In this document: piece by piece, positions 1 through 64,000 of the stretch
Layout of the letters: every line of letters starts with the position of its first letter
Numbering within the stretch: the stretch's first letter is position 1
Source: Candidatus Omnitrophota bacterium
GTDB taxonomy: Bacteria > CAIJMQ01
Reading direction: 5' to 3'
Length of the DNA: 64,000 nt
NCBI GenBank assembly: GCA_018812925.1
Contig: JAHJCU010000004.1
Location: forward strand, 529,441-593,440
Translations under genes and position numbers: made by a program
The notes under the pieces: model-generated
The model's database searches: none
What the model saw: the letters and a program-made list of their open reading frames with translations, nothing else
What the model was told of the DNA's origin: nothing

Positions 1-7
1 AAGTCAA

Positions 8-111
8 GACCCGTTAGAGATTTAAAAAACTTCCAAGTGTTCATTAACCAGATAAACAGCTATCATATTCTAAACTACTTAAACTCGATTTATTAAATCT
101 CTATACGGGTC
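8..111. repeat. Inverted repeat downstream of trpS
   Basis: The left arm (8-24, GACCCGTTAGAGATTTA) is nearly the reverse complement of the right arm (94-111), with one extra base in the right arm and about 70 AT-rich bases between. The arm core ACCCGTTAGA resembles the arms of the palindromic elements at the 3' end of tsaB and inside glcD. It lies just past the trpS stop codon and could fold at the end of the trpS transcript, but there is no T-tract, so I do not call it a terminator. Confidence 0.6.
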
Positions 112-115
112 AAGC

Positions 116-1114
116 CTAATAATAATCCAATCCCATTGCTTTTTTAACAAGGCGTAATGTCTCTTTGGCTTCCGTTTTAGTTTTTTTAGCCCCTTTATTT
201 AATATTTCTTCTACAAGCCCCGAATTGTTTTCAAACTGATTCCTTTTTTCTCTTATCGGAGCCAAAAATTCTTTTAAGGCGTTGTTCAATTTTTGTTTCA
301 CTTCAACGTCCCCTACAGTACCTTTTTTATATCTTTCTTTTAATTCCTCGACTTCTTTTTTATTTTTATTGAAAACATCGTGATATGTAAATACGGGATT
401 TCCTTTTACGTGTCCCGGGTCTGTTGGATGAATTCTTGTAGGGTCGGTATACATTTTCATAACTTTTGTTTTTACTGTTTCAGGAGAATCGGAAAGATAT
501 ATACAATTATTCAATGATTTGCTCATTTTTGCTTTACCGTCTGTTCCCACCAATGTAGCGACGTCTCCTATTAACGCTTTCGTTTCGGGGAACACTTCTC
601 CATATAAACCGTTAAATCTTCTGGCAATTTCTCTTGTAAGCTCCACGTGGGATTCTTGATCTTTGCCTACGGGGACGAGATTTGCTCTAACGACGAGAAT
701 ATCTGCGGCTTGTATAACGGGATATCCCAACAGACCATAAGAAGGATTTTCTATCTTCAAAGCTTTTATCATGTCTTTCAGAGTCGGTATTCTTTCTAAT
801 CTTGATATGCTTACCAACATCGACAAAAGTATCGCAAATTCTGAAATTTCCGGAATTTTGGATTGCACAAAAATTGTGGATTTTTCAGGGTCTATGCCTA
901 CTGAAAGATAGTCAAGAACTAAATCTTTTATATTTTGAGAAACTGTGCCTATACTTTGCGGGTCGGATTTTGTGGTGAGTGTATGCAAATCGGCAATTAT
1001 AAAGAAACATTCATATTCTTCCTGCAGTTTGACCCTGTTTCTTAAACTGCCGACATAATGTCCCAAATGCAGTTTGCCGGTAGGACGGTCGCCTGTAAGT
1101 ATTCTTTTTCGCAT
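116..1114 (-). CDS. trpS: Tryptophanyl-tRNA synthetase
   Basis: Charges tRNA-Trp with tryptophan in the cytoplasm. The 332-residue protein has the usual length of bacterial TrpRS. Both class I signatures are present: HLGH at residues 16-19 and KMSKS at 196-200. The start GDRPTGKLHLGHYVGS is characteristic of TrpRS/TyrRS. The ATG at 1114 follows a Shine-Dalgarno-like AGAAGGA. It is transcribed away from the secretion gene at 1219, so the roughly 100-base gap holds both promoters. Apparently a single-gene unit; downstream (lower coordinates) there is only the inverted repeat at 8-111. Confidence 0.97.
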   Translation of the reverse strand: MRKRILTGDRPTGKLHLGHYVGSLRNRVKLQEEYECFFIIADLHTLTTKSDPQSIGTVSQNIKDLVLDYLSVGIDPEKSTIFVQSKIPEISEFAILLSMLVSISRLERIPTLKDMIKALKIENPSYGLLGYPVIQAADILVVRANLVPVGKDQESHVELTREIARRFNGLYGEVFPETKALIGDVATLVGTDGKAKMSKSLNNCIYLSDSPETVKTKVMKMYTDPTRIHPTDPGHVKGNPVFTYHDVFNKNKKEVEELKERYKKGTVGDVEVKQKLNNALKEFLAPIREKRNQFENNSGLVEEILNKGAKKTKTEAKETLRLVKKAMGLDYY

Positions 1115-1144
1115 ATTCCTTCTCGCCGAAAAGTTCGCGTTGGG

Positions 1145-1172
1145 ATTATATCAATATGAACTTATTTTGCAA
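1145..1172 (-). promoter_or_regulatory. Probable trpS promoter
   Basis: On the minus strand TTGCAA (1172-1167) is followed after 16 bases by a perfect TATAAT (1150-1145). The expected transcription start is near 1138, giving a leader of about 24 bases with AGAAGGA before the trpS ATG. This is a match to the sigma-70 consensus, with no experimental support. Confidence 0.5.
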
Positions 1173-1218
1173 GTAATCATTTGCAAATAATTTAAAATAC
1201 TTTAATATAGGCTTTAAA

Positions 1219-2196
1219 ATGATAACTCAAAAGACATTATCTAATTTTTATCACGAGTTTGGTACGCTAATTCACGCAGGTGTAAACATCCTTCAGGTAT
1301 TGCGTTCTCTTTCAAATTCCACCTCGCATCCTCAATTAAAGAAGATAATTCGCAGCGTAACAGCAGAGATTGAAAAAGGTGCAACTCTGACCGATGCGAT
1401 GAAGGTTCATCCTAATGTTTTTTCTTCGCTACAGCTAAGAATTGTAAAAATAGGAGAAAAGTCAGGCAAATTAGACGCAAGCTTATTTAAAATTGGAGAT
1501 AATCTTGAACGCAACCACAAGATTCAGGCAAAATTGACAACAGGTTCCCTATATCCTGTTTTTTTAATTCACGCGGCGATTTTGATTCCTGCGGTTCCTA
1601 CACTTTTCTTGGACGGTTTTATGCCTTTTTTGAAAACAGTATCGGGAGCATTAATGTTCTTATACGGTTTTTTCTTTCTTATACTATTAATAGTAAAGAT
1701 TTCCAACAGAATTTATGTATTGAAAAGTTTTTCGCAGTATTTTTTTGGTTATATTCCTATCATAGGCCCGTTGATAAAAAGACTTGCTATCGCCCGTTTT
1801 ATGTGGAACTTAAGCGCGCTGCACAGTGCCGGAGAGAATATGGTAAGGGCGGTTAGCCTTGCGGCGGAAGGGTGCGGCAATATCCCTATCACAAATGCTG
1901 TTTTCAAAGTTTTACCCGACATAGAGCAAGGCGGAAGTTTAACATCAGCGTTTAGAAAGGTAAGATTTTTCCCTAGTCTTGTGATTGAAATGTTGTCCGC
2001 AGGTGAAGAGAGCGGGCAGATTGATGCTATGTTGGACAAAATAGCAGAGTACTATGAGGCGGAAAGTGATGAGATAATAAAAAGGATTATTATTATTCTG
2101 CCTATTTTAATCTACCTTGCGGTGGCGATATACATCGGGTCTATAATTATCAAATTTTATACGGGATATTTTAGCCAGATGGATGGTCTCTTCTAG
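1219..2196 (+). CDS. Type II secretion / type IV pilus inner-membrane protein (GspF/PilC family)
   Basis: Polytopic inner-membrane protein of the type II secretion or type IV pilus machine, which links the cytoplasmic ATPase to pseudopilus assembly. Two T2SF repeats are visible: residues about 5-125 (FGTLIHAGVNILQVLRSL; IGEKSGKLDASL) and about 195-315 (ALHSAGENMVRAVSLAA; AGEESGQIDAMLDKIAEYY). Hydrophobic segments follow the first repeat and end the protein. At 325 residues it is shorter than typical PilC/GspF (about 400), mostly at the N-terminus. No other secretion genes adjoin it, so whether it serves secretion or pili is open. No clear ribosome-binding site precedes the ATG; a possible -10 (TAATAT, 1203-1208) lies so close that the mRNA may be almost leaderless. 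Confidence 0.85.
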   Translation: MITQKTLSNFYHEFGTLIHAGVNILQVLRSLSNSTSHPQLKKIIRSVTAEIEKGATLTDAMKVHPNVFSSLQLRIVKIGEKSGKLDASLFKIGDNLERNHKIQAKLTTGSLYPVFLIHAAILIPAVPTLFLDGFMPFLKTVSGALMFLYGFFFLILLIVKISNRIYVLKSFSQYFFGYIPIIGPLIKRLAIARFMWNLSALHSAGENMVRAVSLAAEGCGNIPITNAVFKVLPDIEQGGSLTSAFRKVRFFPSLVIEMLSAGEESGQIDAMLDKIAEYYEAESDEIIKRIIIILPILIYLAVAIYIGSIIIKFYTGYFSQMDGLF

Positions 2197-2258
2197 AGCT
2201 TTTAATCAAAGCGGGGTTTGACATCGCGAACAATAGAAATTACAATTCGCAACTTAAA

Positions 2259-2981
2259 ATGAAAATTAAAAATTTCTCTAAAAGTAAAAATTTATCTAAG
2301 ATTTTAGGAATTCAGACATCCACTTTTATATGGAGTGTTGCCCTAATAAACGAGGAAAAAATTCTCGGCGAATATACCTTTGATTCGTACGGACGGCTTT
2401 CCAAAATATTGGTTCCGTCAATTGACGAATTGTTAAGTAAAACGGGAATAAAAAAAGAAGAAATAGAAGGCATTGCTGTTGCTAAAGGCCCCGGTTTATT
2501 TACCGGAACTAGAATGGGCATGTCTGTTGCAAAAGGTTTATCTATCGGGTTGGATATTCCAGTAGTCGGCATATCCATATTAGATGCGCTTGCTTTTAAT
2601 CTGTCGTATTGTACCTACCCAATTTGCGCTTTAATATCGTCTCGGGGACAGGATGTATTTTCGGCGTTGTATAAAGTTTCTAATCGGGGGTTTAAAAAAA
2701 TAGAAAAAGAATCAGTTTTGGATATCCAAAAGCGGCTTAAAAAAATAAGGAAACCGACGATATTTATCGGCGAAGCCGCCATAAGATATAAAGTTCTAAT
2801 AAAGAAAAAATTAGGCAAATCGGCTATTTTTGCGCCTCTAGCTTTAAATTATATACGAGCTTCGGACATTGCTTTTCAGGCGCGTGGTAAAATGAGCAAA
2901 GCTGGGAAACTTTCTTCATTGAATTTAAAAGCGCAATATTTAAGACCCGGCGTTGACCCCATTAGAAGTCCTGCCAACTGA
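2259..2981 (+). CDS. tsaB: tRNA threonylcarbamoyladenosine biosynthesis protein TsaB
   Basis: TsaB is the ASKHA-fold partner of TsaD in making t6A37 of ANN-decoding tRNAs. The 240 residues include the N-terminal ILGIQTSTFIWSVAL strand-turn and the family signature GPGLFTGTRMGMSVAKGLS (normally GPGSFTGLRIG). The other t6A enzyme in the window, TsaC, is far away at 44.5 kb. The last eight codons and the stop lie inside a palindromic element (2956-3026), so the natural C-terminus seems to have been replaced by repeat-encoded residues (DPIRSPAN). The start is the first ATG in frame; a start a few codons downstream, nearer ILGIQTS, is possible. Confidence 0.9.
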   Translation: MKIKNFSKSKNLSKILGIQTSTFIWSVALINEEKILGEYTFDSYGRLSKILVPSIDELLSKTGIKKEEIEGIAVAKGPGLFTGTRMGMSVAKGLSIGLDIPVVGISILDALAFNLSYCTYPICALISSRGQDVFSALYKVSNRGFKKIEKESVLDIQKRLKKIRKPTIFIGEAAIRYKVLIKKKLGKSAIFAPLALNYIRASDIAFQARGKMSKAGKLSSLNLKAQYLRPGVDPIRSPAN

Positions 2982-3026
2982 TATAATGGCAGGCAGTCGC
3001 CTTTGGCGACTTACTTCTAAAGGGGT
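2956..3026. repeat. Palindromic element covering the tsaB 3' end
   Basis: Arms ACCCCATTAGAAGT (2956-2969) and ACTTCTAAAGGGGT (3013-3026) enclose two hairpins: CCTGCC...GGCAGG (2970-2992) and AGTCGCCTTTGGCGACT (2995-3011). The same architecture, reverse-complemented and with the second hairpin almost identical, is inside glcD at 60499-60560. The element provides the stop codon of tsaB. Confidence 0.8.
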
Positions 3027-3049
3027 TAAATAAAAAAGAGAAAATAACA

Positions 3050-4258
3050 ATGAAAAAAAATGTATATACAGAATCGTTAAAACTGCATAAAAAATTAAAA
3101 GGCAAGCTGGAAATAATTTCTAAAGTGCCTCTTAAAACAAAAAAAGATTTATCTTTATTATATACACCCGGAGTTGCTAAACCTTCAGAAGACATTGCGA
3201 AAGATAAAGATAAATCCTATCTTTATACAGGCAGAGGTAATCTTGTAGCTGTTGTATCCGACGGCTCAGCGGTTCTTGGACTTGGCAATATCGGAGCCGA
3301 GGGCGCTATGCCGGTTATGGAAGGTAAATGTCTGCTTTTTAAAGAACTTGCGGGAGTGGATGCGTTCCCTATATGTTTGGATACGCAGGATGTTGATGAA
3401 ATATGCGAATGCATAAAACATCTTGAGCCGAGTTTTGGAGGTATAAACCTTGAAGACATTTCTTCCCCGCGTTGTTTCTTAATAGAAGAAAAATTAAAAA
3501 AGATACTTAGCATTCCCGTGTTTCATGATGATCAGCATGGCACAGCAGTTGTGGTGTTAGCCGCGTTAATTAACGCTTTAAAACTTACAAAAAGGAACCT
3601 TTCTCATGTAAAAGCTGTTATTAACGGCACAGGTGCCGCAGGCATAACAATAGCTAAACTTCTTTTGAACACAGGAGTTAAAGATATTCTAATGTGCGAT
3701 AGAAGCGGAATTATTTATAAGGGGCGAAAAGACAATATGAATTTTATAAAAGAAGAAATCGCAAAAATAACGAATAAAAAGAACCTAAAAGGCAGCTTAA
3801 AAGATGCATTTGTTTCAAGCAATTTGTTCATCGGTGTCTCAGCGCCCAATTGTGTCACCAGGCAAATGGTAAAAACAATGGAAAAAGACCCGATAATATT
3901 CGCGATGTCCAATCCTATCCCTGAAATTATGCCCGATGAAGCAAAGAAAGCAGGCGCAAGAATAATAGGTACAGGCAGGTCGGATTTTCCAAATCAGATT
4001 AACAATGTATTGGGCTTTCCCGGTATTTTTAAAGGCGCTTTTTCCGTTAGAGCAAGCGCAATAAACGAAGAAATGAAACTTGCGGCTTCATATGCAATAG
4101 CTTCACTTGTGCCCGCAAACAAATTAAGCGAAGATTATTTTATACCTTCGCCTCTTGATAAAAAAGTCTCCGCTAAAGTTGCAAAAGAAGTGGCAAAGGC
4201 GGCGATTAAATCTAAAGTTGCTCGCCTTTCGGCGAAGCAAGCGAGAATCAAAAAATGA
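3050..4258 (+). CDS. Malic enzyme (decarboxylating malate dehydrogenase)
   Basis: Converts malate to pyruvate and CO2 with reduction of NAD(P). The 402 residues match the short bacterial malic enzymes. The N-terminal catalytic domain has LLYTPGVAKPSEDIAKD, GNLVAVVSDGSAVLGLGNIG and FHDDQHGTAVVVLAAL; the C-terminal Rossmann domain has INGTGAAGITIAKLLL and IFAMSNPIPEIMPDEA. Cofactor preference cannot be decided by eye. The stop overlaps the start of the PAC2 gene (ATGA), indicating translational coupling. The last dozen residues (VARLSAKQARIKK) are encoded partly by a small hairpin (4218-4240) and look like an added tail. Confidence 0.94.
   Translation: MKKNVYTESLKLHKKLKGKLEIISKVPLKTKKDLSLLYTPGVAKPSEDIAKDKDKSYLYTGRGNLVAVVSDGSAVLGLGNIGAEGAMPVMEGKCLLFKELAGVDAFPICLDTQDVDEICECIKHLEPSFGGINLEDISSPRCFLIEEKLKKILSIPVFHDDQHGTAVVVLAALINALKLTKRNLSHVKAVINGTGAAGITIAKLLLNTGVKDILMCDRSGIIYKGRKDNMNFIKEEIAKITNKKNLKGSLKDAFVSSNLFIGVSAPNCVTRQMVKTMEKDPIIFAMSNPIPEIMPDEAKKAGARIIGTGRSDFPNQINNVLGFPGIFKGAFSVRASAINEEMKLAASYAIASLVPANKLSEDYFIPSPLDKKVSAKVAKEVAKAAIKSKVARLSAKQARIKK
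4218..4240. repeat. Small palindrome in malic enzyme 3' end
   Basis: TTGCTCGCC and GGCGAAGCAA flank a 4-base loop within the last codons of the malic enzyme. The left part recurs in the folC insertion near 50705 (CTTGCTCGCC), suggesting a short mobile palindrome family. Confidence 0.4.
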
Positions 4259-5238
4259 TAAAAATAAAATCAAGACCGAAATTGAAAAAACCTATATTAA
4301 TCGCCGCTTGGCCCGGAATGGGCGGTGTTGCTTTCAAAGCAGTTTCATATCTTATGCAGAAATTACCCGTAAAAGAATTCGCTGAAATTCCTTCAACTAC
4401 TTATTCGCCGCCAACATCAATAAGCGCAAAAAACAATATAATCCAAGCGCCATATTTTCCCCAAAACAAATTTTATTATTACAAGGATGCGGCATTAAAA
4501 AACGACATAATCCTGTTTCTCGGCGAATCCCAACCCTCATCTTCCAAACAATATGAACTTGCCCAGGAAATAGTAGCATTCGCGAAAAAACTTAAAGTAG
4601 GATTGATATATACTCTTGCGGGAATGCTTATCTATGAAGAAAAAACAGACGGATTAAAAGTCTGGGGTGTTGCCACAGATTCCAAACTTATAGATAAACT
4701 GAAAACATACGAAGTAAAACCTATGAAAGCGGCATATATAAGCGGATTAAATGGTCTTCTTTTGGGTGTGGCAAAAGAAGCGGGAATTGCCGGCGCGTGT
4801 CTTCTTGCGGAACTGCCTTTTTATGCTTTGCAAATAGAATATACTCCGTCCTGTCTTGCCGCGCTTGATGTTTTATCTAAAATGTTTAATTTAAAAATCG
4901 ATATGAAACAGATGCAAGCTTCATCCGCCGAGGCAAAAAGACAGATAAAAAAACTTATAGACCATATAAGAGAAAATCTACTCGTTGAAGAAGGAGATGA
5001 AGAGCAAGGCGAAATGGAAGGGGAGGAAGAAGAGGACACTTCTAAAAAACTTGAAAAAGAACTGGGCATAAGTTCCGAAATCTCGCCCCAAGTAAAATAT
5101 AGAATAGAAAAACTATTTGACGTTTCCAAAAAAGACACTAAAAAAGCGTTGGAACTAAAAGCGCTTTTAGATAAATGGGAGCTTTTCAAACACTACGAAG
5201 ATAGATTTTTGGATTTGTTTAAGAAGGAAAATCAGTAG
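4255..5238 (+). CDS. PAC2-family protein (proteasome assembly chaperone-like)
   Basis: PAC2 fold protein of unknown bacterial function; the family is named for the eukaryotic proteasome-assembly chaperone 2. The opening KPILIAAWPGMGGVAFKA is the signature, and GLIYTLAGML, then ISGLNGLLLGVAKEAGI and CLLAELPFYA follow in the usual order. After about residue 225 comes a highly charged acidic stretch (EEGDEEQGEMEGEEEEDT) and a helical tail. It is translationally coupled to the malic enzyme by a 4-base overlap. Its last seven codons (FKKENQ and stop) are duplicated exactly at 6659-6679, on the far side of the nucleotidyltransferase cassette. Confidence 0.85.
   Translation: MIKIKSRPKLKKPILIAAWPGMGGVAFKAVSYLMQKLPVKEFAEIPSTTYSPPTSISAKNNIIQAPYFPQNKFYYYKDAALKNDIILFLGESQPSSSKQYELAQEIVAFAKKLKVGLIYTLAGMLIYEEKTDGLKVWGVATDSKLIDKLKTYEVKPMKAAYISGLNGLLLGVAKEAGIAGACLLAELPFYALQIEYTPSCLAALDVLSKMFNLKIDMKQMQASSAEAKRQIKKLIDHIRENLLVEEGDEEQGEMEGEEEEDTSKKLEKELGISSEISPQVKYRIEKLFDVSKKDTKKALELKALLDKWELFKHYEDRFLDLFKKENQ
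5218..5238 (+). repeat. Direct repeat, left copy (21 bp)
   Basis: This 21-base stretch (TTTAAGAAGGAAAATCAGTAG) is the 3' end of the PAC2 gene and recurs exactly at 6659-6679. The two copies bracket the nucleotidyltransferase cassette, so it behaves like an integration-site duplication, although no integrase gene is present. Confidence 0.8.
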
Positions 5239-5241
5239 GAG

Positions 5242-5919
5242 TTAGAAGGATTCCGAAACTTTTTGAGCCGCTTTTTGTAATTGGGGATTAGCCAAAGCTA
5301 AAACTTTCTTTTTGACCACTCTTGAGAAATATTCTTTCTCCGTCTTGTTTAATTTCTCTCCTCTAAGTTTCTTCAAAAATAACTCTTTCTGCTTGGGAGA
5401 AAAAACTTGCGACAAGGCATACTCAAGTCCTAATTCATCTTTAGCAGAAAGTAATTCGTTTAATGTTGTCTTTGATTGGCTAAAATAATAATTTTCAAAT
5501 GCGGTTTTTAATCGTTCTGCGGACATTTCACGACCGCCAACATTGAAGTTTCCGTTGTTCCGGAGTTTTTCTAAGAAATCAGAAAACTTATTTTTCTTAT
5601 CCTGTGAAAGCGATTTATAAAATTGAACAGCCCAAAAAAATTTCAAGTTAAAGCACCTATAAACCGCTAATGACATTAACATAAGCAAGTCAAAAGATGA
5701 TTTGTCGGAAGGATTGAAGAGATTGCGATTAACTTCATCATAATTAAATAATTCTTTTTCTGTGCTATTGGCTAATACAACAGGAAACCCTTCCCAAAGG
5801 CGAAGGTCTTGTGACTTCACCATATCAGCTAAAGTTAAATTTGCATTCTGGTTTTCTTCAACACCAAGCAAAGAAAAGCCCAACGCTCCAACTCTCTTTA
5901 AAAGTTCATCATTTCCCAT
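5242..5919 (-). CDS. Unknown protein, partner of nucleotidyltransferase
   Basis: I do not recognise this 225-residue soluble protein. It is translated from a start that overlaps the end of the upstream nucleotidyltransferase gene by 11 bases, so the two form one operon and probably a functional pair. It is mostly helical; a region near residues 10-55 (GALGFSLLGVEENQNANLT) is followed by LWEGFPVVLANSTEKELF, and the C-terminus (GEKLNKTEKEYFSRVVKKK) looks like a basic helix-turn-helix-like segment. By position it could be the antitoxin or toxin of a type IV-like module. It lies entirely between the two 21-bp direct repeats. Confidence 0.6.
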   Translation of the reverse strand: MGNDELLKRVGALGFSLLGVEENQNANLTLADMVKSQDLRLWEGFPVVLANSTEKELFNYDEVNRNLFNPSDKSSFDLLMLMSLAVYRCFNLKFFWAVQFYKSLSQDKKNKFSDFLEKLRNNGNFNVGGREMSAERLKTAFENYYFSQSKTTLNELLSAKDELGLEYALSQVFSPKQKELFLKKLRGEKLNKTEKEYFSRVVKKKVLALANPQLQKAAQKVSESF

Positions 5920-6499
5920 CGATTAACCCTTCTTTCTTAAACATATTTTTAAAATGCTCGAAATTTTTATTTACTTTATCTTCCGAAATATCAAAAGATG
6001 CTGTTTCTCTAAACCGTTTCTCCAAATATTTAAGGTCTATATCTTTCCTTTTGTTTTTTATCAAAAGCAAACAATCTTCTATGTCTATTGTGTCAGCTCT
6101 AAATATCTTGCTTATAATAATGTCATAGTAATTCAAAATTCCCAGATAAATTCTGCTAAACTCTTTTACAAGAATATGATTACCTTTTTCCAAAGGCGAT
6201 TCTAATAATTCCGTAGTATGTATGGCTTTTCCTCTGAATAAATCAAATATAAAACCATCATCTCTTTTCCATCCCCAGCCGCTAGCAGATTTGTAACCTA
6301 ACTGTTTCAAAGTGCTTGTAAGATAAGCGTGTTCATATACATTCGGCACGATAAGGTCAATATCCTTAGTAGACGGCTTGACGCCCAAAAGCGTAAGCGC
6401 AGTTCCGCCGCATGCAATTAGATGGACTTTCCTTTTTAGGAAACTATCCCAAACAGCAATCCTATCTAATAATCCCTGTTTATCTATTCTATATTCCAT
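5909..6499 (-). CDS. Nucleotidyltransferase-fold protein (DUF6036/AbiEii-like)
   Basis: Predicted nucleotidyltransferase of 196 residues. The motif IACGGTALTLLGVKPSTKDIDLIVP (residues about 28-52, split here as GGTALTLLG and KDIDLIVP) matches the GG/GS...DxD core of minimal NTases found in AbiEii and DUF6036 toxin-antitoxin systems. Residues ILNYYDIIISKIFRADTID fit the conserved helix after the catalytic core. It is first in a two-gene operon with the gene at 5242-5919. Its start codon overlaps the first of three 22-bp-spaced operator half-sites, implying autoregulation. Function as a toxin is inferred from family and context. Confidence 0.72.
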   Translation of the reverse strand: MEYRIDKQGLLDRIAVWDSFLKRKVHLIACGGTALTLLGVKPSTKDIDLIVPNVYEHAYLTSTLKQLGYKSASGWGWKRDDGFIFDLFRGKAIHTTELLESPLEKGNHILVKEFSRIYLGILNYYDIIISKIFRADTIDIEDCLLLIKNKRKDIDLKYLEKRFRETASFDISEDKVNKNFEHFKNMFKKEGLIDGK

Positions 6500-6567
6500 A
6501 CAATTATTTGTATATATTCATACAATTTCTTGTATGCAATCATACAATATAGTTTATTTGTTGTCAA
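6497..6567 (-). promoter_or_regulatory. Promoter and 22-bp-spaced operators of the nucleotidyltransferase operon
   Basis: On the minus strand TTGACA (6567-6562), 17 bases, then TATGAT (6544-6539) make a strong promoter. The word CATACAA starts at 6497, 6519 and 6541, exactly 22 bp apart. The first two are followed after 4 bases by an inverted partner (TTGTATA 6508-6514; TTGTATG 6530-6536), giving two palindromic operators plus a half-site that overlaps the -10 box. This is typical of autorepressed toxin-antitoxin operons. Confidence 0.65.
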
Positions 6568-6658
6568 GAGCAGAAATTTACCTAATATATTGGTTTATTT
6601 TATGAATTTTGTTTGGTAAAGAAAGATAAAAAGCAGGTCAACCTCGCCGAAAACTGGT

Positions 6659-6679
6659 TTTAAGAAGGAAAATCAGTAG
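6659..6679 (+). repeat. Direct repeat, right copy (21 bp)
   Basis: Exact copy of 5218-5238. Here it is not in a gene; the reading frame that ends the PAC2 protein in the left copy is not preceded by PAC2 sequence. It marks the right edge of the inserted cassette. Confidence 0.8.
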
Positions 6680-6696
6680 AGGTTATTAATTAACAG

Positions 6697-6963
6697 TTAT
6701 TTTGAGGTAAGGGAGCCAGCTGTTTGAAGGGCTATACCTACCGCTGTTATAAAAATACCAAAATAAAAAGAAATATCCGAAATTTTTCTTAGTGTTTCTT
6801 TTCTATTCCATTCAGCACTATTTTCTGGTGGAGCAAATATGCCAACACCCAAACTGGTTTTACCCATTACTTGTAAATTGTAGTAGTTAGAGAAAAATGC
6901 AAGCAGTAAACCAATAAATAGTAATATACTTCCTGTTAAAATTAACCGTTTAGATTTATTCAT
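6697..6963 (-). CDS. Small membrane protein, two predicted helices
   Basis: Unrecognised 88-residue protein. Two hydrophobic stretches, LILTGSILLFIGLLLAFFS (residues about 7-25) and ISFYFGIFITAVGIALQTAG (about 64-83), imply a hairpin in the membrane with a short loop between. It is the last of three closely spaced minus-strand genes (7754 to 6697), which may be co-transcribed. No function can be assigned. Confidence 0.5.
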   Translation of the reverse strand: MNKSKRLILTGSILLFIGLLLAFFSNYYNLQVMGKTSLGVGIFAPPENSAEWNRKETLRKISDISFYFGIFITAVGIALQTAGSLTSK

Positions 6964-6981
6964 GTTCTACTCTTCTCATTC

Positions 6982-7173
6982 TTACTCCATAACTTCTGGT
7001 TTCCACTCTATAATTGGCTTTTGTGCTTTCCACCTTGCTTCACCACTTAGTTCTGGCTTGTAATTCTGGTCAACCATTAATTCAAAAGCTCCTTTAGGGC
7101 AAACCATTACCCATAATCTTGGAAGAAATGGAGAAAAGATTCCAGTAACGTAATCTATAATACGAAGTATCAT
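6982..7173 (-). CDS. Small hypothetical protein
   Basis: Unrecognised 63-residue protein. The N-terminal half is hydrophobic and aromatic (IIDYVTGIFSPFLPRLWVMV) and the C-terminal half is polar and Trp/Pro-rich. The ATG overlaps the stop of the gene at 7170-7754 by four bases, which supports it being translated. No family assignment. Confidence 0.45.
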   Translation of the reverse strand: MILRIIDYVTGIFSPFLPRLWVMVCPKGAFELMVDQNYKPELSGEARWKAQKPIIEWKPEVME

Positions 7174-7754
7174 CTTCCAAATGATAGGAATAGATACTTT
7201 GCATGTTTTTCATAATGCCTTTTGGTCCAAAAAATTATTACTTCTTCGTTTTGTTTTATTGTTCTTTCTTTGAAGGCTAACCATAAATGTAGAAAATCCA
7301 TTTTATGAGAAATAAATCCTGTTATTTTCTTGGGTGTTTTCCTACATTCTAAAGTAACAGATGCGTAAGGAATTGCTTTGGGAGCTATTACTCTCCCCCC
7401 TTTAATTGAACTTAATAACGGGCAAAAAGAAGTAACCCGGCAAGCTTCTCCATCAATCACGCTCCACTGACTATCTCTAAGGAAAGTAATCCCTGAATCA
7501 TCTTCAAAAACTATATCTGATACTCGTCCTTTCCCTATACGGAGTAGTTTTAGAATGAGAGGACAGTCGGTTGTTGCATTTATTAAACGGCTAATACTAT
7601 TGAGATAATTTGGTTCTTTTTCTACAAGCTTCCTATTTGCAGTTTCCTCAATTATTCCAAGTTTTTTCCCCTTATTGACAAAATCTGTAAAAAGGTCCAT
7701 CCGCACTTTATTTAAAACAACAGCATGAGCTCTTTCCCATCTATCATTTTTCAT
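7170..7754 (-). CDS. Hypothetical protein
   Basis: Unrecognised 194-residue soluble protein. The first third is helical and charged; the middle (VSDIVFEDDSGITFLRDSQW) looks like beta structure; the end is aromatic and basic (EVIIFWTKRHYEKHAKYLF). It heads the three-gene group 7754 to 6697 and is coupled to the next gene through an overlapping stop/start. The group sits between the inserted NTase cassette and alkD, so it may also be accessory. No catalytic motif was found. Confidence 0.5.
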   Translation of the reverse strand: MKNDRWERAHAVVLNKVRMDLFTDFVNKGKKLGIIEETANRKLVEKEPNYLNSISRLINATTDCPLILKLLRIGKGRVSDIVFEDDSGITFLRDSQWSVIDGEACRVTSFCPLLSSIKGGRVIAPKAIPYASVTLECRKTPKKITGFISHKMDFLHLWLAFKERTIKQNEEVIIFWTKRHYEKHAKYLFLSFGR

Positions 7755-7770
7755 ATTTTTTCCAGTCTAT

Positions 7771-7891
7771 CACGTAATGAATTGTTACACAATTCAAACG
7801 TGGCTTTGCGTTTTATTTCTCCACCACGTAAAAAAACTTCGTTTTTAACGTGGTAGGCACGTTTTAATTGCTTCGCAATTAATTACGTGCC
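7771..7891. repeat. Three consecutive hairpins sharing ACGTG arms
   Basis: Three palindromes lie head to tail: 7771-7802 (CACGT...ACGTG with inner GAATTGT/ACAATTC), 7823-7853 (ACCACGT...ACGTGGT) and 7856-7891 (GGCACGT...ACGTGCC with inner AATTGC/GCAATT). The last overlaps the 3' end of alkD and encodes its final residues. A related arrangement with CCCGT/ACGGG arms occurs inside lnt at 55521-55573. Confidence 0.7.
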
Positions 7892-8589
7892 ATAGCTTTA
7901 GCACGCATCTTCTCCGGCATTTTTTCTATGGCGTAGCGGAGAGCGGTGCGTGGCATAACATCTTTGTTTTTCATTACATAATCAAAAACTTCTTTTTGAT
8001 GTTTGTGACTTGCGACTTTAAGGAGCCAGCCGTAGCCTTTTTGGACCATATCATCTTCGTCAATTAATAAGCTGTCGGCTATTTCAAAAATATCTTTCAG
8101 GAACATTCCTTTTCTTGCGGGAAGAATAAGTGTTACAGCGGAGGCGCGTCTTACCCATCTGTTTTTGGACTTTGTCCATATTTTTAGTTCTTTTATAAAC
8201 TGCGGATATTTTTCTATGAATGTTCCTATAGTATGGTTGCAAAATGTGTCGCACTGCGCCCAATTAGTGACGTGTTTCTTAACCCATTTTTCAAAAGTTT
8301 TAAAATCTTTTGGTTCGTAATGTTTATGAAGCGAGCGTGACCAATCATAAGCGATAAAAGATTCTTCCATATATGCGGATTTTAAAAATTCTTCACAGAG
8401 AGTAAAGATGTCTTTTTTAGGTTTGTGTTTTATGTGTTGGAAATGTTCTTTGGCTATCTTAACTACGAGAGGAGTCTTAACTCCGTGGGCTTTGATTTTT
8501 TCTTTGAAGAATTTTTGGATTGATTTGATCGTTTTTTTGTCGGCGTTTTGTTTTAGTTTCCTGCGGATGTCGGTGATTATATTGTTCAT
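7879..8589 (-). CDS. DNA alkylation repair protein, AlkD-like glycosylase
   Basis: HEAT-like-repeat DNA glycosylase that removes alkylated bases without base flipping. The 236 residues match AlkD length. The residues known to matter in Bacillus cereus AlkD (W109, D113, R148) are matched by W110, D114 (NWAQCDTFC) and R148 (RWVRRASAVTL), so it is probably active. It stands alone between hypothetical genes and the tRNA cluster. The final residues (ARN) are encoded by the hairpin at 7856-7891. Confidence 0.88.
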   Translation of the reverse strand: MNNIITDIRRKLKQNADKKTIKSIQKFFKEKIKAHGVKTPLVVKIAKEHFQHIKHKPKKDIFTLCEEFLKSAYMEESFIAYDWSRSLHKHYEPKDFKTFEKWVKKHVTNWAQCDTFCNHTIGTFIEKYPQFIKELKIWTKSKNRWVRRASAVTLILPARKGMFLKDIFEIADSLLIDEDDMVQKGYGWLLKVASHKHQKEVFDYVMKNKDVMPRTALRYAIEKMPEKMRAKAMARN

Positions 8590-8724
8590 ATTTTAATTCC
8601 TCCGATTTGGTAATATTATAACAAATATTTTTTTAAAAAGACTTTATGGCGAAGCGAGTAAAATTGACAATAGTCATCTATTCTGGAAAAATATGAGCGG
8701 TAAAATCAACTTGAAATTAATTTT

Positions 8725-8796
8725 CCCCCTACATTTCTCTTATACCCGAGGGGTGATTACGAAGAAATCGTCGGGTAGCGAAATGTAACAGGGGGG
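8725..8796. repeat. Nested palindromic element before tRNA-Ser
   Basis: Outer arms CCCCCTACATTT (from 8725) and AAATGTAACAGGGGGG (to 8796) enclose a second palindrome CCCGA...TCGGG, which encloses a loop with GATTACGAAGAAATC. The same three-layer layout recurs at 39479-39549. It ends eight bases before the tRNA gene. Confidence 0.75.
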
Positions 8797-8803
8797 ACTA
8801 AAG

Positions 8804-8888
8804 GGAGAGATGGCTGAGCGGCTGAAAGCGTCCGATTCGAAATCGGATTTCCTGTAAGGGAACGGGGGTTCAAATCCCTCTCTCTCCG
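8804..8888 (+). tRNA. tRNA-Ser (anticodon CGA)
   Basis: The acceptor stem GGAGAGA (8804-8810) pairs with TCTCTCC (8881-8887); G8888 is the discriminator. The anticodon loop carries CGA (GATTCGAAATC), reading UCG. A long variable arm, typical of tRNA-Ser, precedes the T-stem GGGGG/CCCTC with loop TTCAAAT. CCA is not encoded: GCC is followed by T and the end is part of a hairpin CCGCC-TTC-GGCGG (8886-8898). Confidence 0.95.
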
Positions 8889-8961
8889 CCTTCGGCGGAC
8901 ACAGTCCGCTAATAGATTAGTACTAAGGAGCAAATTTTACTTATTACTTAGAACTATATTT

Positions 8962-9034
8962 GCCCCGATAGCTTAGTAGGATAGAGCGCTTCCCTGCGAA
9001 GGAAGTAGTGGCCGTTCGAATCGGCCTCGGGGCA
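8962..9034 (+). tRNA. tRNA-Arg (anticodon GCG)
   Basis: The acceptor stem GCCCCGA (8962-8968) pairs with TCGGGGC (9027-9033), discriminator A9034. The anticodon stem CTTCC/GGAAG holds the loop CTGCGAA with anticodon GCG, reading CGC/CGU. The T-arm is GGCCG-TTCGAAT-CGGCC. The 3' CCA is not encoded. Confidence 0.94.
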
Positions 9035-9092
9035 CTACGTTAACCTTGTTAATGAAAAAGACGTTAGCGAAACTAATGGTTATCGGTTTTCG

Positions 9093-9156
9093 CCCCTAGA
9101 AATTGCGAAGCAATTTCAGGGACCAAAGTCCCGGAAATCCTTTGGATTTCTCGGGG
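9093..9156. repeat. Palindromic element (CCCCTAG family) between tRNA genes
   Basis: The element runs CCCCTAGAAATTGC...GCAATTTCAGGGAC...GTCCCGGAAATC...GATTTCTCGGGG: two hairpins flanking a central GGGAC/GTCCC palindrome inside CCCC/GGGG ends. Other copies are at 21362-21424, 42038-42164 (two nested copies) and 50315-50378. Confidence 0.8.
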
Positions 9157-9208
9157 AAAACCAAACACCGTATTGTATTGAACGATAACCGTTGGTAGAT
9201 AAATTACT

Positions 9209-9298
9209 GGAGGAGTGGCAGAGCGGTTGAATGCGGCGGTCTTGAAAACCGTTAGATTCGTAAGAGTCTCAGGGGTTCGAATCCTCTCTCCTCCGCCA
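9209..9298 (+). tRNA. tRNA-Ser (anticodon TGA)
   Basis: The acceptor stem GGAGGAG (9209-9215) pairs with CTCCTCC (9288-9294); discriminator G9295 and an encoded CCA follow. The loop CTTGAAA carries anticodon TGA, reading UCA/UCG. The long variable arm fits tRNA-Ser, and the T-arm is AGGGG-TTCGAAT-CCTCT. It is the only tRNA of the three with an encoded CCA. Confidence 0.96.
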
Positions 9299-9394
9299 TT
9301 GCTTTTAAAAGTTCGCCAGTTTTGGCGAGACGGATGAAAGATGTCCTGCAATTTATCCTCTAGTCGGAATATTGTTCCGATTAAAAAACCCCCC

Positions 9395-9439
9395 AAAATA
9401 AGCAAAAATAGGCATTTTTTACATGTTTTTGCTTATTTT
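9395..9439. repeat. Perfect 14-bp AT-rich inverted repeat
   Basis: AAAATAAGCAAAAA (9395-9408) and TTTTTGCTTATTTT (9426-9439) are perfect complements around a 17-base loop, between tRNA-Ser and the peptidase gene. It may be a bidirectional terminator-like structure or an operator; there is no long T-tract right after the stem. Confidence 0.6.
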
Positions 9440-9499
9440 AGTTGATTTTTGTTAAAAAATGTGGTATTTTGTGCATTAATCTAAACAAACTTATAATAT

Positions 9500-10591
9500 A
9501 TGAATTACGAATTTCGCAGAAAAAAGATAATAAAAAAGTTAAAACGTAAGGGGATAGATTCGTTTCTGACCCGTGAACAGGTTAATGTGCATTATTTATG
9601 TCCTTCATTTAAAGGTGAGAGTGTGATTCTTGTAACCAAGGATATTACATTTTTATTGGTGGATTCGCGTTATACCCAACAGGCGAAATTTGAAATTGCG
9701 GACGAAAAAGGGATTGAACTTGTCGAAATGAGAAAGCCCTTTCTTAAGAGTCTGCTTAAATTATTTGCTAAAACAGGTGTAAAGAATACGGCTTTTGAAG
9801 TTGAGCATACAACTTATGACTTTTTTGAAACACTGAAAAAAAACTGCAGGGGAATAAAACTTGAACCGACGAAAGGTTGGGTTGAGAATTTAAGAATCAT
9901 AAAAGATGATGAGGAAGTTAAAAATATCCGCCGTGCTTGTAATATCATTGATAGGGCAATGACAACGCTTATAAAAAATATAAAATGGGGCAAGATGAGC
10001 GAGTTGGATTTGGCTAATGAGTTGGAATACGGATTAAAAAAGGAAGGTTCGGAACAGTTGCCGTTTTATCCGATTATAGCTTCGGGGAGCAGAACTTCTT
10101 TTCCACACGCACACTCTACTAATGAGCTTTTGCGGGAGGGCGAGCTTGTGATTATTGACTGCGGCGCAAGTTGCCAAGGGTATGGTTCTGACTTGACACG
10201 CACCATAGGTAAAAATATAATGGACGCGAAGAAAAAAGAGACATATAACCTTGTCCTGAAAGTTCAAGAAACCGCAATAAAAAATGTCAAGCCCGGAGTT
10301 AAGACTTCTGATTTGTGTAAGTTAGTACGCGAGATGTTTTGGGAAAAAGATGTTGCGCAATTTTTTATTCACGGACTTGGACATGGTGTGGGGTTAAATA
10401 TACACGAAGCGCCTTCTCTTTCTTCTCACGGAAGTGTGAATTTGAAAGAAGGGATGGTCATAACTATTGAACCGGGAATTTATATTCCCAATAAATACGG
10501 AGTAAGAATAGAAGATACGGTATTAGTCACTTCAAAAGGATACGAAGTGCTTACTGGCTTGTATAAAAATTGTTGGCAGGCTTCTTCTTAA
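9500..10591 (+). CDS. Xaa-Pro peptidase (M24 family)
   Basis: Cytosolic metallopeptidase that cleaves peptides at proline (aminopeptidase P/prolidase type). The N-terminal creatinase-like domain covers residues 1-130; the pita-bread domain has all five metal ligands: D220 (VIIDCG), D231 (GSDLTRT), H295 (HGLGHGVGL), E324 (ITIEPGIY) and E338 (GVRIEDT). The length of 363 fits PepQ/YqhT-type enzymes, which are commonly encoded just before efp, as here (eight bases apart). A TATAAT at 9492-9497 lies only two bases before the ATG, so the mRNA may be leaderless or use a promoter further upstream. Confidence 0.93.
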   Translation: MNYEFRRKKIIKKLKRKGIDSFLTREQVNVHYLCPSFKGESVILVTKDITFLLVDSRYTQQAKFEIADEKGIELVEMRKPFLKSLLKLFAKTGVKNTAFEVEHTTYDFFETLKKNCRGIKLEPTKGWVENLRIIKDDEEVKNIRRACNIIDRAMTTLIKNIKWGKMSELDLANELEYGLKKEGSEQLPFYPIIASGSRTSFPHAHSTNELLREGELVIIDCGASCQGYGSDLTRTIGKNIMDAKKKETYNLVLKVQETAIKNVKPGVKTSDLCKLVREMFWEKDVAQFFIHGLGHGVGLNIHEAPSLSSHGSVNLKEGMVITIEPGIYIPNKYGVRIEDTVLVTSKGYEVLTGLYKNCWQASS

Positions 10592-10599
10592 AAAACATT

Positions 10600-11172
10600 A
10601 TGGAAACTAGAACTGTTGTTCCCAACCAATTTACTAAAGGCATGTATATTTTCTACAACGGCGGGATTTTTTCTATCGTTGAGTTCCATCATATTAAAGT
10701 AGCACAGCGCCGAGCCACTATGGCGGTTAGAATGAAAAATATTGTTACGGGTCAGGTTTTGGAGCCCAGTTTAAGGTCGGACGAGACGATGAAGCAGGTG
10801 ATATTGGAAGACAAAAAGGTTACCTATCTTTATTCTGATGGGGGCTTATTCCATTTTATGGATACGGAAACAGGCAAGGAAACCTCCTTATCGGCTAAAA
10901 CAGTGGGTGACCAGAAATTTTATATTAAAGAAGGGGACAGCATATCTATTGCTGAGAGCGGAGGAGCTCCTATAACCTTAAAACTGCCCGTATCTGTTAC
11001 GCTTAAAATAGTTGAAACACCGCCGGGGTTTAAAGGAGATACAGCTGCAGGCGGTTCCAAACCCGCAATGCTGGAAACAGGTATTACCATTAAAGTGCCC
11101 CTTTTTGTAAAAGAGGGCGATATAGTCAAAGTGGATACTCGCACTGGCGAGTATTTAGAAAGGGCAAAATAA
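10600..11172 (+). CDS. efp: Elongation factor P, with altered loop tip
   Basis: EF-P rescues ribosomes stalled at proline runs. The start is [17 protein letters not shown]; an in-frame ATG ten codons upstream overlaps the peptidase gene and is less likely. The three beta-barrel domains are in order (KOW-like residues 1-65, then [19 protein letters not shown], then [14 protein letters not shown]...[18 protein letters not shown]). The loop that normally reads KPGKG or PGRG, with the modified Lys/Arg at the tip, reads KVAQRRATM here: the tip position aligns with Gln36. It is followed immediately by accB (TAATG overlap), a frequent efp-accB-accC arrangement. Confidence 0.95.
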
Positions 11173-11654
11173 TGGACCTAAAAGAGTTAAAAAAGATTAT
11201 TGCGATTTTTCAGAAAGCGAAAATCGCAGAGTTGGAAGTGGAAAGCGAAGGGGTTCGGTTTAAGTTGAAAAAGGAGGTAAAGGAAAGAAAAACTTCTAAT
11301 CGTAGGGAAGTTCCCGTGGAAGTTATTTCTGTACCTGCTCAACCTTTGGAACAGACTCAGAAACAGTCACAAATACAAGAGCAAGAACCAAAACTTCTAG
11401 AGGGGACGCATGAAATAGTTTCTCCGATGATCGGGACTTTTTATTCTTCTCCTGCACCCGATTCTGCGCCTTTTGTAGAGATAGGGCAGGAAATCAACGA
11501 AGACGATACGGTGTGTATCATTGAAGCAATGAAGATAATGAATGAGATAAAGGCAGATGTTAAAGGCAAAATTATAAAAATGTTGGCGGAAAACGGTCAG
11601 CCGGTGGAATTTGGCCAGCCGTTGTTTTTGATAGAACTTCCGCCCAAAGGTTAA
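11172..11654 (+). CDS. accB: Biotin carboxyl carrier protein of acetyl-CoA carboxylase
   Basis: Carries biotin between carboxylase and transferase in the first step of fatty acid synthesis. The 160-residue protein has an N-terminal helical segment (1-40), a Gln/Pro-rich linker (50-80) and the C-terminal biotinyl domain with [10 protein letters not shown]121 is the biotinylated lysine. The thumb region ([17 protein letters not shown]) typical of acetyl-CoA carboxylase BCCP is present. The ATG overlaps the efp stop by one base, so the two are co-translated; accC follows after 145 bases of repeat-like sequence. Confidence 0.96.
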
Positions 11655-11676
11655 CAATTATAAAACTAAAATGGTC

Positions 11677-11783
11677 AATAACCAAACATCAAGAAACAAG
11701 ATACAAACAATATCCAATCACCAAATATCGAATAGATATGGGAAAAATAAAAATATAATTTGGTTATTGTTTCTTGTATCTTG
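11677..11783. repeat. Degenerate inverted repeat between accB and accC
   Basis: AATAACCAAA...AACAAGATACAA on the left is mirrored by TTTGGTTATTGTTTCTTGTA and TCTTG on the right (11758-11783). Short words (ACCAAA, ATCCAATC, ACAAG) recur between. It resembles the other word-array repeats of this genome and interrupts the accB-accC pair. Confidence 0.5.
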
Positions 11784-11799
11784 ATTATTTTAAATAAAA

Positions 11800-13164
11800 A
11801 TGTTTTCAAAAGTACTTGTAGCAAACAGAGGAGAAATAGCTGTAAGAGTCATAAGGACTTTGAACGAAATGGGAATCCGCACGGTAGCCGTGTATTCTCA
11901 AGCCGATAAAGGTTCTCTTCATACCAAAATTGCCAATGAATCTATATGCATAGGTTCTGCGGCGGCTTCGGAAAGTTATCTTAATATGGCAGCGATAATT
12001 TCTGCGGCTGAGATAACAAATGTGGAAGCTATACATCCCGGTTATGGATTTTTGGCGGAGAATGCGCATTTTGCGGATGTGTGCTCGTCTTGCAATATAA
12101 CTTTTATAGGTCCCTCGGCCGAAGCGCTAAGATTGATGGGGGACAAGGTTCAGGCACGCAAAATTATGAAAAAAGCAGGGGTGCCTGTGACTCCGGGAAG
12201 TGAAGATGTTGTTGATAATAAAGAAGAAGCCTTGAAACTTGCTAAAAAAATTGGTTATCCGGTTATTATTAAAGCTGCAAAGGGCGGTGGTGGAAAAGGG
12301 ATGAGAATAGCTTACAATGACGGAAAGTTTGTTTCTTTGTTTATCGCTTGCCAAAGAGAAGTAGAAGTAGCGTTTGGAGATGCGAGTCTTTACATTGAAA
12401 AATTTATGCCATATTCCCGCCACATAGAGGTGCAAGTACTGGCAGACAAAAAAGGAAATGTGCTTACTCTTGGAGAAAGGGATTGCTCAATTCAAAGAAG
12501 ATATCAGAAGCTATTGGAAGAGTCCCCTTCTCCTGTCGTAAATGCCAAAGAAAGAAAGAAACTTTTCAAATATACGACGGAGGCGGTGAAAGCTATAAAT
12601 TATACAAATGCGGGAACCGTAGAATTTCTTATGGATAAGGCGGGACAATTTTATTTTATGGAGATGAATACCAGGTTACAAGTAGAGCATCCCGTAACAG
12701 AAATGGTTTGCAATATAGATTTAGTAAAAGAACAAGTTCGCATCGCTTCGGGCGAACTTATAGGATATTCTGCCGATTCAACCCAGCCCAAAGGATGGGC
12801 GATAGAATGCAGAATAAATGCCGAAGATATCAATGCAGATTTCATGCCTTCCCCGGGTAAGATAACAGAACTTCGTTTGCCCGGAGGTCCTTTTGTTAGG
12901 GTGGACACGCATCTTTATAACGGCTATATTATTCCTCCGTATTATGATTCTTTGTTGGCAAAATTAATTGTGTGGGGAAGAAACAGAAATGAAGCTATTG
13001 CCCGCATGAAAAGAGCGTTAGACGAATTTATTATAGAGGGAGTTAAAACTACGATTCCGTTTCACAAACAACTAATATCGCATCCTTTTTTTATTAAAGG
13101 CGACGATTATTCAGAATTACTTGATAAAATTTTGAGCAGGCAAAGAAAGGTCTCTGGCCTCTAG
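11800..13164 (+). CDS. accC: Biotin carboxylase subunit of acetyl-CoA carboxylase
   Basis: ATP-dependent carboxylation of the biotin on AccB using bicarbonate. 454 residues, the canonical length. The N-terminal domain starts FSKVLVANRGEIAVRVIRT; the ATP-grasp domain has the glycine-rich loop AAKGGGGKGMRIAYN (residues about 163-177), the EKFMPYSRHIEVQVL segment, catalytic MEMNTRLQVEHPVTEM, and RDCSIQRRYQK. The C-terminal domain has IECRINAED and FMPSPGKI. No Shine-Dalgarno is obvious before the ATG. The carboxyltransferase subunits (accA/accD) are not in the window. Confidence 0.97.
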   Translation: MFSKVLVANRGEIAVRVIRTLNEMGIRTVAVYSQADKGSLHTKIANESICIGSAAASESYLNMAAIISAAEITNVEAIHPGYGFLAENAHFADVCSSCNITFIGPSAEALRLMGDKVQARKIMKKAGVPVTPGSEDVVDNKEEALKLAKKIGYPVIIKAAKGGGGKGMRIAYNDGKFVSLFIACQREVEVAFGDASLYIEKFMPYSRHIEVQVLADKKGNVLTLGERDCSIQRRYQKLLEESPSPVVNAKERKKLFKYTTEAVKAINYTNAGTVEFLMDKAGQFYFMEMNTRLQVEHPVTEMVCNIDLVKEQVRIASGELIGYSADSTQPKGWAIECRINAEDINADFMPSPGKITELRLPGGPFVRVDTHLYNGYIIPPYYDSLLAKLIVWGRNRNEAIARMKRALDEFIIEGVKTTIPFHKQLISHPFFIKGDDYSELLDKILSRQRKVSGL

Positions 13165-13193
13165 GGAGTCGGAGAACCAAAAGGAGGTTTACA

Positions 13194-13745
13194 ATGAGAG
13201 TGTATAATGGGTTTATGTTGTTTTTAGCTACGGTGGTTTTTATAACGCTGGGAGTATTATTAATTTTACTTAGCTTGGATGTAATTACAGTAGACGCTTT
13301 GGTTAAAGATCACAGTTTTAAGATTCTGATTGGTGGAATTAGTTTTGCTCTATTAGGGATTGCGGAAATAATTATAGCTGTACAGAGTTTAAACAAAATG
13401 CCGGTAGTGGCGTTTAGCAATCCCTTGGGAGAAGTAAGAGTTGCATATGACGCGCTTGAAGGTTATGTCAAAAGTCTAAGCACGGAAATCCACGAGATAA
13501 AAGATGCTAAACCACAAGTAGTTGCAGGTAGAGACGGCATTGAAATCCATGTCCGATTAGTGGTAGAGAGAGATGTCAATCTTCCCGAACTTACCTCTAA
13601 GTTTCAGGATTTAGTGTCGAGATATGTTAAGGACGTGATGGGAATAGACAGCATTACTGCTATTAAAGTTTATGTCCAAAGAATTGCGACGAGGAAAGAC
13701 CGTTCTATCCAAGAGGAAAATTTTTCCAGAGAAGAGAACGCATAA
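13194..13745 (+). CDS. AmaP/Asp23-like alkaline shock membrane protein
   Basis: Small membrane-anchored protein related to AmaP and the Asp23/Gls24 family of envelope-stress proteins. Residues 7-30 and 44-64 form two membrane helices (FLATVVFITLGVLLILLSL; IGGISFALLGIAEIIIAVQ). The C-terminal half (about 85-170) is an Asp23-like domain: VVAGRDGIEIHVRLVVER, then INLPELTSKFQDLVSRYV-like sequence. A good AGGAGG (13184-13189) precedes the ATG. In related genomes this gene often follows accB-accC, consistent with its place here. Confidence 0.75.
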   Translation: MRVYNGFMLFLATVVFITLGVLLILLSLDVITVDALVKDHSFKILIGGISFALLGIAEIIIAVQSLNKMPVVAFSNPLGEVRVAYDALEGYVKSLSTEIHEIKDAKPQVVAGRDGIEIHVRLVVERDVNLPELTSKFQDLVSRYVKDVMGIDSITAIKVYVQRIATRKDRSIQEENFSREENA

Positions 13746-13866
13746 ATATCCGGATATAATAATTTTATAGTAAAAAAAGAAAGGCAACTTGTTTGCAAGT
13801 TCGCAAGTCCTGTTGTTCTTGAGTTATTACAATCTATCTTAATCTTTTATAAAGGAGGTTTGTGTT

Positions 13867-16356
13867 TTGTCCTTAAAAAATAAATCCAAAATTACGCCCA
13901 GCGTTAAACATACAAAAGGTGTTAATCGCCCATTAGATGTTTTTCCGCTTCTTCCTTTGAGAGATATAGTTGTCTTTCCTTATATGATTGCTCCGCTTCT
14001 TGTCGGACGCCAAGTGTCTATAAATGCAGTAAATAGGGCATGGGCAAATAAAAGCAGAACAATAGTTCTTGTTACTCAAAAAAACCCCTCGATAGAGATT
14101 ATTACGCCTCAAAATTTATATAAGGTTGGAATTTTAGGGAAAATAATTCAGGCTGTAAAAATGGACGAGGGCTATTTAAAGGTTCTTATAGAAGGTCTAA
14201 AAAGAGTAAAAATAAAATCTTTTTCTCCGTTTTCCGATAAAGAGAAAGCAGGGACGTCTATGACGGTGGAAGTTTCTTATGAAGACGAGGATACGTTTTA
14301 TCAGGAAGAAGTTGCTTCGGTTGCCTTTGACAATTCTTCCTTGCATATCGCAAAAGAAGCAATGCTCATTAGTCAGATAAAAAATGAATTCAAACAATAC
14401 GCTAAACTCAATACAAAGACGTTCTCTTCACGTGCTCCTTTATCGGGGCAAGGCGGTAATGATTATATAAATTCCGTTCAACAGATATCTCAGGCTGGAA
14501 AACTTGCGGATATAGTCTCTTCTTATCTTCCGTTAAAAACACAGGCCAAACAACAACTACTTGAAATATTCTCTCCTCATATAAGGTTAACTAAAGTATC
14601 TGAACTGTTGAAAACTGAAATTGAAGTTATAAAAGTTGAAGAAAAAATACACGGAAAAGTTAAAGAGAAGATACGTAAAACACAGAAAGAATTCTATCTG
14701 CAGGAGCAAATGAAAGCGATTCAGAAAGAGTTGGGAGGAGAAGAAGACCCCGACATTTCTTCTTTAAAAGAAAAAATTCGCAAAAGCGGTATGCCCAAAG
14801 AAGTGGAAAAAAGAGCTTCGGCAGAGGTTGCAAAACTTTCCAAGATGATGAGCATTTCTCCTGAGGCTACAGTCATAAGAAATTATGTTGAATGGTTAAT
14901 CAATATGCCGTGGAGTAAAGAAACAAAGGACAAGCTTGATATAAAGTGGTCTGAGAAAATTCTAAACGAAGACCATTATGGTCTGGAAAAGGTAAAAGAA
15001 AGAATTTTGGAATATTTGGCGGTTAGAAAACTTGTTGGCAATCCAAAGGGTCCTATTTTGTGTTTTGCGGGACCGCCGGGAGTTGGTAAAACATCTATCG
15101 CAAAGTCCATTGCAAGGGCTTTAGGCAGGAAATTTATCCGCATTTCATTGGGCGGAGTAAGAGACGAAGCCGAAATAAGAGGCCACAGAAGAACATATAT
15201 AGGCGCCTTGCCCGGTAAAATAATTCAATCCATGCATAAAGCCGGAAGCAAAAACCCGATTTTTCTATTAGACGAAATCGATAAAATGAGTATGGATTTT
15301 CGAGGCGATCCGTCTGCGGCACTACTTGAAGTGCTTGACCCCGAACAAAACACTCAATTTAATGACCACTACCTAGATGTTGATTTTGACCTTTCGAAGG
15401 TTATGTTTATAACTACTGCAAATACTCCATACGCCATACCTCACTCACTTTTAGATCGCATGGAAATTATTGAGTTCGACGGATATTCGGAAGAAGAAAA
15501 AAAACAAATCGCGCTTAAGTTTTTAATATCGAAATTACAAAAATCGCACGGTTTCAAAAAGGGAGAAATATCCATTTCCAATGAAGCGCTCCATAAAATA
15601 ATAAGATATTATACCCGCGAAGCAGGAGTAAGAAGCCTAGAGCGGGAACTTTCTGCTGTTTTCAGGAAAATGGCGCGAAGAAAAGTGGAAAAGAAATATT
15701 CTAATACAAAGAAAAAAAACGGAAAAATAAAATTTCTTGTTACTGAAAAAATGGTAGAAGAACTCCTATTACCTCCGAGATATCATCATCTGATAGCGGA
15801 AGAAAAAGATGAAGTAGGGATTTCTATCGGGCTTGCCGTAAGCGAGACCGGAGGGGAAATTCTTCTGGTTGAAGCAACTGTTATGGAAGGCAAGGGAAAA
15901 CTTGTCCTAACAGGACAATTAGGAGAAGTAATGCAGGAATCGGCTCAAGCGGCTTTGTCGTATATTCGTTCTCATCATAAAGAGAAATTAAAACTCAAGA
16001 AAGATTTCTATAAAGATATTGATATTCATATTCATGTTCCCGAAGGCGCGATTCCCAAAGATGGTCCTTCTGCGGGAGTTGCCATGACAGTTGCTATGGC
16101 TTCGGCATTGGCTAAAAAGCCTGTTAGAAAAAAAATAGCTATGACAGGAGAAATTACCCTAAGAGGCAAGGTTCTTCCTGTGGGAGGCATTAAAGGCAAA
16201 GTTTTAGCAGCCTATCGTGACGGTATTAAGACGATAATTCTTCCCAAAGAAAACGAAAAAGATTTAATAGGAATTCCTGCTTATGTTAAGAAGAATATTA
16301 AGTTCTTACTCGTTGAAGAAATCGGTCAAGTTTTTGAAAAAATATTTACCCCGTAA
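13867..16356 (+). CDS. lon: ATP-dependent protease Lon
   Basis: Soluble AAA+ protease that degrades misfolded and regulatory proteins. The 829 residues include the N-terminal substrate-binding domain ([20 protein letters not shown], residues about 27-46), coiled-coil middle, Walker A GPPGVGKT near residue 402, Walker [11 protein letters not shown], and the proteolytic domain with the Ser-Lys dyad: S735 in [11 protein letters not shown] and K776 in GGIKGKVL. The start is a TTG at 13867, chosen because AAAGGAGGT (13851-13859) lies seven bases upstream and no ATG fits. Confidence 0.97.
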
Positions 16357-16413
16357 GGAATAGCCAAATAATTTTACCTACAAAAAGAAACTGTTTTAGC
16401 CCAAATTAATTTT

Positions 16414-17004
16414 ATGATTAAAGCGATTATATTAGATTGGGGCGGTGTGTTGATAGACAATCCCGTTGCCGGATTTATGACGTATTGTTCCCAATATTTG
16501 AAAGTGCCTAAAAAAACTTTCATAGAAACTACTTCCAAATTCTACGAAGATTTTGCAAAGGGCAAAGTTACCGAGAACGCATTTTGGAAAAACGTATGCT
16601 CTTACCTAAATGTTGCGGTCCCGTCCGTTTCCTCTCTCTTAACAGAAGCGTTCAGGGCTGTGTATTCGGAAAAGAAAGAGGTCTTTTCAATAGTATCTTC
16701 TCTAAAAGATAAAGGATATAAAATTGCGCTTTTATCAAATACAGAAATGCCTATGGTGAATTTTTTCCGTGAAAAAAATTATAGTTTTTTTGATTTGACG
16801 GTTTTCTCTTGCGTGGAAGGGGTTATTAAACCCGATAAAAAGATTTATGAGATAACTTTGGATAGATTAAAAATAAAACCGCAGGAAGCAGTTTTTATAG
16901 ATGACAAAGAAGAAAATATTCTCTCTGGGAAAGATGTGGGAATAAATGCAATTCTTTTTAAGAATCCTCAGCAGTTCAAAAAAGAACTGTTATCTTTATT
17001 GTGA
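16414..17004 (+). CDS. HAD-superfamily hydrolase (subfamily IA)
   Basis: Haloacid-dehalogenase-fold phosphatase of 196 residues, substrate unknown. Motif I is ILDWGGVL (nucleophile Asp8; the usual second Asp is Gly, as in YihX-like members). Motif II is ALLSNTEM, motif III the lysine in GVIKPDKKIYE, and motif IV FIDDKEENI. The helical cap between about residues 15 and 90 fits subclass IA. It stops three bases before the convergent recG stop, and follows lon by 57 bases on the same strand. Confidence 0.85.
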   Translation: MIKAIILDWGGVLIDNPVAGFMTYCSQYLKVPKKTFIETTSKFYEDFAKGKVTENAFWKNVCSYLNVAVPSVSSLLTEAFRAVYSEKKEVFSIVSSLKDKGYKIALLSNTEMPMVNFFREKNYSFFDLTVFSCVEGVIKPDKKIYEITLDRLKIKPQEAVFIDDKEENILSGKDVGINAILFKNPQQFKKELLSLL

Positions 17005-17006
17005 TT

Positions 17007-19373
17007 TTAATATTTTCGTTTTATCAATAATTTTTCTATATACGGAAATTTATTGAATAAAATATCTTTTAGCATATCGTAATTCTCAAGCGCGGGACTT
17101 TCTTTTAATAAAGCCTCAGCATCTTGTTTTGCTTGCTCAAGCAGTTCTAAATCTTTTATGATATTGCCCAGTTTTATTTCAGGGAAACCATGTTGTTTTG
17201 TGCCGAGAAGTTCGCCGGGGCCGCGTATTTCAAGGTCTTCCTCCGCAATTTTAAAACCGTCCGAGGTGGAAGTCATTGCTTTTAGACGTTTTTTACCTTC
17301 TTCTGTTTTTGGATTAGATACCAGAATGCAATAAGACTTGTGTTCGCCTCGTCCTATTCTGCCGCGCAATTGATGAAGTTGCGCCAATCCAAATCTCTCG
17401 GCGTTAAGGACAACCATTACGGTTGCTGATGGTATGTCTATTCCAACTTCTATTAAAGATGTTGCCACAAGGATATCAGTTTTTTTATTGCGGAAAGCTT
17501 TCATTATTTTTTGTTGCTCTTCTTTTTTTATCCTGCCGTGTAAAAGCGCAAGTTTATATGATGAGAAAACGTTTTCTTTTAGAAATTCAAAAATTTCAGT
17601 AGCGGAATCCACTTCTAATTTTTCCGATTCTTCAATGAGAGGAGTAACTATAAAAACTTGTCGTCCTTTATCCAATTCTTCTTTTATAAAATCATAAACT
17701 TTGTCTTTGTCTTTTTCGTCTATCCAAAAAGTTGAAGTTTGAGCCCTGCCTGCAGGCAATTCGTTAAGCGTAGATATGTCCATATCTCCGTATAACGCCA
17801 AAGCCAATGAGCGGGGAATAGGAGTCGCGCTCATTACCAATATCTCGGGTTTATGGCTAAAAATATCCATAAAATGCGTTCTTTGCAAAACGCCGAATTT
17901 ATGCTCTTCGTCTATGACCGCAAGCCCCAAATTTTTAAATTCGACATTTTCCTGCAAAAGAGCGTGTGTCCCGATTAAGACATCTATTTTGCCGTCTTTT
18001 AGTTTTTTAAGAATTTCTCTTCGTTCTTTTTGTTTTTGCCCTGAAACAATAAACTCTATTTCCATTCCCAAAGATAACGCGAATTTTTGCAGTGTAATAT
18101 AATGCTGTTCGGCTAAAACCGCCGTAGGAGCCATTATTGCTGATTGATAACCGTTATCTTTTGCAAGAATAATTGCCCCAAGGGCAATTACCGTTTTCCC
18201 TGCACCGACTTCGCCGTGCAATAATCTCATCATGCGAGTAGTCGAAGTCATATCATCTTTGATTTTATTCAATACTTTTTTCTGCGAGTTTGTTAAGGAA
18301 AACGGCAGGATTTCTTCTAATTTTTCGAGCAATTCGCCTTCGCTCTTAAATGTTGTTTTTTTATTTTCCTTCTTCATATTTCTCATAAACACAAGGCCCA
18401 ACTGTAGAAATAAAAATTCTTCATATATAAACCTTGTTCTGGCTGTTTCTTTATCTTCTATGCTTTCGGGAAAATGAATGTTTTTTGTGGCTTTTTCAAA
18501 ACTCATCAATTCTTTTGAATTTATCAGGTTGTCGGGCAAATACTCATAAAGAAAACCATCTGATTCTTTTAAAATTGTATCTACTAAAGTTCTTAAATAA
18601 CGCATGCCTATTTTGCCGGTAAGAGGATAAATAGGAACAATTCTGCCCGTATGAACGGGATCGTTTTTTTCTACTAATTCAAATACAGGATGAACTATTT
18701 GTTTCTCGCCAAACCCCGTTACTTTGCCCGATAAAATAATCTCTTTGTCTATGGGCAGAAGTTTTTTCATGTATGGTTGGTTAAACCATACGCAGACAAT
18801 CCTGTCAGTTCCGTCATCAACAATAGCTTTTGTTATGCGCTTTCTCCTGGCAGTAAATACATCGTCTCTTACTCTAATTTCTCCTTTTACGGTTACATAA
18901 TCTCCAAAATTTACCTTTGAAATGGGAGTAAATTTCGAGCGGTCTTCATAACGAAGAGGAAAATGCGTCAATAAATCTCTAACCTTAACAATTTCTAAAT
19001 TCTTAAGATAAGAAGCTCTTTTGGGCCCTACGCCTTTTACATACTGAATAACTCTTTCCAAAAAAATTAATGATTTTGATTCGTTTAATAACTTTTTCCC
19101 TTTCTGGAATATTTTCTCCCGTTTGTCTATGTTCTGCGAAGCATAATCTTTGAAAATAGTTTTTAAACTTTTTAATCTTTTTGATGAACAGGCTGGTTGT
19201 GGTAACTCCAACACTTTTTCCAACCAATGATTTAGGTAATGACTAAACGAAGGACTGCAGGAATGATTATTGAAATTATATTTCTGTTCAAGCTTGAATG
19301 GACGTTCTAATAGAGAAATTATTTCTACAACAGATGGTTGATTAGACATCTTACATATTGAAACTTTCTCCAA
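17007..19373 (-). CDS. recG: ATP-dependent DNA helicase RecG
   Basis: Branch-migrating helicase acting on stalled forks and Holliday junctions. The 788-residue protein has an N-terminal extension of about 100 residues before the helix-hairpin-helix-like ERVIQYVKGVGPKRASYL, the wedge OB domain (SKVNFGDYVTVKGEIRVRD), Walker A LLHGEVGAGKTVIALGA, DEEH box AVIDEEHKFGVLQRTHF, motif III MSATPIPRSLAL, and the C-terminal RGRIGRGEHKSYCIL and LEIRGPGELLGTKQHG. The start overlaps the end of lptB by 23 bases, so recG is the last gene of the phoH-lpt operon. Confidence 0.96.
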   Translation of the reverse strand: MEKVSICKMSNQPSVVEIISLLERPFKLEQKYNFNNHSCSPSFSHYLNHWLEKVLELPQPACSSKRLKSLKTIFKDYASQNIDKREKIFQKGKKLLNESKSLIFLERVIQYVKGVGPKRASYLKNLEIVKVRDLLTHFPLRYEDRSKFTPISKVNFGDYVTVKGEIRVRDDVFTARRKRITKAIVDDGTDRIVCVWFNQPYMKKLLPIDKEIILSGKVTGFGEKQIVHPVFELVEKNDPVHTGRIVPIYPLTGKIGMRYLRTLVDTILKESDGFLYEYLPDNLINSKELMSFEKATKNIHFPESIEDKETARTRFIYEEFLFLQLGLVFMRNMKKENKKTTFKSEGELLEKLEEILPFSLTNSQKKVLNKIKDDMTSTTRMMRLLHGEVGAGKTVIALGAIILAKDNGYQSAIMAPTAVLAEQHYITLQKFALSLGMEIEFIVSGQKQKERREILKKLKDGKIDVLIGTHALLQENVEFKNLGLAVIDEEHKFGVLQRTHFMDIFSHKPEILVMSATPIPRSLALALYGDMDISTLNELPAGRAQTSTFWIDEKDKDKVYDFIKEELDKGRQVFIVTPLIEESEKLEVDSATEIFEFLKENVFSSYKLALLHGRIKKEEQQKIMKAFRNKKTDILVATSLIEVGIDIPSATVMVVLNAERFGLAQLHQLRGRIGRGEHKSYCILVSNPKTEEGKKRLKAMTSTSDGFKIAEEDLEIRGPGELLGTKQHGFPEIKLGNIIKDLELLEQAKQDAEALLKESPALENYDMLKDILFNKFPYIEKLLIKRKY

Positions 19374-20070
19374 AATAGAGTTTGCGGGCGGTTGGGTTAT
19401 TGAGTAATTCTTTCGGGGTCCCTTCGCAGGTTATTTTGCCCGAAGAAATGAGATATGCTCGGTCGGTAATTTTTAAAGTGTCTTTTACGTTGTGGTCTGT
19501 AATAAGTATGCCGATGCCTTTCTCTTTTAATGAATTAAGAATATTTTGTATATCTTGAATCCCAAGCGGGTCGATTCCTGTAAACGGTTCGTCAAGTAGC
19601 AAAAAATAGGGTGATAATAGAAGAATTCTTCCTATTTCTACTTTTCTTCTCTCACCTCCGGAAAGAAAGTAAGATAAACTGTCTTTTATTATCGTAAGCC
19701 CCATTTCTTCCAGTGTTGATTCCATTTTTTTTTGTTTGTCTTCTTTACTTATGGGTAGGAATTCAAGTATTGCATTAAAATTTTCTTCCACAGTCATTTT
19801 CCTAAAAATGGAACTGTCTTGCGGCAGGTATCCTAACCCTTTTCTTGCTCTTAAATATAAAGGCAGGTTTGAAATATTATGACCGCCTAAATATATATCA
19901 CCCTTATCAGGTTTGTATAATCCCACCATCAATCTAAAAGTAGTTGTCTTGCCGGCGCCATTGGGACCTAGTAGACCGACAATTTCGCCTTTGCTTACTT
20001 TTAGAGATATGTCCTTGACTATTGGTTTTCTGCCTAAAGATTTAACTAAATTTCTGCCTTCAAATTGCAT
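19351..20070 (-). CDS. lptB: LPS export ABC transporter ATPase LptB
   Basis: Cytoplasmic ATPase that powers extraction of lipopolysaccharide from the inner membrane by LptFG. 239 residues, family-typical. Walker A GLLGPNGAGKTTTF, Q-loop GYLPQDSSIFRKMTVEEN, signature LSGGERRKVEIGRIL, Walker B LLLDEPFTGIDPLG and switch LITDHNVKDTLKI are all in order; the RKMTVEEN region is typical of LptB. Upstream lie lptA and lptC on the same strand, separated by 139 bases of degenerate repeat; lptF/lptG are not in the window. Confidence 0.95.
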   Translation of the reverse strand: MQFEGRNLVKSLGRKPIVKDISLKVSKGEIVGLLGPNGAGKTTTFRLMVGLYKPDKGDIYLGGHNISNLPLYLRARKGLGYLPQDSSIFRKMTVEENFNAILEFLPISKEDKQKKMESTLEEMGLTIIKDSLSYFLSGGERRKVEIGRILLLSPYFLLLDEPFTGIDPLGIQDIQNILNSLKEKGIGILITDHNVKDTLKITDRAYLISSGKITCEGTPKELLNNPTARKLYFGESFNM

Positions 20071-20097
20071 ATTATCCCTTTTATTAAGAATTGAATG

Positions 20098-20230
20098 TTA
20101 AATAGAAACGAATTGAAATAGATAGAAATATGTTGAAATAAATTGTTACTACGTATATCTATTGTATCTCTATGTATATCCACCGTATTTCCACGTATAT
20201 CATGTATATCTATTGTATTTCCACCATGTT
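20098..20230. repeat. Degenerate array of TATTTCCA/TATATC words
   Basis: Between lptA and lptB the sequence is built of near-repeats such as GAAATAGATAGAAATA, TATATCTATTGTATCTC, TATATCCACCGTATTTCCAC and TATATCTATTGTATTTCCAC. The same vocabulary makes up 45700-45826. The right end runs into the last codons of lptA. Confidence 0.6.
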
Positions 20231-20803
20231 TTCATTTATTGGTTCTTCTTCGCTTTCGGTCTGTATTTCTCCTTTAACCCCTTTTGTTATATTAATAATT
20301 TCTTTTCCCGTATCAAAACTAATTTCTTCTCCCCTAAACATCGCCTTATCGGAAGAAATCCAGGCGGATTTTTCTAAAAGTATTAAGTCTTTGTCGGGAT
20401 ATATTTCTATTATCTCTGCGCCACATTTCTGTTTTTCTCTTATCAGGTCGGCATTTCCTTCGGCTGTTATCTTTTCTACTTCGTCTTTTTCATCAAAAAA
20501 TATAGTCATTTTATCCGCAGTAATATTGCCTTCTTTGGATATCATGGTTGCGTTGCCGGTAAATATGGCTGTTTTTGCTTCGTATTCCCATCTTAAGGAA
20601 TCTGCCGTAATCTGGCGTTTATATAAACTCTCGTCATTTATTTTAGAAACCTCTTCGCCAAATGTTATTGGTATAGCGCTTAAAATAAAGAAAGAAACAA
20701 ATATTAACCCCGCAAAGAAACCAGCCTGCTTCTTGGTTACGAGTAAGTAAAATCCTAACCGTCTCAGAGGAATTACCTTATTTAAATGATAGTTTTTTCT
20801 CAT
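20210..20803 (-). CDS. lptA: LptA-like LPS transport protein (OstA domain)
   Basis: Periplasmic beta-jellyroll protein that forms the bridge for LPS between the membranes. Of 197 residues, about 1-50 are an unusual leader with a hydrophobic core (AGFFAGLIFVSFFILSAI), consistent with a signal peptide or anchor. Residues about 65-180 are an OstA domain: ITADSLRWEYEAKTAIFTG, GNITADKMTIFFDE, VEKITAEGNADLI, and a final strand with VKGEIQTESEEEP. It lies four bases from lptC and belongs to the same operon as lptB. The assignment to LptA rather than a second LptC-like protein rests on order and domain content. Confidence 0.8.
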   Translation of the reverse strand: MRKNYHLNKVIPLRRLGFYLLVTKKQAGFFAGLIFVSFFILSAIPITFGEEVSKINDESLYKRQITADSLRWEYEAKTAIFTGNATMISKEGNITADKMTIFFDEKDEVEKITAEGNADLIREKQKCGAEIIEIYPDKDLILLEKSAWISSDKAMFRGEEISFDTGKEIINITKGVKGEIQTESEEEPINENMVEIQ

Positions 20804-20806
20804 TGT

Positions 20807-21457
20807 TTAATTGATTTGCATTGTAACATCTTTATTAATAGTCATTATATCTCCGGATGGTGAGAATTCTATCCCTTCCCCGTTAATATTCCATTTTTCT
20901 GCTTCTATTTCTACTTTGTCCTGCGTATGCATAGTTTCGGATATAGAGTCCCACGATAGACTGTCGCATTTTATGTTTGAATTTAAATAGCCTATTATTT
21001 GGACGTTATTTTTTAAATAGATTTCATCCTTCTTTTCTGCCTCGCCAACAGTCAAATTCTCTACTAAAACGTTTTCTTTCACTACTCCGTCATCTGCTTT
21101 TATTGTAAACGGGTCTTTGTCTTGGGGGTAAAATTTTACTTTTACTCCTTTAAGCGTTTTTGCATTTTCATCAAATTGCGCAGAATCCGCCTCAAGCTCC
21201 CATTTAATAATTTCTCCATCCATTTTTTTTGCTCTGAATCCTTTGGTCACGGATTGGGCAAAAATTGGCGATAGGCACAGAGGCACAAAGAAACAAAGGC
21301 ATAAAAGCACTTTATTAAAGATTGCAAATTTAAGATTAAAAATTCTTAGAATCTTAAATCTCCCTCTGGAATCTTGGAAAGATTTCGAGGACTTAGTCCC
21401 TGAAATTCTCTGAATTTCTAGGGGTGAATCTTGAATTTGGAATGGTATTTTATTCAC
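20807..21457 (-). CDS. lptC: LptC-like LPS transport protein with repeat-derived N-terminus
   Basis: Inner-membrane-anchored OstA-like protein that passes LPS from LptFG to LptA. The 216 residues have a hydrophobic segment at about 48-67 (KVLLCLCFFVPLCLSPIF), then an LptC-like domain: IIKWELEADSAQFDENAKT, IKADDGVVKENVLVENLT, VQIIGYLNSNIKCDSLSWD. The GTG start overlaps the upstream DUF502 gene by eight bases. Residues about 12-32 are encoded by a CCCCTAG-family palindrome (21362-21424), so the cytoplasmic N-terminus is probably an acquired extension; a later start near the hydrophobic segment is possible. Confidence 0.78.
   Translation of the reverse strand: MNKIPFQIQDSPLEIQRISGTKSSKSFQDSRGRFKILRIFNLKFAIFNKVLLCLCFFVPLCLSPIFAQSVTKGFRAKKMDGEIIKWELEADSAQFDENAKTLKGVKVKFYPQDKDPFTIKADDGVVKENVLVENLTVGEAEKKDEIYLKNNVQIIGYLNSNIKCDSLSWDSISETMHTQDKVEIEAEKWNINGEGIEFSPSGDIMTINKDVTMQIN
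21362..21424. repeat. CCCCTAG-family palindrome inside lptC 5' end
   Basis: Read on the minus strand this 63-bp element is CCCCTAGAAATT...AATTTCAGGGACTAAGTCCTCG...AGAGGG, the same length and layout as the insertion at 42088-42150. It is translated in frame as residues about 12-32 of LptC. Confidence 0.75.
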
Positions 21458-22106
21458 TTTTTATGATTTTTGAATTTGGAAGAATTGCCCCTACAGAAAT
21501 AACGAACCTCATTGCGTCTTCTACCGATATATCAAGGGGCATGACATCTGCTTCCGGCAACATCAGCAAAAATCCGCTTGTTGGATTTGGGGCTGTTGGC
21601 AGAAAAACACTTACATGCGGTTCTTCACTCTTACCGACAATCCCATTTTTTATAGTCGATGTTACAAATCCTACTTGATATATACCCGCGTGAGGATATT
21701 CTAACAGAACAACTTTTTGAAGAACTTTTAATCTCTGGCTGAAGAAAGTGTGAGACATTTTCTTTGCTGTCTCATAAACCCATTTTACAACCGGAATCCT
21801 ATGTAGAATTTTTTCCGTTAAATCTAGAATTTTTTTCCCGAAAACATTTCTTGCGGTAACACCTATCATAATTATTGCAAAAATACTTAAAAGGATTATG
21901 CTTATTGACCAGAAAGCTTTTGCGAATAAAGATGTCTCTGTCGGCAGTAACGTTAGAGAAGCTGCGATAATCTTTGATACAAAAAACCATAAAATCCATA
22001 GGGTAATGGTTATGGGAAGAACGATGAAAAATCCTGTTAAAAAATTATTTCTTAATCCTCTTCTTATACTTCCGCCCTCTTTTTCTTCCATTTTATACTC
22101 CTTCAA
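21450..22106 (-). CDS. DUF502 family membrane protein
   Basis: Inner-membrane protein of the DUF502 family, function unknown. The 218 residues contain two membrane helices: residues about 20-42 (FLTGFFIVLPITITLWILWF) and about 68-90 (AFWSISIILLSIFAIIMIGV). The family markers RIPVVKWVYETAKKMSHTF and the soluble region VVLLEYPHAGIYQVGFVTS and PTAPNPTSGFLLMLPEADV are clear. It sits between ybeY and lptC in the long envelope operon, overlapping lptC by eight bases, so a role in envelope biogenesis is plausible but inferred. Confidence 0.88.
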   Translation of the reverse strand: MKEYKMEEKEGGSIRRGLRNNFLTGFFIVLPITITLWILWFFVSKIIAASLTLLPTETSLFAKAFWSISIILLSIFAIIMIGVTARNVFGKKILDLTEKILHRIPVVKWVYETAKKMSHTFFSQRLKVLQKVVLLEYPHAGIYQVGFVTSTIKNGIVGKSEEPHVSVFLPTAPNPTSGFLLMLPEADVMPLDISVEDAMRFVISVGAILPNSKIIKSE

Positions 22107-22120
22107 AAATTTTTGTTCTT

Positions 22121-22549
22121 TTACTTTTTCTCTTTTAATGACGTGAGAATTTTTTCCTGTTTAGCCCACATCTTTTCCTTTGACTTAGATGTGTAGTCGG
22201 TCTCTCCCAAAAGATGCAAAACACCGTGTATTACCAGTCTTGCAAGCTCATCTTCTATTTTCTCCTTATATGTTTTTGCTTGTTCTTTGGCTTGTATCAA
22301 TGAAATTGCTATGTCTCCAAGATATGGCGAACGTTTTTCCCCGTAAGGAAAAGCAAGCACATCCGTAGGTTCATCGGTATTTCGGAACTTTTTATTAAGT
22401 TGGCGTATTTGGTGTTCATCTGTTATAAGAACGCCTAAAGATTTTTTTTCTTTACCCATAAACGATAGGGTTTTCTCGCCGGCTTGGAGTATTATATTGC
22501 GGTATTTGTTTGCTTTTTTATTCTCTTGTATTTGAATGTCCATTTTCAT
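22121..22549 (-). CDS. ybeY: Endoribonuclease YbeY (rRNA maturation factor), third His replaced
   Basis: Zinc-dependent RNase needed for 16S rRNA 3' maturation and ribosome quality control. The 142 residues contain the conserved RQLNKKFRNTDEPTDVLAFP and LGDIAISLIQAKEQAK. The metal motif normally reads HGxLHLxGYDH; here it is HGVLHLLGETDY, so the third zinc ligand aligns with Asp instead of His. Asp could still bind metal. The gene is in its usual place after phoH and the HD membrane protein and overlaps the latter by 32 bases. Confidence 0.92.
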   Translation of the reverse strand: MKMDIQIQENKKANKYRNIILQAGEKTLSFMGKEKKSLGVLITDEHQIRQLNKKFRNTDEPTDVLAFPYGEKRSPYLGDIAISLIQAKEQAKTYKEKIEDELARLVIHGVLHLLGETDYTSKSKEKMWAKQEKILTSLKEKK

Positions 22550-24071
22550 CTTTCGTGTCTTTTCCCGCGTCTGTTTCCTCGGAAGACGGATATTTGATTC
22601 GGCTATGGAAAGTTCCCGTAAGAGATTGAATCAAACTTTCCTGAATCACGTGCAAATCATTAAAGTTAAGTTGAGATTCGTCAAGTTGCTTTCCCAGGAG
22701 TTTTTCATTTGTTAACTTTTCTACCAAATGTCTTATTCTTGCGGACGATGGGTCCTCAAGTGTGCGGGAAGCCGCTTCAATCGTATCTGCCAACATTACA
22801 ATTGCGGCTTCTTTGCTTTGAGGTTTGGGACCAGGATAACGGAAAGAATCTTCATCAACCGTATCGTTGGATTCTTTTTTCAAGGCTTCCTGATAAAAGA
22901 AAGAAGTAAAAGTTGTGCCGTGATGTTGATTTATAATATCCCGAATTTTTTGAGGCAGGCGGTATTTCTCTGCTAATTGAACCCCTTCTTTTACATGAGA
23001 GATAAGAATTAAACTCGAAAGCGCAGGGTTTACTTTTTCATGCCTGCTCTTGGAGTTTAAGCTTAAATTTTCCACAAAGTATGGCGGGTTTTTGATTTTT
23101 CCTATGTCGTGGTAATAAGCGCCCACTTTTGCAAGTAACGAGTTTGCTTTTATTTTTTCCGCCGCCGCTTCAGCTAAATTTGCAACCATTAAGCACGACT
23201 GATAACTGCCTGGAGCTTTTTCTCTTAAATTAACCAATAAAGGATGAGTCAAGCGTGATAATTCAAGGAGCTTGGCTTCGGTAATTTTCCCGAAAAGGTT
23301 TTCTAAAAAGGGCAATATTTCCAACGCTAAAAAGGCTGAAACCAAAGCGCTTCCTATAACGTATAATCCCTGTATCGCAATGTTTTTGGCGGTCCATCCT
23401 TGTGAAAGCCCCCAACTTATTATGAATACTGCTCCAATGCTTCCTGCTACAATCCCCGTTTTAAATAAGTCTCTGCGTTTGTGTATAAAAGGAATACTCA
23501 AAGCAGCTAATCCGCCCATCATTATAAAAGTAAAAACAACGTCTATTCTGAAATTTGATATAAATCCTATTAGTCCTCCCAAAATTATTATACAGGCAAG
23601 CGCTTCACGTCCTCCAACTAATGAAGCAATAAGTATCCCCGTTAAAACTGCCGGAATGCTATATTGCGAGATTGTTGTTTTGGAAATTCCGTGTGCTATT
23701 AAAAGTGTTCCGAAATTGATTAAACAGAAAATCAAAAATTTAAGCGGATGCTTTATAACCGAAGCATTATATTTGGAAAGATAAAACAGTGTTAAAAATA
23801 AGAATAGGAATACACATAAAGCTATCCCCGCGATTTGCGGCAGGTTTGCATTCAAATCCTGCAATAAGTTCATGGATTTTAAAACAAGCCCGAGCGTAAC
23901 TATATAAAAAATAATGCCGATTAAGCATGTGTTGACCTTACGCACATATTCCAGCGGTTTCCTGAAATATTTAAGCCGTTTCTTTATAGTAAGGTAAATT
24001 TTCCTTTTTATTCCGCTTTTTGGGCGGACCAGCTTTGCATCAACTTGTTTTTTTGTTTTTTTGTTTTTCAT
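22518..24071 (-). CDS. Membrane HD-domain phosphohydrolase (PgpH/7TM-HD type), short N-terminus
   Basis: Membrane protein with a cytoplasmic HD domain, related to PgpH, which hydrolyses cyclic-di-AMP in Firmicutes. Residues about 45-275 are several hydrophobic helices (7TM-like block); the HD domain follows, with ANLAEAAAEKIKANSLLAKVGAYYHDIGKIKNP (key HD in YYHDIGK), SSLILISHVKEG, INQHHGT and MLADTIEAASRTL. At 517 residues it lacks the large extracellular 7TMR-HDED domain of PgpH (usually over 700 residues). The phoH-HD-ybeY order is the normal one. Cyclic-di-AMP as substrate is inference from the family. Confidence 0.86.
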   Translation of the reverse strand: MKNKKTKKQVDAKLVRPKSGIKRKIYLTIKKRLKYFRKPLEYVRKVNTCLIGIIFYIVTLGLVLKSMNLLQDLNANLPQIAGIALCVFLFLFLTLFYLSKYNASVIKHPLKFLIFCLINFGTLLIAHGISKTTISQYSIPAVLTGILIASLVGGREALACIIILGGLIGFISNFRIDVVFTFIMMGGLAALSIPFIHKRRDLFKTGIVAGSIGAVFIISWGLSQGWTAKNIAIQGLYVIGSALVSAFLALEILPFLENLFGKITEAKLLELSRLTHPLLVNLREKAPGSYQSCLMVANLAEAAAEKIKANSLLAKVGAYYHDIGKIKNPPYFVENLSLNSKSRHEKVNPALSSLILISHVKEGVQLAEKYRLPQKIRDIINQHHGTTFTSFFYQEALKKESNDTVDEDSFRYPGPKPQSKEAAIVMLADTIEAASRTLEDPSSARIRHLVEKLTNEKLLGKQLDESQLNFNDLHVIQESLIQSLTGTFHSRIKYPSSEETDAGKDTKDENGHSNTRE

Positions 24072-25011
24072 AGGCTCTTATAATATCCTGCACCAACTTG
24101 TGTCTGACAACGTCTTTTCCCGTAAAATATGCAAAGTCAATGCCCTTTATACCCTTAAGGATATGTTGAACTTCTACAAGACCCGAAGCAGTGCCTCCGG
24201 GTAAATCAATCTGTGTAATGTCTCCCGTAACTATAACTTTAGAATCAAATCCCAAACGCGTCAAGAACATCTTCATCTGTTCGGGCGTGGAATTTTGAGC
24301 TTCGTCCAGCACGATAAAAGCATCATTAAATGTTCTGCCCCTCATATATGCAAGCGGTGCTATCTCGATTATATTTCTTTGCAAGTATTGATGCAATTTC
24401 TCCGTTTCCAACATTTCATATAAAGCATCATAAAGCGGACGAAGATACGGATTGATTTTTTCCTGCAGGTCTCCTGGCAGAAACCCCAATTTCTCTCCCG
24501 CCTCAACGGCAGGACGCACCAAAATCACTCTGCCGGTTCTATTATTTGCCAAATAATGCACCGCCATAGCCATTGCAAGATATGTTTTCCCCGTTCCCGC
24601 GGGGCCTATTGAGAAAACAATTTCGTTTTCCTTTATAGATTCGATATATCTCTTCTGGGCGGGATTTTTGGGAACGATATGTTTTCTTTCGGTGGGAATC
24701 TCTATCCTGTCTTGTATAATTTCCTCCAAATTGCCTGCTTTATCTTTATTTGTTTTTTGCATCGCAAAAAGAATATCGTCCTCTGTTATGTCCTCCTTGT
24801 TTTCAGATAACGACAATATCTTGTCTATAAACTTTTTGGCTTTAGACACCTGCGCAGGTTTTCCCTTGAGAGCTATATCCTCGCCTCGGCCTATAACGAC
24901 GATATCAAATTCCTTTTCTAATAGATGTGACAATTTGTCGTTTCTGCCAAGTATCTTTAAAGTTTGCTCTTTATTGGCAAGAGAGATTCTTCGAGTGGTT
25001 GTTTTCCGCAT
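24040..25011 (-). CDS. phoH: PhoH-like ATPase
   Basis: PhoH family P-loop NTPase, probably RNA-linked. The 323 residues start with a KH-like domain (residues 10-80: SHLLEKEFDIVVIGRGEDIALKG in part) and then the ATPase domain with KNPAQKRYIESI, Walker A GPAGTGKTYLAMAMAV, AVEAGEKLGFLPGD and Walker B AFIVLDEAQNSTPEQMK. It is the first gene of a long operon (phoH, HD protein, ybeY, DUF502, lptC, lptA, lptB, recG). The promoter at 25023-25051 would place the transcript start about five bases before the ATG. Confidence 0.95.
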   Translation of the reverse strand: MRKTTTRRISLANKEQTLKILGRNDKLSHLLEKEFDIVVIGRGEDIALKGKPAQVSKAKKFIDKILSLSENKEDITEDDILFAMQKTNKDKAGNLEEIIQDRIEIPTERKHIVPKNPAQKRYIESIKENEIVFSIGPAGTGKTYLAMAMAVHYLANNRTGRVILVRPAVEAGEKLGFLPGDLQEKINPYLRPLYDALYEMLETEKLHQYLQRNIIEIAPLAYMRGRTFNDAFIVLDEAQNSTPEQMKMFLTRLGFDSKVIVTGDITQIDLPGGTASGLVEVQHILKGIKGIDFAYFTGKDVVRHKLVQDIIRAYEKQKNKKTS

Positions 25012-25022
25012 CTGTTAATAAG

Positions 25023-25051
25023 ATATTAAAGAACAGACAGAGAGAAGTCAA
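25023..25051 (-). promoter_or_regulatory. Promoter of the phoH-lpt-recG operon
   Basis: On the minus strand TTGACT (25051-25046), 17 bases, TAATAT (25028-25023). The expected start is near 25016 while the phoH ATG is at 25011, so the mRNA would be almost leaderless; no Shine-Dalgarno fits in between. Confidence 0.55.
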
Positions 25052-25082
25052 CTGTATAAATTTTAAGCCCACATTGATTAAG

Positions 25083-25200
25083 CCTTGTAATTGGTAACTC
25101 GTAAAGCCTGCCCGCTTCGCAAGCAGGCGGGCGTAATTCGTAATTTCTTAAGTTGTCTTTATTGTTTAATTACTATTTACCAATTACCAGTTACCCTTTA
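25083..25200. repeat. TAATTGGTAATT-type word array with CCCGCCTGC hairpin
   Basis: Upstream of phoH are the words TTGTAATTGGTAACTCGTAA, GTAATTCGTAATTTC and ATTACTATTTACCAATTACC, roughly inverted about a GC-rich palindrome (25105-25131) containing GCCTGCCCGCTTCGCAAGC. The same combination appears at 44281-44460 with the hairpin in the other orientation. Confidence 0.65.
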
Positions 25201-25205
25201 CCCGT

Positions 25206-25265
25206 AGTACTCCTTTTGGAGTGCGAAGTCCCCCCTGTTAGTTTTGCCTTGCAAAACTAGGGGGG
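25206..25265. repeat. Composite palindromic repeat (GTACTCC + CCCCCC hairpins)
   Basis: Hairpin one is GTACTCC-TTTT-GGAGTGC; a spacer GAAGT follows; hairpin two is CCCCCCTGTTAGTTTT...AAAACTAGGGGGG (25230-25265). It ends one base before the stop codon of the leuB-like gene. Related composites: 26388-26447, 29949-30008, 38626-38695, 45125-45213, 51778-51866. Confidence 0.8.
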
Positions 25266-25266
25266 A

Positions 25267-26322
25267 TTATATCCTCGCCACCACCAAATCGCCTACCTGC
25301 GATGTGGTATATCCCATTTTACCCGCGCCTAATGATTTCAATTCTTTGCGGACGATATCTATTACCGCGTTCTCAATCGCTTTTGCCGCTTCCGCTTCGC
25401 CCAAAGTTTCCAACATCATAGCGCCTGCGCAAATTGCGGCTAACGGGTTAATAACATTTTGACCCGTATATTTCGGAGCGCTTCCGCCGATTGGCTCAAA
25501 CATAGAAATGCCTTCAGGATTGATGTTTCCGCCTGCGGCAATTCCCATTCCGCCCTGAATCATAGCGCCCAAATCGGTTATGATGTCGCCGAACATATTA
25601 TCCGTAACGATAACATCAAACCATTCGGGATTTTTAACAAACCACATAGTTGTCGCGTCAACGTGAGCATAATCGGTTTTAATATCGGGATATTCTTTTG
25701 CCACTTCGTTGAAAGTTCTCTGCCATAAGTCCCAGGCAAAAGTTAAAACATTGGTTTTACCGCAAAGAGTTAGCTTTTTGCCTTTATTCCGTTTTCTTGT
25801 CACCTCAAAAGCATAACGGATACAGCGCTCTACACCTTTTCTCGTGTTATAGGAAATCTGAGTCGCTACTTCATCCTTAGTTCCTTTATTCTGGAACTCA
25901 CCCATGCTCTTATAAAGCCCCTCTGAATTTTCCCTAACAACTATGAAATCAATGTCTTCGGGCTTCTTACCTTTTAACGGACAAAACGCCTCGTTATAAA
26001 GTTTTATAGGACGCAGATTTATATACTGGTCAAGCGAAAATCTTAAATTCAATAAAATACCCGTTTCCAATATGCCCGGTTTTACATCGGGATGACCTAT
26101 TGCGCCCAGATAAATTGCCGAATATTGCCTTAATTCCTCTATATCTTGTTTATCCAGTGTCTTGCCGGTCTTTAAATACCTTTCACCGCCAAAATCAAAA
26201 GTTTTTGTTTCGTACTCAAAACCAAACTTTTTACCGGTTGCTTCAAGCACCTTCAAGCCTTCATTTATTACCTCTGTCCCCGTTCCGTCACCGGGAATAA
26301 CCGCTATTTTGTATTTATTCAT
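25267..26322 (-). CDS. Isopropylmalate/isocitrate dehydrogenase family (probably LeuB)
   Basis: NAD-dependent beta-hydroxyacid oxidative decarboxylase of 351 residues. Signatures: [14 protein letters not shown] at the start, the substrate loop [48 protein letters not shown], and the metal-binding [20 protein letters not shown] followed by [20 protein letters not shown]. The [12 protein letters not shown] loop resembles 3-isopropylmalate dehydrogenase more than isocitrate dehydrogenase, but tartrate or homoisocitrate dehydrogenase cannot be excluded. No other leucine genes adjoin; a branched-chain aminotransferase is at 45.8 kb. The gene is bracketed by two composite palindromic repeats. Confidence 0.88.
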
Positions 26323-26387
26323 TTTGCTCCCCTTTTAGTTTAAGGCCGATATTATGAAGAATAAATCCTTTTCAGTCAAGCCCCGAA

Positions 26388-26447
26388 GCACTCCTGTAGG
26401 GAGTGCGAAGTCCCCCCTGTTAGTTTTACTTCATAAAACTAGGGGGG
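26388..26447. repeat. Composite palindromic repeat
   Basis: GCACTCC-TGTAG-GGAGTGC (26388-26406), spacer GAAGT, then CCCCCCTGTTAGTTTT...AAAACTAGGGGGG (26412-26447). The second hairpin is identical in sequence to that at 28909-28944. Confidence 0.8.
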
Positions 26448-26457
26448 ATCATTCCTC

Positions 26458-26550
26458 CTGGTATCTAGAATCTGGTATCTAGCATCCCCGCCTGCTTGCG
26501 AAGCGGGCAGGTAGTATCTAGCATCCAGAATCTAGGATTAGAGGTTTGAT
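26458..26550. repeat. GTATCTAG/ATCCAGAATC word array
   Basis: Repeated words GGTATCTAGAATC, GGTATCTAGCATC, GTATCTAGCATC and CCAGAATCTAGG, interrupted by the hairpin CCCGCCTGCTTGCGAAGCGGG. Similar arrays: 28812-28890, 29652-29740 and 36880-36945. Spacing is irregular, so this is not a CRISPR. Confidence 0.65.
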
Positions 26551-26577
26551 GCTCAAGATGAGGAGTTCGGGTTTTAT

Positions 26578-27759
26578 TTAACTCTTTGTTTTCTCTTTTT
26601 CTTCCTTTTGCTCCTCTTCCTTAAACTCTTCCTTTTCTTTCAAAAGGTCTGTTATTTTATCCGAATAGATAGCAAAACTATAATCTTTAAACAGAAAGCT
26701 TTGAGTAACAATGCCTATTAACTCAGCATACTCGTTAATTAAAGGTCCGCCGCTATTACCGAAAAAGATAGTAGCATCCGTTTGAATGTATTCATCACGT
26801 AAAGCAGAAATAATCCCTTCTGTGAACGTATTAGTCATCCCGATAGGAGTACCCAAACTATAAACTCTATCACCTACATTTTGATATTTTTTAGGCGAAA
26901 TCTTAATTATTCCCACATATTCTTCCGGTATCCTTGCCCTTAATAAAGCCAAATCCCTTTTTCTGGAATAAAAATCTAAACGCGCATCAAACCTTGCGCC
27001 TGTATAAAGTTTAATTTCGTAATTTTGCGGTTCTTTAATTTTAGATTTTCTACTTTCAATAACATGCTTATTTGTCAGAATATAATAATCGTTTTCGCCT
27101 TCTCCTATAATAGAGCCCGTCCCCTGAGAAACTCTTTTATCGCCTTCCTTAACATAAACCGTAACAACCGATTTGCGCATACTTGCATAAATTTCTCCGG
27201 CAGAAAGTTTTTTTCTTCCCGTAATATCCCACTCTGATAACACATTAATATTTACAGATTCTTTTTTGATATTTTCTCTCAATAGTTCTTTAAAATCTTT
27301 CTTGCTAAATGAACGAGGGAGGAACAATATAGCTATCCAAATAACCATACCTATAGCTACGAATATCTTTAGATTTCTTTTTATCTTTACCCCTTTATAA
27401 ATCCGTGCTTCTTTTATTCTATTACGATAATATCTGTTTTCTATTCCGCAAACCTTTTTTAAATCCTTCAGAAACTTAATGTCAGGGATATCCAAAACCT
27501 TATCGCTGGTAATTATTCCGAAGCATTCTTCAAAGATAAACTGTTTATCATCCTTTGATAAATCCTCAATCTCGGATTCCAATACCTTCAGATTTATATC
27601 CTGCGTCTGAAGTTTTCTTAACAGATTCTTGCCTTTCTCATCTTCAGCGAATCTTTCTATCAAATTGCCGACATAGTCTCTCTCCTGCTTACCCATTTTC
27701 TCATTTGCCCACAAAGCAGCAGCACAAACCTTAAAAATCAATATCGTTTTCTTATCCAT
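26578..27759 (-). CDS. Membrane-anchored trypsin-like serine protease with TerB-like N-domain
   Basis: Predicted DegP/HtrA-like S1 protease without a PDZ domain. Start chosen at MDKKTILIF (27759), one base after the higA stop; a longer frame upstream overlaps higA and is rejected. Residues 1-120 are helical and acidic and resemble TerB-like domains (CAAALWANEKMGKQERDYVG). A single membrane helix (KIFVAIGMVIWIAILFLP, about 129-146) follows, then the protease domain with catalytic His (ILTNKHVIESR), Asp (KRDLALLRA) and Ser (FFGNSGGPLI). The charged Glu/Lys tail ends it. It lies directly downstream of higBA and may be co-transcribed. Confidence 0.82.
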   Translation of the reverse strand: MDKKTILIFKVCAAALWANEKMGKQERDYVGNLIERFAEDEKGKNLLRKLQTQDINLKVLESEIEDLSKDDKQFIFEECFGIITSDKVLDIPDIKFLKDLKKVCGIENRYYRNRIKEARIYKGVKIKRNLKIFVAIGMVIWIAILFLPRSFSKKDFKELLRENIKKESVNINVLSEWDITGRKKLSAGEIYASMRKSVVTVYVKEGDKRVSQGTGSIIGEGENDYYILTNKHVIESRKSKIKEPQNYEIKLYTGARFDARLDFYSRKRDLALLRARIPEEYVGIIKISPKKYQNVGDRVYSLGTPIGMTNTFTEGIISALRDEYIQTDATIFFGNSGGPLINEYAELIGIVTQSFLFKDYSFAIYSDKITDLLKEKEEFKEEEQKEEKEKTKS

Positions 27760-27760
27760 T

Positions 27761-28102
27761 TTATTTAACAATAATCTTTTGAATTTTAGAGAGAACCTCT
27801 GATTCTTTGCTCCGGGGGATAAATAATGGCACAAAATCAGCATCTAAAACCTCTGCCATTCTGGCAAGTCTTGAAATTGTAGCTGACCAAATTCCGTTAG
27901 CTCCTAAATCTCGCGATATATTACTTTTACTTGTCCCCATTACTTCTGCCAATTTTGAATATGTCCACCCCTTTCTCTCCAAAGCATTGAGAATTTGGAC
28001 CTCAAGCTCAAATGCAGGATATTCCTTTTTAAAACGTTGTCTAAATTTCTTATTGAGCATCTTCTTCTCAAAAAGAGTTTTTTCTTTATTCTTATTAACC
28101 AT
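27761..28102 (-). CDS. HigA-like antitoxin, XRE helix-turn-helix
   Basis: DNA-binding antitoxin of 113 residues. After a basic N-terminal third, an HTH_XRE domain occupies about residues 45-100 (GWTYSKLAEVMGTSKSNISR with the recognition helix, then ISRLARMAEVLDADFVPLF). It overlaps the end of the toxin gene by eight bases, the usual HigBA order (toxin first). It probably neutralises the toxin and represses the operon. Confidence 0.85.
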   Translation of the reverse strand: MVNKNKEKTLFEKKMLNKKFRQRFKKEYPAFELEVQILNALERKGWTYSKLAEVMGTSKSNISRDLGANGIWSATISRLARMAEVLDADFVPLFIPRSKESEVLSKIQKIIVK

Positions 28103-28508
28103 AATATGTTCCCTCCTTTACTCTTTTCAGATAATCTTTTTTATATTTTATAGCAACTTTAAGTTTTTCTTTATCTTGTTTATCCATCTTCTGCGAATGT
28201 TTCCGATACGCATTTGTAATAATTACTTTGCCGCCTTTATACATAAAATTAAATAGCCTTTCATCTCCCGGCTTAAAAGCATAGATTTTTTGTGTGTTAT
28301 CCTCAATCCTATACATAGTTGCGGGTAGCTTTGTCCCTTTCAAAGAATCTGCAAGATATTTAACCATATAAAGAAAACGGTCTTGGTCTTTTTCCTCCAT
28401 ATCTTGAAAATATTCATAAGCAGGTATTTTCCCGTCTTGTGTGTAATACCATTCAACAATATAAGTTGCTCCCCTATAAATTACATAATCTAGGGTATAT
28501 TTTGGCAT
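28095..28508 (-). CDS. HigB-like toxin (RelE/Gp49 family)
   Basis: Predicted ribosome-dependent mRNA interferase, 137 residues. Family features are KIPAYEYFQDMEEKDQDRFL, the strand MYRIEDNTQKIYAFKPGDERLFNF (split: MYRIEDNTQKIYAF and ERLFNFMYKGG), and the C-terminal VIITNAYRKHSQKMDKQDKE, typical of Gp49/HigB. It is first in the operon with higA and perhaps the protease gene. Confidence 0.83.
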   Translation of the reverse strand: MPKYTLDYVIYRGATYIVEWYYTQDGKIPAYEYFQDMEEKDQDRFLYMVKYLADSLKGTKLPATMYRIEDNTQKIYAFKPGDERLFNFMYKGGKVIITNAYRKHSQKMDKQDKEKLKVAIKYKKDYLKRVKEGTYYG

Positions 28509-28960
28509 TGTTATTTTTTATCAAGAGGAAGTTATCATAAAAGATAACCTTTGTCAATCCGCCATTGAAGCCTTGGCGAGATTGACCTCGCCGATTTGTA
28601 GTGGCGGGTCAACATAATCGTGAAAAACTCACTAAAAAACACCAATTTTCACGGTTTTGAGTTGCAAATCTTCTTTAAAGGCTTTTGCAGTATAGTCTTT
28701 TTAAATTCTCTAAGTATGTTAGAAAGAACGACTTCAACTATATTCAGCGTAATTGAAGAAAACAAGCATTTCCTTCAATTAGACGGGTTCGGAACAATTA
28801 ACAACTTAATATAAGGTAGATAGTATCCAGTATCTGGTATCTAGTGTTTAGCATCTAGTATCTTGTATCCAGAATCTAGCATCCAGCATCTATCGTCCAT
28901 CGCGAAGTCCCCCCTGTTAGTTTTACTTCATAAAACTAGGGGGGATAGCTGTCCCTATTT
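28509..28960. repeat. Repeat-filled gap: palindrome, word array and CCCCCC hairpin
   Basis: No convincing gene. It holds a nested palindrome at 28559-28607 (CCGCCA...TGGCGG enclosing GGCGAG/CTCGCC), about 200 bases of unassigned sequence with a weak 64-codon frame, a GTATCTAG word array at 28812-28890, and the CCCCCC...GGGGGG hairpin at 28909-28944. Confidence 0.6.
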
Positions 28961-29635
28961 TCAAAAACTGACCTTCTCCCCCTTCAAAATATCAGGCAGG
29001 GGCTTGGCATCTATACGCATTCCACCGTCATGTTCTATATAAATAGTATAAAGCAGCCCCGGAATAAACTTCATCCCGGGCGCTTCTATCTGTGCATTCT
29101 TTATCCCCACCCTCTTTGCCTCTTCCCCTTCCAGAGCATACTTCCAGAACTTTTGCCATAAATCTTTCTCGAAAATCTTAGTTATCCCTTCAATCTCATA
29201 TCCCGAAGGGACCTCATTTATCTTATTTATCTCAAAAACTTCAGCTCCGTTATCCTTAAGAGTAAACGCTTTCAGAAACACATACGCACTTTTCCCTTTA
29301 AGAGCGTCTCCCTTCTTTACATAAAAATCATCAAACCTTATAACCATCGACTGAAACTGAATGATATTCCCCGAGAAAGTAAAATATTTAGGCGGAAGCG
29401 CCTTCATATTCGTATCATATTCCACAAACTTAATAGTCGTATACGTCTTCTTCTTTGCGGGGTCGGACTTAACATCCACCACCATAACCTCCGCAATCCT
29501 TGAATCAGCAGTAAGCCTCTGGATAATCTTCTTCAAACTCCTGTTTTCAATAATTGATTGAATAACGTGGAAAGCTACAAAAGCAAGAACAACTACAACT
29601 ATAAGAGCAACAACCTTCGTTATAAATTTTCTCAT
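28961..29635 (-). CDS. Envelope protein with N-terminal membrane anchor
   Basis: I do not recognise a family. The 224-residue protein begins with a membrane helix (VVALIVVVVLAFVAFHVIQS, residues about 8-27) after a short basic start, so the rest is probably periplasmic. The soluble part is beta-rich and contains RIAEVMVVDVKSDPAKKKTY, then a putative ligand-free domain ending in GLLYTIYIEHDGGMRIDAKP. The gene is flanked by palindromic repeats and stands near the small membrane protein at 29738, which may belong to the same unit. Confidence 0.6.
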   Translation of the reverse strand: MRKFITKVVALIVVVVLAFVAFHVIQSIIENRSLKKIIQRLTADSRIAEVMVVDVKSDPAKKKTYTTIKFVEYDTNMKALPPKYFTFSGNIIQFQSMVIRFDDFYVKKGDALKGKSAYVFLKAFTLKDNGAEVFEINKINEVPSGYEIEGITKIFEKDLWQKFWKYALEGEEAKRVGIKNAQIEAPGMKFIPGLLYTIYIEHDGGMRIDAKPLPDILKGEKVSF

Positions 29636-29651
29636 TTTATTATTGTCTTTT

Positions 29652-29740
29652 ACTAGAATCCAGTATCCAGAATCTGGTATCTTTTTCAGTTTTTATCTGT
29701 TACTAGTATCTGGTATCTAGAATCTAGTATTGAGTATCTA
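29652..29740. repeat. GTATCTAG/ATCCAGAATC word array
   Basis: Words such as AATCCAGTATCCAGAATCTG, GGTATCTTTTTC, CTAGTATCTGGTATCTAGAA and TCTAGTATTGAGTATC fill the gap between two small envelope genes. Confidence 0.6.
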
Positions 29741-29932
29741 TTTCCTGTCCTGTTTGGCGATATAGTATAAAATGAAAACGGTTACAAGCCCTCCAAAAAA
29801 CAACGACAGCCAAAGCGTCGATTCTTTATTCATCAAGGGTATCTTGTCAAGCAACATCCACAAACTTCTAAATATCAACACACTTACAAGTATTAAAGCT
29901 ACTTCCGCTAAAATCAATTTTTTATGTGTCAT
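29738..29932 (-). CDS. Small membrane protein with two helices
   Basis: 64-residue protein with two hydrophobic segments, LILAEVALILVSVLIFRSLW (residues 6-25) and LWLSLFFGGLVTVFILYYIA (about 41-60), joined by a short loop. The end KQDRK is basic. No family is recognised. It lies upstream of the 28961-29635 gene on the same strand with a word array between. Confidence 0.5.
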   Translation of the reverse strand: MTHKKLILAEVALILVSVLIFRSLWMLLDKIPLMNKESTLWLSLFFGGLVTVFILYYIAKQDRK

Positions 29933-29948
29933 TTTGTTAACTCCCGTA

Positions 29949-30008
29949 GTACTCCCATTGGAGTACGAAGTCCCCCCTGTTATATTTCATAGAAATATAA
30001 CAGGGGGG
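29949..30008. repeat. Composite palindromic repeat, perfect second hairpin
   Basis: GTACTCC-CATT-GGAGTAC (29949-29966), spacer GAAGT, then CCCCCCTGTTATATTTC...GAAATATAACAGGGGGG (29972-30008), a perfect 17-bp stem. In most other copies the right arm lacks the ACA, so this copy shows the intact symmetric form. Confidence 0.85.
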
Positions 30009-30061
30009 ATTTTCTCTTCCACTAGTATCCAGAACATTTTAAATGGGATGTGTCCCCGTTT

Positions 30062-30259
30062 TTAACGTTTGCCTTCTTTTGTGCTTAGCTTGTATCTATT
30101 TAACTTGCGTAGACACTCATCAAGAGCTAGGTTAAGCTTTAAGCCTTCTGAAAAAGGAATAATTACATTTAATACTTTAGCTTGATTAGCAATATTAGGC
30201 TTAACTTTGGCAATCGAACGACCCCCAAAACTAAATCCTTTCATTTTAGCCATATTCAT
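30062..30259 (-). CDS. Small protein of the restriction-like operon
   Basis: 65-residue basic protein, last gene of the operon that starts with the SNF2 helicase, six bases after the nuclease-methylase. It begins MNMAKMKGFSFGG and ends with a helix (LNLALDECLRKLNRYKLSTK). I recall no named family. Its tight placement suggests it works with the methylases or regulates them, which is inference. Confidence 0.55.
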   Translation of the reverse strand: MNMAKMKGFSFGGRSIAKVKPNIANQAKVLNVIIPFSEGLKLNLALDECLRKLNRYKLSTKEGKR

Positions 30260-30265
30260 CCTCCT

Positions 30266-32080
30266 TTATTTTTTCTTTTTCCCGAATATACCCTTCAGTG
30301 CTGTGCTGATTTTTGTTTTTGCAATGATTTTTTGTTCATACTTGGGCAGTTCTTTTTCCTTCATCTCAATATCAATAAGAAGTTTTTGTCTTTCCCGTTT
30401 GCGCTTTTTCTTTTCGATAACTTTCTTTAAACTTTTGTATTTTATTTCTCCGGGGTCAGTTAAAACCTGATTTTTCTGCCAAGATTCCCATTGTTTAGAA
30501 ACAATACCAAGATAGTCATCGAGCCATTCACACACAGGCCCCTTTGTACTTTCCGGAAGATTAATACTTGCAAGGAAAACAGGATAATCCAAGTTGATGT
30601 CGGACAAATTAAGACCTTCCTTATCTTTTACTGCTCTAATTTTCCCTACATAAAGAATAGACATTTTCATACTAGCTGTTCTACTGCCACGTTGAGCTTG
30701 CTGTACATCCGTACCTACTTTAAACACCCCACGTGGCAAACTTATAATTGCCAAAACCTTACAATGTTTTGCCACATATTTACGTAAAATTTCATCTTGC
30801 GAGTTAGAGAAGAACCCTTCGGGAAGTATAAGACAGATTCTACCGCCCACTTTGGCAGAGCGTATTGCTTGTTGAATTGAAAAATTATATTCTGAGAAAC
30901 TGTCTGACCTTCCATTTAAATCTAAATCTGTTTCTAAATTTGCTAATACTTTGTCAATATCTTTTCTTTCTTCATTAGGGTACTTGTTACTTCCTGAAGG
31001 ATTGCCGATAACTAAATCCCAATCGTTGCCATAGTAAAAAAGTCCATTTCTACAATAGACCGGAATAGAATCAATGTTGTCTTTACCAAAACATCCAAAA
31101 TAAATCGCTAAATAGGTTTTTGCAATCACGTAAGGCAAAGAGTCAATATCTATTCCCGTGATATTATTTAAGCCGATGTTTCCCTTATCAATTACCGCAG
31201 ATAAAAAACCGCCACTTCCACATTCAAAATCTAAGACCTTCCACGTTAGCTTTATATTGACTAAATTTACCATAAAGGCAATCACGCACTGTTCTGTCAT
31301 ATATTGATTAAGATTGGTTCCTTGGAACGAACGTAAGACAAAACGCCTGAATTCTCTGGCGTTATCAGAATTCAAAGAGCCAAGTAAATCATACTGACCA
31401 AGGAGCTGACGGACATGAGATTGTCTATCTTTATAAGAATCCAGCGATACATAAGGGTGCCTACTGGTATAATTTTTGGGGTTCTCTAAATAACTAAGTA
31501 TTTGAGAAGCTACATTAAAAATAACATCTTTCGTAATCAATTTCTTCAATTTATATATTGCCATTAGTTCATTAAGAAACTCTTTACTAAAATCTTGAGG
31601 CGTTAAGACTGCTGGCCTATATCCTGAGGACAAGCCATAATGAGAAAGAACATCAGAGAATGGAAGTGCTATATCTAATTTTTCCAACCAATCTTTGAAA
31701 TCTTGGCCTGCAACTTCAAAACGATAAATGTAAAAATTTATATTTTTAGCAACAGTTGTAATGACAAAACGCGGACGCCTGCCATCCTTAGAATAGTTGG
31801 GATTGTTAGTAGGAAAATTCCTTACATATGACAAAGCTTGCTCTTTGGCATTTTCTTCGGACTGTCCTTCCTTTTTTGCTTCAATTAAAACAAGCGGAAC
31901 TTTATCCCAATAATATACAACATCTGGCTTCTTAGTGCCTGAACCAACTTTTATAGGCACCTCATCTATTTTTACATGTTCGTGGTCTTCAGGTTTAGGA
32001 TAATTATAAGCTGAAGCCAAAATAGGTAACCAATATTGAACCAAAAAAGAAATTTCTGGCCTTTGACCTTTAGGGCTCAT
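30266..32080 (-). CDS. Fusion of PD-(D/E)XK-type nuclease domain and N6-adenine methylase
   Basis: 604-residue restriction-modification protein. Residues 1-125 resemble the type I HsdR N-terminal nuclease domain: D53 in KPDVVYY, then E67-A-K69 in VLIEAKKEG, the expected D...ExK triad. Residues about 230-480 are an HsdM-like N6-methylase: motif I DFECGSGGF (284-292; canonical DPACGSGGF) and motif IV NPSG (360-363; canonical NPPF/Y). The altered motif IV suggests weakened or lost methylation. The C-terminus is a basic helical tail. Its start overlaps the upstream methylase stop (ATGA). It may be the cleaving subunit that uses its methylase fold for recognition. Confidence 0.78.
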   Translation of the reverse strand: MSPKGQRPEISFLVQYWLPILASAYNYPKPEDHEHVKIDEVPIKVGSGTKKPDVVYYWDKVPLVLIEAKKEGQSEENAKEQALSYVRNFPTNNPNYSKDGRRPRFVITTVAKNINFYIYRFEVAGQDFKDWLEKLDIALPFSDVLSHYGLSSGYRPAVLTPQDFSKEFLNELMAIYKLKKLITKDVIFNVASQILSYLENPKNYTSRHPYVSLDSYKDRQSHVRQLLGQYDLLGSLNSDNAREFRRFVLRSFQGTNLNQYMTEQCVIAFMVNLVNIKLTWKVLDFECGSGGFLSAVIDKGNIGLNNITGIDIDSLPYVIAKTYLAIYFGCFGKDNIDSIPVYCRNGLFYYGNDWDLVIGNPSGSNKYPNEERKDIDKVLANLETDLDLNGRSDSFSEYNFSIQQAIRSAKVGGRICLILPEGFFSNSQDEILRKYVAKHCKVLAIISLPRGVFKVGTDVQQAQRGSRTASMKMSILYVGKIRAVKDKEGLNLSDINLDYPVFLASINLPESTKGPVCEWLDDYLGIVSKQWESWQKNQVLTDPGEIKYKSLKKVIEKKKRKRERQKLLIDIEMKEKELPKYEQKIIAKTKISTALKGIFGKKKK

Positions 32081-33825
32081 ACAACATCCTCTTTTTCTCC
32101 ACGGACAACTGCTTCGGTCTTAACAACTAAATCTTTGAGCATTTTCTCAGCTGTTTCTATATTCTTCTTATAACCTTGTTCGTCACCTTTTGCTTTCGCT
32201 TCCATAGCCTTATCGTGATGCTTAGACATTTTTTTATATTCGGTCTCTATGTGTGACTGAATGGGATTTGAAATTATGGGTACCTTAATTTTTTTTAAAA
32301 AACCAGTGCTCAATTTAGGTGAAGCAACCCCATGCATAAATTGATTGATCTGTTCTTTAGCAAAAAAAGTTTTCATGAATACCGGAATATAATATGGATT
32401 TATGCCATTAAATCTAGCAACATATAAGTCACCTGTGCAAGAAGTTTTTGGTGCGTTTTCTATTATCAAAGTGCTGCCGAGTGTTGCGCCAGAATACGCT
32501 ATGATTACATCTCCATCCTGCAATTGAGTATGCTTTAGACGCTCATATGCATTTTTTGAACAATAATACTGTTCTGCATAGTTATAACCTGTATCTAAAA
32601 ATTCAGTAACCCTAAAATAAGCTATCGCTTGGTTTTTTTCGACCTTTTCTCCTAGTGATTGTCTAACATGATCGGGGAATACTAAACTTTTTCTTGGTAA
32701 GAAATCACTTAACGGTTTTATTTCAATTACTATTCCCTCGAAAATATTTTCTCCGCGAGGATGCCAATAATATGGGTCCCATCTACTATGTGGTCTTTCT
32801 TCGCTCAAGTCCTTTAGTGTCTTATCTATTCGCACCATTGCTATTTCGTTACCCTGAGAATCATTTACTACTTTCACTAAATTGTTTTTTGCGGAATTCA
32901 TTTTGTTAACCTCCTTATAATAATCAGAGACATTAGGTAAACTTTCTAATTTATTAACTACGGAGAGAAAAATTTTATAATCTTTCGATATTCTTTTATC
33001 CTCTTTTGGCTTAGTCATAAAAAGTATGCTTGTCTTAGCTGATGTGCCAGCGTCCTTAAAGGTCTCTCTTGGCAGAGAAACTATAGCATTGACTATAACC
33101 TTTTGGGCAATAAACTCTCGTACGTAATGAAGATTTGAATTACTTAAAATCCCATCTGGGATAATGATTGCAATGTGCCCTTCTGGCTTACAAAGCTGAA
33201 TAAATCGCTCCATAAACAATATCTCAATAGGGAACTTTTTAAGTCGTTCCCCCTGATTTCTGGTTAAATTTTCAGGCATTTCATCAAAAAGAAATACCTT
33301 GCCATTTTGTTTATTGCCATTTTGCTTTAGTGACCTACGCCATATTTCATATTTTAATAGTGCGTCATGTAGTTGTGGTGTTATTTCCTGTATTCCTACT
33401 CCGCCATATGGTGGATTGCCTACTACTAAATCATATTGATTTAATCCGCCTCTTTTATATCTTAAAACCTTTTCAGGCAATGGCAATAACCCGTTCTGAT
33501 GGTAAAAATGAATATCCAACTCTGCTCTTGAGCCAAATGACTTGAGTAGGTTTATTTCTATCCATTTCTCTTTAACTTTTTCATCAAGGTCTACCCCAAA
33601 GACATATATCGGCTTAGTCATATCTTTATCTAAGGCAACTTTAAGAAAAACTCCCTCTCCGCATGCAGGGTCTATGATAGAGGGAATTTTTCCTTTCTTC
33701 CATTTATCTCCTTTATCTAAGTGGACTTTAAGCATATCATAAATGAATTCCACTACTATTCGCGGAGTAAAAAATTGGCCTATTGCCTTTTGTCTACTAA
33801 GTTCTTGTTGTTTTTGCTCTGTCAT
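32077..33825 (-). CDS. N6-adenine DNA methylase with target-recognition domain
   Basis: 582-residue methyltransferase, likely the modification subunit. It starts RQKAIGQFFTPRIVVEFIYD; motif I is IDPACGEGVFLKVAL (D52), and motif IV is GNPPY (137-140), both intact. Residues about 380-540 resemble an HsdS target-recognition domain: RVTEFLDTGYNYAEQYYCSK, LQDGDVIIAYSGATLGST, ASPKLSTGFLKKIKVPII. A coiled tail ends it. So modification and sequence specificity are in one chain, as in type IIG or BREX-like enzymes. It is preceded by the SNF2 helicase, one base away, and coupled to the nuclease-methylase. Confidence 0.85.
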   Translation of the reverse strand: MTEQKQQELSRQKAIGQFFTPRIVVEFIYDMLKVHLDKGDKWKKGKIPSIIDPACGEGVFLKVALDKDMTKPIYVFGVDLDEKVKEKWIEINLLKSFGSRAELDIHFYHQNGLLPLPEKVLRYKRGGLNQYDLVVGNPPYGGVGIQEITPQLHDALLKYEIWRRSLKQNGNKQNGKVFLFDEMPENLTRNQGERLKKFPIEILFMERFIQLCKPEGHIAIIIPDGILSNSNLHYVREFIAQKVIVNAIVSLPRETFKDAGTSAKTSILFMTKPKEDKRISKDYKIFLSVVNKLESLPNVSDYYKEVNKMNSAKNNLVKVVNDSQGNEIAMVRIDKTLKDLSEERPHSRWDPYYWHPRGENIFEGIVIEIKPLSDFLPRKSLVFPDHVRQSLGEKVEKNQAIAYFRVTEFLDTGYNYAEQYYCSKNAYERLKHTQLQDGDVIIAYSGATLGSTLIIENAPKTSCTGDLYVARFNGINPYYIPVFMKTFFAKEQINQFMHGVASPKLSTGFLKKIKVPIISNPIQSHIETEYKKMSKHHDKAMEAKAKGDEQGYKKNIETAEKMLKDLVVKTEAVVRGEKEDVV

Positions 33826-33826
33826 A

Positions 33827-36787
33827 TTAAATAACCTTAAATAGAGTAACAGCTATTAATTCTTCTTCGCTCTTTAATTCGAATTTTTTCTCTAATTCCT
33901 CGTAATCTTTTTGTTTCAATTCGTTAGCTTCTTGTTTTAATTTTATCTGTTCAAGACGTAGTCTATCAAGCCTTAGTTCAATTTCCTGTATTTTCTTATG
34001 CAGTTCGCGGCGTTCAGTGAGGTCTGCTGAATTATCGCGTCTGCGGTTGAGTTCTTCTTTTTCCCCTTCTGATTTTTTAATTCTATCATCAACTCTTAAA
34101 CTATAATCTTGGTAATACCGGTTTATCCTGTCAACTTCTCTATCGTAAAGACGTTCATTGCGACGTTTGTATTTACTCAATACTTGTTTTTTCCAATCTT
34201 CCCATAAATTTAATACTGCATCTTCTTCTAAAGGCGATTCATCAATTTTTCCCGCCTGCTCTTCAGCTTCCAATGTTAAGAGTTCGTCGGCTATTTCTAA
34301 GGAAACTGGTTCGTAATTTTTTCCTTTTTTTATAAATGTCATAGGGGCTAATATATCCTCTTCTTCTATACCGATAACCTTTAATTTAAAAAGATAGATT
34401 ATACCTTCTTTGTTTACAAGTGGCTCGATTAATGTATATCTTTTACCTGAATTTGAGTATTGAAAATTATTGAGAGGAATAGGTGTTGTGTTAAGTTTTA
34501 AAGATTCATTCATAGCTTTAGAGGCTATCTGGTTCTCTTTATTCATACGAATATATTTCCCAACTTCAATATCCTTCAGTTCTCTGAAAGCCAATGTTTT
34601 TTCAACTGTTCCTTCTTTAAAATGATAAAGCGTTTCTTCTTTGTTTATGCTTGATAATTTATTTGGTCCATAAAACAATCTGCAGAGCCTTAGTAACTCT
34701 TGGTCAAATTCAGATAAACTTTTATTCATCTCAAATTTTGTATGTTCAAATAATTCCCTGACCGGTTCATCAAAATATTCGGTGAGTTGCTTCCTTACGT
34801 TTTGCATTTCATCTGTAATCTTCGATCGAATCGATTCTTGGAGTTTATTAAAAGCTTTGTCTATTTCCTCTGAAGTCCTACAGGTTTGATAAATCTCTAA
34901 TATCTTTTTTTCAAAATCAACACCCGATTCAAGCAATCCTAACACCTCATCAGAAGAACCGAAGAGTCCATCAAAAAGATGTAATTTATATTGTAGGAGT
35001 TCTAAGACTCTCTGGTCAGCTCGATTTTTTGTATTTAAAAAATTTACTGCAAGGACATCGTATTTCTGGCCATAGCGGTGACAGCGTCCTACCCGTTGCT
35101 CAACCCTCTGGGGATTCCATGGTAAATCGTAGTTAATGACTATATTAGCAAATTGAAGGTTTAGGCCCTCTGCACCTGCTTCGGTAGATATAAGAACAGC
35201 TTTATTGACTTGAAAATCATATACTAATGCTTGGCGAATGTTGACTGTGGGAGAGCCCTGTTCTGCAGATTCAGGGAATTCTTTACACCATCCTCTATAT
35301 GCTTGTATTGCCTCTTGTGAATTATTGGAACCATTGAATATAGTATAAGTTATGCCCTCTCGCTCTAAGAGCTTTCTTATATATTCCTGTGTCCTTCTAG
35401 ATTCTGTAAAAACAACCGCCTTTTGGGGCCACTTTTTATCTCGTGCTATCTCAAATATTTTCCCCAACGCTTTTATTAAAGCTTTGCCCTTTGAATTTTC
35501 TTTGATTTTGATTGCTAAATCATAATAAGATTTAAGTTCGTCAATTTCTGCCTGAATATCATCGTCACTGAATAAAGCCTCATCAACTCTGGTCTTACCT
35601 TTTTTCTTTTCCTGAATATTTTCAACTTCTAATTCCTCAGATTCCTCTTCTAGCCCTTCATCTTCAACATCGTATTGATTAAATAAATTCGTAGGTGTTT
35701 TTTTATTTAATCGATATGTTTCGCGCAATTCTAATTCTTTTTGTAAAAACGTTATAAGGTGTTCTAGTGTCCCAGCTATAGCAAAAGATGAACTAGCTAA
35801 TAATTTTCGATATACTAAAACCATAAGGTTTCGTTGAGTAGCTTGAATAGCTGCTAAAGTAGGACGTTGTAAATATTCTGAAACTTTATTGTATAGCTCT
35901 ATCTCTTCATCATTAGGAGTAAAATCCTGAGTGAAAGTTTTTCTTTTCGTAAACTTCACATAATCAGTGACCTGTTTCCTTAGAGTTCGTGTCAAAATCC
36001 CGTTGACTTTATTTTCTCCAATTTTCTCATCACCTTTAAGAAGAAGGCGTAGTTCTTTTAATTTAGCTTGTGATAATTCATTGTTTTCCGTGAGGGGTTC
36101 TACAAATCGCTTTTTAAAACTATATGACGTACCCAATAATTTATCGTCAATGAAGCTTGCTATGCCGTATAATTCCATCAGATTATTTTGTAGAGGTGTA
36201 GCAGTGAGAAGAAGTTTTCCGGTATTCTTAATAATATTTCGTATTTCCCATCCCATTTTCGAAGCGTCTCTGCTTTTATAAACATTTCTAAGTCTATGTG
36301 CTTCATCAATTACGATGCAATTCCATGGCTGTTTTTCAATTAGCCCTTTTTTCTTATACGCAAAGTGAAGTGAAACAATAAAAATCCCTTCGTATGTTAA
36401 AGGTATTTTATCCCCTGAGTTAACTTTCCCCCCAAAGATAGGGCCATCTATTACTTCGGAATTCAATCCGAAATGATTTGAAAGTTCATCTTGCCACTGT
36501 TTTCTTATAGAAGCAGGACAAATTACTAAAATTCTCCGCTTTCCCTCTGCCCATAGTTGGGAAAGGGCAATACCAGCTTCAATCGTTTTACCTAATCCTA
36601 CCTCGTCAGCTAAAATAGCACCTCTTTGAAGCGGACTATCAAATGCATACATTGCGGCGTGTATTTGATACGGATTTAACTGAATTGATGATTTGGCTAA
36701 CGTGGAAGACAAGCGAGTTATATTACCCGCCATCTTTTTTAAAGATAACTTTTCAGCAAGATACCTCTGGACAAAAATATTACTCAA
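33827..36787 (-). CDS. SNF2-family DNA helicase/translocase of the restriction-like operon
   Basis: 986-residue superfamily 2 ATPase. Walker A DEVGLGKT (61-68), DEAH box VIDEAHRLRN (161-164), motif III LLTATPLQNN, and the C-terminal helicase motifs AVVFTESRRTQEYI and STEAGAEGLNLQ then RVEQRVGRCHRYGQ. The region about 385-425 is very acidic. The last 200 residues are a coiled coil (RRDNSADLTERRELHKKIQE). The size and layout resemble DISARM DrmD and RapA-like proteins. It is the first gene of an operon with two methylases, so it is probably the translocase of a restriction or defence complex; drmA, drmB and drmC partners are absent. Confidence 0.87.
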   Translation of the reverse strand: MSNIFVQRYLAEKLSLKKMAGNITRLSSTLAKSSIQLNPYQIHAAMYAFDSPLQRGAILADEVGLGKTIEAGIALSQLWAEGKRRILVICPASIRKQWQDELSNHFGLNSEVIDGPIFGGKVNSGDKIPLTYEGIFIVSLHFAYKKKGLIEKQPWNCIVIDEAHRLRNVYKSRDASKMGWEIRNIIKNTGKLLLTATPLQNNLMELYGIASFIDDKLLGTSYSFKKRFVEPLTENNELSQAKLKELRLLLKGDEKIGENKVNGILTRTLRKQVTDYVKFTKRKTFTQDFTPNDEEIELYNKVSEYLQRPTLAAIQATQRNLMVLVYRKLLASSSFAIAGTLEHLITFLQKELELRETYRLNKKTPTNLFNQYDVEDEGLEEESEELEVENIQEKKKGKTRVDEALFSDDDIQAEIDELKSYYDLAIKIKENSKGKALIKALGKIFEIARDKKWPQKAVVFTESRRTQEYIRKLLEREGITYTIFNGSNNSQEAIQAYRGWCKEFPESAEQGSPTVNIRQALVYDFQVNKAVLISTEAGAEGLNLQFANIVINYDLPWNPQRVEQRVGRCHRYGQKYDVLAVNFLNTKNRADQRVLELLQYKLHLFDGLFGSSDEVLGLLESGVDFEKKILEIYQTCRTSEEIDKAFNKLQESIRSKITDEMQNVRKQLTEYFDEPVRELFEHTKFEMNKSLSEFDQELLRLCRLFYGPNKLSSINKEETLYHFKEGTVEKTLAFRELKDIEVGKYIRMNKENQIASKAMNESLKLNTTPIPLNNFQYSNSGKRYTLIEPLVNKEGIIYLFKLKVIGIEEEDILAPMTFIKKGKNYEPVSLEIADELLTLEAEEQAGKIDESPLEEDAVLNLWEDWKKQVLSKYKRRNERLYDREVDRINRYYQDYSLRVDDRIKKSEGEKEELNRRRDNSADLTERRELHKKIQEIELRLDRLRLEQIKLKQEANELKQKDYEELEKKFELKSEEELIAVTLFKVI

Positions 36788-36844
36788 GTTTTTCTATTGG
36801 CTCCCTCGAAAAACCTCGTTTGAGAATTTACTTAAATTCCCCCT

Positions 36845-36873
36845 ATTATATTCTCTTTTTCCGAATTTGGGAA
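36845..36873 (-). promoter_or_regulatory. Candidate promoter of the helicase-methylase operon
   Basis: On the minus strand TTCCCA (36873-36868), 17 bases, TATAAT (36850-36845), about 50 bases before the helicase ATG. The sequence around the -10 box (CCCCTATTATATTCTC on the plus strand) recurs at 37700-37715. Confidence 0.4.
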
Positions 36874-36879
36874 CTAGAA

Positions 36880-36945
36880 GATAGATTCTAGATTCTGGAT
36901 ACCAGATACTAGATACTAGATACTAGATATTAGATATTAGTAGAA
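36880..36945. repeat. GTATCTAG word array
   Basis: GATAGATTCTAGATTCTGG, ATACCAGATACTAGATACTA and GATACTAGATATTAGATATT form a run of 7- to 10-base near-repeats in the opposite orientation to the arrays at 26.5, 28.8 and 29.7 kb. Confidence 0.6.
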
Positions 36946-36980
36946 ACTTATAACAGCAGTTTAGGGAAGAGTCTACTACT

Positions 36981-37394
36981 CTATTTGTTTTTAATTTCTA
37001 TTTCTGATTTTGAGTAGTTAAACTGAATTTTGAAAAGATTAAAGAAACCGTCTTGCCCTAAAGCGCTAAGAGGAGTATCGTAGCAAAATCCGGCATAGCA
37101 GGGATGTTTCCATCCTCCGACCTCTATTTCTATCTTGTGGAAATATGCAATCGTCGATTGGCCTGTTATGCCTCTATAGGAATTTTCCTCTCCGGAAGTT
37201 ATATCTATTCCGAGTTTTGCTCCTATTTCCGCATTAAACAAACAGTCATCAGCACCTGAATCAATAAGGGCATATATATCAACAAAGTTTTTTTGGTAAC
37301 GGAGGCGTATTGGAATGAGAGGCTTTATTATTGATTTGCGGTTCGGGAAAGCATTGTTAGATGCAACAGGTATTCTTTGGTATTTGAACTTCAT
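36981..37394 (-). CDS. Retropepsin-like aspartyl protease
   Basis: Predicted single-domain aspartic protease of 137 residues, which would act as a dimer. The catalytic motif is ALIDSGADDCLFNAEIGAKL (DSGAD in place of retroviral DTGAD), and the second conserved element is SALGQDGFF (usual LLGRDxL). The N-terminal IKPLIPIRLRY strand fits. It overlaps by four bases the small DUF5678-like gene upstream, a pairing I have seen repeatedly in bacterial genomes. Substrate unknown. Confidence 0.78.
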   Translation of the reverse strand: MKFKYQRIPVASNNAFPNRKSIIKPLIPIRLRYQKNFVDIYALIDSGADDCLFNAEIGAKLGIDITSGEENSYRGITGQSTIAYFHKIEIEVGGWKHPCYAGFCYDTPLSALGQDGFFNLFKIQFNYSKSEIEIKNK

Positions 37395-37585
37395 AATACG
37401 ATGCTTTCAAGAGAGGAGGGAACTTGTAAGAAAATAGGATGTTTTTCTCCTTTTCTTGCGGCTTTCTGCGAAGCTTCTTCTAATGTTTTACCTACACCCA
37501 TAACTTTTGTTTGTTTAGAATCTACAGCTACCCATTTACCTAAATTATCTCTATATGTTTTCTCAAGTTTTAACCTTTGTGCCAT
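37391..37585 (-). CDS. DUF5678-like small protein
   Basis: 64-residue protein; LGKWVAVDSKQTKVMGVGKT and TLEEASQKAARKGEKHPIF match the DUF5678 pattern, small proteins usually paired with retropepsin-like proteases. It is preceded by an AAGGAGGG ribosome-binding site and coupled to the protease gene. It may be the protease substrate, inhibitor or partner; this is inference. Confidence 0.7.
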   Translation of the reverse strand: MAQRLKLEKTYRDNLGKWVAVDSKQTKVMGVGKTLEEASQKAARKGEKHPIFLQVPSSLESIVL

Positions 37586-37815
37586 TTTCTACCCTCCTTT
37601 TCTGCCACCAAGAAACAATATTGTACTAATTTATTAAAAACCTTTCAAATGACTTATTCCTAAAAGCTGAATTGATAATCCGAGGAGTTTTTTTATTTCC
37701 CCTATTATATTCTCCCTTGTGAACAAACGCAAAGACTGAAGACGGTTTGCGAAAAAGATGGAAACGGTTTGCGTTAAAGATTATTTACGATGACCGAAAA
37801 CCCAGAACCGTTAGT
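37586..37815. other. Intergenic region with direct repeats
   Basis: No gene seen. GAAGACGGTTTGCGAAAAAGA and GAAACGGTTTGCGTTAAAGA (37738-37780) are near direct repeats, and CCCCTATTATATTCTC repeats the sequence upstream of the helicase. A minus-strand TATAAT is contained in the latter. Confidence 0.4.
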
Positions 37816-38616
37816 TTATTGAGCGGTTCTCCCACCCCCCATTCCAAAGGGTGTGTTTGATTGGTTTATTGATTGGGCGCGTTTTATGAATTCATCGGTA
37901 TTTTTAACACCGTACTCTTCGGCAAGGGTTTTCCATTGGTATGAGTTATATGCCTGATTAAGTTCGCCTAAGGCGCGCCACTGTTCGCCCATTTCTTGAC
38001 GCAGACGCTCGCGTTCTTCTCCTTCGGCGTTTCTTGCTTGTTCCTGAATATCAAATATGTTGTCGTATACGCTCTGCATTTGTTCGAATATACCCACTTC
38101 GTATTCTGTTTTTGCTTGTGTTATACGGCTATCAAGAACCTCATAGGTTCGGTCTCTCATGGTGTTTCTGAATTCTTCCATTTGTTCGGGTGTAAATCTC
38201 GGCGTTCTTGGGTCTTCGGGCTCGTCAGAGGATTTGAGGCTTTCCTGTAAAAGTTCGTTGTAGGATTCGCTAAGCATTGCATATTCTTCTGTTAATTTAT
38301 TGTATTCTTGTTCTCTCTGGCTTAGGGTTTGTTTGGATTGTTGTATATCGTTCCTATTGCCTAAGTCCATTTCTTGTAGTGTTATGAGGTCTTTTAGTTG
38401 GGTTTTTAGTTGGTTGGATTGCGATTCTAATTGTGAAGCCATTAGTTCAAGGTTGGTTAGTTTTGTCTGAAGGGCTTTGTTTTTTTGTTTTAGTTCGGAT
38501 ACGACGGAAGTACGGGAATTTTTTACTGTTCTTACTGCTACGGTGACTGTGGCAATTACCGCTAAGACTGCTACGGCGATTGTAATGTAAAGTCTAAAAT
38601 TCTTTTTCTTTTTCAT
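37816..38616 (-). CDS. Membrane-anchored coiled-coil protein, paralogue A
   Basis: 266-residue protein with one membrane helix (YITIAVAVLAVIATVTVAV, residues about 9-27) and a long coiled coil (about 38-125). Residues 145-255 form a second helical domain that is clearly homologous to the protein at 42209-42817: both share LDxRIxxAKTEYExxIF, YxNIF, EGEER and SLAEE(Y/F)GV(K/T)xTDxF patterns. It ends in a Gly-rich tail (FGMGGGRTAQ). Probably periplasmic or envelope-associated; function unknown. Confidence 0.72.
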   Translation of the reverse strand: MKKKKNFRLYITIAVAVLAVIATVTVAVRTVKNSRTSVVSELKQKNKALQTKLTNLELMASQLESQSNQLKTQLKDLITLQEMDLGNRNDIQQSKQTLSQREQEYNKLTEEYAMLSESYNELLQESLKSSDEPEDPRTPRFTPEQMEEFRNTMRDRTYEVLDSRITQAKTEYEVGIFEQMQSVYDNIFDIQEQARNAEGEERERLRQEMGEQWRALGELNQAYNSYQWKTLAEEYGVKNTDEFIKRAQSINQSNTPFGMGGGRTAQ

Positions 38617-38625
38617 TTTTACGTA

Positions 38626-38695
38626 GCACTCTTCTGGTTTTATCAGAAGAGTGCGGAGTCCCCCCTGTTAGTTTTGGGAAGCAAAACTAGGGGGG
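38626..38695. repeat. Composite palindromic repeat
   Basis: GCACTCTTCTG...CAGAAGAGTGC (38626-38654), spacer GGAGT, then CCCCCCTGTTAGTTTT...AAAACTAGGGGGG (38660-38695). The first hairpin matches that of the copy at 45185-45213, where the order of the two hairpins is reversed. Confidence 0.8.
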
Positions 38696-38701
38696 ATATA
38701 T

Positions 38702-38823
38702 TCTCCCAAAACTGTTAATGAATTATATTCTACTCTTTGGGTGTCCCCATTGCCACCCGCTGATTTTTCCAAAATCAAACCGCGGGTGCAGGTAGCGAAT
38801 GCAAAACTATGGGGATCCCAAAG
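38702..38823. repeat. CTTTGGG-family palindromic element with inner insertion
   Basis: A conserved leader (GTTAATGAATTATATTCTAC) precedes CTTTGGGTGTCCCCAT (from 38735) and the right arm ATGGGGATCCCAAAG (to 38823). The loop carries an additional palindrome (CACCCGC...GCGGGTG) absent from the copy at 42831-42911. The leader read on the minus strand contains TATAAT. Confidence 0.75.
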
Positions 38824-38909
38824 TTTACTACTCAAGATCCGCTTGTTCACTTTTGGTGAGACGAGGCGAGATCTCGCCCACCATCTATGATGGTTAGGTG
38901 GACTTACAG

Positions 38910-39182
38910 CTATAGTTTTTTATACACGTCACCTCTTGGAAGAATTGCCAAGACGCCGACTTTTTTATCGGCAACATTTATTTCATATACAATTCTGATT
39001 CCATCGGTATTATATCGCCATTTACCTTCCATACCTTTGAGACGTTTTATTTTCCCCGGCAGATAAAAAGGATTTTCTTCTAATTGTCTGAAGGCTTTTT
39101 CAAGTAGTTTGGCAACATTTGAGGGTACTTTTTGGTAGTATTTAGCGGGTTGTTTCTGGATGATAACCTGAAATTTATTCAC
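38910..39182 (-). CDS. RelE/ParE-type toxin
   Basis: 90-residue predicted mRNA interferase or gyrase toxin. FQVIIQKQPAKYYQKVPSNV, the loop PGKIKRLKGMEGKWRYNTDG and IRIVYEINVADKKVGVLAIL follow the RelE fold order. It overlaps the antitoxin gene by eight bases and is translated second, the normal order. Confidence 0.87.
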   Translation of the reverse strand: MNKFQVIIQKQPAKYYQKVPSNVAKLLEKAFRQLEENPFYLPGKIKRLKGMEGKWRYNTDGIRIVYEINVADKKVGVLAILPRGDVYKKL

Positions 39183-39405
39183 GCTTTATATCCTTCCAGT
39201 TAATACCCTCGCCTTTATGAAAAGCTTCGCTTGCTTGGGAAATTAAGGCAAGTTCTTCTGCGGTAAAATCTTCTTCTACTTTTTCAAGGACGGATTCTCT
39301 TATAATTCCGGAAATAGATTTGTATTCTTTCTGCGCAACTATTCTTAATTTTTCGTAAAGGTTTTCGGGTAAGCTGATATTTATTCTTTTTAGCACAGTT
39401 TTCAT
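39175..39405 (-). CDS. Ribbon-helix-helix antitoxin
   Basis: 76-residue antitoxin. Start set at MKTVLKRINIS (39405) because AGGAGG (39413-39418) lies just upstream; the longer open frame upstream runs through a palindromic repeat. Residues 5-40 are a CopG/RHH domain (RINISLPENLYEKLRIVAQK), and the C-terminus is the toxin-binding tail. It is the first gene of the operon. Confidence 0.82.
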   Translation of the reverse strand: MKTVLKRINISLPENLYEKLRIVAQKEYKSISGIIRESVLEKVEEDFTAEELALISQASEAFHKGEGINWKDIKRE

Positions 39406-39478
39406 TTTTTGCGCCTCCTGTACAAAAAGTGTATCACTATGATATTTAGTTGTCAATCGTAAATACTGAAAAAATATC

Positions 39479-39549
39479 CCCCCTACATTTCGCTCCCCGA
39501 TGATTTCTTTGAAATCAGGACTCGGGGACTTTGGAAATATAACAGGGGG
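39479..39549. repeat. Three-layer nested palindromic element
   Basis: Outer arms CCCCCCTACATTTC and GGAAATATAACAGGGGGG; middle arms CCCCGA and TCGGGG; inner hairpin GATTTC-TTT-GAAATC. It matches the layout at 8725-8796 and shares the outer layer with the hairpin family at 29972-30008. Confidence 0.8.
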
Positions 39550-39624
39550 GACTAAGGGGCACAGAGGCGCAAAGTTTAAACTTACCACTTACAACTTAAG
39601 ACTTAGAACTGTAGTTCAAGAGTT

Positions 39625-39864
39625 ATGCGTAGACTTGTTTGAGGTATTTAGTATGGACTTTTTGAAATTCGGGAGAGGCGAATTTTTTGCTGATTTCTGA
39701 CAGGTATTTGCTATCTTTTAAATTTAACATTTCAACCCCTAAGAGTTGCCGCGTTCATCTAAGTCAAGGAATAGTTTGTCTTTGTATTCTATGGTTTTGG
39801 CGACTTTGCCTTCTCTTATTTTGATATAAACTATTTGTTGGTCGGAATCGTATTCTATAAACAT
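39625..39864 (-). pseudogene. DUF2283 protein gene with a frameshift
   Basis: From ATG 39864 the frame reads MFIEYDSDQQIVYIKIREGK and LFLDLDERGNS then meets a stop at 39739-39741. A DUF2283 protein should continue DxxGNxxGxExL; after a -1 shift at the stop the other frame gives exactly LGVEMLNLKDSKYLSEIS and runs on to a stop at 39625. The gene therefore looks complete except for a one-base deletion in ACTCTTAGGGG. A sequencing error or a real mutation would look the same. Confidence 0.75.
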
Positions 39865-39897
39865 TTTATTTTTCTTCTCTCCCTTTTCTTAAGCTGC

Positions 39898-39992
39898 TTG
39901 ACAAGATAGAATTACCTGCTATAATTGTCCTAGAATCACGATGAGGGGACACACCTAAGGTTTTGTCCGAAGGTTAATGCCCCTCTTTTTTT
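39898..39992 (+). ncRNA. Candidate small RNA (promoter plus terminator-like hairpin)
   Basis: On the plus strand a consensus TTGACA (39898-39903), 16 bases and TATAAT (39920-39925) predict transcription from about 39932. About 50 bases on, GAGGGG (39943-39948) pairs with CCCCTC (39980-39985), directly followed by TTTTTTT. The RNA of about 60 bases would be antisense to the very end of the NYN gene and encodes no protein. The 6-bp stem has a 31-base loop with an alternative GGACA/TGTCC hairpin, so the call is tentative. Confidence 0.35.
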
Positions 39993-40504
39993 ATTTGTTT
40001 TTTCTTCCTAGAAGGTTTTTTATATCCCAACTTTTTCTTTAGATTATTCATAAAAGCAATATTTGAAATGAATTTTCTTAGGAGAGAAGAGTAATTGTTC
40101 CAATCAGGAACAAGCAACTTCAGTAATTTATTCTGCTTTTTAAGATATTCAACCAGACAATGAAAATCACCGTCTCCGGAGATAATAATCGCTTTGTCGT
40201 AATTGGGATATTCAATCATGGTGTGTAAAACCAATTCTGCGTCAACGTTACCCTTTACGCTACCGTCCGGTAAATAAAGAGTAGGTTTGAAAATCAAAAT
40301 ATATCCTTTGTCTTGTAAAGCAGTATACAAAGACTCATTGCCTGCAACGTAGCCAATAAAAAGGAATGCTTTCGTAACGCCGTATTTATCTTTTAGGTAT
40401 ACTCTTAATCTCTTGAAATCAAGTTTCCAACCTTGCTCCCGAATACCAAGGTTTAAGTTTTGGCTATCTATAAATGCGTAGTTGTTTTGTTTTTCTATCA
40501 TCAT
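39974..40504 (-). CDS. NYN-domain nuclease (LabA/PIN-like)
   Basis: Predicted metal-dependent RNase of 176 residues. The acidic triad is visible: YAFIDSQNLN (Asp at start), GNVDAELVLHTM and IIISGDGDFHCLVEYLKK. The tail is very basic (GYKKPSRKKKQIKKEG), as if for nucleic acid binding. It stands alone in the accessory region, preceded by a CTTTGGG-family palindrome. It may process RNA or act in defence. Confidence 0.85.
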   Translation of the reverse strand: MMIEKQNNYAFIDSQNLNLGIREQGWKLDFKRLRVYLKDKYGVTKAFLFIGYVAGNESLYTALQDKGYILIFKPTLYLPDGSVKGNVDAELVLHTMIEYPNYDKAIIISGDGDFHCLVEYLKKQNKLLKLLVPDWNNYSSLLRKFISNIAFMNNLKKKLGYKKPSRKKKQIKKEGH

Positions 40505-40549
40505 TGGATATTACTTATTTTTCTTCTCTCTTCTTATTCCAATATTCTC

Positions 40550-40630
40550 CTCTCAAAGTTGTTAATGAAATAAATTTAACTCTTTGGGTGTCCCCATGGC
40601 TAGTTTTCCTGAAGAAAACTATGGGGGATC
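40550..40630. repeat. CTTTGGG-family palindromic element, right arm truncated
   Basis: GTTAATGAAATAAATTTAAC then CTTTGGGTGTCCCCATGG, loop, CTATGGGGGATC. The terminal CCCAAAG present in the other two copies is missing, replaced by the end of the 40630-40863 gene. Confidence 0.7.
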
Positions 40631-40863
40631 TATTTTTCCTTTCTTTTCTCCTGCCAGTATTCTCTCGTCTCTCTGATTTTTTTCTGGATGGACTCGTTGG
40701 TTCTGCCATAGGTTTCACTGATATTTTTTGTGACTTGGCTAAAAGACCTTTTAACGGTTGCGCCTGCGGTTTTTATGGTTTTCCAGCTGAGGTTGCCTGC
40801 TAATATGGTTACGGTAAGAGAGATTAGGAATAATACGCCCAGTATTATGAAGAATTTTCGCAT
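40630..40863 (-). CDS. Small membrane protein with charged helix
   Basis: 77-residue protein with one membrane helix (FFIILGVLFLISLTVTILAG, residues 4-23) and an amphipathic, charged C-terminal helix (ESIQKKIRETREYWQEKRK). No family recognised. The first 40 bases or so of this gene and its upstream edge are duplicated at 41912-41959; the MNT/HEPN operon lies between, so the gene has been separated from its original upstream region. Confidence 0.5.
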   Translation of the reverse strand: MRKFFIILGVLFLISLTVTILAGNLSWKTIKTAGATVKRSFSQVTKNISETYGRTNESIQKKIRETREYWQEKRKEK

Positions 40864-40870
40864 ATATTTT
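40823..40870 (-). repeat. Direct repeat, left copy (48 bp)
   Basis: Identical over 48 bases to 41912-41959, with imperfect similarity for about nine more bases at the left. It covers the first codons of the 40630-40863 gene and the C-terminal codons and stop of the HEPN gene. Confidence 0.85.
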
Positions 40871-41279
40871 TATCTCCTTTTGAGACGATAGTTTTTATTT
40901 TGGCTAATACTTTTTCTGTGAACTTTATAAATTCCACACATTCTTTTTCTGTAACTTCAATGCCGCCGGAATAGAAATCAAGGTTTCTTTTGGAACGCAT
41001 TAGGTTGCCCATTGCCATAATAGAATCATCTTTTAAAATTCGGGATATTTGTTCTATTATTTTAAAATGATGACCCGGGATACTTTTTACTTTTACCTGA
41101 TGGAAACTTAATAAGGCAATGCCTGACTTAATTAGGGCGGTATATACGTAATTAAATTTTACATCTAAGATTTTATCTTTCTTGGCAATATTAATATCTT
41201 TTGTGGCGTTTTGGAAATTTTTGCTGATTTGTTTTTCGGTAAAATTAAATTGGCTGAAATATTTATCGTCAAATTTCAT
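40845..41279 (-). CDS. HEPN-domain protein (toxin of MNT/HEPN pair)
   Basis: 144-residue all-helical protein: IKFNYVYTALIKSGIALLSF-like and HHFKIIEQISRIL segments, then MRSKRNLDFYSGG at the position of the HEPN R-x4-H motif (here the final residue is Phe/Tyr rather than His). HEPN proteins of such pairs are RNases blocked by the partner nucleotidyltransferase. Translated after the MNT gene with a 4-base overlap. The last residues (KNICENSS) are encoded by the 48-bp repeat, so the natural C-terminus has been replaced by host-derived codons. Confidence 0.75.
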   Translation of the reverse strand: MKFDDKYFSQFNFTEKQISKNFQNATKDINIAKKDKILDVKFNYVYTALIKSGIALLSFHQVKVKSIPGHHFKIIEQISRILKDDSIMAMGNLMRSKRNLDFYSGGIEVTEKECVEFIKFTEKVLAKIKTIVSKGDKNICENSS

Positions 41280-41824
41280 AGGTTTATTCTAATGTGTTGA
41301 TTTTTTAGAATTCCTGTTATGAAAGGATCCTTGTTTTTAATTTTTCTATTGTATTCCTTCTCATCAATATTAACAACGTTTATTTCTCTGTTGATTTCTT
41401 TCTGTAATTTGTTTAAGTTTTTCTGAAGTGAGGCAATGCTGTGGCTTCCTATAATTAATAAATCGATATCGCTATGAGCATCCATGGTGTTTTTTGCATA
41501 TGAACCGTAAATATAAGCATTTTTTATACCGTTAACATCTTTTATTGTGTTCTTTAAGTTTTCTTCGAACCCGATTGTTTTAAGAATTATTTGTTTATAT
41601 TCGTTGTATAGGGGGTAACCTTTGTTTATGTGATAAAGCTTCAGGTTGCCTCTTTTCTGGCTTTTTAGGACACTCTCTTTCTCCAATTCTTTTATTTTCT
41701 TCACCAGATTGCGCTTATCAAGAGCAAGATTTCTTGACAGTTCGTTTACATATAGACTTTCTTGAGGGTTAAGGAAAAAATAGTTTAAAAGTTTTTTTGT
41801 TATTTGGGATTTTAATGAAATCAT
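41276..41824 (-). CDS. MNT nucleotidyltransferase with winged-helix domain (antitoxin)
   Basis: 182-residue protein. Residues about 5-65 are a winged helix-turn-helix (ESLYVNELSRNLALDKRNLV; LKSQKRGNLKLYHINKG). Residues about 100-160 hold the minimal nucleotidyltransferase core, GSYAKNTMDAHSDIDLLIIG, with the GS-x9-DxD pattern intact. MNT antitoxins in this family inactivate HEPN partners by modifying a tyrosine with AMP. The wHTH probably binds the operators at 41838-41866. It is the first gene of the pair. Confidence 0.83.
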   Translation of the reverse strand: MISLKSQITKKLLNYFFLNPQESLYVNELSRNLALDKRNLVKKIKELEKESVLKSQKRGNLKLYHINKGYPLYNEYKQIILKTIGFEENLKNTIKDVNGIKNAYIYGSYAKNTMDAHSDIDLLIIGSHSIASLQKNLNKLQKEINREINVVNIDEKEYNRKIKNKDPFITGILKNQHIRINL

Positions 41825-41837
41825 TTGACATCCTTAA

Positions 41838-41878
41838 ATTACACCGATAAGTGTAATCTATTACACCTGTTTTGTCAA
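41838..41878 (-). promoter_or_regulatory. Promoter and 22-bp-spaced operators of the MNT/HEPN operon
   Basis: On the minus strand TTGACA (41878-41873), 17 bases, TACACT (41855-41850). The palindrome ATTACAC-CGATAA-GTGTAAT (41838-41857) overlaps the -10 box and ATTACAC recurs at 41860-41866, 22 bp from the first. The design matches that of the nucleotidyltransferase operon at 6497-6567. Confidence 0.6.
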
Positions 41879-41911
41879 TAAACTATGATTTTGGGGATGA
41901 GAGTAAGAGTA

Positions 41912-41959
41912 ATTAGGAATAATACGCCCAGTATTATGAAGAATTTTCGCATATATTTT
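41912..41959 (-). repeat. Direct repeat, right copy (48 bp)
   Basis: Copy of 40823-40870, lying upstream of the MNT gene. Read on the minus strand it restarts MRKFFIILGVLFLI and then diverges, so it is the remnant of the host gene end created by the insertion. Confidence 0.85.
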
Positions 41960-42037
41960 AAAGTAAAGAATAATAATTCGTAAACAGTAAATAGTAATCG
42001 GTAAATGGTAATTTTAAAAATTACGCTTTACGAATTA

Positions 42038-42164
42038 CCCTTAGAGATTGCCGAGCAATCTCAAGGACTTTGGTCCCGGGAATCTTTCCCCTAGAAATTT
42101 CTGCGAAATTTCAGGGACTCAGTCCTCGCAATTTTTCAAATTGCAGAGGGTAGATTCCACGGGG
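42038..42164. mobile_element. Palindromic element with a second copy inserted in its loop
   Basis: The outer element starts CCCTTAGAGATTGC (42038) and ends TAGATTCCACGGGG (42164). Between AATCTTT (to 42087) and TAGATTCC (from 42151) sits a 63-bp palindromic element (42088-42150), CCCCTAGAAATTTC...GCAGAGGG. At 50315-50378 the same outer element occurs without the insertion and is otherwise identical except for two bases in one loop. There is no target duplication. Confidence 0.85.
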
Positions 42165-42208
42165 CGAGTTACTAATTACTATATTCAGACCTTAATACTT
42201 ACAACTTA

Positions 42209-42817
42209 TTACTTATCCGTGTTTTCTTTATCACGAAAACCGGCCTGAATTTCTTCGGCGCGTTGCAGGAATGTGTCTGTATCTGTGACGCCGAATTCTT
42301 CGGCGAGTGATGTCCATTGATAGTCGGTGTATTTGCTATATAACTCGCCCAATGTAATCCATTCTTCGGCGATTGCGTTTCTGATTTTGGTTCTTTCTTC
42401 GCCTTCTGTGACCCGGTATTGGTCGCTTAATTTAAATATGTTGTTGTATCTTTGTTTCATGTCGATAAATATATTTGCTTCGTATTCTGTTTTTGCTTCT
42501 GCTATGCGGTTATCAAGGGTTGAGTAGGTTTTTGCTCTGATATTTGTTCTTACTTCTTCCATTTCTTTTTGTGTGGGTTGTTTTGTTTGTTTTGCGTCTT
42601 CTTCGGATTGAATCTGGCCTGGATTGGAAATACTTTTTTTCAACAGGTTGTTGTACGTCGCTTCAAGTGAGGTGTATTCTTTTGTTAACTCTGACATTTC
42701 AGAAACGGAATTTTGCAGTGCTTTGTTTTTGGTGATTAATGCCACATCGCTTGCGACCACTCCCAGACCGAGCAGACATATGATGATATATAATACTAAA
42801 TTTTTTGGATTTTTCAT
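42209..42817 (-). CDS. Membrane-anchored coiled-coil protein, paralogue B
   Basis: 202-residue paralogue of the protein at 37816-38616, with a shorter coiled coil. An N-terminal helix (LVLYIIICLLGLGVVASDVA, residues about 7-26) anchors it. The conserved C-terminal domain holds LDNRIAEAKTEYEANIF, YNNIF, TEGEERTKIR and TSLAEEFGVTDTDTFLQRAE. Both copies have a CTTTGGG-family element upstream (directly here, 85 bases away in A), suggesting gene and element were duplicated together. Function unknown. Confidence 0.72.
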   Translation of the reverse strand: MKNPKNLVLYIIICLLGLGVVASDVALITKNKALQNSVSEMSELTKEYTSLEATYNNLLKKSISNPGQIQSEEDAKQTKQPTQKEMEEVRTNIRAKTYSTLDNRIAEAKTEYEANIFIDMKQRYNNIFKLSDQYRVTEGEERTKIRNAIAEEWITLGELYSKYTDYQWTSLAEEFGVTDTDTFLQRAEEIQAGFRDKENTDK

Positions 42818-42830
42818 TTTCTCCCTCCCA

Positions 42831-42911
42831 AAGCCGTTAATGAATTATATTCAACTCTTTGGGTGTCCCCATTGCTAGTTTTACATTCGTAAAACTATGG
42901 GGATCCCAAAG
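42831..42911. repeat. CTTTGGG-family palindromic element
   Basis: The leader GTTAATGAATTATATTCAA is followed by CTTTGGGTGTCCCCAT (from 42857), AGTTTT...AAAACT, and ATGGGGATCCCAAAG (to 42911). It lies just upstream of coiled-coil paralogue B and provides a minus-strand TATAAT. Confidence 0.78.
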
Positions 42912-42942
42912 TTATTATTACATTATATTCCTCTGGGAAATG

Positions 42943-43160
42943 AAGCGCAACTATGAACCCCTATACTACGTAGAGTGTAGGGCACAGCACGTAGGGTTCA
43001 CGGCGCAGCTTAGGAGAAGAGTCTGAGATAGTTATCCGTAATCCGTAAACGATAAAGAGTAAATAGTAATTAAAACAATGACTAATAACAGAAAAAATAT
43101 ATTTTAGATTAGTTAATTACCATTTACTAATTACGAATTACCAATTACAAGACGTAACCG
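42943..43160. repeat. Nested palindrome and TAATTGGTAATT-type array before prfB
   Basis: 42943-43010 is a layered palindrome: AAGCGC...GCGCAGCTT outside, GAACCC...GGGTTC inside, and CCCTATACTACGTAGAGTG in the centre. From about 43025 to 43160 come words such as TTATCCGTAATCCGTAAAC, AAATAGTAATTAAAAC and ATTACGAATTACCAATTAC. No gene. Confidence 0.6.
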
Positions 43161-43181
43161 TTATGTTAAAATCAGTGCATT

Positions 43182-44280
43182 ATGGAGGATATAAAACGCA
43201 AATTACGGGATTTCCTAAATAAATTGGAAGACCTTCGGGGGTTTCTTTGACTTAGAAAAGAAGACAAAAGAAATCAATAAGTTAAGCAAGGAGCTTGAAA
43301 AGGAAGGATTTTGGCAGGATGTTGAAAATGCAAGGAAGGTTATGAGGAAGCTTGATTCTCTAAAGGAAACACACGCCAAGTGGGATAGGTTGCATAAAGA
43401 TATAGAAGATGCGGGCGTTCTTTATGAATTGGCGAAAGAAGAAGATGATAAGGGAGCTTTGAATGAGGTTTCGTCTTCTGTTGCAAGGATAGATAAGGAA
43501 ATAGAGAAATGGCAGTTGGAGGTTTTGTTAGCAGGCAAGTACGATAAGCTGGGTTGTTTCCTTTCGATAAAACCGGGCGCCGGTGGTACGGAATCGTGCG
43601 ATTGGGCGCAGATGCTTTTGCGGATGTATACAAGATGGGCGGAACGGAACAATATGGCGGCGGAGTTGGTGGATGTTACCGCGGCTGAAGAGGCGGGTAT
43701 AAAATACGCAAGCTTACGGTTTTCAAAAGAATTTTCTTACGGTTATTTGAAAGGTGAAAAGGGTATACACAGGTTGGTTAGGGTTTCTCCGTTTGATGCT
43801 GCGCACAGGAGGCATACCTCGTTTGCGTCTGTTGAGGTTATACCTAAAATCGATGAGGAGTTTAAACTCGACATAAAAGATGTGGATTTAAGGATAGATA
43901 CTTTTCGTTCTTCGGGGCCGGGCGGACAGCATGTTAATATGACTGATTCTGCGGTAAGAATAACTCATGTTCCAACAAAAATAGTTGCTCAAGCTCAATC
44001 GGAAAAGTCGCAACATCAGAATAAATTTATTGCTATGGAATTGTTGATGTCGAGGCTTTATAGTCATTTCCAGGAAATAGAAAAAGAGAAACAGAAAAAA
44101 ATATTCGGAGAAAAGCAGAATATCCAATGGGGCAGTCAGATACGAAGTTATGTGCTTTATCCTTATACGCTTGTTAAAGACCATCGTACCGGAACCGAAC
44201 AAACGAATGCTGATAATGTTTTGGACGGGGATATAGATCCTTTTATTTTTGATTATTTAAGAGGGAATAAAAAAGAATAA
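43182..44280 (+). CDS. prfB: Peptide chain release factor 2, with programmed +1 frameshift
   Basis: RF2 recognises UAA and UGA and triggers peptide release. Translation starts at ATG 43182; the first 22 codons reach CTT followed by TGA (43248-43250). The context CGGGGGTTTCTTTGAC, with the Shine-Dalgarno-like GGGGG, is the classic autoregulatory +1 slip site: skipping T43248 gives GAC TTA GAA and the frame that ends at 44280, 365 residues in all. The stop-codon tripeptide SPF (VRVSPFDAAHRRHTSF) and the catalytic GGQ (SGPGGQHVNMTDS) are present. If RF2 is scarce, the ribosome pauses at TGA and shifts. Confidence 0.95.
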
Positions 44281-44460
44281 TGAATGGTAATTTACAGTCC
44301 GTAAATTGTAATTAGTAATTGGTAAATAGTAATTAAAGAACCGTAAAGTGTAATCGGTAATTAGTAAATAGTAATTAAACAATAAAGACAACTTAAGAAA
44401 CTACGAATTACGCCCGCCTGCTTGCGAAGCGGGCAGGCTTTACGAGTTACCAATTACAAA
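44281..44460. repeat. TAATTGGTAATT-type array with CCCGCCTGC hairpin
   Basis: Words GGTAATTTACAGTCCGTAAA, TTGTAATTAGTAATTGGTAA, AAGTGTAATCGGTAATTAG and ACGAATTAC flank the hairpin CGCCCGCCTGCTTGCGAAGC (44411-44437), then TACGAGTTACCAATTAC. It fills the gap between prfB and tsaC. Confidence 0.65.
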
Positions 44461-44478
44461 ACTTATTTTTTAAACTGG

Positions 44479-45141
44479 ATGACCAAGGATATGGAATATA
44501 TAAAAATAAATTCTTCAATATTGGAAGAGGATGTTATTTCAAAAGTAAAGATGGTTTTGAAAAATGGCGGAGTAATTGCTTTTCCAACGGATACTGTATA
44601 TGGTTTGGCAGGGGATTTATTTAGCGAAGATGCAGTAAAAAAAATATATGAAATAAAGGGTAGGGATTATTCTAAACCTTTGCCTGTGCTTGTTTGCGAT
44701 ATACAAAGCGTGGCTTTATATGTTGAAAAAATTCCGGATTTTGCGTATAAGTTAATGGAAGCGTTTTGTCCGGGATCTTTAACGGTGATTCTTAAGAGGA
44801 AAGTAGGACTTGATATTTCTCTTAAGACGGATACATTAGGGTTTAGAATTCCGGATTATCCAATGGTGCTTGGTTTACTTAAGGAATATGGCCCTTTAGT
44901 TTGTACAAGTGCTAATATTTCGGGTGGAAAAGACGCTGTAAACGCGGATGAAGTCAGTCAATATTTTGACGGAAAGATTGATCTTATTTTAGACGGGGGG
45001 CAAACAGTTTTGCAAAGACCCTCCACTATTATTGACTGTACTTCAGATTCGCCAAAAATAATCAGAGGGGGTAAAATTACGCAAAAGGATATTAAAAGGG
45101 TTATAGGAGGGAAGAGAAATATATCCCCCCTAGTTTTATAA
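44479..45141 (+). CDS. tsaC: L-threonylcarbamoyladenylate synthase
   Basis: Makes threonylcarbamoyl-AMP from threonine, bicarbonate and ATP for t6A tRNA modification, working with TsaB (2.3 kb). The YrdC domain is recognisable from VIAFPTDTVYGLAGDLFSED, KGRDYSKPLPVLV, PGSLTVILKRK, LGFRIPDYPM, CTSANISGGKDA and RPSTIIDCTSD. The ATG at 44479 (MTKDMEYI) is preferred; an upstream in-frame ATG lies in repeat sequence, and one at 44491 is also possible. The last residues (SPLVL) and the stop are encoded by a CCCCCC palindrome. Confidence 0.93.
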   Translation: MTKDMEYIKINSSILEEDVISKVKMVLKNGGVIAFPTDTVYGLAGDLFSEDAVKKIYEIKGRDYSKPLPVLVCDIQSVALYVEKIPDFAYKLMEAFCPGSLTVILKRKVGLDISLKTDTLGFRIPDYPMVLGLLKEYGPLVCTSANISGGKDAVNADEVSQYFDGKIDLILDGGQTVLQRPSTIIDCTSDSPKIIRGGKITQKDIKRVIGGKRNISPLVL

Positions 45142-45213
45142 ATGCTCCCCTTTGTTTTCTTCGAAAACAGACCAAGGGGACTTCGCACTCTTCTGATTTA
45201 ATCAGAAGAGTGC
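45125..45213. repeat. Composite palindromic repeat at tsaC 3' end
   Basis: The left arm CCCCCCTAGTTTTAT (45125) has lost its partner; a second palindrome CTCCCCTTTGTTTTC...GAAAACAGACCAAGGGGA is inserted, then GCACTCTTCTGATT...AATCAGAAGAGTGC (45185-45213). It supplies the tsaC stop codon and lies before the rpiB ribosome-binding site. Confidence 0.7.
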
Positions 45214-45228
45214 TTCGGGAGGATAAAA

Positions 45229-45687
45229 ATGAAAGAAAATATTTCCATAGCTTTGGGAAGCGACCATGCAGGTTTTAAATATAAGGAAGCGATTAAGAAA
45301 CATTTGATCCAAAGGGGCATTGAAGTATTTGATTTTGGTACCAATTCGGACCAACCATGTGATTATCCGGATTTTATCAGACCTGCGGCTGAAGCTGTGG
45401 CTAAAGGAAAGACAAATTATGGCATTGTGCTTGGTGGTTCGGGTAATGGCGAAGCTATGGTTGCCAATAAAGTCAAGGGTATACGATGTTCTTTATGCTG
45501 GAGTGATGACACTGCAAAGTGGGCGAGAAGCCACAATAATGCGAATGTTCTTGCAATTGGCGAGAGGACTGTTTCACTTGTTCTAGCGCTTCAGATTGTT
45601 GACACATGGCTTTCAACTGAATTTGAAGGCGGAAGACATGAAAGAAGGATTAATTTAATAAGCGAAATAGAAAATAAATTCTGTTAG
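45229..45687 (+). CDS. rpiB: Ribose 5-phosphate isomerase B
   Basis: Interconverts ribulose 5-phosphate and ribose 5-phosphate (or a related sugar such as allose 6-phosphate) in the pentose phosphate pathway. 152 residues, LacAB/RpiB fold. IALGSDHAGFKYKEAIKKHL opens it; DYPDF, VLGGSGNGEAMVANKVKGIR and ARSHNNANVLAIGERT give the active site. The usual GSGxG(M/I)xxAANK loop has GSGNGEAMVANK. GGGAGGAT precedes the ATG. Confidence 0.94.
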   Translation: MKENISIALGSDHAGFKYKEAIKKHLIQRGIEVFDFGTNSDQPCDYPDFIRPAAEAVAKGKTNYGIVLGGSGNGEAMVANKVKGIRCSLCWSDDTAKWARSHNNANVLAIGERTVSLVLALQIVDTWLSTEFEGGRHERRINLISEIENKFC

Positions 45688-45699
45688 AGGTATAATAAA

Positions 45700-45826
45700 A
45701 AATAAAAATGTAGAATGGATATATAGAAATACAGTAGATATATTTGGAAATGTATGGATATATGTAGTAGGACAAGTTATTTCAGTATATTTCTATGCAT
45801 TTCAATCGTATTTCCAATATATTTAA
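45700..45826. repeat. Degenerate GTATTTCCA/TATATATGG array
   Basis: Words ATGGATATATAGAAATAC, AGTAGATATATTTGGAAATG, TATGGATATATGTAG, TTTCAGTATATTTCTATGC and ATTTCAATCGTATTTCCAAT form an imperfect inverted array between rpiB and the aminotransferase; same family as 20098-20230. Confidence 0.6.
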
Positions 45827-45840
45827 ACTAAGAGGTGAAA

Positions 45841-46716
45841 ATGGAGCAGAAAATATATTTGAACGGTGAGTTTGTTTCAAGGAAAGACGCAAAAGTTTCC
45901 GTTTATGACCACGGTCTTCTTTACGGAGACGGTGTTTTTGAAGGATTAAGAACATATAACGGCAGAATATTCAAACTGCAGGAGCATATGGACAGATTAT
46001 ATAAATCTGCCAAATATATTTGTCTTGATATACCGCTTACAAAAGAAAAACTTACTGTAGCTATTATAAAAACAGCGCGTATAAACGGACAAAAGGATTG
46101 TTATATTAGAGTTGTAGTAACTCGGGGCGAGGGTGATTTGGGGCTTGCTCCCGAAAAGTGTAAAAATGCGACGGTATTTATTATTATAGATAAGATAAAA
46201 CTGTATCCTGAGAAACTGTGCAAGGAAGGCATTGAGATAATTACCGTTCCCACGCAGCGAAACAGTTCGCAGAATTTAGAACCGCAGGTGAAATCCCTGA
46301 ATTATTTAAACAATATATTGGCCAATATAGAAGCAAAAAATGCCGGTTTTAAAGAAGCGATAATGTTAAATAGAGAAGGATTTGTAACCGAATGTACTGC
46401 GGATAATATTTTTATAATTGAAGACGATATTTTAAAAACTCCTTCCACTCATATGGGCCTTCTTGGCGGGATAACAAGAGGAGTTGTTATGGAAATTGCA
46501 AAAAAAATGTCGATTGAAGCAAAAGAAGAAACAATTTCCAGATATAATCTGTTTGGCGCGCAAGAATGTTTCCTTACCGGTACTGCGGCTGAAATAATTC
46601 CCATAGTGAAAATTGACGGCAGAACTATAGGTAACGGCAAGGTTGGCAGTATCACTAATAAAATCCGCAAGGCTTTTAAAAAGTTTGTAGATGCAGACGG
46701 GACACCGTATTTATAA
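45841..46716 (+). CDS. ilvE: Branched-chain amino acid aminotransferase (class IV)
   Basis: PLP-dependent last step of Val, Leu and Ile synthesis. Start at ATG 45841, with AGAGGTGA just upstream; a GTG two codons earlier is also open. The 291 residues show KIYLNGEFVSRKDAKVSVYD, HGLLYGDGVFEGLRTYNG, catalytic-lysine region QVKSLNYLNNILANIEAK, GFVTECTADNIFII, GGITRGVVMEIAKK and ECFLTGTAAEIIPI. A D-amino acid aminotransferase specificity cannot be excluded from sequence alone. Confidence 0.92.
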   Translation: MEQKIYLNGEFVSRKDAKVSVYDHGLLYGDGVFEGLRTYNGRIFKLQEHMDRLYKSAKYICLDIPLTKEKLTVAIIKTARINGQKDCYIRVVVTRGEGDLGLAPEKCKNATVFIIIDKIKLYPEKLCKEGIEIITVPTQRNSSQNLEPQVKSLNYLNNILANIEAKNAGFKEAIMLNREGFVTECTADNIFIIEDDILKTPSTHMGLLGGITRGVVMEIAKKMSIEAKEETISRYNLFGAQECFLTGTAAEIIPIVKIDGRTIGNGKVGSITNKIRKAFKKFVDADGTPYL

Positions 46717-46736
46717 GAAATACCAGAAGGTAGAAA

Positions 46737-46767
46737 ACACCTGCCCGCCAAATCTTGGCAGGCGGGG
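46737..46767. repeat. CCCGCC hairpin
   Basis: CACCTGCCCGCCAAATCTTG and GCAGGCGGGG form a GC-rich hairpin before clpC. The adjoining sequence (46769-46797) repeats GACAGA-like words, ACAGAAGACAGACGACAG. Confidence 0.55.
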
Positions 46768-46831
46768 AGGACAGAAGACAGACGACAGAGAACAGACGAG
46801 TTCTGATTTTACTCGAACGGAGTGAGGGAAA

Positions 46832-49417
46832 ATGTATAACAGATTTACCGAAAGAGCAAGGAAAGTTTTGGCTTTGGCAAAGGAAGAAGCCCGAAGGCTG
46901 GGGCATGACTTTGTAGGCACGGAGCATATCGTTTTAGGAATCCTAAGGGAAGGTTCAGGCGTTGCGTGTGCCGTTTTACAAAGAATGAATCTGCAATCAG
47001 ATTTAATTAAAGAAGCGACCGAGGAGATAACGGGTAAAGGACCCAATGTTCTTAATTTTGGAGAGATATCTTTTACGCCAAAAGCCAGAAGAGTTTTGGA
47101 ATTGGCAATGGAAGAATCAAGGAATCTTGGACATAGTTATGTAGGTACAGAGCATTTACTTCTTGGCATTTTGCGGGAAAAAGAAGGTATAGGCGCACAG
47201 ATTCTTGGAGATTTAGGTATAAGCATAGAAAAAACAAGAGAAGAAATCGTTCAAATTCAAGGTGGATTTATCTCTTCTGCTACTACTGCTCAAGATCCGA
47301 AATTGCCTTTTGGCGGCGGACAAGCATCGGCAAAGGGTGATTCTTTTAATAAAAACAATTCATATCAACAGCAGAAAAAATCTAAGACCTCTGCTTTAGA
47401 TGTTTTTGGCAGGGACATTACACAACTGGCAAGAGAAAACAAATTAGACCCTATTATCGGCAGGAAGAAAGAAATAGAAAGAATTTTACAAATTTTATGC
47501 AGAAGAAAAAAGAATAATCCCGTACTTATAGGAGATGCGGGAGTAGGTAAAACGGCAATCGTAGAAGGGTTGGCGCAGGCAATTGTTCAAAAAAATGTGC
47601 CTGAAGTTTTAATGTTTAAAAAGATTTTTGCTCTTGATTTGGCTTTAATGGTGGCGGGAACGAAATATCGGGGACAGTTCGAAGAAAGAATAAAGGCGGT
47701 CCTTAATGAAATAAGACAGAACAGCAATATAATTATATTTATCGACGAAATACATACTTTGGTGGGCGCAGGCGCCGCAGAAGGCGCTATTGATGCGTCT
47801 AATATATTAAAGCCTGCTCTTGCGGGAGGAGAAATGCAGTGTATTGGCGCCACAACGCCTAACGAATACAGGAAATACATAGAAAAAGACCCCGCATTAG
47901 AGAGAAGGTTTCAGCAGATTATAGTTCAACCTCCGTCTGTTGCCGAGACCGTAGAAATATTGAAAGGGTTGAAAACAAGATATGAGAGCCACCATAAGGT
48001 TATTATTCCCGACGCTTCTATATGGGCGGCATCTCTTTTTGCAGAACGTTATATATCCGAAAGATTTTTACCCGACAAGGCGATAGATGTAATAGATGAA
48101 GCTTGTTCAAAAACCAAATTATTCAAAAAGAATCCGAAAAGTATATATCCCGAGCTGGAAAAGAAGCTGTCTTCTATTCAAAAAGATAAAAACGAGGCGG
48201 TAAGGTTGCAGGACTTTGAAAAAGCGGCGCAACTTAGGGACAGGGAAAGGGTTCTTAAAGAAGAAATAGAGCTAAAAAGAAGAGTGACTGTAGAGGTTAA
48301 AGATGTGGCTGAAGTCGTATCAAAATGGACGGGAGTTCCCATACAACAGCTTCAGGAAGAAGAGAAGGATAGATTGCTTAATATGGAAGAAGAAATACAT
48401 AAAAGAGTAATCGGACAAGACGAAGCGATTGTAGCTTTGGCAAAAACTATAAGACGTTCTCGGTCGGGACTTAAAGACCCTATGCGTCCTATCGGAGTAT
48501 TTGTGTTTCTTGGTCCCACAGGCGTAGGCAAAACCGAGCTTGCCAAAGCATTGGCTGAATTTTTATTTGGAAACGAAGATGCGTTGATAAGACTGGATAT
48601 GTCTGAATTTATGGAAAAATTTACTGTTTCGCGGCTTGTGGGCGCGCCGCCGGGTTATGTCGGTTATGAAGAAGGCGGTGGACTGACTGAGAAGATAAGA
48701 AGAAAACCCTACTCTGTTGTTTTATTGGATGAAATCGAAAAGGCGCATCCGGATGTGTTCAATATCCTATTGCAAGTAATGGAAGACGGAAGATTGACCG
48801 ACAGCCTGAATCATACGGTGGATTTTAGGAATGTAGTTTTGATAATGACTTCAAATATAGGAAGCGATATGCTGACAAAAGGTTCGAGTTTGGGTTTTCA
48901 ATCTTCTCCTAACGATACGGCGGACTATCATCAAATGAAAAGTAAACTGACTGATGAATTAAAAAAAGCTTTTAAGCCGGAATTTTTAAACAGAGTGGAC
49001 GAAACTATAGTTTTCCATTCGCTTTCCAAAAACCATTTAAAACAGATTGTAGAGATAATGCTCGAAAAGGTTAAGGTTCGGCTAAAAGAATATAAACTGG
49101 ATTTAAAGCATACATCTAAAGTCAATGAATTCTTGATTAAAAAAGGTGCCGACAAAATCTACGGCGCGCGGCCCTTAAGAAGAGCGATACAGAAATTTAT
49201 AGAAGACCCACTTGCAGACAAGATATTAAAAGGCGAAATTTCTTCCGGGGCTAATGTGGAAATTTGCGTAGAGAACAATGAATTGAAATTTATCAGCAAA
49301 AATTCTTTAAAGAAAATTACTCGCTTGTCTCGTCAATATCCAAATGACATCAACACAGGAAAACGCACCCGGCCTGTTAAACGAAGATCCGGGAAAAAAC
49401 CATTAATGACCACATAA
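46832..49417 (+). CDS. clpC: ATP-dependent Clp protease ATPase ClpC
   Basis: AAA+ unfoldase that feeds substrates to ClpP. The 861 residues are: two Clp-N repeats (RARKVLALAKEEARRLGHDF and RRVLELAMEESRNLGHSYVG), first AAA domain with Walker A GDAGVGKT (about 233-240), a UVR motif (NEAVRLQDFEKAAQLRDRER), and second AAA domain with Walker A GPTGVGKT (about 560). The end shows RPLRRAIQKFIEDPLADKIL and an unusual basic tail of about 35 residues (NDINTGKRTRPVKRRSGKKP). The McsA/McsB and CtsR partners usual in Firmicutes are not adjacent. A hairpin terminator follows at once. Confidence 0.96.
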   Translation: MYNRFTERARKVLALAKEEARRLGHDFVGTEHIVLGILREGSGVACAVLQRMNLQSDLIKEATEEITGKGPNVLNFGEISFTPKARRVLELAMEESRNLGHSYVGTEHLLLGILREKEGIGAQILGDLGISIEKTREEIVQIQGGFISSATTAQDPKLPFGGGQASAKGDSFNKNNSYQQQKKSKTSALDVFGRDITQLARENKLDPIIGRKKEIERILQILCRRKKNNPVLIGDAGVGKTAIVEGLAQAIVQKNVPEVLMFKKIFALDLALMVAGTKYRGQFEERIKAVLNEIRQNSNIIIFIDEIHTLVGAGAAEGAIDASNILKPALAGGEMQCIGATTPNEYRKYIEKDPALERRFQQIIVQPPSVAETVEILKGLKTRYESHHKVIIPDASIWAASLFAERYISERFLPDKAIDVIDEACSKTKLFKKNPKSIYPELEKKLSSIQKDKNEAVRLQDFEKAAQLRDRERVLKEEIELKRRVTVEVKDVAEVVSKWTGVPIQQLQEEEKDRLLNMEEEIHKRVIGQDEAIVALAKTIRRSRSGLKDPMRPIGVFVFLGPTGVGKTELAKALAEFLFGNEDALIRLDMSEFMEKFTVSRLVGAPPGYVGYEEGGGLTEKIRRKPYSVVLLDEIEKAHPDVFNILLQVMEDGRLTDSLNHTVDFRNVVLIMTSNIGSDMLTKGSSLGFQSSPNDTADYHQMKSKLTDELKKAFKPEFLNRVDETIVFHSLSKNHLKQIVEIMLEKVKVRLKEYKLDLKHTSKVNEFLIKKGADKIYGARPLRRAIQKFIEDPLADKILKGEISSGANVEICVENNELKFISKNSLKKITRLSRQYPNDINTGKRTRPVKRRSGKKPLMTT

Positions 49418-49426
49418 CCGGCAAGT

Positions 49427-49460
49427 GACTGCCATCAAAACATTGGCGGTCTTTTGCTTT
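49427..49460 (+). terminator. Rho-independent terminator after clpC
   Basis: GACTGCCA (49427-49434) pairs with TGGCGGTC (49444-49451) with one G-T pair; the loop is TCAAAACAT and TTTTGCTTT follows. It ends five bases before the GTG start of the next gene, which may therefore depend on read-through or an internal promoter. Confidence 0.7.
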
Positions 49461-49464
49461 AAAA

Positions 49465-50190
49465 GTGAAAAATCTCATTAAAAATATAATTCTTTTTATA
49501 TGTTTTATTATATTTTCCACCACTTTAGCGTTATGTCAACCTGCGAAAAATCCTGCAAATTGGCAGTTTAGTTTGCAGTGGGAAAAGATTGCGTTATCTG
49601 AAGTCCCGATTCCGGATACAAGAATAAAAATCATAGACGGATATGCTAATGTATCTTTTTTATTTTATAAGTCCGACTTATCCGATGAAGTTCTCTTAAG
49701 CGCCGAAGGCAACATAGAGCAGGGTAAGATTTATGTACAGCAATGGGATGAAGAGATTAGTGAAATTAGCGGCGACTTTATTATAAAGGATAACCAACTA
49801 AAGGTAAGCCCTTTAAAGGGTAAATTTAAGAATACTCCTTTTGATGCGGAAGCAATTATAGAACTGGTTTCACCATATCCTTTTGATGCAAAGGTCAAAG
49901 CAAAAGGTGTTATGTTGGAGGAATTGTCTTCCTTTTTGCCTTTCTTGAAAGATTACGTTGCACTTAAATCGCCTGCAGAAGCACAGTTTAATGTCCAAGG
50001 TGTTTTGCCTGCCGGATCTATAGAATTTGAAGCGATTTTACAGGAAGTGGTTTTGTATTCGGTTCTGATGAGCAATATGAATATTTCTTTTGTTTGGAGT
50101 GACAATAAGATTATGTTGAAAAAGTTTTCTGCGGATTTAGACGAAGGGAAAATTTCCGGAGAAGGGGAAATAATCTTAAATCAGAAATGA
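49465..50190 (+). CDS. Exported AsmA/TamB-like protein
   Basis: 241-residue envelope protein. A signal peptide or anchor (IILFICFIIFSTTLALCQP, about 7-26) is followed by beta-rich sequence with SAEGNIEQGKIYVQ, GDFIIKDNQLKVSPLKGKFK and FDAKVKAKGVMLEELSSFLP, a pattern of AsmA-like repeats that lie along the periplasm. It is much shorter than AsmA or TamB and could be a fragment of that fold. The GTG start lacks a clear Shine-Dalgarno. Function unknown; a role in lipid or outer membrane homeostasis is inference. Confidence 0.6.
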   Translation: MKNLIKNIILFICFIIFSTTLALCQPAKNPANWQFSLQWEKIALSEVPIPDTRIKIIDGYANVSFLFYKSDLSDEVLLSAEGNIEQGKIYVQQWDEEISEISGDFIIKDNQLKVSPLKGKFKNTPFDAEAIIELVSPYPFDAKVKAKGVMLEELSSFLPFLKDYVALKSPAEAQFNVQGVLPAGSIEFEAILQEVVLYSVLMSNMNISFVWSDNKIMLKKFSADLDEGKISGEGEIILNQK

Positions 50191-50213
50191 AAGAAGATAA
50201 AGGTTAAAAGGTA

Positions 50214-50400
50214 ACGCCCGCCTGTTTACGAAATGGGCAGGAAACCCGTGTGCGTTAAATTTTGTAAATGGTAATTGGTAAATAGTAATTTTTAAAATTA
50301 CGGATTACGATTTACCCTTAGAGATTGCTAAGCAATCTCAAGGACTTTGGTCCCGGGAATCTTTTAGATTCCACGGGGCAAGTTACCGATTACGAAAAAA
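50214..50400. repeat. Hairpin, word array and palindromic element before folC
   Basis: CGCCCGCCTGTTTACGAAAT hairpin (50214-50240), words TAAATGGTAATTGGTAAATA and TTACGGATTACGATTTACC, then the empty-site element 50315-50378 (CCCTTAGAGATTGC...AGATTCCACGGGG), then TTACCGATTACG. No gene. Confidence 0.7.
50315..50378. mobile_element. Palindromic element, uninterrupted copy (empty site)
   Basis: 64 bp: CCCTTAGAGATTGC-TAA-GCAATCTCAAGGAC-TTT-GGTCCCGGGAATCTTT and TAGATTCCACGGGG. The copy at 42038-42164 has the same flanking 64 bases with a 63-bp insertion between AATCTTT and TAGATTCC. Confidence 0.85.
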
Positions 50401-50435
50401 TAATACAACCTATACTTTATTCTTTAGTTTAAGTC

Positions 50436-51776
50436 ATGACCTACAAACAGTCTCTTGCTTGGCTATATGGTTTAGAAGGGCATGGAATAAAATTAGGTCT
50501 TTCAAATATCAAAAAACTTCTTGAACATTTTGGGAACCCGCATCTTTCCTATCCCGTTATTCTAATTGCCGGCACAAATGGTAAGGGTTCTGTTGCTTCT
50601 TTTATCGCCAATATATTGCGTGAATCGGGATTAAAAGTTGGTCTTTATACTTCCCCCCATCTTATAACAATAAGAGAAAGAATCAGCATACTGCAAAATA
50701 AAGACTTGCTCGCCTACGGCAAGCAGGCAGGCAAACAAGATATATCAAGGATAGCATTCACTCAACTTGCAAGTGAATTAAAGAAAGAAATTAAAAAAAT
50801 ATTCGATTGTCCTCCTTTTTCTCGCCCAACTTTTTTTGAAGTATTGACTGCACTCTCATTCATATATTTTAAAAAAGAAAAAATAGACGTGGCAGTTTAT
50901 GAAGTTGGTTTAGGCGGACGGCTTGACGCCACAAATATTACCGAGCCGTTCCTTTCCGTAATAACTGTAATTGGGATGGACCATACAAATTATCTGGGAA
51001 AAACGCTTTCGTCTATAGCAAAAGAAAAAGGAGGTATCATCAGGGGAAAAACCCCTTTGGTCACGGGCGCCGACGGTGAAGCGCTGGATACTTTGATTGA
51101 ACTTGCTAAAGCGAAAAAAGCGCCGATTTTTATATATGGGAAAGATTTTTCATTAAAAAATCATAAGGAAGAAGATTCGCACCAGCTTTTAAATATTCAG
51201 GGAATAAAAGATTTTTATCCGAATGTTTTAATCTCTTTGAAAGGTAAATGGCAGCATATCAATGCAAGTTTAGCTGTTGCCGCATCCGAAATTTTATCTA
51301 AATGGCTCCCCATTAAAAAAGAACACATATACAAGGGATTAGAAAAAACTACCTGGTCCGGAAGATTGGAGAGAATCGGCGAACGACCGTCTTTTATTCT
51401 TGACGGCGCGCATAATCCGCAAGCGGCAAAAATCTTAAAAGAAGAAATTATAAAAATAAAATCGGCGGGTAAGAATATAAAAATGATTTTTGGTGTGTTA
51501 AAGGACAAAGATAGAGAAAACATAATGAAAGAAATTTTTCCGGTGGTAGATGAAATTATTTTAGTTAAGCCCAACACTAAAAGAGCCGTGTCTTTGAGTA
51601 TATTGAAAAAAGAAGGCAAAATTTATAACAAAAATATAACAACAAGCATAAAGCTTGCATCAACAATAAAAGAGCTTAAGAAAAATAAAAAAGATAAAAA
51701 TATTATATTAATCTGCGGGTCTTTATATTTGGTAGGCGAAGCAAGAAGTATACTGCTGAAGAAGAAGCAGGAATGA
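50436..51776 (+). CDS. folC: Folylpolyglutamate synthase / dihydrofolate synthase
   Basis: Adds glutamate to folates (and, if bifunctional, to dihydropteroate). 446 residues. The Mur-ligase-like ATP-binding loop is LIAGTNGKGSVASFIANIL; LYTSPHLITIRERI, YEVGLGGRLDATNI, ITVIGMDHTNYLG and ERIGERPSFILDGAHNPQA follow. Residues about 88-102 (LLAYGKQAGKQDISR) lie where other FolC proteins have none and are encoded by a small palindrome-like sequence near 50705-50735. The stop is directly followed by a composite palindromic repeat. Confidence 0.94.
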   Translation: MTYKQSLAWLYGLEGHGIKLGLSNIKKLLEHFGNPHLSYPVILIAGTNGKGSVASFIANILRESGLKVGLYTSPHLITIRERISILQNKDLLAYGKQAGKQDISRIAFTQLASELKKEIKKIFDCPPFSRPTFFEVLTALSFIYFKKEKIDVAVYEVGLGGRLDATNITEPFLSVITVIGMDHTNYLGKTLSSIAKEKGGIIRGKTPLVTGADGEALDTLIELAKAKKAPIFIYGKDFSLKNHKEEDSHQLLNIQGIKDFYPNVLISLKGKWQHINASLAVAASEILSKWLPIKKEHIYKGLEKTTWSGRLERIGERPSFILDGAHNPQAAKILKEEIIKIKSAGKNIKMIFGVLKDKDRENIMKEIFPVVDEIILVKPNTKRAVSLSILKKEGKIYNKNITTSIKLASTIKELKKNKKDKNIILICGSLYLVGEARSILLKKKQE

Positions 51777-51777
51777 T

Positions 51778-51866
51778 CCCCCCTAGTTTTACTTCATAAA
51801 ACTAACAGGGGGGACTTCGCACTCCAACCCTGAACCACGTAGGATTCAGGGCAAAGACAGGAGTGC
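51778..51866. repeat. Composite palindromic repeat with inner insertion
   Basis: CCCCCCTAGTTTT...AAAACTAACAGGGGGG (51778-51813), spacer ACTTC, then GCACTCC...GGAGTGC (51819-51866), whose loop contains another palindrome, CCCTGAA...TTCAGGG. Relative to the other copies the two hairpins are in reversed order, so the whole composite lies in the opposite orientation. Confidence 0.8.
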
Positions 51867-51946
51867 TTCGTTAAATGCCTCAAGGATAGTTTATTGTTTA
51901 TGGCTATTTTGACAAAATGAGGAAGTATTGCTAAATTAAATAAAAG

Positions 51947-52345
51947 ATGATTTCAGAAAAAGATATAAAGAGAATAAGTCGGCTCAAGCAGGGTTTAAAA
52001 TGGTTTAAACCATTTTGTGTATTATTTTATTTTTTATGTTTATTTACGATTGCTACGAGGATATATGACATTTATGACATTGCTAACTGTAAGAGGTTAT
52101 CTAAAGAAAGCATATTTTATTTAATAAAAATTGGAGTTTCTGGAGCGACATCTTTACCACCTGATTATTCATTCCAAAATTATGAACTTCTTATCTTTAG
52201 TTTAACGGGAGAAATTATTCTTTTTTTGATTATTATTATTACTTTCTCTGTGATTTTCTGGACAACTTTATCTGTTAATAAGTTCGCTCTACATCTTTGG
52301 GACCACATAAAAGAGATTGAATCAAAAGATAAGGAAACTAATTAA
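51947..52345 (+). CDS. Hypothetical membrane protein
   Basis: 132-residue protein with two hydrophobic segments, WFKPFCVLFYFLCLFTIATR (about 19-38) and IILFLIIIITFSVIFWTTLS (about 89-108), and charged ends. It begins shortly after the folC-side repeat. No family is recognised. Confidence 0.5.
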   Translation: MISEKDIKRISRLKQGLKWFKPFCVLFYFLCLFTIATRIYDIYDIANCKRLSKESIFYLIKIGVSGATSLPPDYSFQNYELLIFSLTGEIILFLIIIITFSVIFWTTLSVNKFALHLWDHIKEIESKDKETN

Positions 52346-52403
52346 GTAGTTTAACGAAATCCGATAACCCATAGTCCCCCTGTTAATTTTAAGTCTTAAC
52401 TTT

Positions 52404-52436
52404 GTGCCTCCCCGCCTGCTTGCGAAGCGGGCAGGT
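52404..52436. repeat. CCCGCCTGC hairpin
   Basis: Between the convergent genes at 52345 and 52465, CCCCGCCTGCTTGCGAAGCG and GGCAGG form the same GC-rich palindrome as at 25105, 26486 and 44411. A CCCCCTGTTAATTTTAAG half-hairpin lies just upstream. Confidence 0.55.
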
Positions 52437-52464
52437 GTGCCTGTTTCTCATCAGTTGCGCGTTT

Positions 52465-53136
52465 CTACTTCGCTATCATTGTTCTTACTCTATCGGCGGC
52501 ATTTTCAGCGTGTTTGGCGATTTGTCCGATAAGGTTGCCCAATTTCAACAGATGATATACGGATAACGGGTCAATAGAAAGGTTAAATGCTTTCTTTGCG
52601 AAAACTTTTCCTATCTGGTCATCTTCCCATTCTTTTAAGTGGACTTCTTTGATGTTTTCTTTTATCTGGTCGCGCATTTTATTTGAGCTACTAAACGAAA
52701 CTATATCTTTTACGTGTATTATCACTTTTTCATACGACTCAATGCATTCTATAACTTTATAAAGATGGTTCAATAAATCATCTTTTATTTCCGCAGGAAC
52801 CTTTGTTTGCCTAAAATGCAACCATACGACTGCATTTTCAGCAAAATCCAGAATTGAATCCTGCTCGTTTAAAAGTCTTAAGAATACGCCTATATCCACC
52901 GAAAGAAGAATTTGTTTCGGCATGTGCGCTGTGATATTGCCCTTTATAATGTCTGCTTCGTGTTCTAATTTAATAATTTCTTGGCTTAACTTTTCGCTTT
53001 TATCGTAATCACCTTCGCAATAAGTTGTTATACAATCTTTTAAAATCGCCATGCCTTCTTTTGTCTTTTGAGCATGTTCTAAAAGTTTATCAAATGGGGA
53101 AACTCTTAACATCCCCAACATAGGAATCCTTGGCAT
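52465..53136 (-). CDS. DUF47/PhoU-like Pit accessory protein
   Basis: Helical, cytoplasmic PhoU-like protein of 223 residues that is encoded next to Pit transporters in many bacteria and is thought to regulate them. Signatures are MLGMLRVSPFDKLLEHAQKT, then SQEIIKLEHEADIIKGNIT and VDIGVFLRLLNEQDSILDFA (metal-binding acidic residues in EHEAD and DSILD). It follows the transporter gene by 46 bases and is presumably co-transcribed. Confidence 0.87.
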   Translation of the reverse strand: MPRIPMLGMLRVSPFDKLLEHAQKTKEGMAILKDCITTYCEGDYDKSEKLSQEIIKLEHEADIIKGNITAHMPKQILLSVDIGVFLRLLNEQDSILDFAENAVVWLHFRQTKVPAEIKDDLLNHLYKVIECIESYEKVIIHVKDIVSFSSSNKMRDQIKENIKEVHLKEWEDDQIGKVFAKKAFNLSIDPLSVYHLLKLGNLIGQIAKHAENAADRVRTMIAK

Positions 53137-53182
53137 AATAATACCCCCTTTTTTATCTTCCCTAAACCGGAATTTCTCTAGT

Positions 53183-54397
53183 TTAGGGCTTAAACAACCT
53201 CATTAAACCTAAATATACTGGAATAGTCAATAAAGCGGTAACAGGAACTGTAAGAAACCAGGAATAAACTATTTTCTTTAATAATCCCAAATCCAATGTG
53301 TCTAATCCTTTTGCAAGTCCGATACCGACAACAGCTCCCACAACCGCATGTGTGGTGGATACGGGCATACCTAATTTTGAAGCCAAAAGAACGGATGTTG
53401 CTGCTGCAAAATCTATAGTAAAACCTCGCGTGTTACTCAATTTAGTAATTTTTTTGCCTATTGTTTCCATAACTTTGTGGCCCCAGGTGCTTATACCTAA
53501 GGAAATGCCTATCCCGCCAATAGCCAAAAGCCATATAGGAACTTCAACTTTTGAGCCGATAGCTCCGGTTTTTATTATAGAATAGATTGCTGCAACAGGT
53601 CCTATGGCATTCGCCACGTCATTAGCTCCGTTTGATAGAGCCATATAACCTGAGGTCATAATTTGGAGTCTTCTAAAAATACTTTCTACTTTGCCGACTT
53701 TCTGCGTAAATCTCCTTATCCAGAACCAAAATAATAAAATAGCTACTATAGCGACCAATACAACAATGAAGAATTTGCCTTGCAACATAACGCCTAGGGA
53801 AGTTCTGAACATGAGAGAAACTAATATGATAGTAACTGTAATAGTTATAATAAATGGAGATATTATTATGGCTGCTCTTTTTCTACTCTTCGCTTTAAAA
53901 ATAAATTTCACAAGGAATTTGAAAATCAAAAAAGCCATTACTCCGGACAATATAGGTGAGGTTACCCAAGATAACGCAACGCCTCCGAGTTTTGGCCAGT
54001 TAACGGCATCTACACCTCCGCAAATCAAGCCAAACCCTATTAGCGCGCCGACAATAGAATGAGTGGTAGATATAGGCCAGGATTTCCATGTCGCGAAAGT
54101 AATCCATACGCCTGCGGCAAAAAGCGCAGAGATAAATCCGATTATTGCTATTTGAGGGTCTTTTATAAAAGTAGGGTCTACGATTCCTTTTCTTATAGTA
54201 TCGGTAACATGCGAACCTATAAATGTCGCGCCAACCATTGTAAGGATAGACGCTATCACTATTGCCTGTTTATATGTGATAGCTTTTGCGCCTACGGCTG
54301 AAGCCATCGAATTGGCGACATCATTTGCGCCGATATTCCAGGCAACATATAATCCCATTAAAAGACCGCTAACGAGGAGAATAAAAGATATATCCAT
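53183..54397 (-). CDS. Low-affinity inorganic phosphate transporter (PiT family)
   Basis: Inner-membrane phosphate permease driven by H+ or Na+. 404 residues with many membrane helices. The two PHO4 repeats carry the marker sequences NIGANDVANSMASAVGAKAI (residues about 21-40) and SNGANDVANAIGPVAAIYSI (about 258-277), and WPISTTHSIVGALIG and PVSTTHAVVGAVVGIG show the conserved STTH motifs. Paired with a DUF47 partner. The ion coupled to transport is unknown. Confidence 0.92.
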   Translation of the reverse strand: MDISFILLVSGLLMGLYVAWNIGANDVANSMASAVGAKAITYKQAIVIASILTMVGATFIGSHVTDTIRKGIVDPTFIKDPQIAIIGFISALFAAGVWITFATWKSWPISTTHSIVGALIGFGLICGGVDAVNWPKLGGVALSWVTSPILSGVMAFLIFKFLVKFIFKAKSRKRAAIIISPFIITITVTIILVSLMFRTSLGVMLQGKFFIVVLVAIVAILLFWFWIRRFTQKVGKVESIFRRLQIMTSGYMALSNGANDVANAIGPVAAIYSIIKTGAIGSKVEVPIWLLAIGGIGISLGISTWGHKVMETIGKKITKLSNTRGFTIDFAAATSVLLASKLGMPVSTTHAVVGAVVGIGLAKGLDTLDLGLLKKIVYSWFLTVPVTALLTIPVYLGLMRLFKP

Positions 54398-54444
54398 TTT
54401 TTCGAGGAGTAGTTTGAATTTTAAAACATTTTATCACAAGAGAT

Positions 54445-56154
54445 TTATAATTTCTTAATATTCTTTTTTGCAAGAATAATTAACAAAACAACCAGATAAA
54501 GGGCATTAAGATATGCAAATAAATCCCCAAATCGTGTATAGAAAGTTTTGGTGTAAGAAGGACTAATCTGATTAGTTGCAAACCCCTTTACTCCAACTGC
54601 TCTTCCGTTCTCATTCAATGTTTCGATAGGTCTTCCGTATGAATCTATAAATCCGCTTATCCCGTTATTTGCCGCTCTGATTAATGGTCTTCTGTTTTCT
54701 ACGGCTCTAAATACGGAATGCGTAAAGTGTTGCCATAAAGCGGGTGATTCCCTGAAGTGAGCGTCGTTTGTAATGACCACCAGAAAGTTAGCGCCTTTAT
54801 TAGTGAATCTTCTTGCTAAATCCGGGAACAAATCCTCAAAACATATTAGTGTTGCAAAGTTATTGGGAATTGGTAATTGTCCCCCCTTGTTTTCTTTTTT
54901 ATCCCCTCTGTTTTCTTTGGAAAACAAAGAAGGGGGGAGAACAACATGCAGGGGGGATTTCAGATTTCGGATTTCAAAAATAGTATAATCTTTCCCTTCA
55001 CTGAAATTGCCTATTTGTGGAAAAACATCACTCAAGAAAAATAAGAATTTTTTAATCGGGATATATTCTGCGAAAGGGACAAGATGGATTTTATTATAAA
55101 TTTGATCTATTTTTCCATCAGGCATAATAAGCAATGCCGAATTATAATCTCTGTCGCTTTTCCGATTCACTACTCCCATCAACAGTGGTGTGCTTGAGTA
55201 GTCGGTTAGGCTTTGTACTTTTTGAAATAAGGGACTGTGGATATCAACATAATCCGGGTAGGATGTTTCGGGCCAGACAATAAGAGAAATCCCTTTTTCT
55301 ATGCTTGCATAAATACTTAATTCGGCATAAATATTTACGATATTTTCCGCGTATTCTTCGTCCCATTTTATATCCTGCGCAATATTCCCCTGAACGACGG
55401 AAACTTTAATCTTTCTGCATTCGCATTCTTCGTCTAAAGGCGGCACATATCCCCATATACTTATAGCTATTATTATTATTAAAGCCAACAGTAAATTTCT
55501 TGCCTGCTTTTTTGTTTTTGTCCCGTAAAAAAACTTGCTCGCTTTAACGAATTGAGACGAGTTTTTAACGGGATTTGCGAAAATGAAGTCTGAAATTGCC
55601 GCATTGAACATAACAATCATAAACGAAACGCCATAAACACCGGTTATCGAAGAAATCTGTATCAGATGTATATTTCTCCATTGAGAATAACCAAGTAAAG
55701 ACCATGGGAAACTTACGAACAGGTAAGTTCTTGCCAGTTCGAAAATAACCCAAAGGGGCGGGGCGATAAAGACCAGAGGATACTCTGTTTTTCTTGTTAA
55801 AAGTTTAAGAAACAAACCGAAAAACCCGAGAAATAATGCGAGGTAAATAACCAAAAGGCAGTAACCTAGAAAAGTTACATAAACCAGCCACCAGATATGA
55901 TATGCCCAAAAAACCAGCCCGGCTAAGTAGTAGAAAGTAAATATTTTTCTTGGCGATGATTCTTTCCCGTTTGACGGAATTTTTTGGGAAGGCCCGCCTG
56001 CCTTGCGGAAGCGGGCAGGCAAAAGAGAGAATAGAGGTATTAGAGCGAACCACGCTAGAAACGAAAGATTAAAAGGAGCAAAAGAAAATATTAAAAGAAT
56101 AGCGGAGAATGTTGATAAAACAACGGGAATCACATCGTTCTTCAATTTTAACAT
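54445..56154 (-). CDS. lnt: Apolipoprotein N-acyltransferase with palindrome-encoded insertions
   Basis: Adds the third acyl chain to lipoproteins in the inner membrane, needed for Lol sorting to the outer membrane. 569 residues: several N-terminal helices, then a nitrilase-like domain with catalytic Glu in IVWPETSYPD (near 296), Lys in YNKIHLVPFAEYIP (near 351) and Cys in LICFEDLFPDLARR (near 438). Three palindromic repeats lie inside the reading frame: residues about 45-54 (cytoplasmic loop), 194-212 (NSSQFVKASKFFYGTK) and 400-425 (LPPSLFSKENRGDKKENKGG). All keep the frame and avoid the active site, so the enzyme is probably functional. Confidence 0.93.
   Translation of the reverse strand: MLKLKNDVIPVVLSTFSAILLIFSFAPFNLSFLAWFALIPLFSLLPARFRKAGGPSQKIPSNGKESSPRKIFTFYYLAGLVFWAYHIWWLVYVTFLGYCLLVIYLALFLGFFGLFLKLLTRKTEYPLVFIAPPLWVIFELARTYLFVSFPWSLLGYSQWRNIHLIQISSITGVYGVSFMIVMFNAAISDFIFANPVKNSSQFVKASKFFYGTKTKKQARNLLLALIIIIAISIWGYVPPLDEECECRKIKVSVVQGNIAQDIKWDEEYAENIVNIYAELSIYASIEKGISLIVWPETSYPDYVDIHSPLFQKVQSLTDYSSTPLLMGVVNRKSDRDYNSALLIMPDGKIDQIYNKIHLVPFAEYIPIKKFLFFLSDVFPQIGNFSEGKDYTIFEIRNLKSPLHVVLPPSLFSKENRGDKKENKGGQLPIPNNFATLICFEDLFPDLARRFTNKGANFLVVITNDAHFRESPALWQHFTHSVFRAVENRRPLIRAANNGISGFIDSYGRPIETLNENGRAVGVKGFATNQISPSYTKTFYTRFGDLFAYLNALYLVVLLIILAKKNIKKL
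54880..54957. repeat. CCCCCC palindromic element inside lnt
   Basis: CCCCCCTTGTTTTC opens it, then CCCCTCTGTTTTC...GAAAACAAAGAAGGGG, and it ends GCAGGGGGGA. Outer CCCCCC/GGGGGG arms enclose a second palindrome, as in the intergenic copies. Translated in frame as Lnt residues about 400-425. Confidence 0.75.
55521..55573. repeat. TCCCGT/ACGGGA palindrome inside lnt
   Basis: TCCCGTAAAAAAACTTGCTC and GACGAGTTTTTAACGGGA form nested arms around CTTTAACGAATTG. The same CGTAAAAAAACTTCG...TTTTTAACG core occurs at 7823-7853. Translated as Lnt residues about 194-212. Confidence 0.7.
55992..56020. repeat. CCCGCCTGC palindrome inside lnt
   Basis: GCCCGCCTGCCTTGCGGAAG then CGGGCAGGC, the family present in several intergenic regions, translated as about ten residues of an Lnt loop (ARFRKAGGPS). 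Confidence 0.65.
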
Positions 56155-56266
56155 TAGTTTATCCTCACATAAATATGTCGGAGGTGAGGACGGGTTATTA
56201 TAACATCAATAGAAATTTCATAAAATTTAATATAGAATTAGCCAAATAGAATAAAGAGAGATATTT

Positions 56267-57328
56267 ATGGGATGGCAAATAAAAACAAAAGACGGCGCGC
56301 TTTACGGTCCTGTCGATTCGGAAATCTTAAGGCAGTGGATTCAACAGAAAAGAATCTTAGAGGATGATTTTGTTTGGTCCGAAGATAAAAAGCAGTGGGT
56401 GATTATAAAATCCGTTTCACAGTTGCAGGACTTATTTAAAGAAGAGAAGGTTCCTCCGGCAAATAAGAAGAGGGTTCCCAAGGTTAATATTCCAACGCCC
56501 AAAGATTTATCCGAAACTCTTTATGATGATAAAAAGACGCTTACCGACCAACTAATAGCCGATGCCTGGCGTGCTATGCTTGCCAAAGGAATATGGTCTA
56601 TTATGGGCGCGATTTTCCTAACGGTAATAGTGGCTATGGCGGGGTCTATGCTTTTAATGGGGATTATTCGGAATTTCCCAGTCAATGTCATCATAAGCAA
56701 TTTGATAACAAACTTTATTTGGTACCTTATTGTTGCCGCTTTAACTTTAGGATGGTCGGCATATTCTTTGAGAATAGCCCGTAAAGAAACGGTTAATGTC
56801 GGCTCGATTTTTGAAGGCTTTAGGGGGCAATATCTCTGGCACGCTCTGGGAGGTTATTTATTAATAGCTTTATTGACTGCTCTTGCAAGTCTTGTTTCTT
56901 TTGGGATTTGGGGATTCTATCTTACGTTTGCATATCTTCTCACCTACTTCTTCATTTTTGATGAAAACAAGGGACCTTGGGAAGGGATGAAAGCAAGTTA
57001 CGATATTACCAAGGGCTACAAGTGGAGAATTCTGGCGGTTCAGACAGTATGCGTGCTTTTCGGAATACTCTTTCTGGGTATCGGTCTTATTGTGACTATG
57101 CCTCTTGCAAATATAGCAATCGCATCTCTTTATTATCGTATCCGAACGGGCCGCATATCCGAAAAACATTTACAAACAAGTCCTGCTGAATACTTAATAG
57201 TTTTAATTCCTATTATAGCGATAATTGTTTTTATTATATTAACGTTCTCAGGTGTTCTTATAAAGCAAGTGCCTTTATTATTACCACAGATTGAAAATAT
57301 TTTTAAAAACCTGTCTGTAAAAATCTAA
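56267..57328 (+). CDS. GYF_2-domain membrane protein
   Basis: 353 residues. Residues 2-58 are a GYF_2 domain (WQIKTKDGALYGPVDSEILR; QWIQQKRILEDDFVWSED), a protein-interaction module. From about 105 there are several membrane helices (IWSIMGAIFLTVIVAMAGSM and others) with FIFDENKGPWEGMKASYDIT and KGYKWRILAVQ, a pattern of DUF4013/DUF975-like bacterial membrane proteins. The next gene is a homologue, 11 bases away. Function unknown. Confidence 0.75.
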   Translation: MGWQIKTKDGALYGPVDSEILRQWIQQKRILEDDFVWSEDKKQWVIIKSVSQLQDLFKEEKVPPANKKRVPKVNIPTPKDLSETLYDDKKTLTDQLIADAWRAMLAKGIWSIMGAIFLTVIVAMAGSMLLMGIIRNFPVNVIISNLITNFIWYLIVAALTLGWSAYSLRIARKETVNVGSIFEGFRGQYLWHALGGYLLIALLTALASLVSFGIWGFYLTFAYLLTYFFIFDENKGPWEGMKASYDITKGYKWRILAVQTVCVLFGILFLGIGLIVTMPLANIAIASLYYRIRTGRISEKHLQTSPAEYLIVLIPIIAIIVFIILTFSGVLIKQVPLLLPQIENIFKNLSVKI

Positions 57329-57339
57329 AGGAGGAAATT

Positions 57340-58626
57340 GTGGATATTAAAAAATGGAAGGTAAGGACAAGAGACGGAAATACTTACGGTCCCGCAGATA
57401 CGGAAACAATTAAGAGATGGATTGAAGAAAATAGGGTTTCCATAGAAGATGATGTATCTCCTGCAGATATTGAAGAATGGAAAAAACCTGCTGAAATCAA
57501 TGAATTCGCCACAGCTCCTGCTAACCAAGTGAAAACGGATTTTTTACTTCCCCCGGCGCAAGAGAGAACATTAACGACACAAGTAGTAAGTGACGGATGG
57601 GAAGTGCTTAAGGCGGATATGTTCCCTATTATCGGGATTTTTCTTCTTTATGTAGTTGTTGTTATTGCAGCTAGTATTGTGCCTTTTATCGGGAGATTTT
57701 CTCAAATTTTAATTACAGGTCCTTTAGTTGTGGGATTGAATTGGTATTGCTTGGGCAAGATAAGAAAGCAAGAGATTGGTGTTTCTGCTTTATTTGACGG
57801 ATTCAAAATATTTTTCCCGGCCCTTGGTGCATATTTATTAATAACTATTTTTACCGGTTTGGGAATGATACTTTTGATAATACCTGGAATTATATTAGCT
57901 ATGGCCTATTCATTTGCCTATTTATTCATGATAGATAAGAATATGGGTCCTTGGGAAGCTATGAAAGCAAGCTTCGACATGACCAAAGGTTTCAGATGGA
58001 GAATTCTTGCTATAAGCATGCTTTGTTCTCTCATAAATATTTTGGGGCTGTTATGTTTGGGTGTAGGGATTTTAGTAACAATTCCTCTTAATATGCTTGC
58101 TATAGCGGCTCTTTATCAACGGTTAAGCACTGGCAATATTCATGAATCTCAAAAACAAACTGATGTTAAGGAGATTCTTTTAGGAGTCATATTGCCGTTG
58201 ATATTTATTTTAGGTATTCTTGCCGGAATAATGGTGCCTGCATTGGGAAAAGCGAGAAATGTTGCAAGACGTGTTTCACTTGACAGTCCGACGCAAATAG
58301 ATGCGGCAATCTCAGTTTCACTTGACAACCCTACAGAAATAATGGAAGTTGATGTAAAAAGAGCGATGTCAAATGAAGGGCAAGCATGGGTTGGGACTAT
58401 TAGAACAGCCGAAAGAGTGTATTTTGCAGAGCATAATACGTATACTGCGAATTGGGCAGATATAAGCGGAATGATTGACTTAACCGGGAACAAATACTTT
58501 ACTACAGCCCCAACTTTAACGGCGACTGCAACTACTTTTACTGCTACTGTAAAAGGTTCAGGGGATGCAGACGGTATTAGTGTAAAAATTGACCAGGATG
58601 GGACAATAATCGTCGATGGTTTATAG
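57340..58626 (+). CDS. GYF_2-domain membrane protein with pilin-like tail
   Basis: 428-residue homologue of the preceding protein, from a GTG start with AAAGGAGG (57327-57334). GYF_2 domain at 3-60; membrane part at about 100-270 with FMIDKNMGPWEAMKASFDMT and KGFRWRILAIS. Then LGVILPLIFILGILAGIMVP and ALGKARNVARR resemble a type IV pilin helix, followed by a short repeat (VSLDSPTQID, VSLDNPTEIM) and ANEGQAWVGTIR-like ERVYFAEHNTYTANWADISG, typical of the globular part of pseudopilins. So a pilin-like domain is fused to the membrane protein. Confidence 0.75.
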   Translation: MDIKKWKVRTRDGNTYGPADTETIKRWIEENRVSIEDDVSPADIEEWKKPAEINEFATAPANQVKTDFLLPPAQERTLTTQVVSDGWEVLKADMFPIIGIFLLYVVVVIAASIVPFIGRFSQILITGPLVVGLNWYCLGKIRKQEIGVSALFDGFKIFFPALGAYLLITIFTGLGMILLIIPGIILAMAYSFAYLFMIDKNMGPWEAMKASFDMTKGFRWRILAISMLCSLINILGLLCLGVGILVTIPLNMLAIAALYQRLSTGNIHESQKQTDVKEILLGVILPLIFILGILAGIMVPALGKARNVARRVSLDSPTQIDAAISVSLDNPTEIMEVDVKRAMSNEGQAWVGTIRTAERVYFAEHNTYTANWADISGMIDLTGNKYFTTAPTLTATATTFTATVKGSGDADGISVKIDQDGTIIVDGL

Positions 58627-58637
58627 AGATAAAAAAT

Positions 58638-59768
58638 ATGAGCGAAGAATTGGGATTGGTTCTTATAACCGAAAAGTCGTTAAACCGTTCAATAACGGGT
58701 CATATAATAAAAGATATTTTTTCGCGCGGAATAAAGCCGTTGGAACTTCTTGAAGCAAGGATGTATGCTCCGAGTGAAAAATTGATTCGGGAATATCTTA
58801 AGTTGATAGTTGACGAGCCGTTTAAAGATTATCTCAACAGAGAATATATAGAAAAAAATAAAGGTCCCTCCCGGAAGAGGATGATGCTTCTACTTTTTAA
58901 AGGAGAAGACGCTATATCACAGATAAGAGGCATTGTGGGGCATATAAGCAGAAGAATCGACGGAACATTACGCAATTCATTTGCGGAATTTATTGAAGAT
59001 AAAGACGGCAAAATCATAGGTTTTAAAGAACCCGTCGTAACAATTATTCCCGAAGAAAGATGCGCGAAAAATGTCATAGGTCTTTGGGCAAAATATAGCC
59101 AGTCGGACGGTGGGATGCTTAGTGATTCAATTGACTGGAAGATGTTACTTTCTAAATGGGAAATATATGAATACGAAACGTTAAAATATAGAGACGGCAT
59201 TACTTCCACATTCAAAGAAATGCTTGAAAATGTTCAGCAAACGCTTGTTCTTATCAAGCCCGATAATATCTATACAAAATCGCACAGAGTCGGCGCGATA
59301 ATAGACGCTCTGGCAGGTCCCGGTTTAAAAATGATAGGTGTTAAAGCGGTGAATATGTCCGTAGAACAGGCGCTTGAGTTTTATCGACCGATAAAAGGAA
59401 ATTTGATAAAGAAATTCGGGGAAGAAAAAGGGACGGCGGAATTTGCAAATATTGTTAAGTTTATGACGGGAACCTATCCGCGAGAAATCAATCAGGAGAC
59501 GGAAAGGGAAATACCTGTTAGCAAAAAAAATCAGTGTTTAGCATTGGTTTACCAGGGCCCTTTTGCGATTAGTAGGATAAGAAAAAAAGTCGGAGCTACA
59601 AATCCGCTTGAGGCGGAACCCGGCACTATAAGGAGAGAATTCGGACACGATATAATGAAAAACGGTGTCCATGCTTCCGATTCCCCTGAAAGCGCAGAGA
59701 GAGAATTAAAAATTATTGATATTCCGGGAACGTCTCTTCAGGATATAGTGAACGAAAAATTCGGGTAA
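58638..59768 (+). CDS. Tandem nucleoside diphosphate kinase-like protein
   Basis: 376 residues, twice the length of NDK. The C-terminal half (about 195-376) is a clear NDK: TLVLIKPDNIYTKSHRVGAI, then MTGTYPREIN, LALVYQGPFAISRIRKKVGA, TNPLEAEPGTIRREFG and the active-site NGVHASDSPESAEREL with the catalytic His. The N-terminal half resembles NDK (LVLITEKSLNRSITGHIIKD, MMLLLFKGEDAISQIRGIVG, RIDGTLRNSF) but lacks the His motif. Each domain carries an insertion compared with the 140-residue enzyme. One half is probably catalytic and the other regulatory or structural. Confidence 0.82.
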   Translation: MSEELGLVLITEKSLNRSITGHIIKDIFSRGIKPLELLEARMYAPSEKLIREYLKLIVDEPFKDYLNREYIEKNKGPSRKRMMLLLFKGEDAISQIRGIVGHISRRIDGTLRNSFAEFIEDKDGKIIGFKEPVVTIIPEERCAKNVIGLWAKYSQSDGGMLSDSIDWKMLLSKWEIYEYETLKYRDGITSTFKEMLENVQQTLVLIKPDNIYTKSHRVGAIIDALAGPGLKMIGVKAVNMSVEQALEFYRPIKGNLIKKFGEEKGTAEFANIVKFMTGTYPREINQETEREIPVSKKNQCLALVYQGPFAISRIRKKVGATNPLEAEPGTIRREFGHDIMKNGVHASDSPESAERELKIIDIPGTSLQDIVNEKFG

Positions 59769-59793
59769 TTTATTTACAAGACGAAGTCATGTT

Positions 59794-61281
59794 TTAATCC
59801 TGCAACAATTTTTTCGGGAATATATTATCTAATCCGAATAAGTAGAATGGGTCTATGGTTTTCTTGACTCTTGCCATTTCCATAACGCCTTCTCTGCCGT
59901 ACATCATAGCAAGGTATTTATGTTTGAGTTTGCCTATGCCGTGTTCTGCGGAAACAGTCCCGTTTGCCTGCACCGCTTTTTTTACCGCTTTGATGTAAGA
60001 GGCAATTGCTTGCTCTTTTTCCTGCTCGTTTTTTGGGAAGAAATTAAAATGCAGATGATTTTCTCCTATATGTCCGAAAATAACATATTCGACTGCCGTT
60101 GTTTTCGCCATTTCGCGATAGAAATAAAATAATTCGGGGAAATAATTTTCAGGCACAGCAATATCAATAGCAACTTTAGTTTGTTTTATTTCTCTGAAAT
60201 ATTCATTTATAAGTTCTGGAAGTTTATGTCTAAAATCGATGAGTTTGTTATAATCGCGCGCATTGTCACCGAACCAGGTATCTACAACGGAATATTTTTC
60301 TAATATCTCAAGCCATATATCCATTTCTTTTTTCTCCTGTTCTATATATAAGGCGGTTTGGCAGGAAGGGATATTTGGAAAAGCTTTTTTCAGGATTCCC
60401 AAACTATTAGCGTCAAAATATTCTATGGAATAGACATTCAGTTTTTTATTGTTTTTTATGCTGTTAATGAGTTTAAGGATTCCATTGTCTTTCTCTAAAC
60501 CCGTTAGAAGTAAGTCGCCAGAGGCGACTGCCTCACCTTTGGTGTGGACTTCTAACTGGTCTAAAAAAATAATCATAATTGAACGCGGAGGAAGCGCTGG
60601 TATCAACTTTAACTCAACTTCTGTAATAATACCCAAAGTTCCTTCTGAGCCGATAAATAAATCAATCAAATCCATCCCTGGTTTCGCAAAATAACCGGCG
60701 GCATTTTTGATGTTTGGACTTCTATATGCGGGGATTTTTACTTTAAAAAACGGCGAAGTAATTATGCCCTGTTCGTCAGCGATATATTGTCCTCTTCTTA
60801 TGTCTAAAATATTTTCTGTTGATAGGGCGACTCTTATTCTTTCGACATATTTTCTTGTTGCGCCGAATCTATAACTGTATTCACCAGAAGCGTTTGTTGC
60901 CACATTACTTCCGATAAAAGCCATCCTTTCGGTTGGAAACGGAGGATAAAATAATTTTTTGCTGTCCAACTCTTTCAAGAAATAGTCTAAGATAACACCC
61001 GATCCTAAAACCGCCTTAGAATTCTTTTTATCGATTGAGATGATATTATTCATTTTCTCAAGCGATATAATAGCGCCGCCTGCGGGAATTCTTCCCCCTA
61101 CTGTTCCTGTCCCTGCTCCTGATGCGGTAAGAGGCGTATTATTTCTTCTTGCTTCTTTTATTGTTTGTAAAACTTCCGCCTCGTTTTTGGGGATATAGAC
61201 TGCGTCCGCATTGCCGAACTTCAAATTGGATGTGTCTTCCAAATAACTTATAATCTGGTCAGCTTCTTTTTTTATAATCAT
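59794..61281 (-). CDS. FAD-linked oxidase, glycolate oxidase GlcD type
   Basis: 495 residues. The N-terminal PCMH FAD-binding domain shows KNEAEVLQTIKEARRNNTPL, the PP-loop GAGTGTVGGRIPAGGAIISL, and GSNVATNASGEYSYRFGATR and GSEGTLGIITEVELKLIP. The C-terminal domain includes HIGENHLHFNFFP and VSAEHGIGKLKHKYLAMMYG. Likely oxidises a 2-hydroxy acid (glycolate or D-lactate). Residues about 241-261 (VHTKGEAVASGDLLLTGLE) are encoded by a palindromic element that also occurs at the tsaB 3' end. No glcE or glcF genes adjoin. Confidence 0.9.
   Translation of the reverse strand: MIIKKEADQIISYLEDTSNLKFGNADAVYIPKNEAEVLQTIKEARRNNTPLTASGAGTGTVGGRIPAGGAIISLEKMNNIISIDKKNSKAVLGSGVILDYFLKELDSKKLFYPPFPTERMAFIGSNVATNASGEYSYRFGATRKYVERIRVALSTENILDIRRGQYIADEQGIITSPFFKVKIPAYRSPNIKNAAGYFAKPGMDLIDLFIGSEGTLGIITEVELKLIPALPPRSIMIIFLDQLEVHTKGEAVASGDLLLTGLEKDNGILKLINSIKNNKKLNVYSIEYFDANSLGILKKAFPNIPSCQTALYIEQEKKEMDIWLEILEKYSVVDTWFGDNARDYNKLIDFRHKLPELINEYFREIKQTKVAIDIAVPENYFPELFYFYREMAKTTAVEYVIFGHIGENHLHFNFFPKNEQEKEQAIASYIKAVKKAVQANGTVSAEHGIGKLKHKYLAMMYGREGVMEMARVKKTIDPFYLFGLDNIFPKKLLQD
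60499..60560. repeat. Palindromic element inside glcD-type gene
   Basis: Arms ACCCGTTAGAAGT (60499-60511) and ACTTCTAACTGGT (60548-60560) enclose AGTCGCCAGAGGCGACT (about 60513-60529) and CTCACC-TTT-GGTGTG. Reverse-complemented it has the same order and near-identical sequence to 2956-3026. It is translated in frame as about 21 residues. Confidence 0.8.
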
Positions 61282-61350
61282 ATTAAGTTGCTATTATAAT
61301 AAACTCAATTTAAAATTGATATAATTACAAATATCAAGGAGAAAATTAAA

Positions 61351-62223
61351 ATGCCCAGGATTGGAATTATTGGCGGAAGCGGTCTTTACGATATTGAAGG
61401 ATTAAAAAATAAAAAATGGATTAAAATAAATACTCATTTTGGAGACCCTTCCGACGAATATTTAGTCGGAGAATTAAACGGCGAAGAAGTGGTTTTTCTT
61501 CCCAGACACGGGCGCGGCCACAAAATGATGCCCTCTGAATTGAATTACCGCGCGAATATTTTTGGGATGAAAAAACTGGGAGTGCAGTGGCTTATATCTA
61601 TTTCGGCTGTCGGCTCTTTCAAAAAAGAAATAAAACCGCTTGATATCGTTGTCATAGACCAATTCGTTGACCGAACAAATCAGGCAAGAAAGATGACCTT
61701 TTTTGGGGACGGAGTTGTGGCGCATATTGCTTTTGCCGAACCGATTTGTTCCGTTCTTTCGGATATCTTATATTCTACGGCTAAAAAACTTGCAGTCAAA
61801 AATAATATTACGGTTCACAAAGGTGGCACTTATATAAATATGGAAGGACCCGCATTTTCCACCGAGGCGGAATCGTTTTTATATAAAAGTTGGGGGATGG
61901 ATGTAATCGGGATGACGAATATGCCCGAAGCAAAATTGGCAAGAGAAGCGGAAATGTGTTTTGCGACATTAGCTATGGTTACCGATTATGATGCTTGGTA
62001 TGAAGAGGAATCTGTAGTTACGGTTGATGTGATAATTCAGAACTTGAAAAAAAATATTAAAGTGGTAAAAGACCTTATTGAAGATGTGGTTCCATTAATA
62101 CCAAAAGAAAGAAACTGCCTCTGTGCAGATGCTTTGAAAAATGCGATCATTACCAGCGCAGATATTATCCCGGAAAAAAGAAAAAAAGAACTTCAGATTA
62201 TCATTGGTAAATATATAGTTTAG
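61351..62223 (+). CDS. mtnP: S-methyl-5'-thioadenosine phosphorylase
   Basis: Purine nucleoside phosphorylase fold enzyme that splits methylthioadenosine to adenine and methylthioribose-1-phosphate. 290 residues. IGIIGGSGLYDIEGL at the start, FLPRHGRGHKMMPSELNYRA, the substrate loop YINMEGPAFSTEAES, IGMTNMPEAKLAREAEMCFA and TDYDAWYEEE are all characteristic of MtnP/DUF MTAP. AAGGAG precedes the ATG. 6-oxopurine activity cannot be excluded. Confidence 0.93.
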   Translation: MPRIGIIGGSGLYDIEGLKNKKWIKINTHFGDPSDEYLVGELNGEEVVFLPRHGRGHKMMPSELNYRANIFGMKKLGVQWLISISAVGSFKKEIKPLDIVVIDQFVDRTNQARKMTFFGDGVVAHIAFAEPICSVLSDILYSTAKKLAVKNNITVHKGGTYINMEGPAFSTEAESFLYKSWGMDVIGMTNMPEAKLAREAEMCFATLAMVTDYDAWYEEESVVTVDVIIQNLKKNIKVVKDLIEDVVPLIPKERNCLCADALKNAIITSADIIPEKRKKELQIIIGKYIV

Positions 62224-62284
62224 TTTCAAATTAAAAACCTTTTGTTTTGTTAATATCCTATTAGTCTGTTAAAATCCTTTTTCG

Positions 62285-62869
62285 ATGATGGAAGAGAAAC
62301 AAATCTACGAACTTTTTAAAGAAAAGAATGCGCTTCTGGAAGGACATTTCCTGCTTACCAGTGGTTTGCATTCCCCTATGTATTTGCAATGTGCTAAGGT
62401 TTTGCAATATCCTGATATAGCTCAAAAACTATGCAGCCAACTGGCGCAAAATTATTTAAAATCTAATATAGATGTGGTAGTTTCTCCTGCAGTAGGCGGG
62501 CTGATTGTCGGGCATGAAGTTGCGCGGGCTTTAAAGGTAAGAGCTATCTTTGCTGAAAGAGTTGACGGGAAGATGGCTTTTAAAAGGGGATTTGAATTAA
62601 ACAAAGAAGACAATGTTCTTGTGGTTGAAGATGTGGTAACTACAGGCGGGTCTTTAAACGAGATTATTCAACTTTTAAAAGAAAAAGGATGTAATATTGT
62701 AGGTGTAGGCTCGCTTGTGGACAGAAGCGGCGGCAAAGTTAAATTTGAAATAGAAAAAATATCGCTTCTAAATCTTGATATCCAAAATTATCCGAGCCAA
62801 TCGTGTTCTTTGTGTGATAAGAAAACCCCGCTTGTCTATTTGGGTAGTCGCGATAAAAGCACAAAGTAA
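62285..62869 (+). CDS. pyrE: Orotate phosphoribosyltransferase
   Basis: Makes orotidine monophosphate from orotate and PRPP in pyrimidine synthesis. 194 residues. HFLLTSGLHSPMYLQCAKVL is the substrate region, SPAVGGLIVGHEVARAL and IFAERVDGKMAFKRGFEL follow, and VLVVEDVVTTGGSLNEII is the PRPP-binding loop. Two ATG codons in a row begin the gene. It lies 60 bases after mtnP, 17 bases before comM. Confidence 0.93.
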   Translation: MMEEKQIYELFKEKNALLEGHFLLTSGLHSPMYLQCAKVLQYPDIAQKLCSQLAQNYLKSNIDVVVSPAVGGLIVGHEVARALKVRAIFAERVDGKMAFKRGFELNKEDNVLVVEDVVTTGGSLNEIIQLLKEKGCNIVGVGSLVDRSGGKVKFEIEKISLLNLDIQNYPSQSCSLCDKKTPLVYLGSRDKSTK

Positions 62870-62886
62870 TACAATTATTTTAAAGT

Positions 62887-63960
62887 ATGCTTTCTAAAAT
62901 ATATTCTTCGGCGGTTGTTGGTATAGAAGCCAAACTAATTGAAATAGAAGTAGATGTTGAAAGAGGGCTTCCCGCAATCAACATAGTAGGCCTGCCTGAT
63001 ACTGCAGTAAAAGAATCTAAGGACAGGGTCAAATCGGCTATAAAAAACTCGGGGTTTGAGTTTCCAAATCGCAAAATAACAATAAATTTGGCTCCGGCAG
63101 ATGTAAAAAAAGAAGGGGCCGGTTTTGACTTGCCTATTGCGCTTGGAATTCTTTCTGCAACCGAACAAATTAAAAACAAAGAAAAACTTGCTTCTTATAT
63201 GTTTATCGGTGAGTTAGCTTTGAATGGCATGTTAAGAAACTCTAAAGGTGTTTTACCAATAGCTATATTTACCAAAGAAAGAAAACATTCTCTTATAGTC
63301 CCATACCAAAATCGTTTTGAAGCAGGAGTAATTGAAGGATTAAAGGTATATCCGATAAAGAACTTAACGCAATGTGTTAAATTTTTAAATGATGAAGAAG
63401 AAATAAGCCCTGTTCATTTCGACCTTGAAGAGATTTTTAAGAAGGCCCGTTCGTATGCAGTGGATTTCTCTGAAGTTAGAGGACAGCATCATATAAAAAG
63501 AGCGTTGGAAGTTGGCATTGCAGGCGGACATAATATGATTATGATTGGTCCTCCCGGCGCCGGAAAAACGATGCTGGCAAGACGGCTTGCTACTATAATG
63601 CCTGACATAACACTTGAAGAATCTATTGAAACAACTAAAATTCATTCGGTTTCGGGATTGATTGCGCCTAATAGTCCTTTGGTTGCCATAAGGCCGTTTC
63701 GTTCTCCGCACCATACAACATCAGATATAGCGCTTGTTGGTGGAGGACAATATCCTCATCCCGGAGAAATCAGCCTTGCTCATAACGGAGTGCTTTTCTT
63801 GGATGAGCTGCCGGAATTTAATCGGAACGTTTTGGAGGCGCTACGCCAGCCGCTTGAAGACGGAGAGATAAATATATCCAGAGCAAGTGGTTCTTTAAGT
63901 TATCCTGCCCGTTTTACATTGGTCTGTGCAATGAATCCTTGTCCCTGTGGCACGGAATGA
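62887..63960 (+). CDS. comM: ComM/YifB-like Mg-chelatase AAA ATPase, 3' truncated
   Basis: ComM helicase promotes branch migration in natural transformation. The N-terminal Lon-like domain ([59 protein letters not shown]) and the ATPase core (Walker [14 protein letters not shown], Walker [21 protein letters not shown]) are intact. The frame stops at 63960, right after [11 protein letters not shown], where full-length proteins (about 500 residues) go on with the sensor and C-terminal domains. No continuation appears in the other frames within the window, so the gene is probably disrupted. Confidence 0.85.
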
Positions 63961-64000
63961 CAACAAACTGGAATCTGTCACGCTTCTTGGAAGAGGCAGA
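63957..64000 (+). CDS. Start of an unidentified gene overlapping comM stop
   Basis: An ATG at 63957 overlaps the comM stop codon (ATGA) and opens a frame reading [14 protein letters not shown] to the window end. It is too short to identify. It could be a real gene coupled to the shortened comM or the beginning of inserted DNA. Confidence 0.25.

Follow-up and report, generated by a model that had tools for sequence, protein, structure and literature searches.

Short DNA elements that fold into two hairpins are mobile in this Omnitrophota genome, a firm and well supported conclusion, and it is also well supported that they favor hairpin tips beyond their sequence target. Within the window (the whole 64,000-nt stretch of DNA analyzed), a type A host element of 64 nt, at positions 42038–42164 on the plus strand (sequence and fold), has another element lodged in the loop of its hairpin 2. 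The left part of the interrupted host (42038–42087, plus strand: hairpin 1, spacer and hairpin-2 left arm) and its right part (42151–42164, plus strand: hairpin-2 right arm and GGGG end) were read directly from the letters and make up one 64-nt element. The insert, a type B double hairpin (42088–42150, plus strand; sequence and empty-site match), places 63 bases between ...GGAATCTTT and TAGATTCC..., at the junction AATCTTT^TAGATTCC, with no base gained by duplication and none lost. An intact type A element with an empty hairpin-2 loop is present at 50315–50378 (plus strand; sequence and empty-site match), and its sole mismatch with the split host is the loop of hairpin 1 (TAA vs. CGA). When the host flanks were joined without the insert, they matched, with no gap, an unoccupied copy at another place in the genome (94.6% over 74 bp). 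A sequence-only reading of this DNA had proposed an occupied/empty pair lacking a target duplication; direct reading of the letters confirmed it, and the site is real.

The empty host is itself an insertion. The element at 50315–50378 entered a TTACNNN heptamer array at TTTA^CAAG, and its joined flanks gave an ungapped match to an empty array copy (93.7% over 63 bp). The two further copies reported by the earlier reading were recovered as relatives of the insert: a type B element of 63 nt on the minus strand at 21362–21424, in an AAGATTN heptamer array (sequence), and a 64-nt element on the plus strand at 9093–9156, between tRNA genes (covariance model). Three Rfam tRNA genes lie in window 8804–9295 (8804–8888, 8962–9034 and 9209–9295), with the double-hairpin element between the second and the third.

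Host and insert had been taken for separate elements. Type A (CCCTTAGAGATTG...CACGGGG) and type B (CCCCTAGAAATTTC...AGAGGG) can be aligned end to end. The two are subtypes of a single double-hairpin family. The family unit has a length of 63–65 nt, CCC(C/T)...GGG ends, a left hairpin CCCT-A-GAAATT..AATTTC-AGGG, an ACTnnAGT spacer and a right hairpin CC(C/T)NGGAAT..ATTCC-A-NGGG. As single-stranded DNA, host and insert each fold into two hairpins with one unpaired base near each hairpin foot (z-scores of -6.3 and -7.4). The nested structure of 127 nt at 42038–42164 folds as a double hairpin inside the second hairpin (z -8.1). Covariation was analyzed in 21 copies. The two-hairpin fold left 98.2% of cells paired, with 8 pairs altered on both sides and 41 double-changed cells vs. 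0/500 shuffles; a cloverleaf fold, which left 92.0% paired, was rejected. Column pair 5–31 changed from C-G to U-A in 6 copies and pair 43–70 from C-G to U-A in 8, and two hairpins are preferred over the cloverleaf because these two pairs fit them. The element gave no covariance-model match to a known Rfam RNA family. Between close copies, differences per site amounted to 0.283 in apical loops, 0.043 at other unpaired positions and 0.0175 at paired positions, so that apical loops differ at 16 times the stem rate and at ∼7 times the rate of other unpaired positions. Since weak constraint on loops gives the same direction, loop divergence alone is no proof of loop cutting.

When the 1.47-Mb genome (assembly about 92% complete) was searched with a covariance model, 114 strand matches were obtained, corresponding to roughly 60 places with a best E of about 6e-20, which excludes a chance origin; 50 are full copies. 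Among 30 relatives, the same model matched three, namely two congeners and a further member of the family, and found no match in the other 27. Further copies were found in congeners, in a sister genus and in MAGs labelled Omnitrophota, Auribacterota, Nitrospirota, Spirochaetes and Syntrophaceae. Scanning 84,980 species genomes for the pattern returned 60 stretches in 19 assemblies, with labels that include Ratteibacteria, Omnitrophota, Auribacterota, Nitrospirota, Spirochaetes and Syntrophaceae. A total of 150 full copies with flanks were gathered, and reading was limited to the stretches around copies. Carriage of the element by phages or plasmids was not found in annotated collections. Four IMG/VR contigs bear the element (L231–L234).

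Joining the flanks produced an ungapped match to an empty site (≥85% over ≥40 bp) for 31/147 copies. After removal of the self-matches of window 21362 and L043, about 29 empty/occupied matches were left, many of which fall in low-complexity heptamer arrays. The strongest were L218 (94.6% over 74 bp), L211 and L221 (92.6% over 68 bp each), the 42088 insert and window 50315. Neither G001 nor G002 has the element in the spacer orthologous to that of 50315, and none was found in the stretch of the G003 spacer that was read. What decides the matter is a pair of orthologous nested sites next to a tRNA-Pro gene. In this genome the host (L179) has an empty second loop, and in the congener G001 the orthologous host (L196) is filled with a 63-nt element, both flanks being nearly identical. 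The earlier claim that the elements move is borne out by this pair and by the empty/occupied matches. We show that presence or absence of the element is lineage-specific. Some copies are common to orthologous loci, so the insertions differ in age. No autonomous version of the element was seen.

Insertion points were aligned for 130 copies after removal of near-identical flanks. At position -3, T was present in 72% (29% background); at -2, Y in 88% (46% background); and A was present at +2 in 68% and at +3 in 76% (36% background), giving a nearly symmetric target rule, TYR^NAA. Insertions into a hairpin tip, defined as the loop of a stem scoring 7 or more, made up 22/130 (16.9%), compared with 1.1% at random nearby sites and 1.8% at target-matched sites (Fisher, p about 2e-14), and hairpin loops are therefore enriched as targets, as the sequence-only reading had suspected. 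Target duplications of 1–2 bp were as frequent as in a mismatched-flank control and showed no excess at most lengths, so target duplication was rejected; the target-site duplication of MITEs (DDE transposons) is likewise not found here. Direct repeats of ≥6 flank a few copies (2.7% vs. 0.5%).

Five clear nested cases in the second-hairpin loop were observed in three genomes: window 42088, L172 and L176 in G000, L196 in G001 and L211 in G002. At L035 the nested element sits in the spacer, not in the second-hairpin loop. Palindromes of the type CCCCCCTAGTTTT..AAAACTAACAGGGGGG are further hosts, and their empty form is present in the window.

Palindromes of another dispersed family (CCCCCCTGTTAGTTTT..AAAACTAGGGGGG) occur at window 25218–25270, 26400–26452, 28897–28949, 38648–38700 and 51775–51825, and their loops at other loci also hold double-hairpin elements. 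Imperfect heptamer arrays (GTAATTN/TTACNNN, AGTATCT) fill spacers at window 41978–42037, 43036–43074, 44299–44379, 50264–50314 and 28808–28891, and orthologous places differ among congeners. CGTC-REP-like repeats (GTCATTGCGAGCGAC) are interrupted by the element at L035 (1478–1590), L113, L122 and L020, several of the copies showing the identical step CTCG^CAATGAC. A longer dispersed palindrome of Omnitrophica GWA2_41_15 (CCCG.CTCG^TAAGAT...) holds the element always at the same position (L078, L083, L086, L090, L104, L119, L124 and L127).

How the element moves is best accounted for, with an even chance of being right, by mobilization in trans through folded single-stranded DNA. On this view the element is a non-autonomous mobile DNA of 63–65 nt that consists of two bulged hairpins in inverted orientation. 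An enzyme acting in trans on folded single-stranded DNA, for which HUH-like chemistry would fit, may recognize the two hairpins as ends and join them into unpaired target DNA, e.g., a hairpin loop. In this genome such an enzyme may have been lost, may be missing from the assembly or may belong to another family. The following observations were counted against this explanation: (i) no Y1 transposase was found in this genome or in carriers G003 and G033, and the Y1 genes examined in other genomes have no copies beside them; (ii) in this genome strand orientation was not biased with respect to local GC skew, as lagging-strand transposition might cause; (iii) the near-symmetric target suits a double-strand mechanism too; (iv) neither an autonomous version nor, in the opening residues of the translations, a transposase-like gene between neighboring copies was seen; (v) a few copies have the longer direct repeats; and (vi) many of the empty-site matches fall in low-complexity arrays. 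In G002, a weak strand-orientation bias was seen with 16 copies.

A RAYT- or TIRYT-type Y1 transposase of most carriers might move a REPIN-like element, the gene having been lost recently here, a scenario that we regard as unlikely. It would agree with the absence of target duplication and with the paired inverted hairpins. Y1 genes were also found in 19/22 carrier entries searched (a few entries represent one genome twice), but this co-occurrence is given no weight. Against this scenario, no Y1/RAYT gene was found in this genome, either with Pfam or with a profile built from the Y1 proteins of relatives, no Y1 transposase was found in carriers G003 and G033, and the GTAG tag is missing. The flanks (up to 300 bp on either side) of 29 Y1 loci from related MAGs contained no convincing element match; several of these loci have long unrelated terminal inverted repeats, often with TGTCCCC or a similar motif. 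A covariance search of the same loci detected one element (L138), at a distance of well over 1 kb from the Y1 match. RAYT was rejected as a linked partner because the Y1 genes are located elsewhere and their flanks are unlike the element. An IS110 recombinase and a reverse transcriptase were absent from the five genomes searched, including this one, and the enzymes named in the sequence-only reading (RAYT or IS200/IS605-like, IS110-like) thus found no support.

Somewhat less probable is movement with no transposase at all, in which SbcCD-like opening of hairpin tips would be followed by capture or copying of another element. The loop preference of the insertions and the excess divergence of apical loops over stems and over other unpaired positions count in its favor, but the element ends are exact every time, a target sequence is preferred, and many insertions lie in heptamer arrays that are not palindromic. 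Site-specific recombination by an unrecognized tyrosine or serine recombinase has a slimmer chance still. A duplication-free, near-symmetric TTR^YAA-like target is in keeping with such an enzyme, and one large serine recombinase is encoded in this genome; this protein was rejected as the mover because a search for the serine type found none in carriers G001, G003 and G033. Drift, assembly error or the copying of composites as larger blocks, which would fit the constant association of some subtypes with one surrounding repeat type, is very improbable given the empty/occupied pair at orthologous loci, with flanks nearly the same in two independent assemblies, the nested cases in three genomes and the ungapped empty sites.

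Genes between neighboring copies, judged by eye on the opening residues of each translation, included none that is transposase-like, and an autonomous composite was rejected on this basis. A terminator role was rejected because there was no enrichment between converging genes (7 of the 89 copies that have a gene on either side).

In its workings the element is like a REP dimer or a REPIN. As in REPINs and BIMEs (Bertels and Rainey, 2011; PMC3116915), two inverted REP-like hairpins act as one mobile non-coding unit. In contrast to them, the element has no GTAG foot (GTAG was at an element end in 1/150 copies and GGAG in 0/150), no RAYT gene was found in its host genome, at about 92% completeness, and the Y1 genes examined are unflanked by it. 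Like the REP dimers that bear a CGTC tag (Di Nocera, 2013; PMC3733652), the elements are small inverted-dimer hairpins present in several phyla, with no linked transposase gene. Some CGTC REP dimers lie inside palindromes in H. neapolitanus, where no free target palindromes were found, and CGTC REPs without a transposase are described (PMC3733652). The element differs in its fixed 63–65-nt unit and in a spacer that carries AGTC on both strands, and here host palindromes were seen in both states, free and filled, along with a nested pair at orthologous loci; CGTC, the one counted among the tag variants CGTC, TGTC and CCTC, was at an element end in 2/150 copies. Because the GTAG and CGTC tags are absent from the ends and no RAYT was found linked to it, the element was filed neither as a REPIN nor as a CGTC REP. 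Duplication-free insertion at a preferred short target is shared with IS200/IS605-type elements, and the Y1 HUH transposase typical of these was not found in this genome.

Mitochondrial double-hairpin elements and yeast GC clusters (PMC2800124, PMC4478555) are likewise mobile palindromes with variable loops and conserved stems, and they undergo similar cluster merging and shuffling; the resemblance is one of behavior only. Yeast GC clusters have short putative duplications (AG or ACT), whereas the bacterial element is generally without them. In REP-targeting IS elements (PMC1525189) a palindrome is also the insertion target, and ISRm22 inserts at the palindromy axis, but these are full IS that encode a transposase themselves, and the majority generate direct repeats.

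We tentatively entertain a broader reading, although it may well prove wrong, in which this cross-phylum family of mobile DNA would represent a new route to unpaired hairpin tips that proceeds with no known transposase family and, in the course of movement, opens and rewrites the tips. The mover of CGTC-type REP dimers and of organelle hairpin elements has long been missing. In the family described here the ends and a target rule are defined, sites are known both vacant and filled, and carriers occur with and without Y1, which makes the question of the mover testable. Palindromes act here as landing sites, and this would explain the growth of nested, mosaic spacer repeats.
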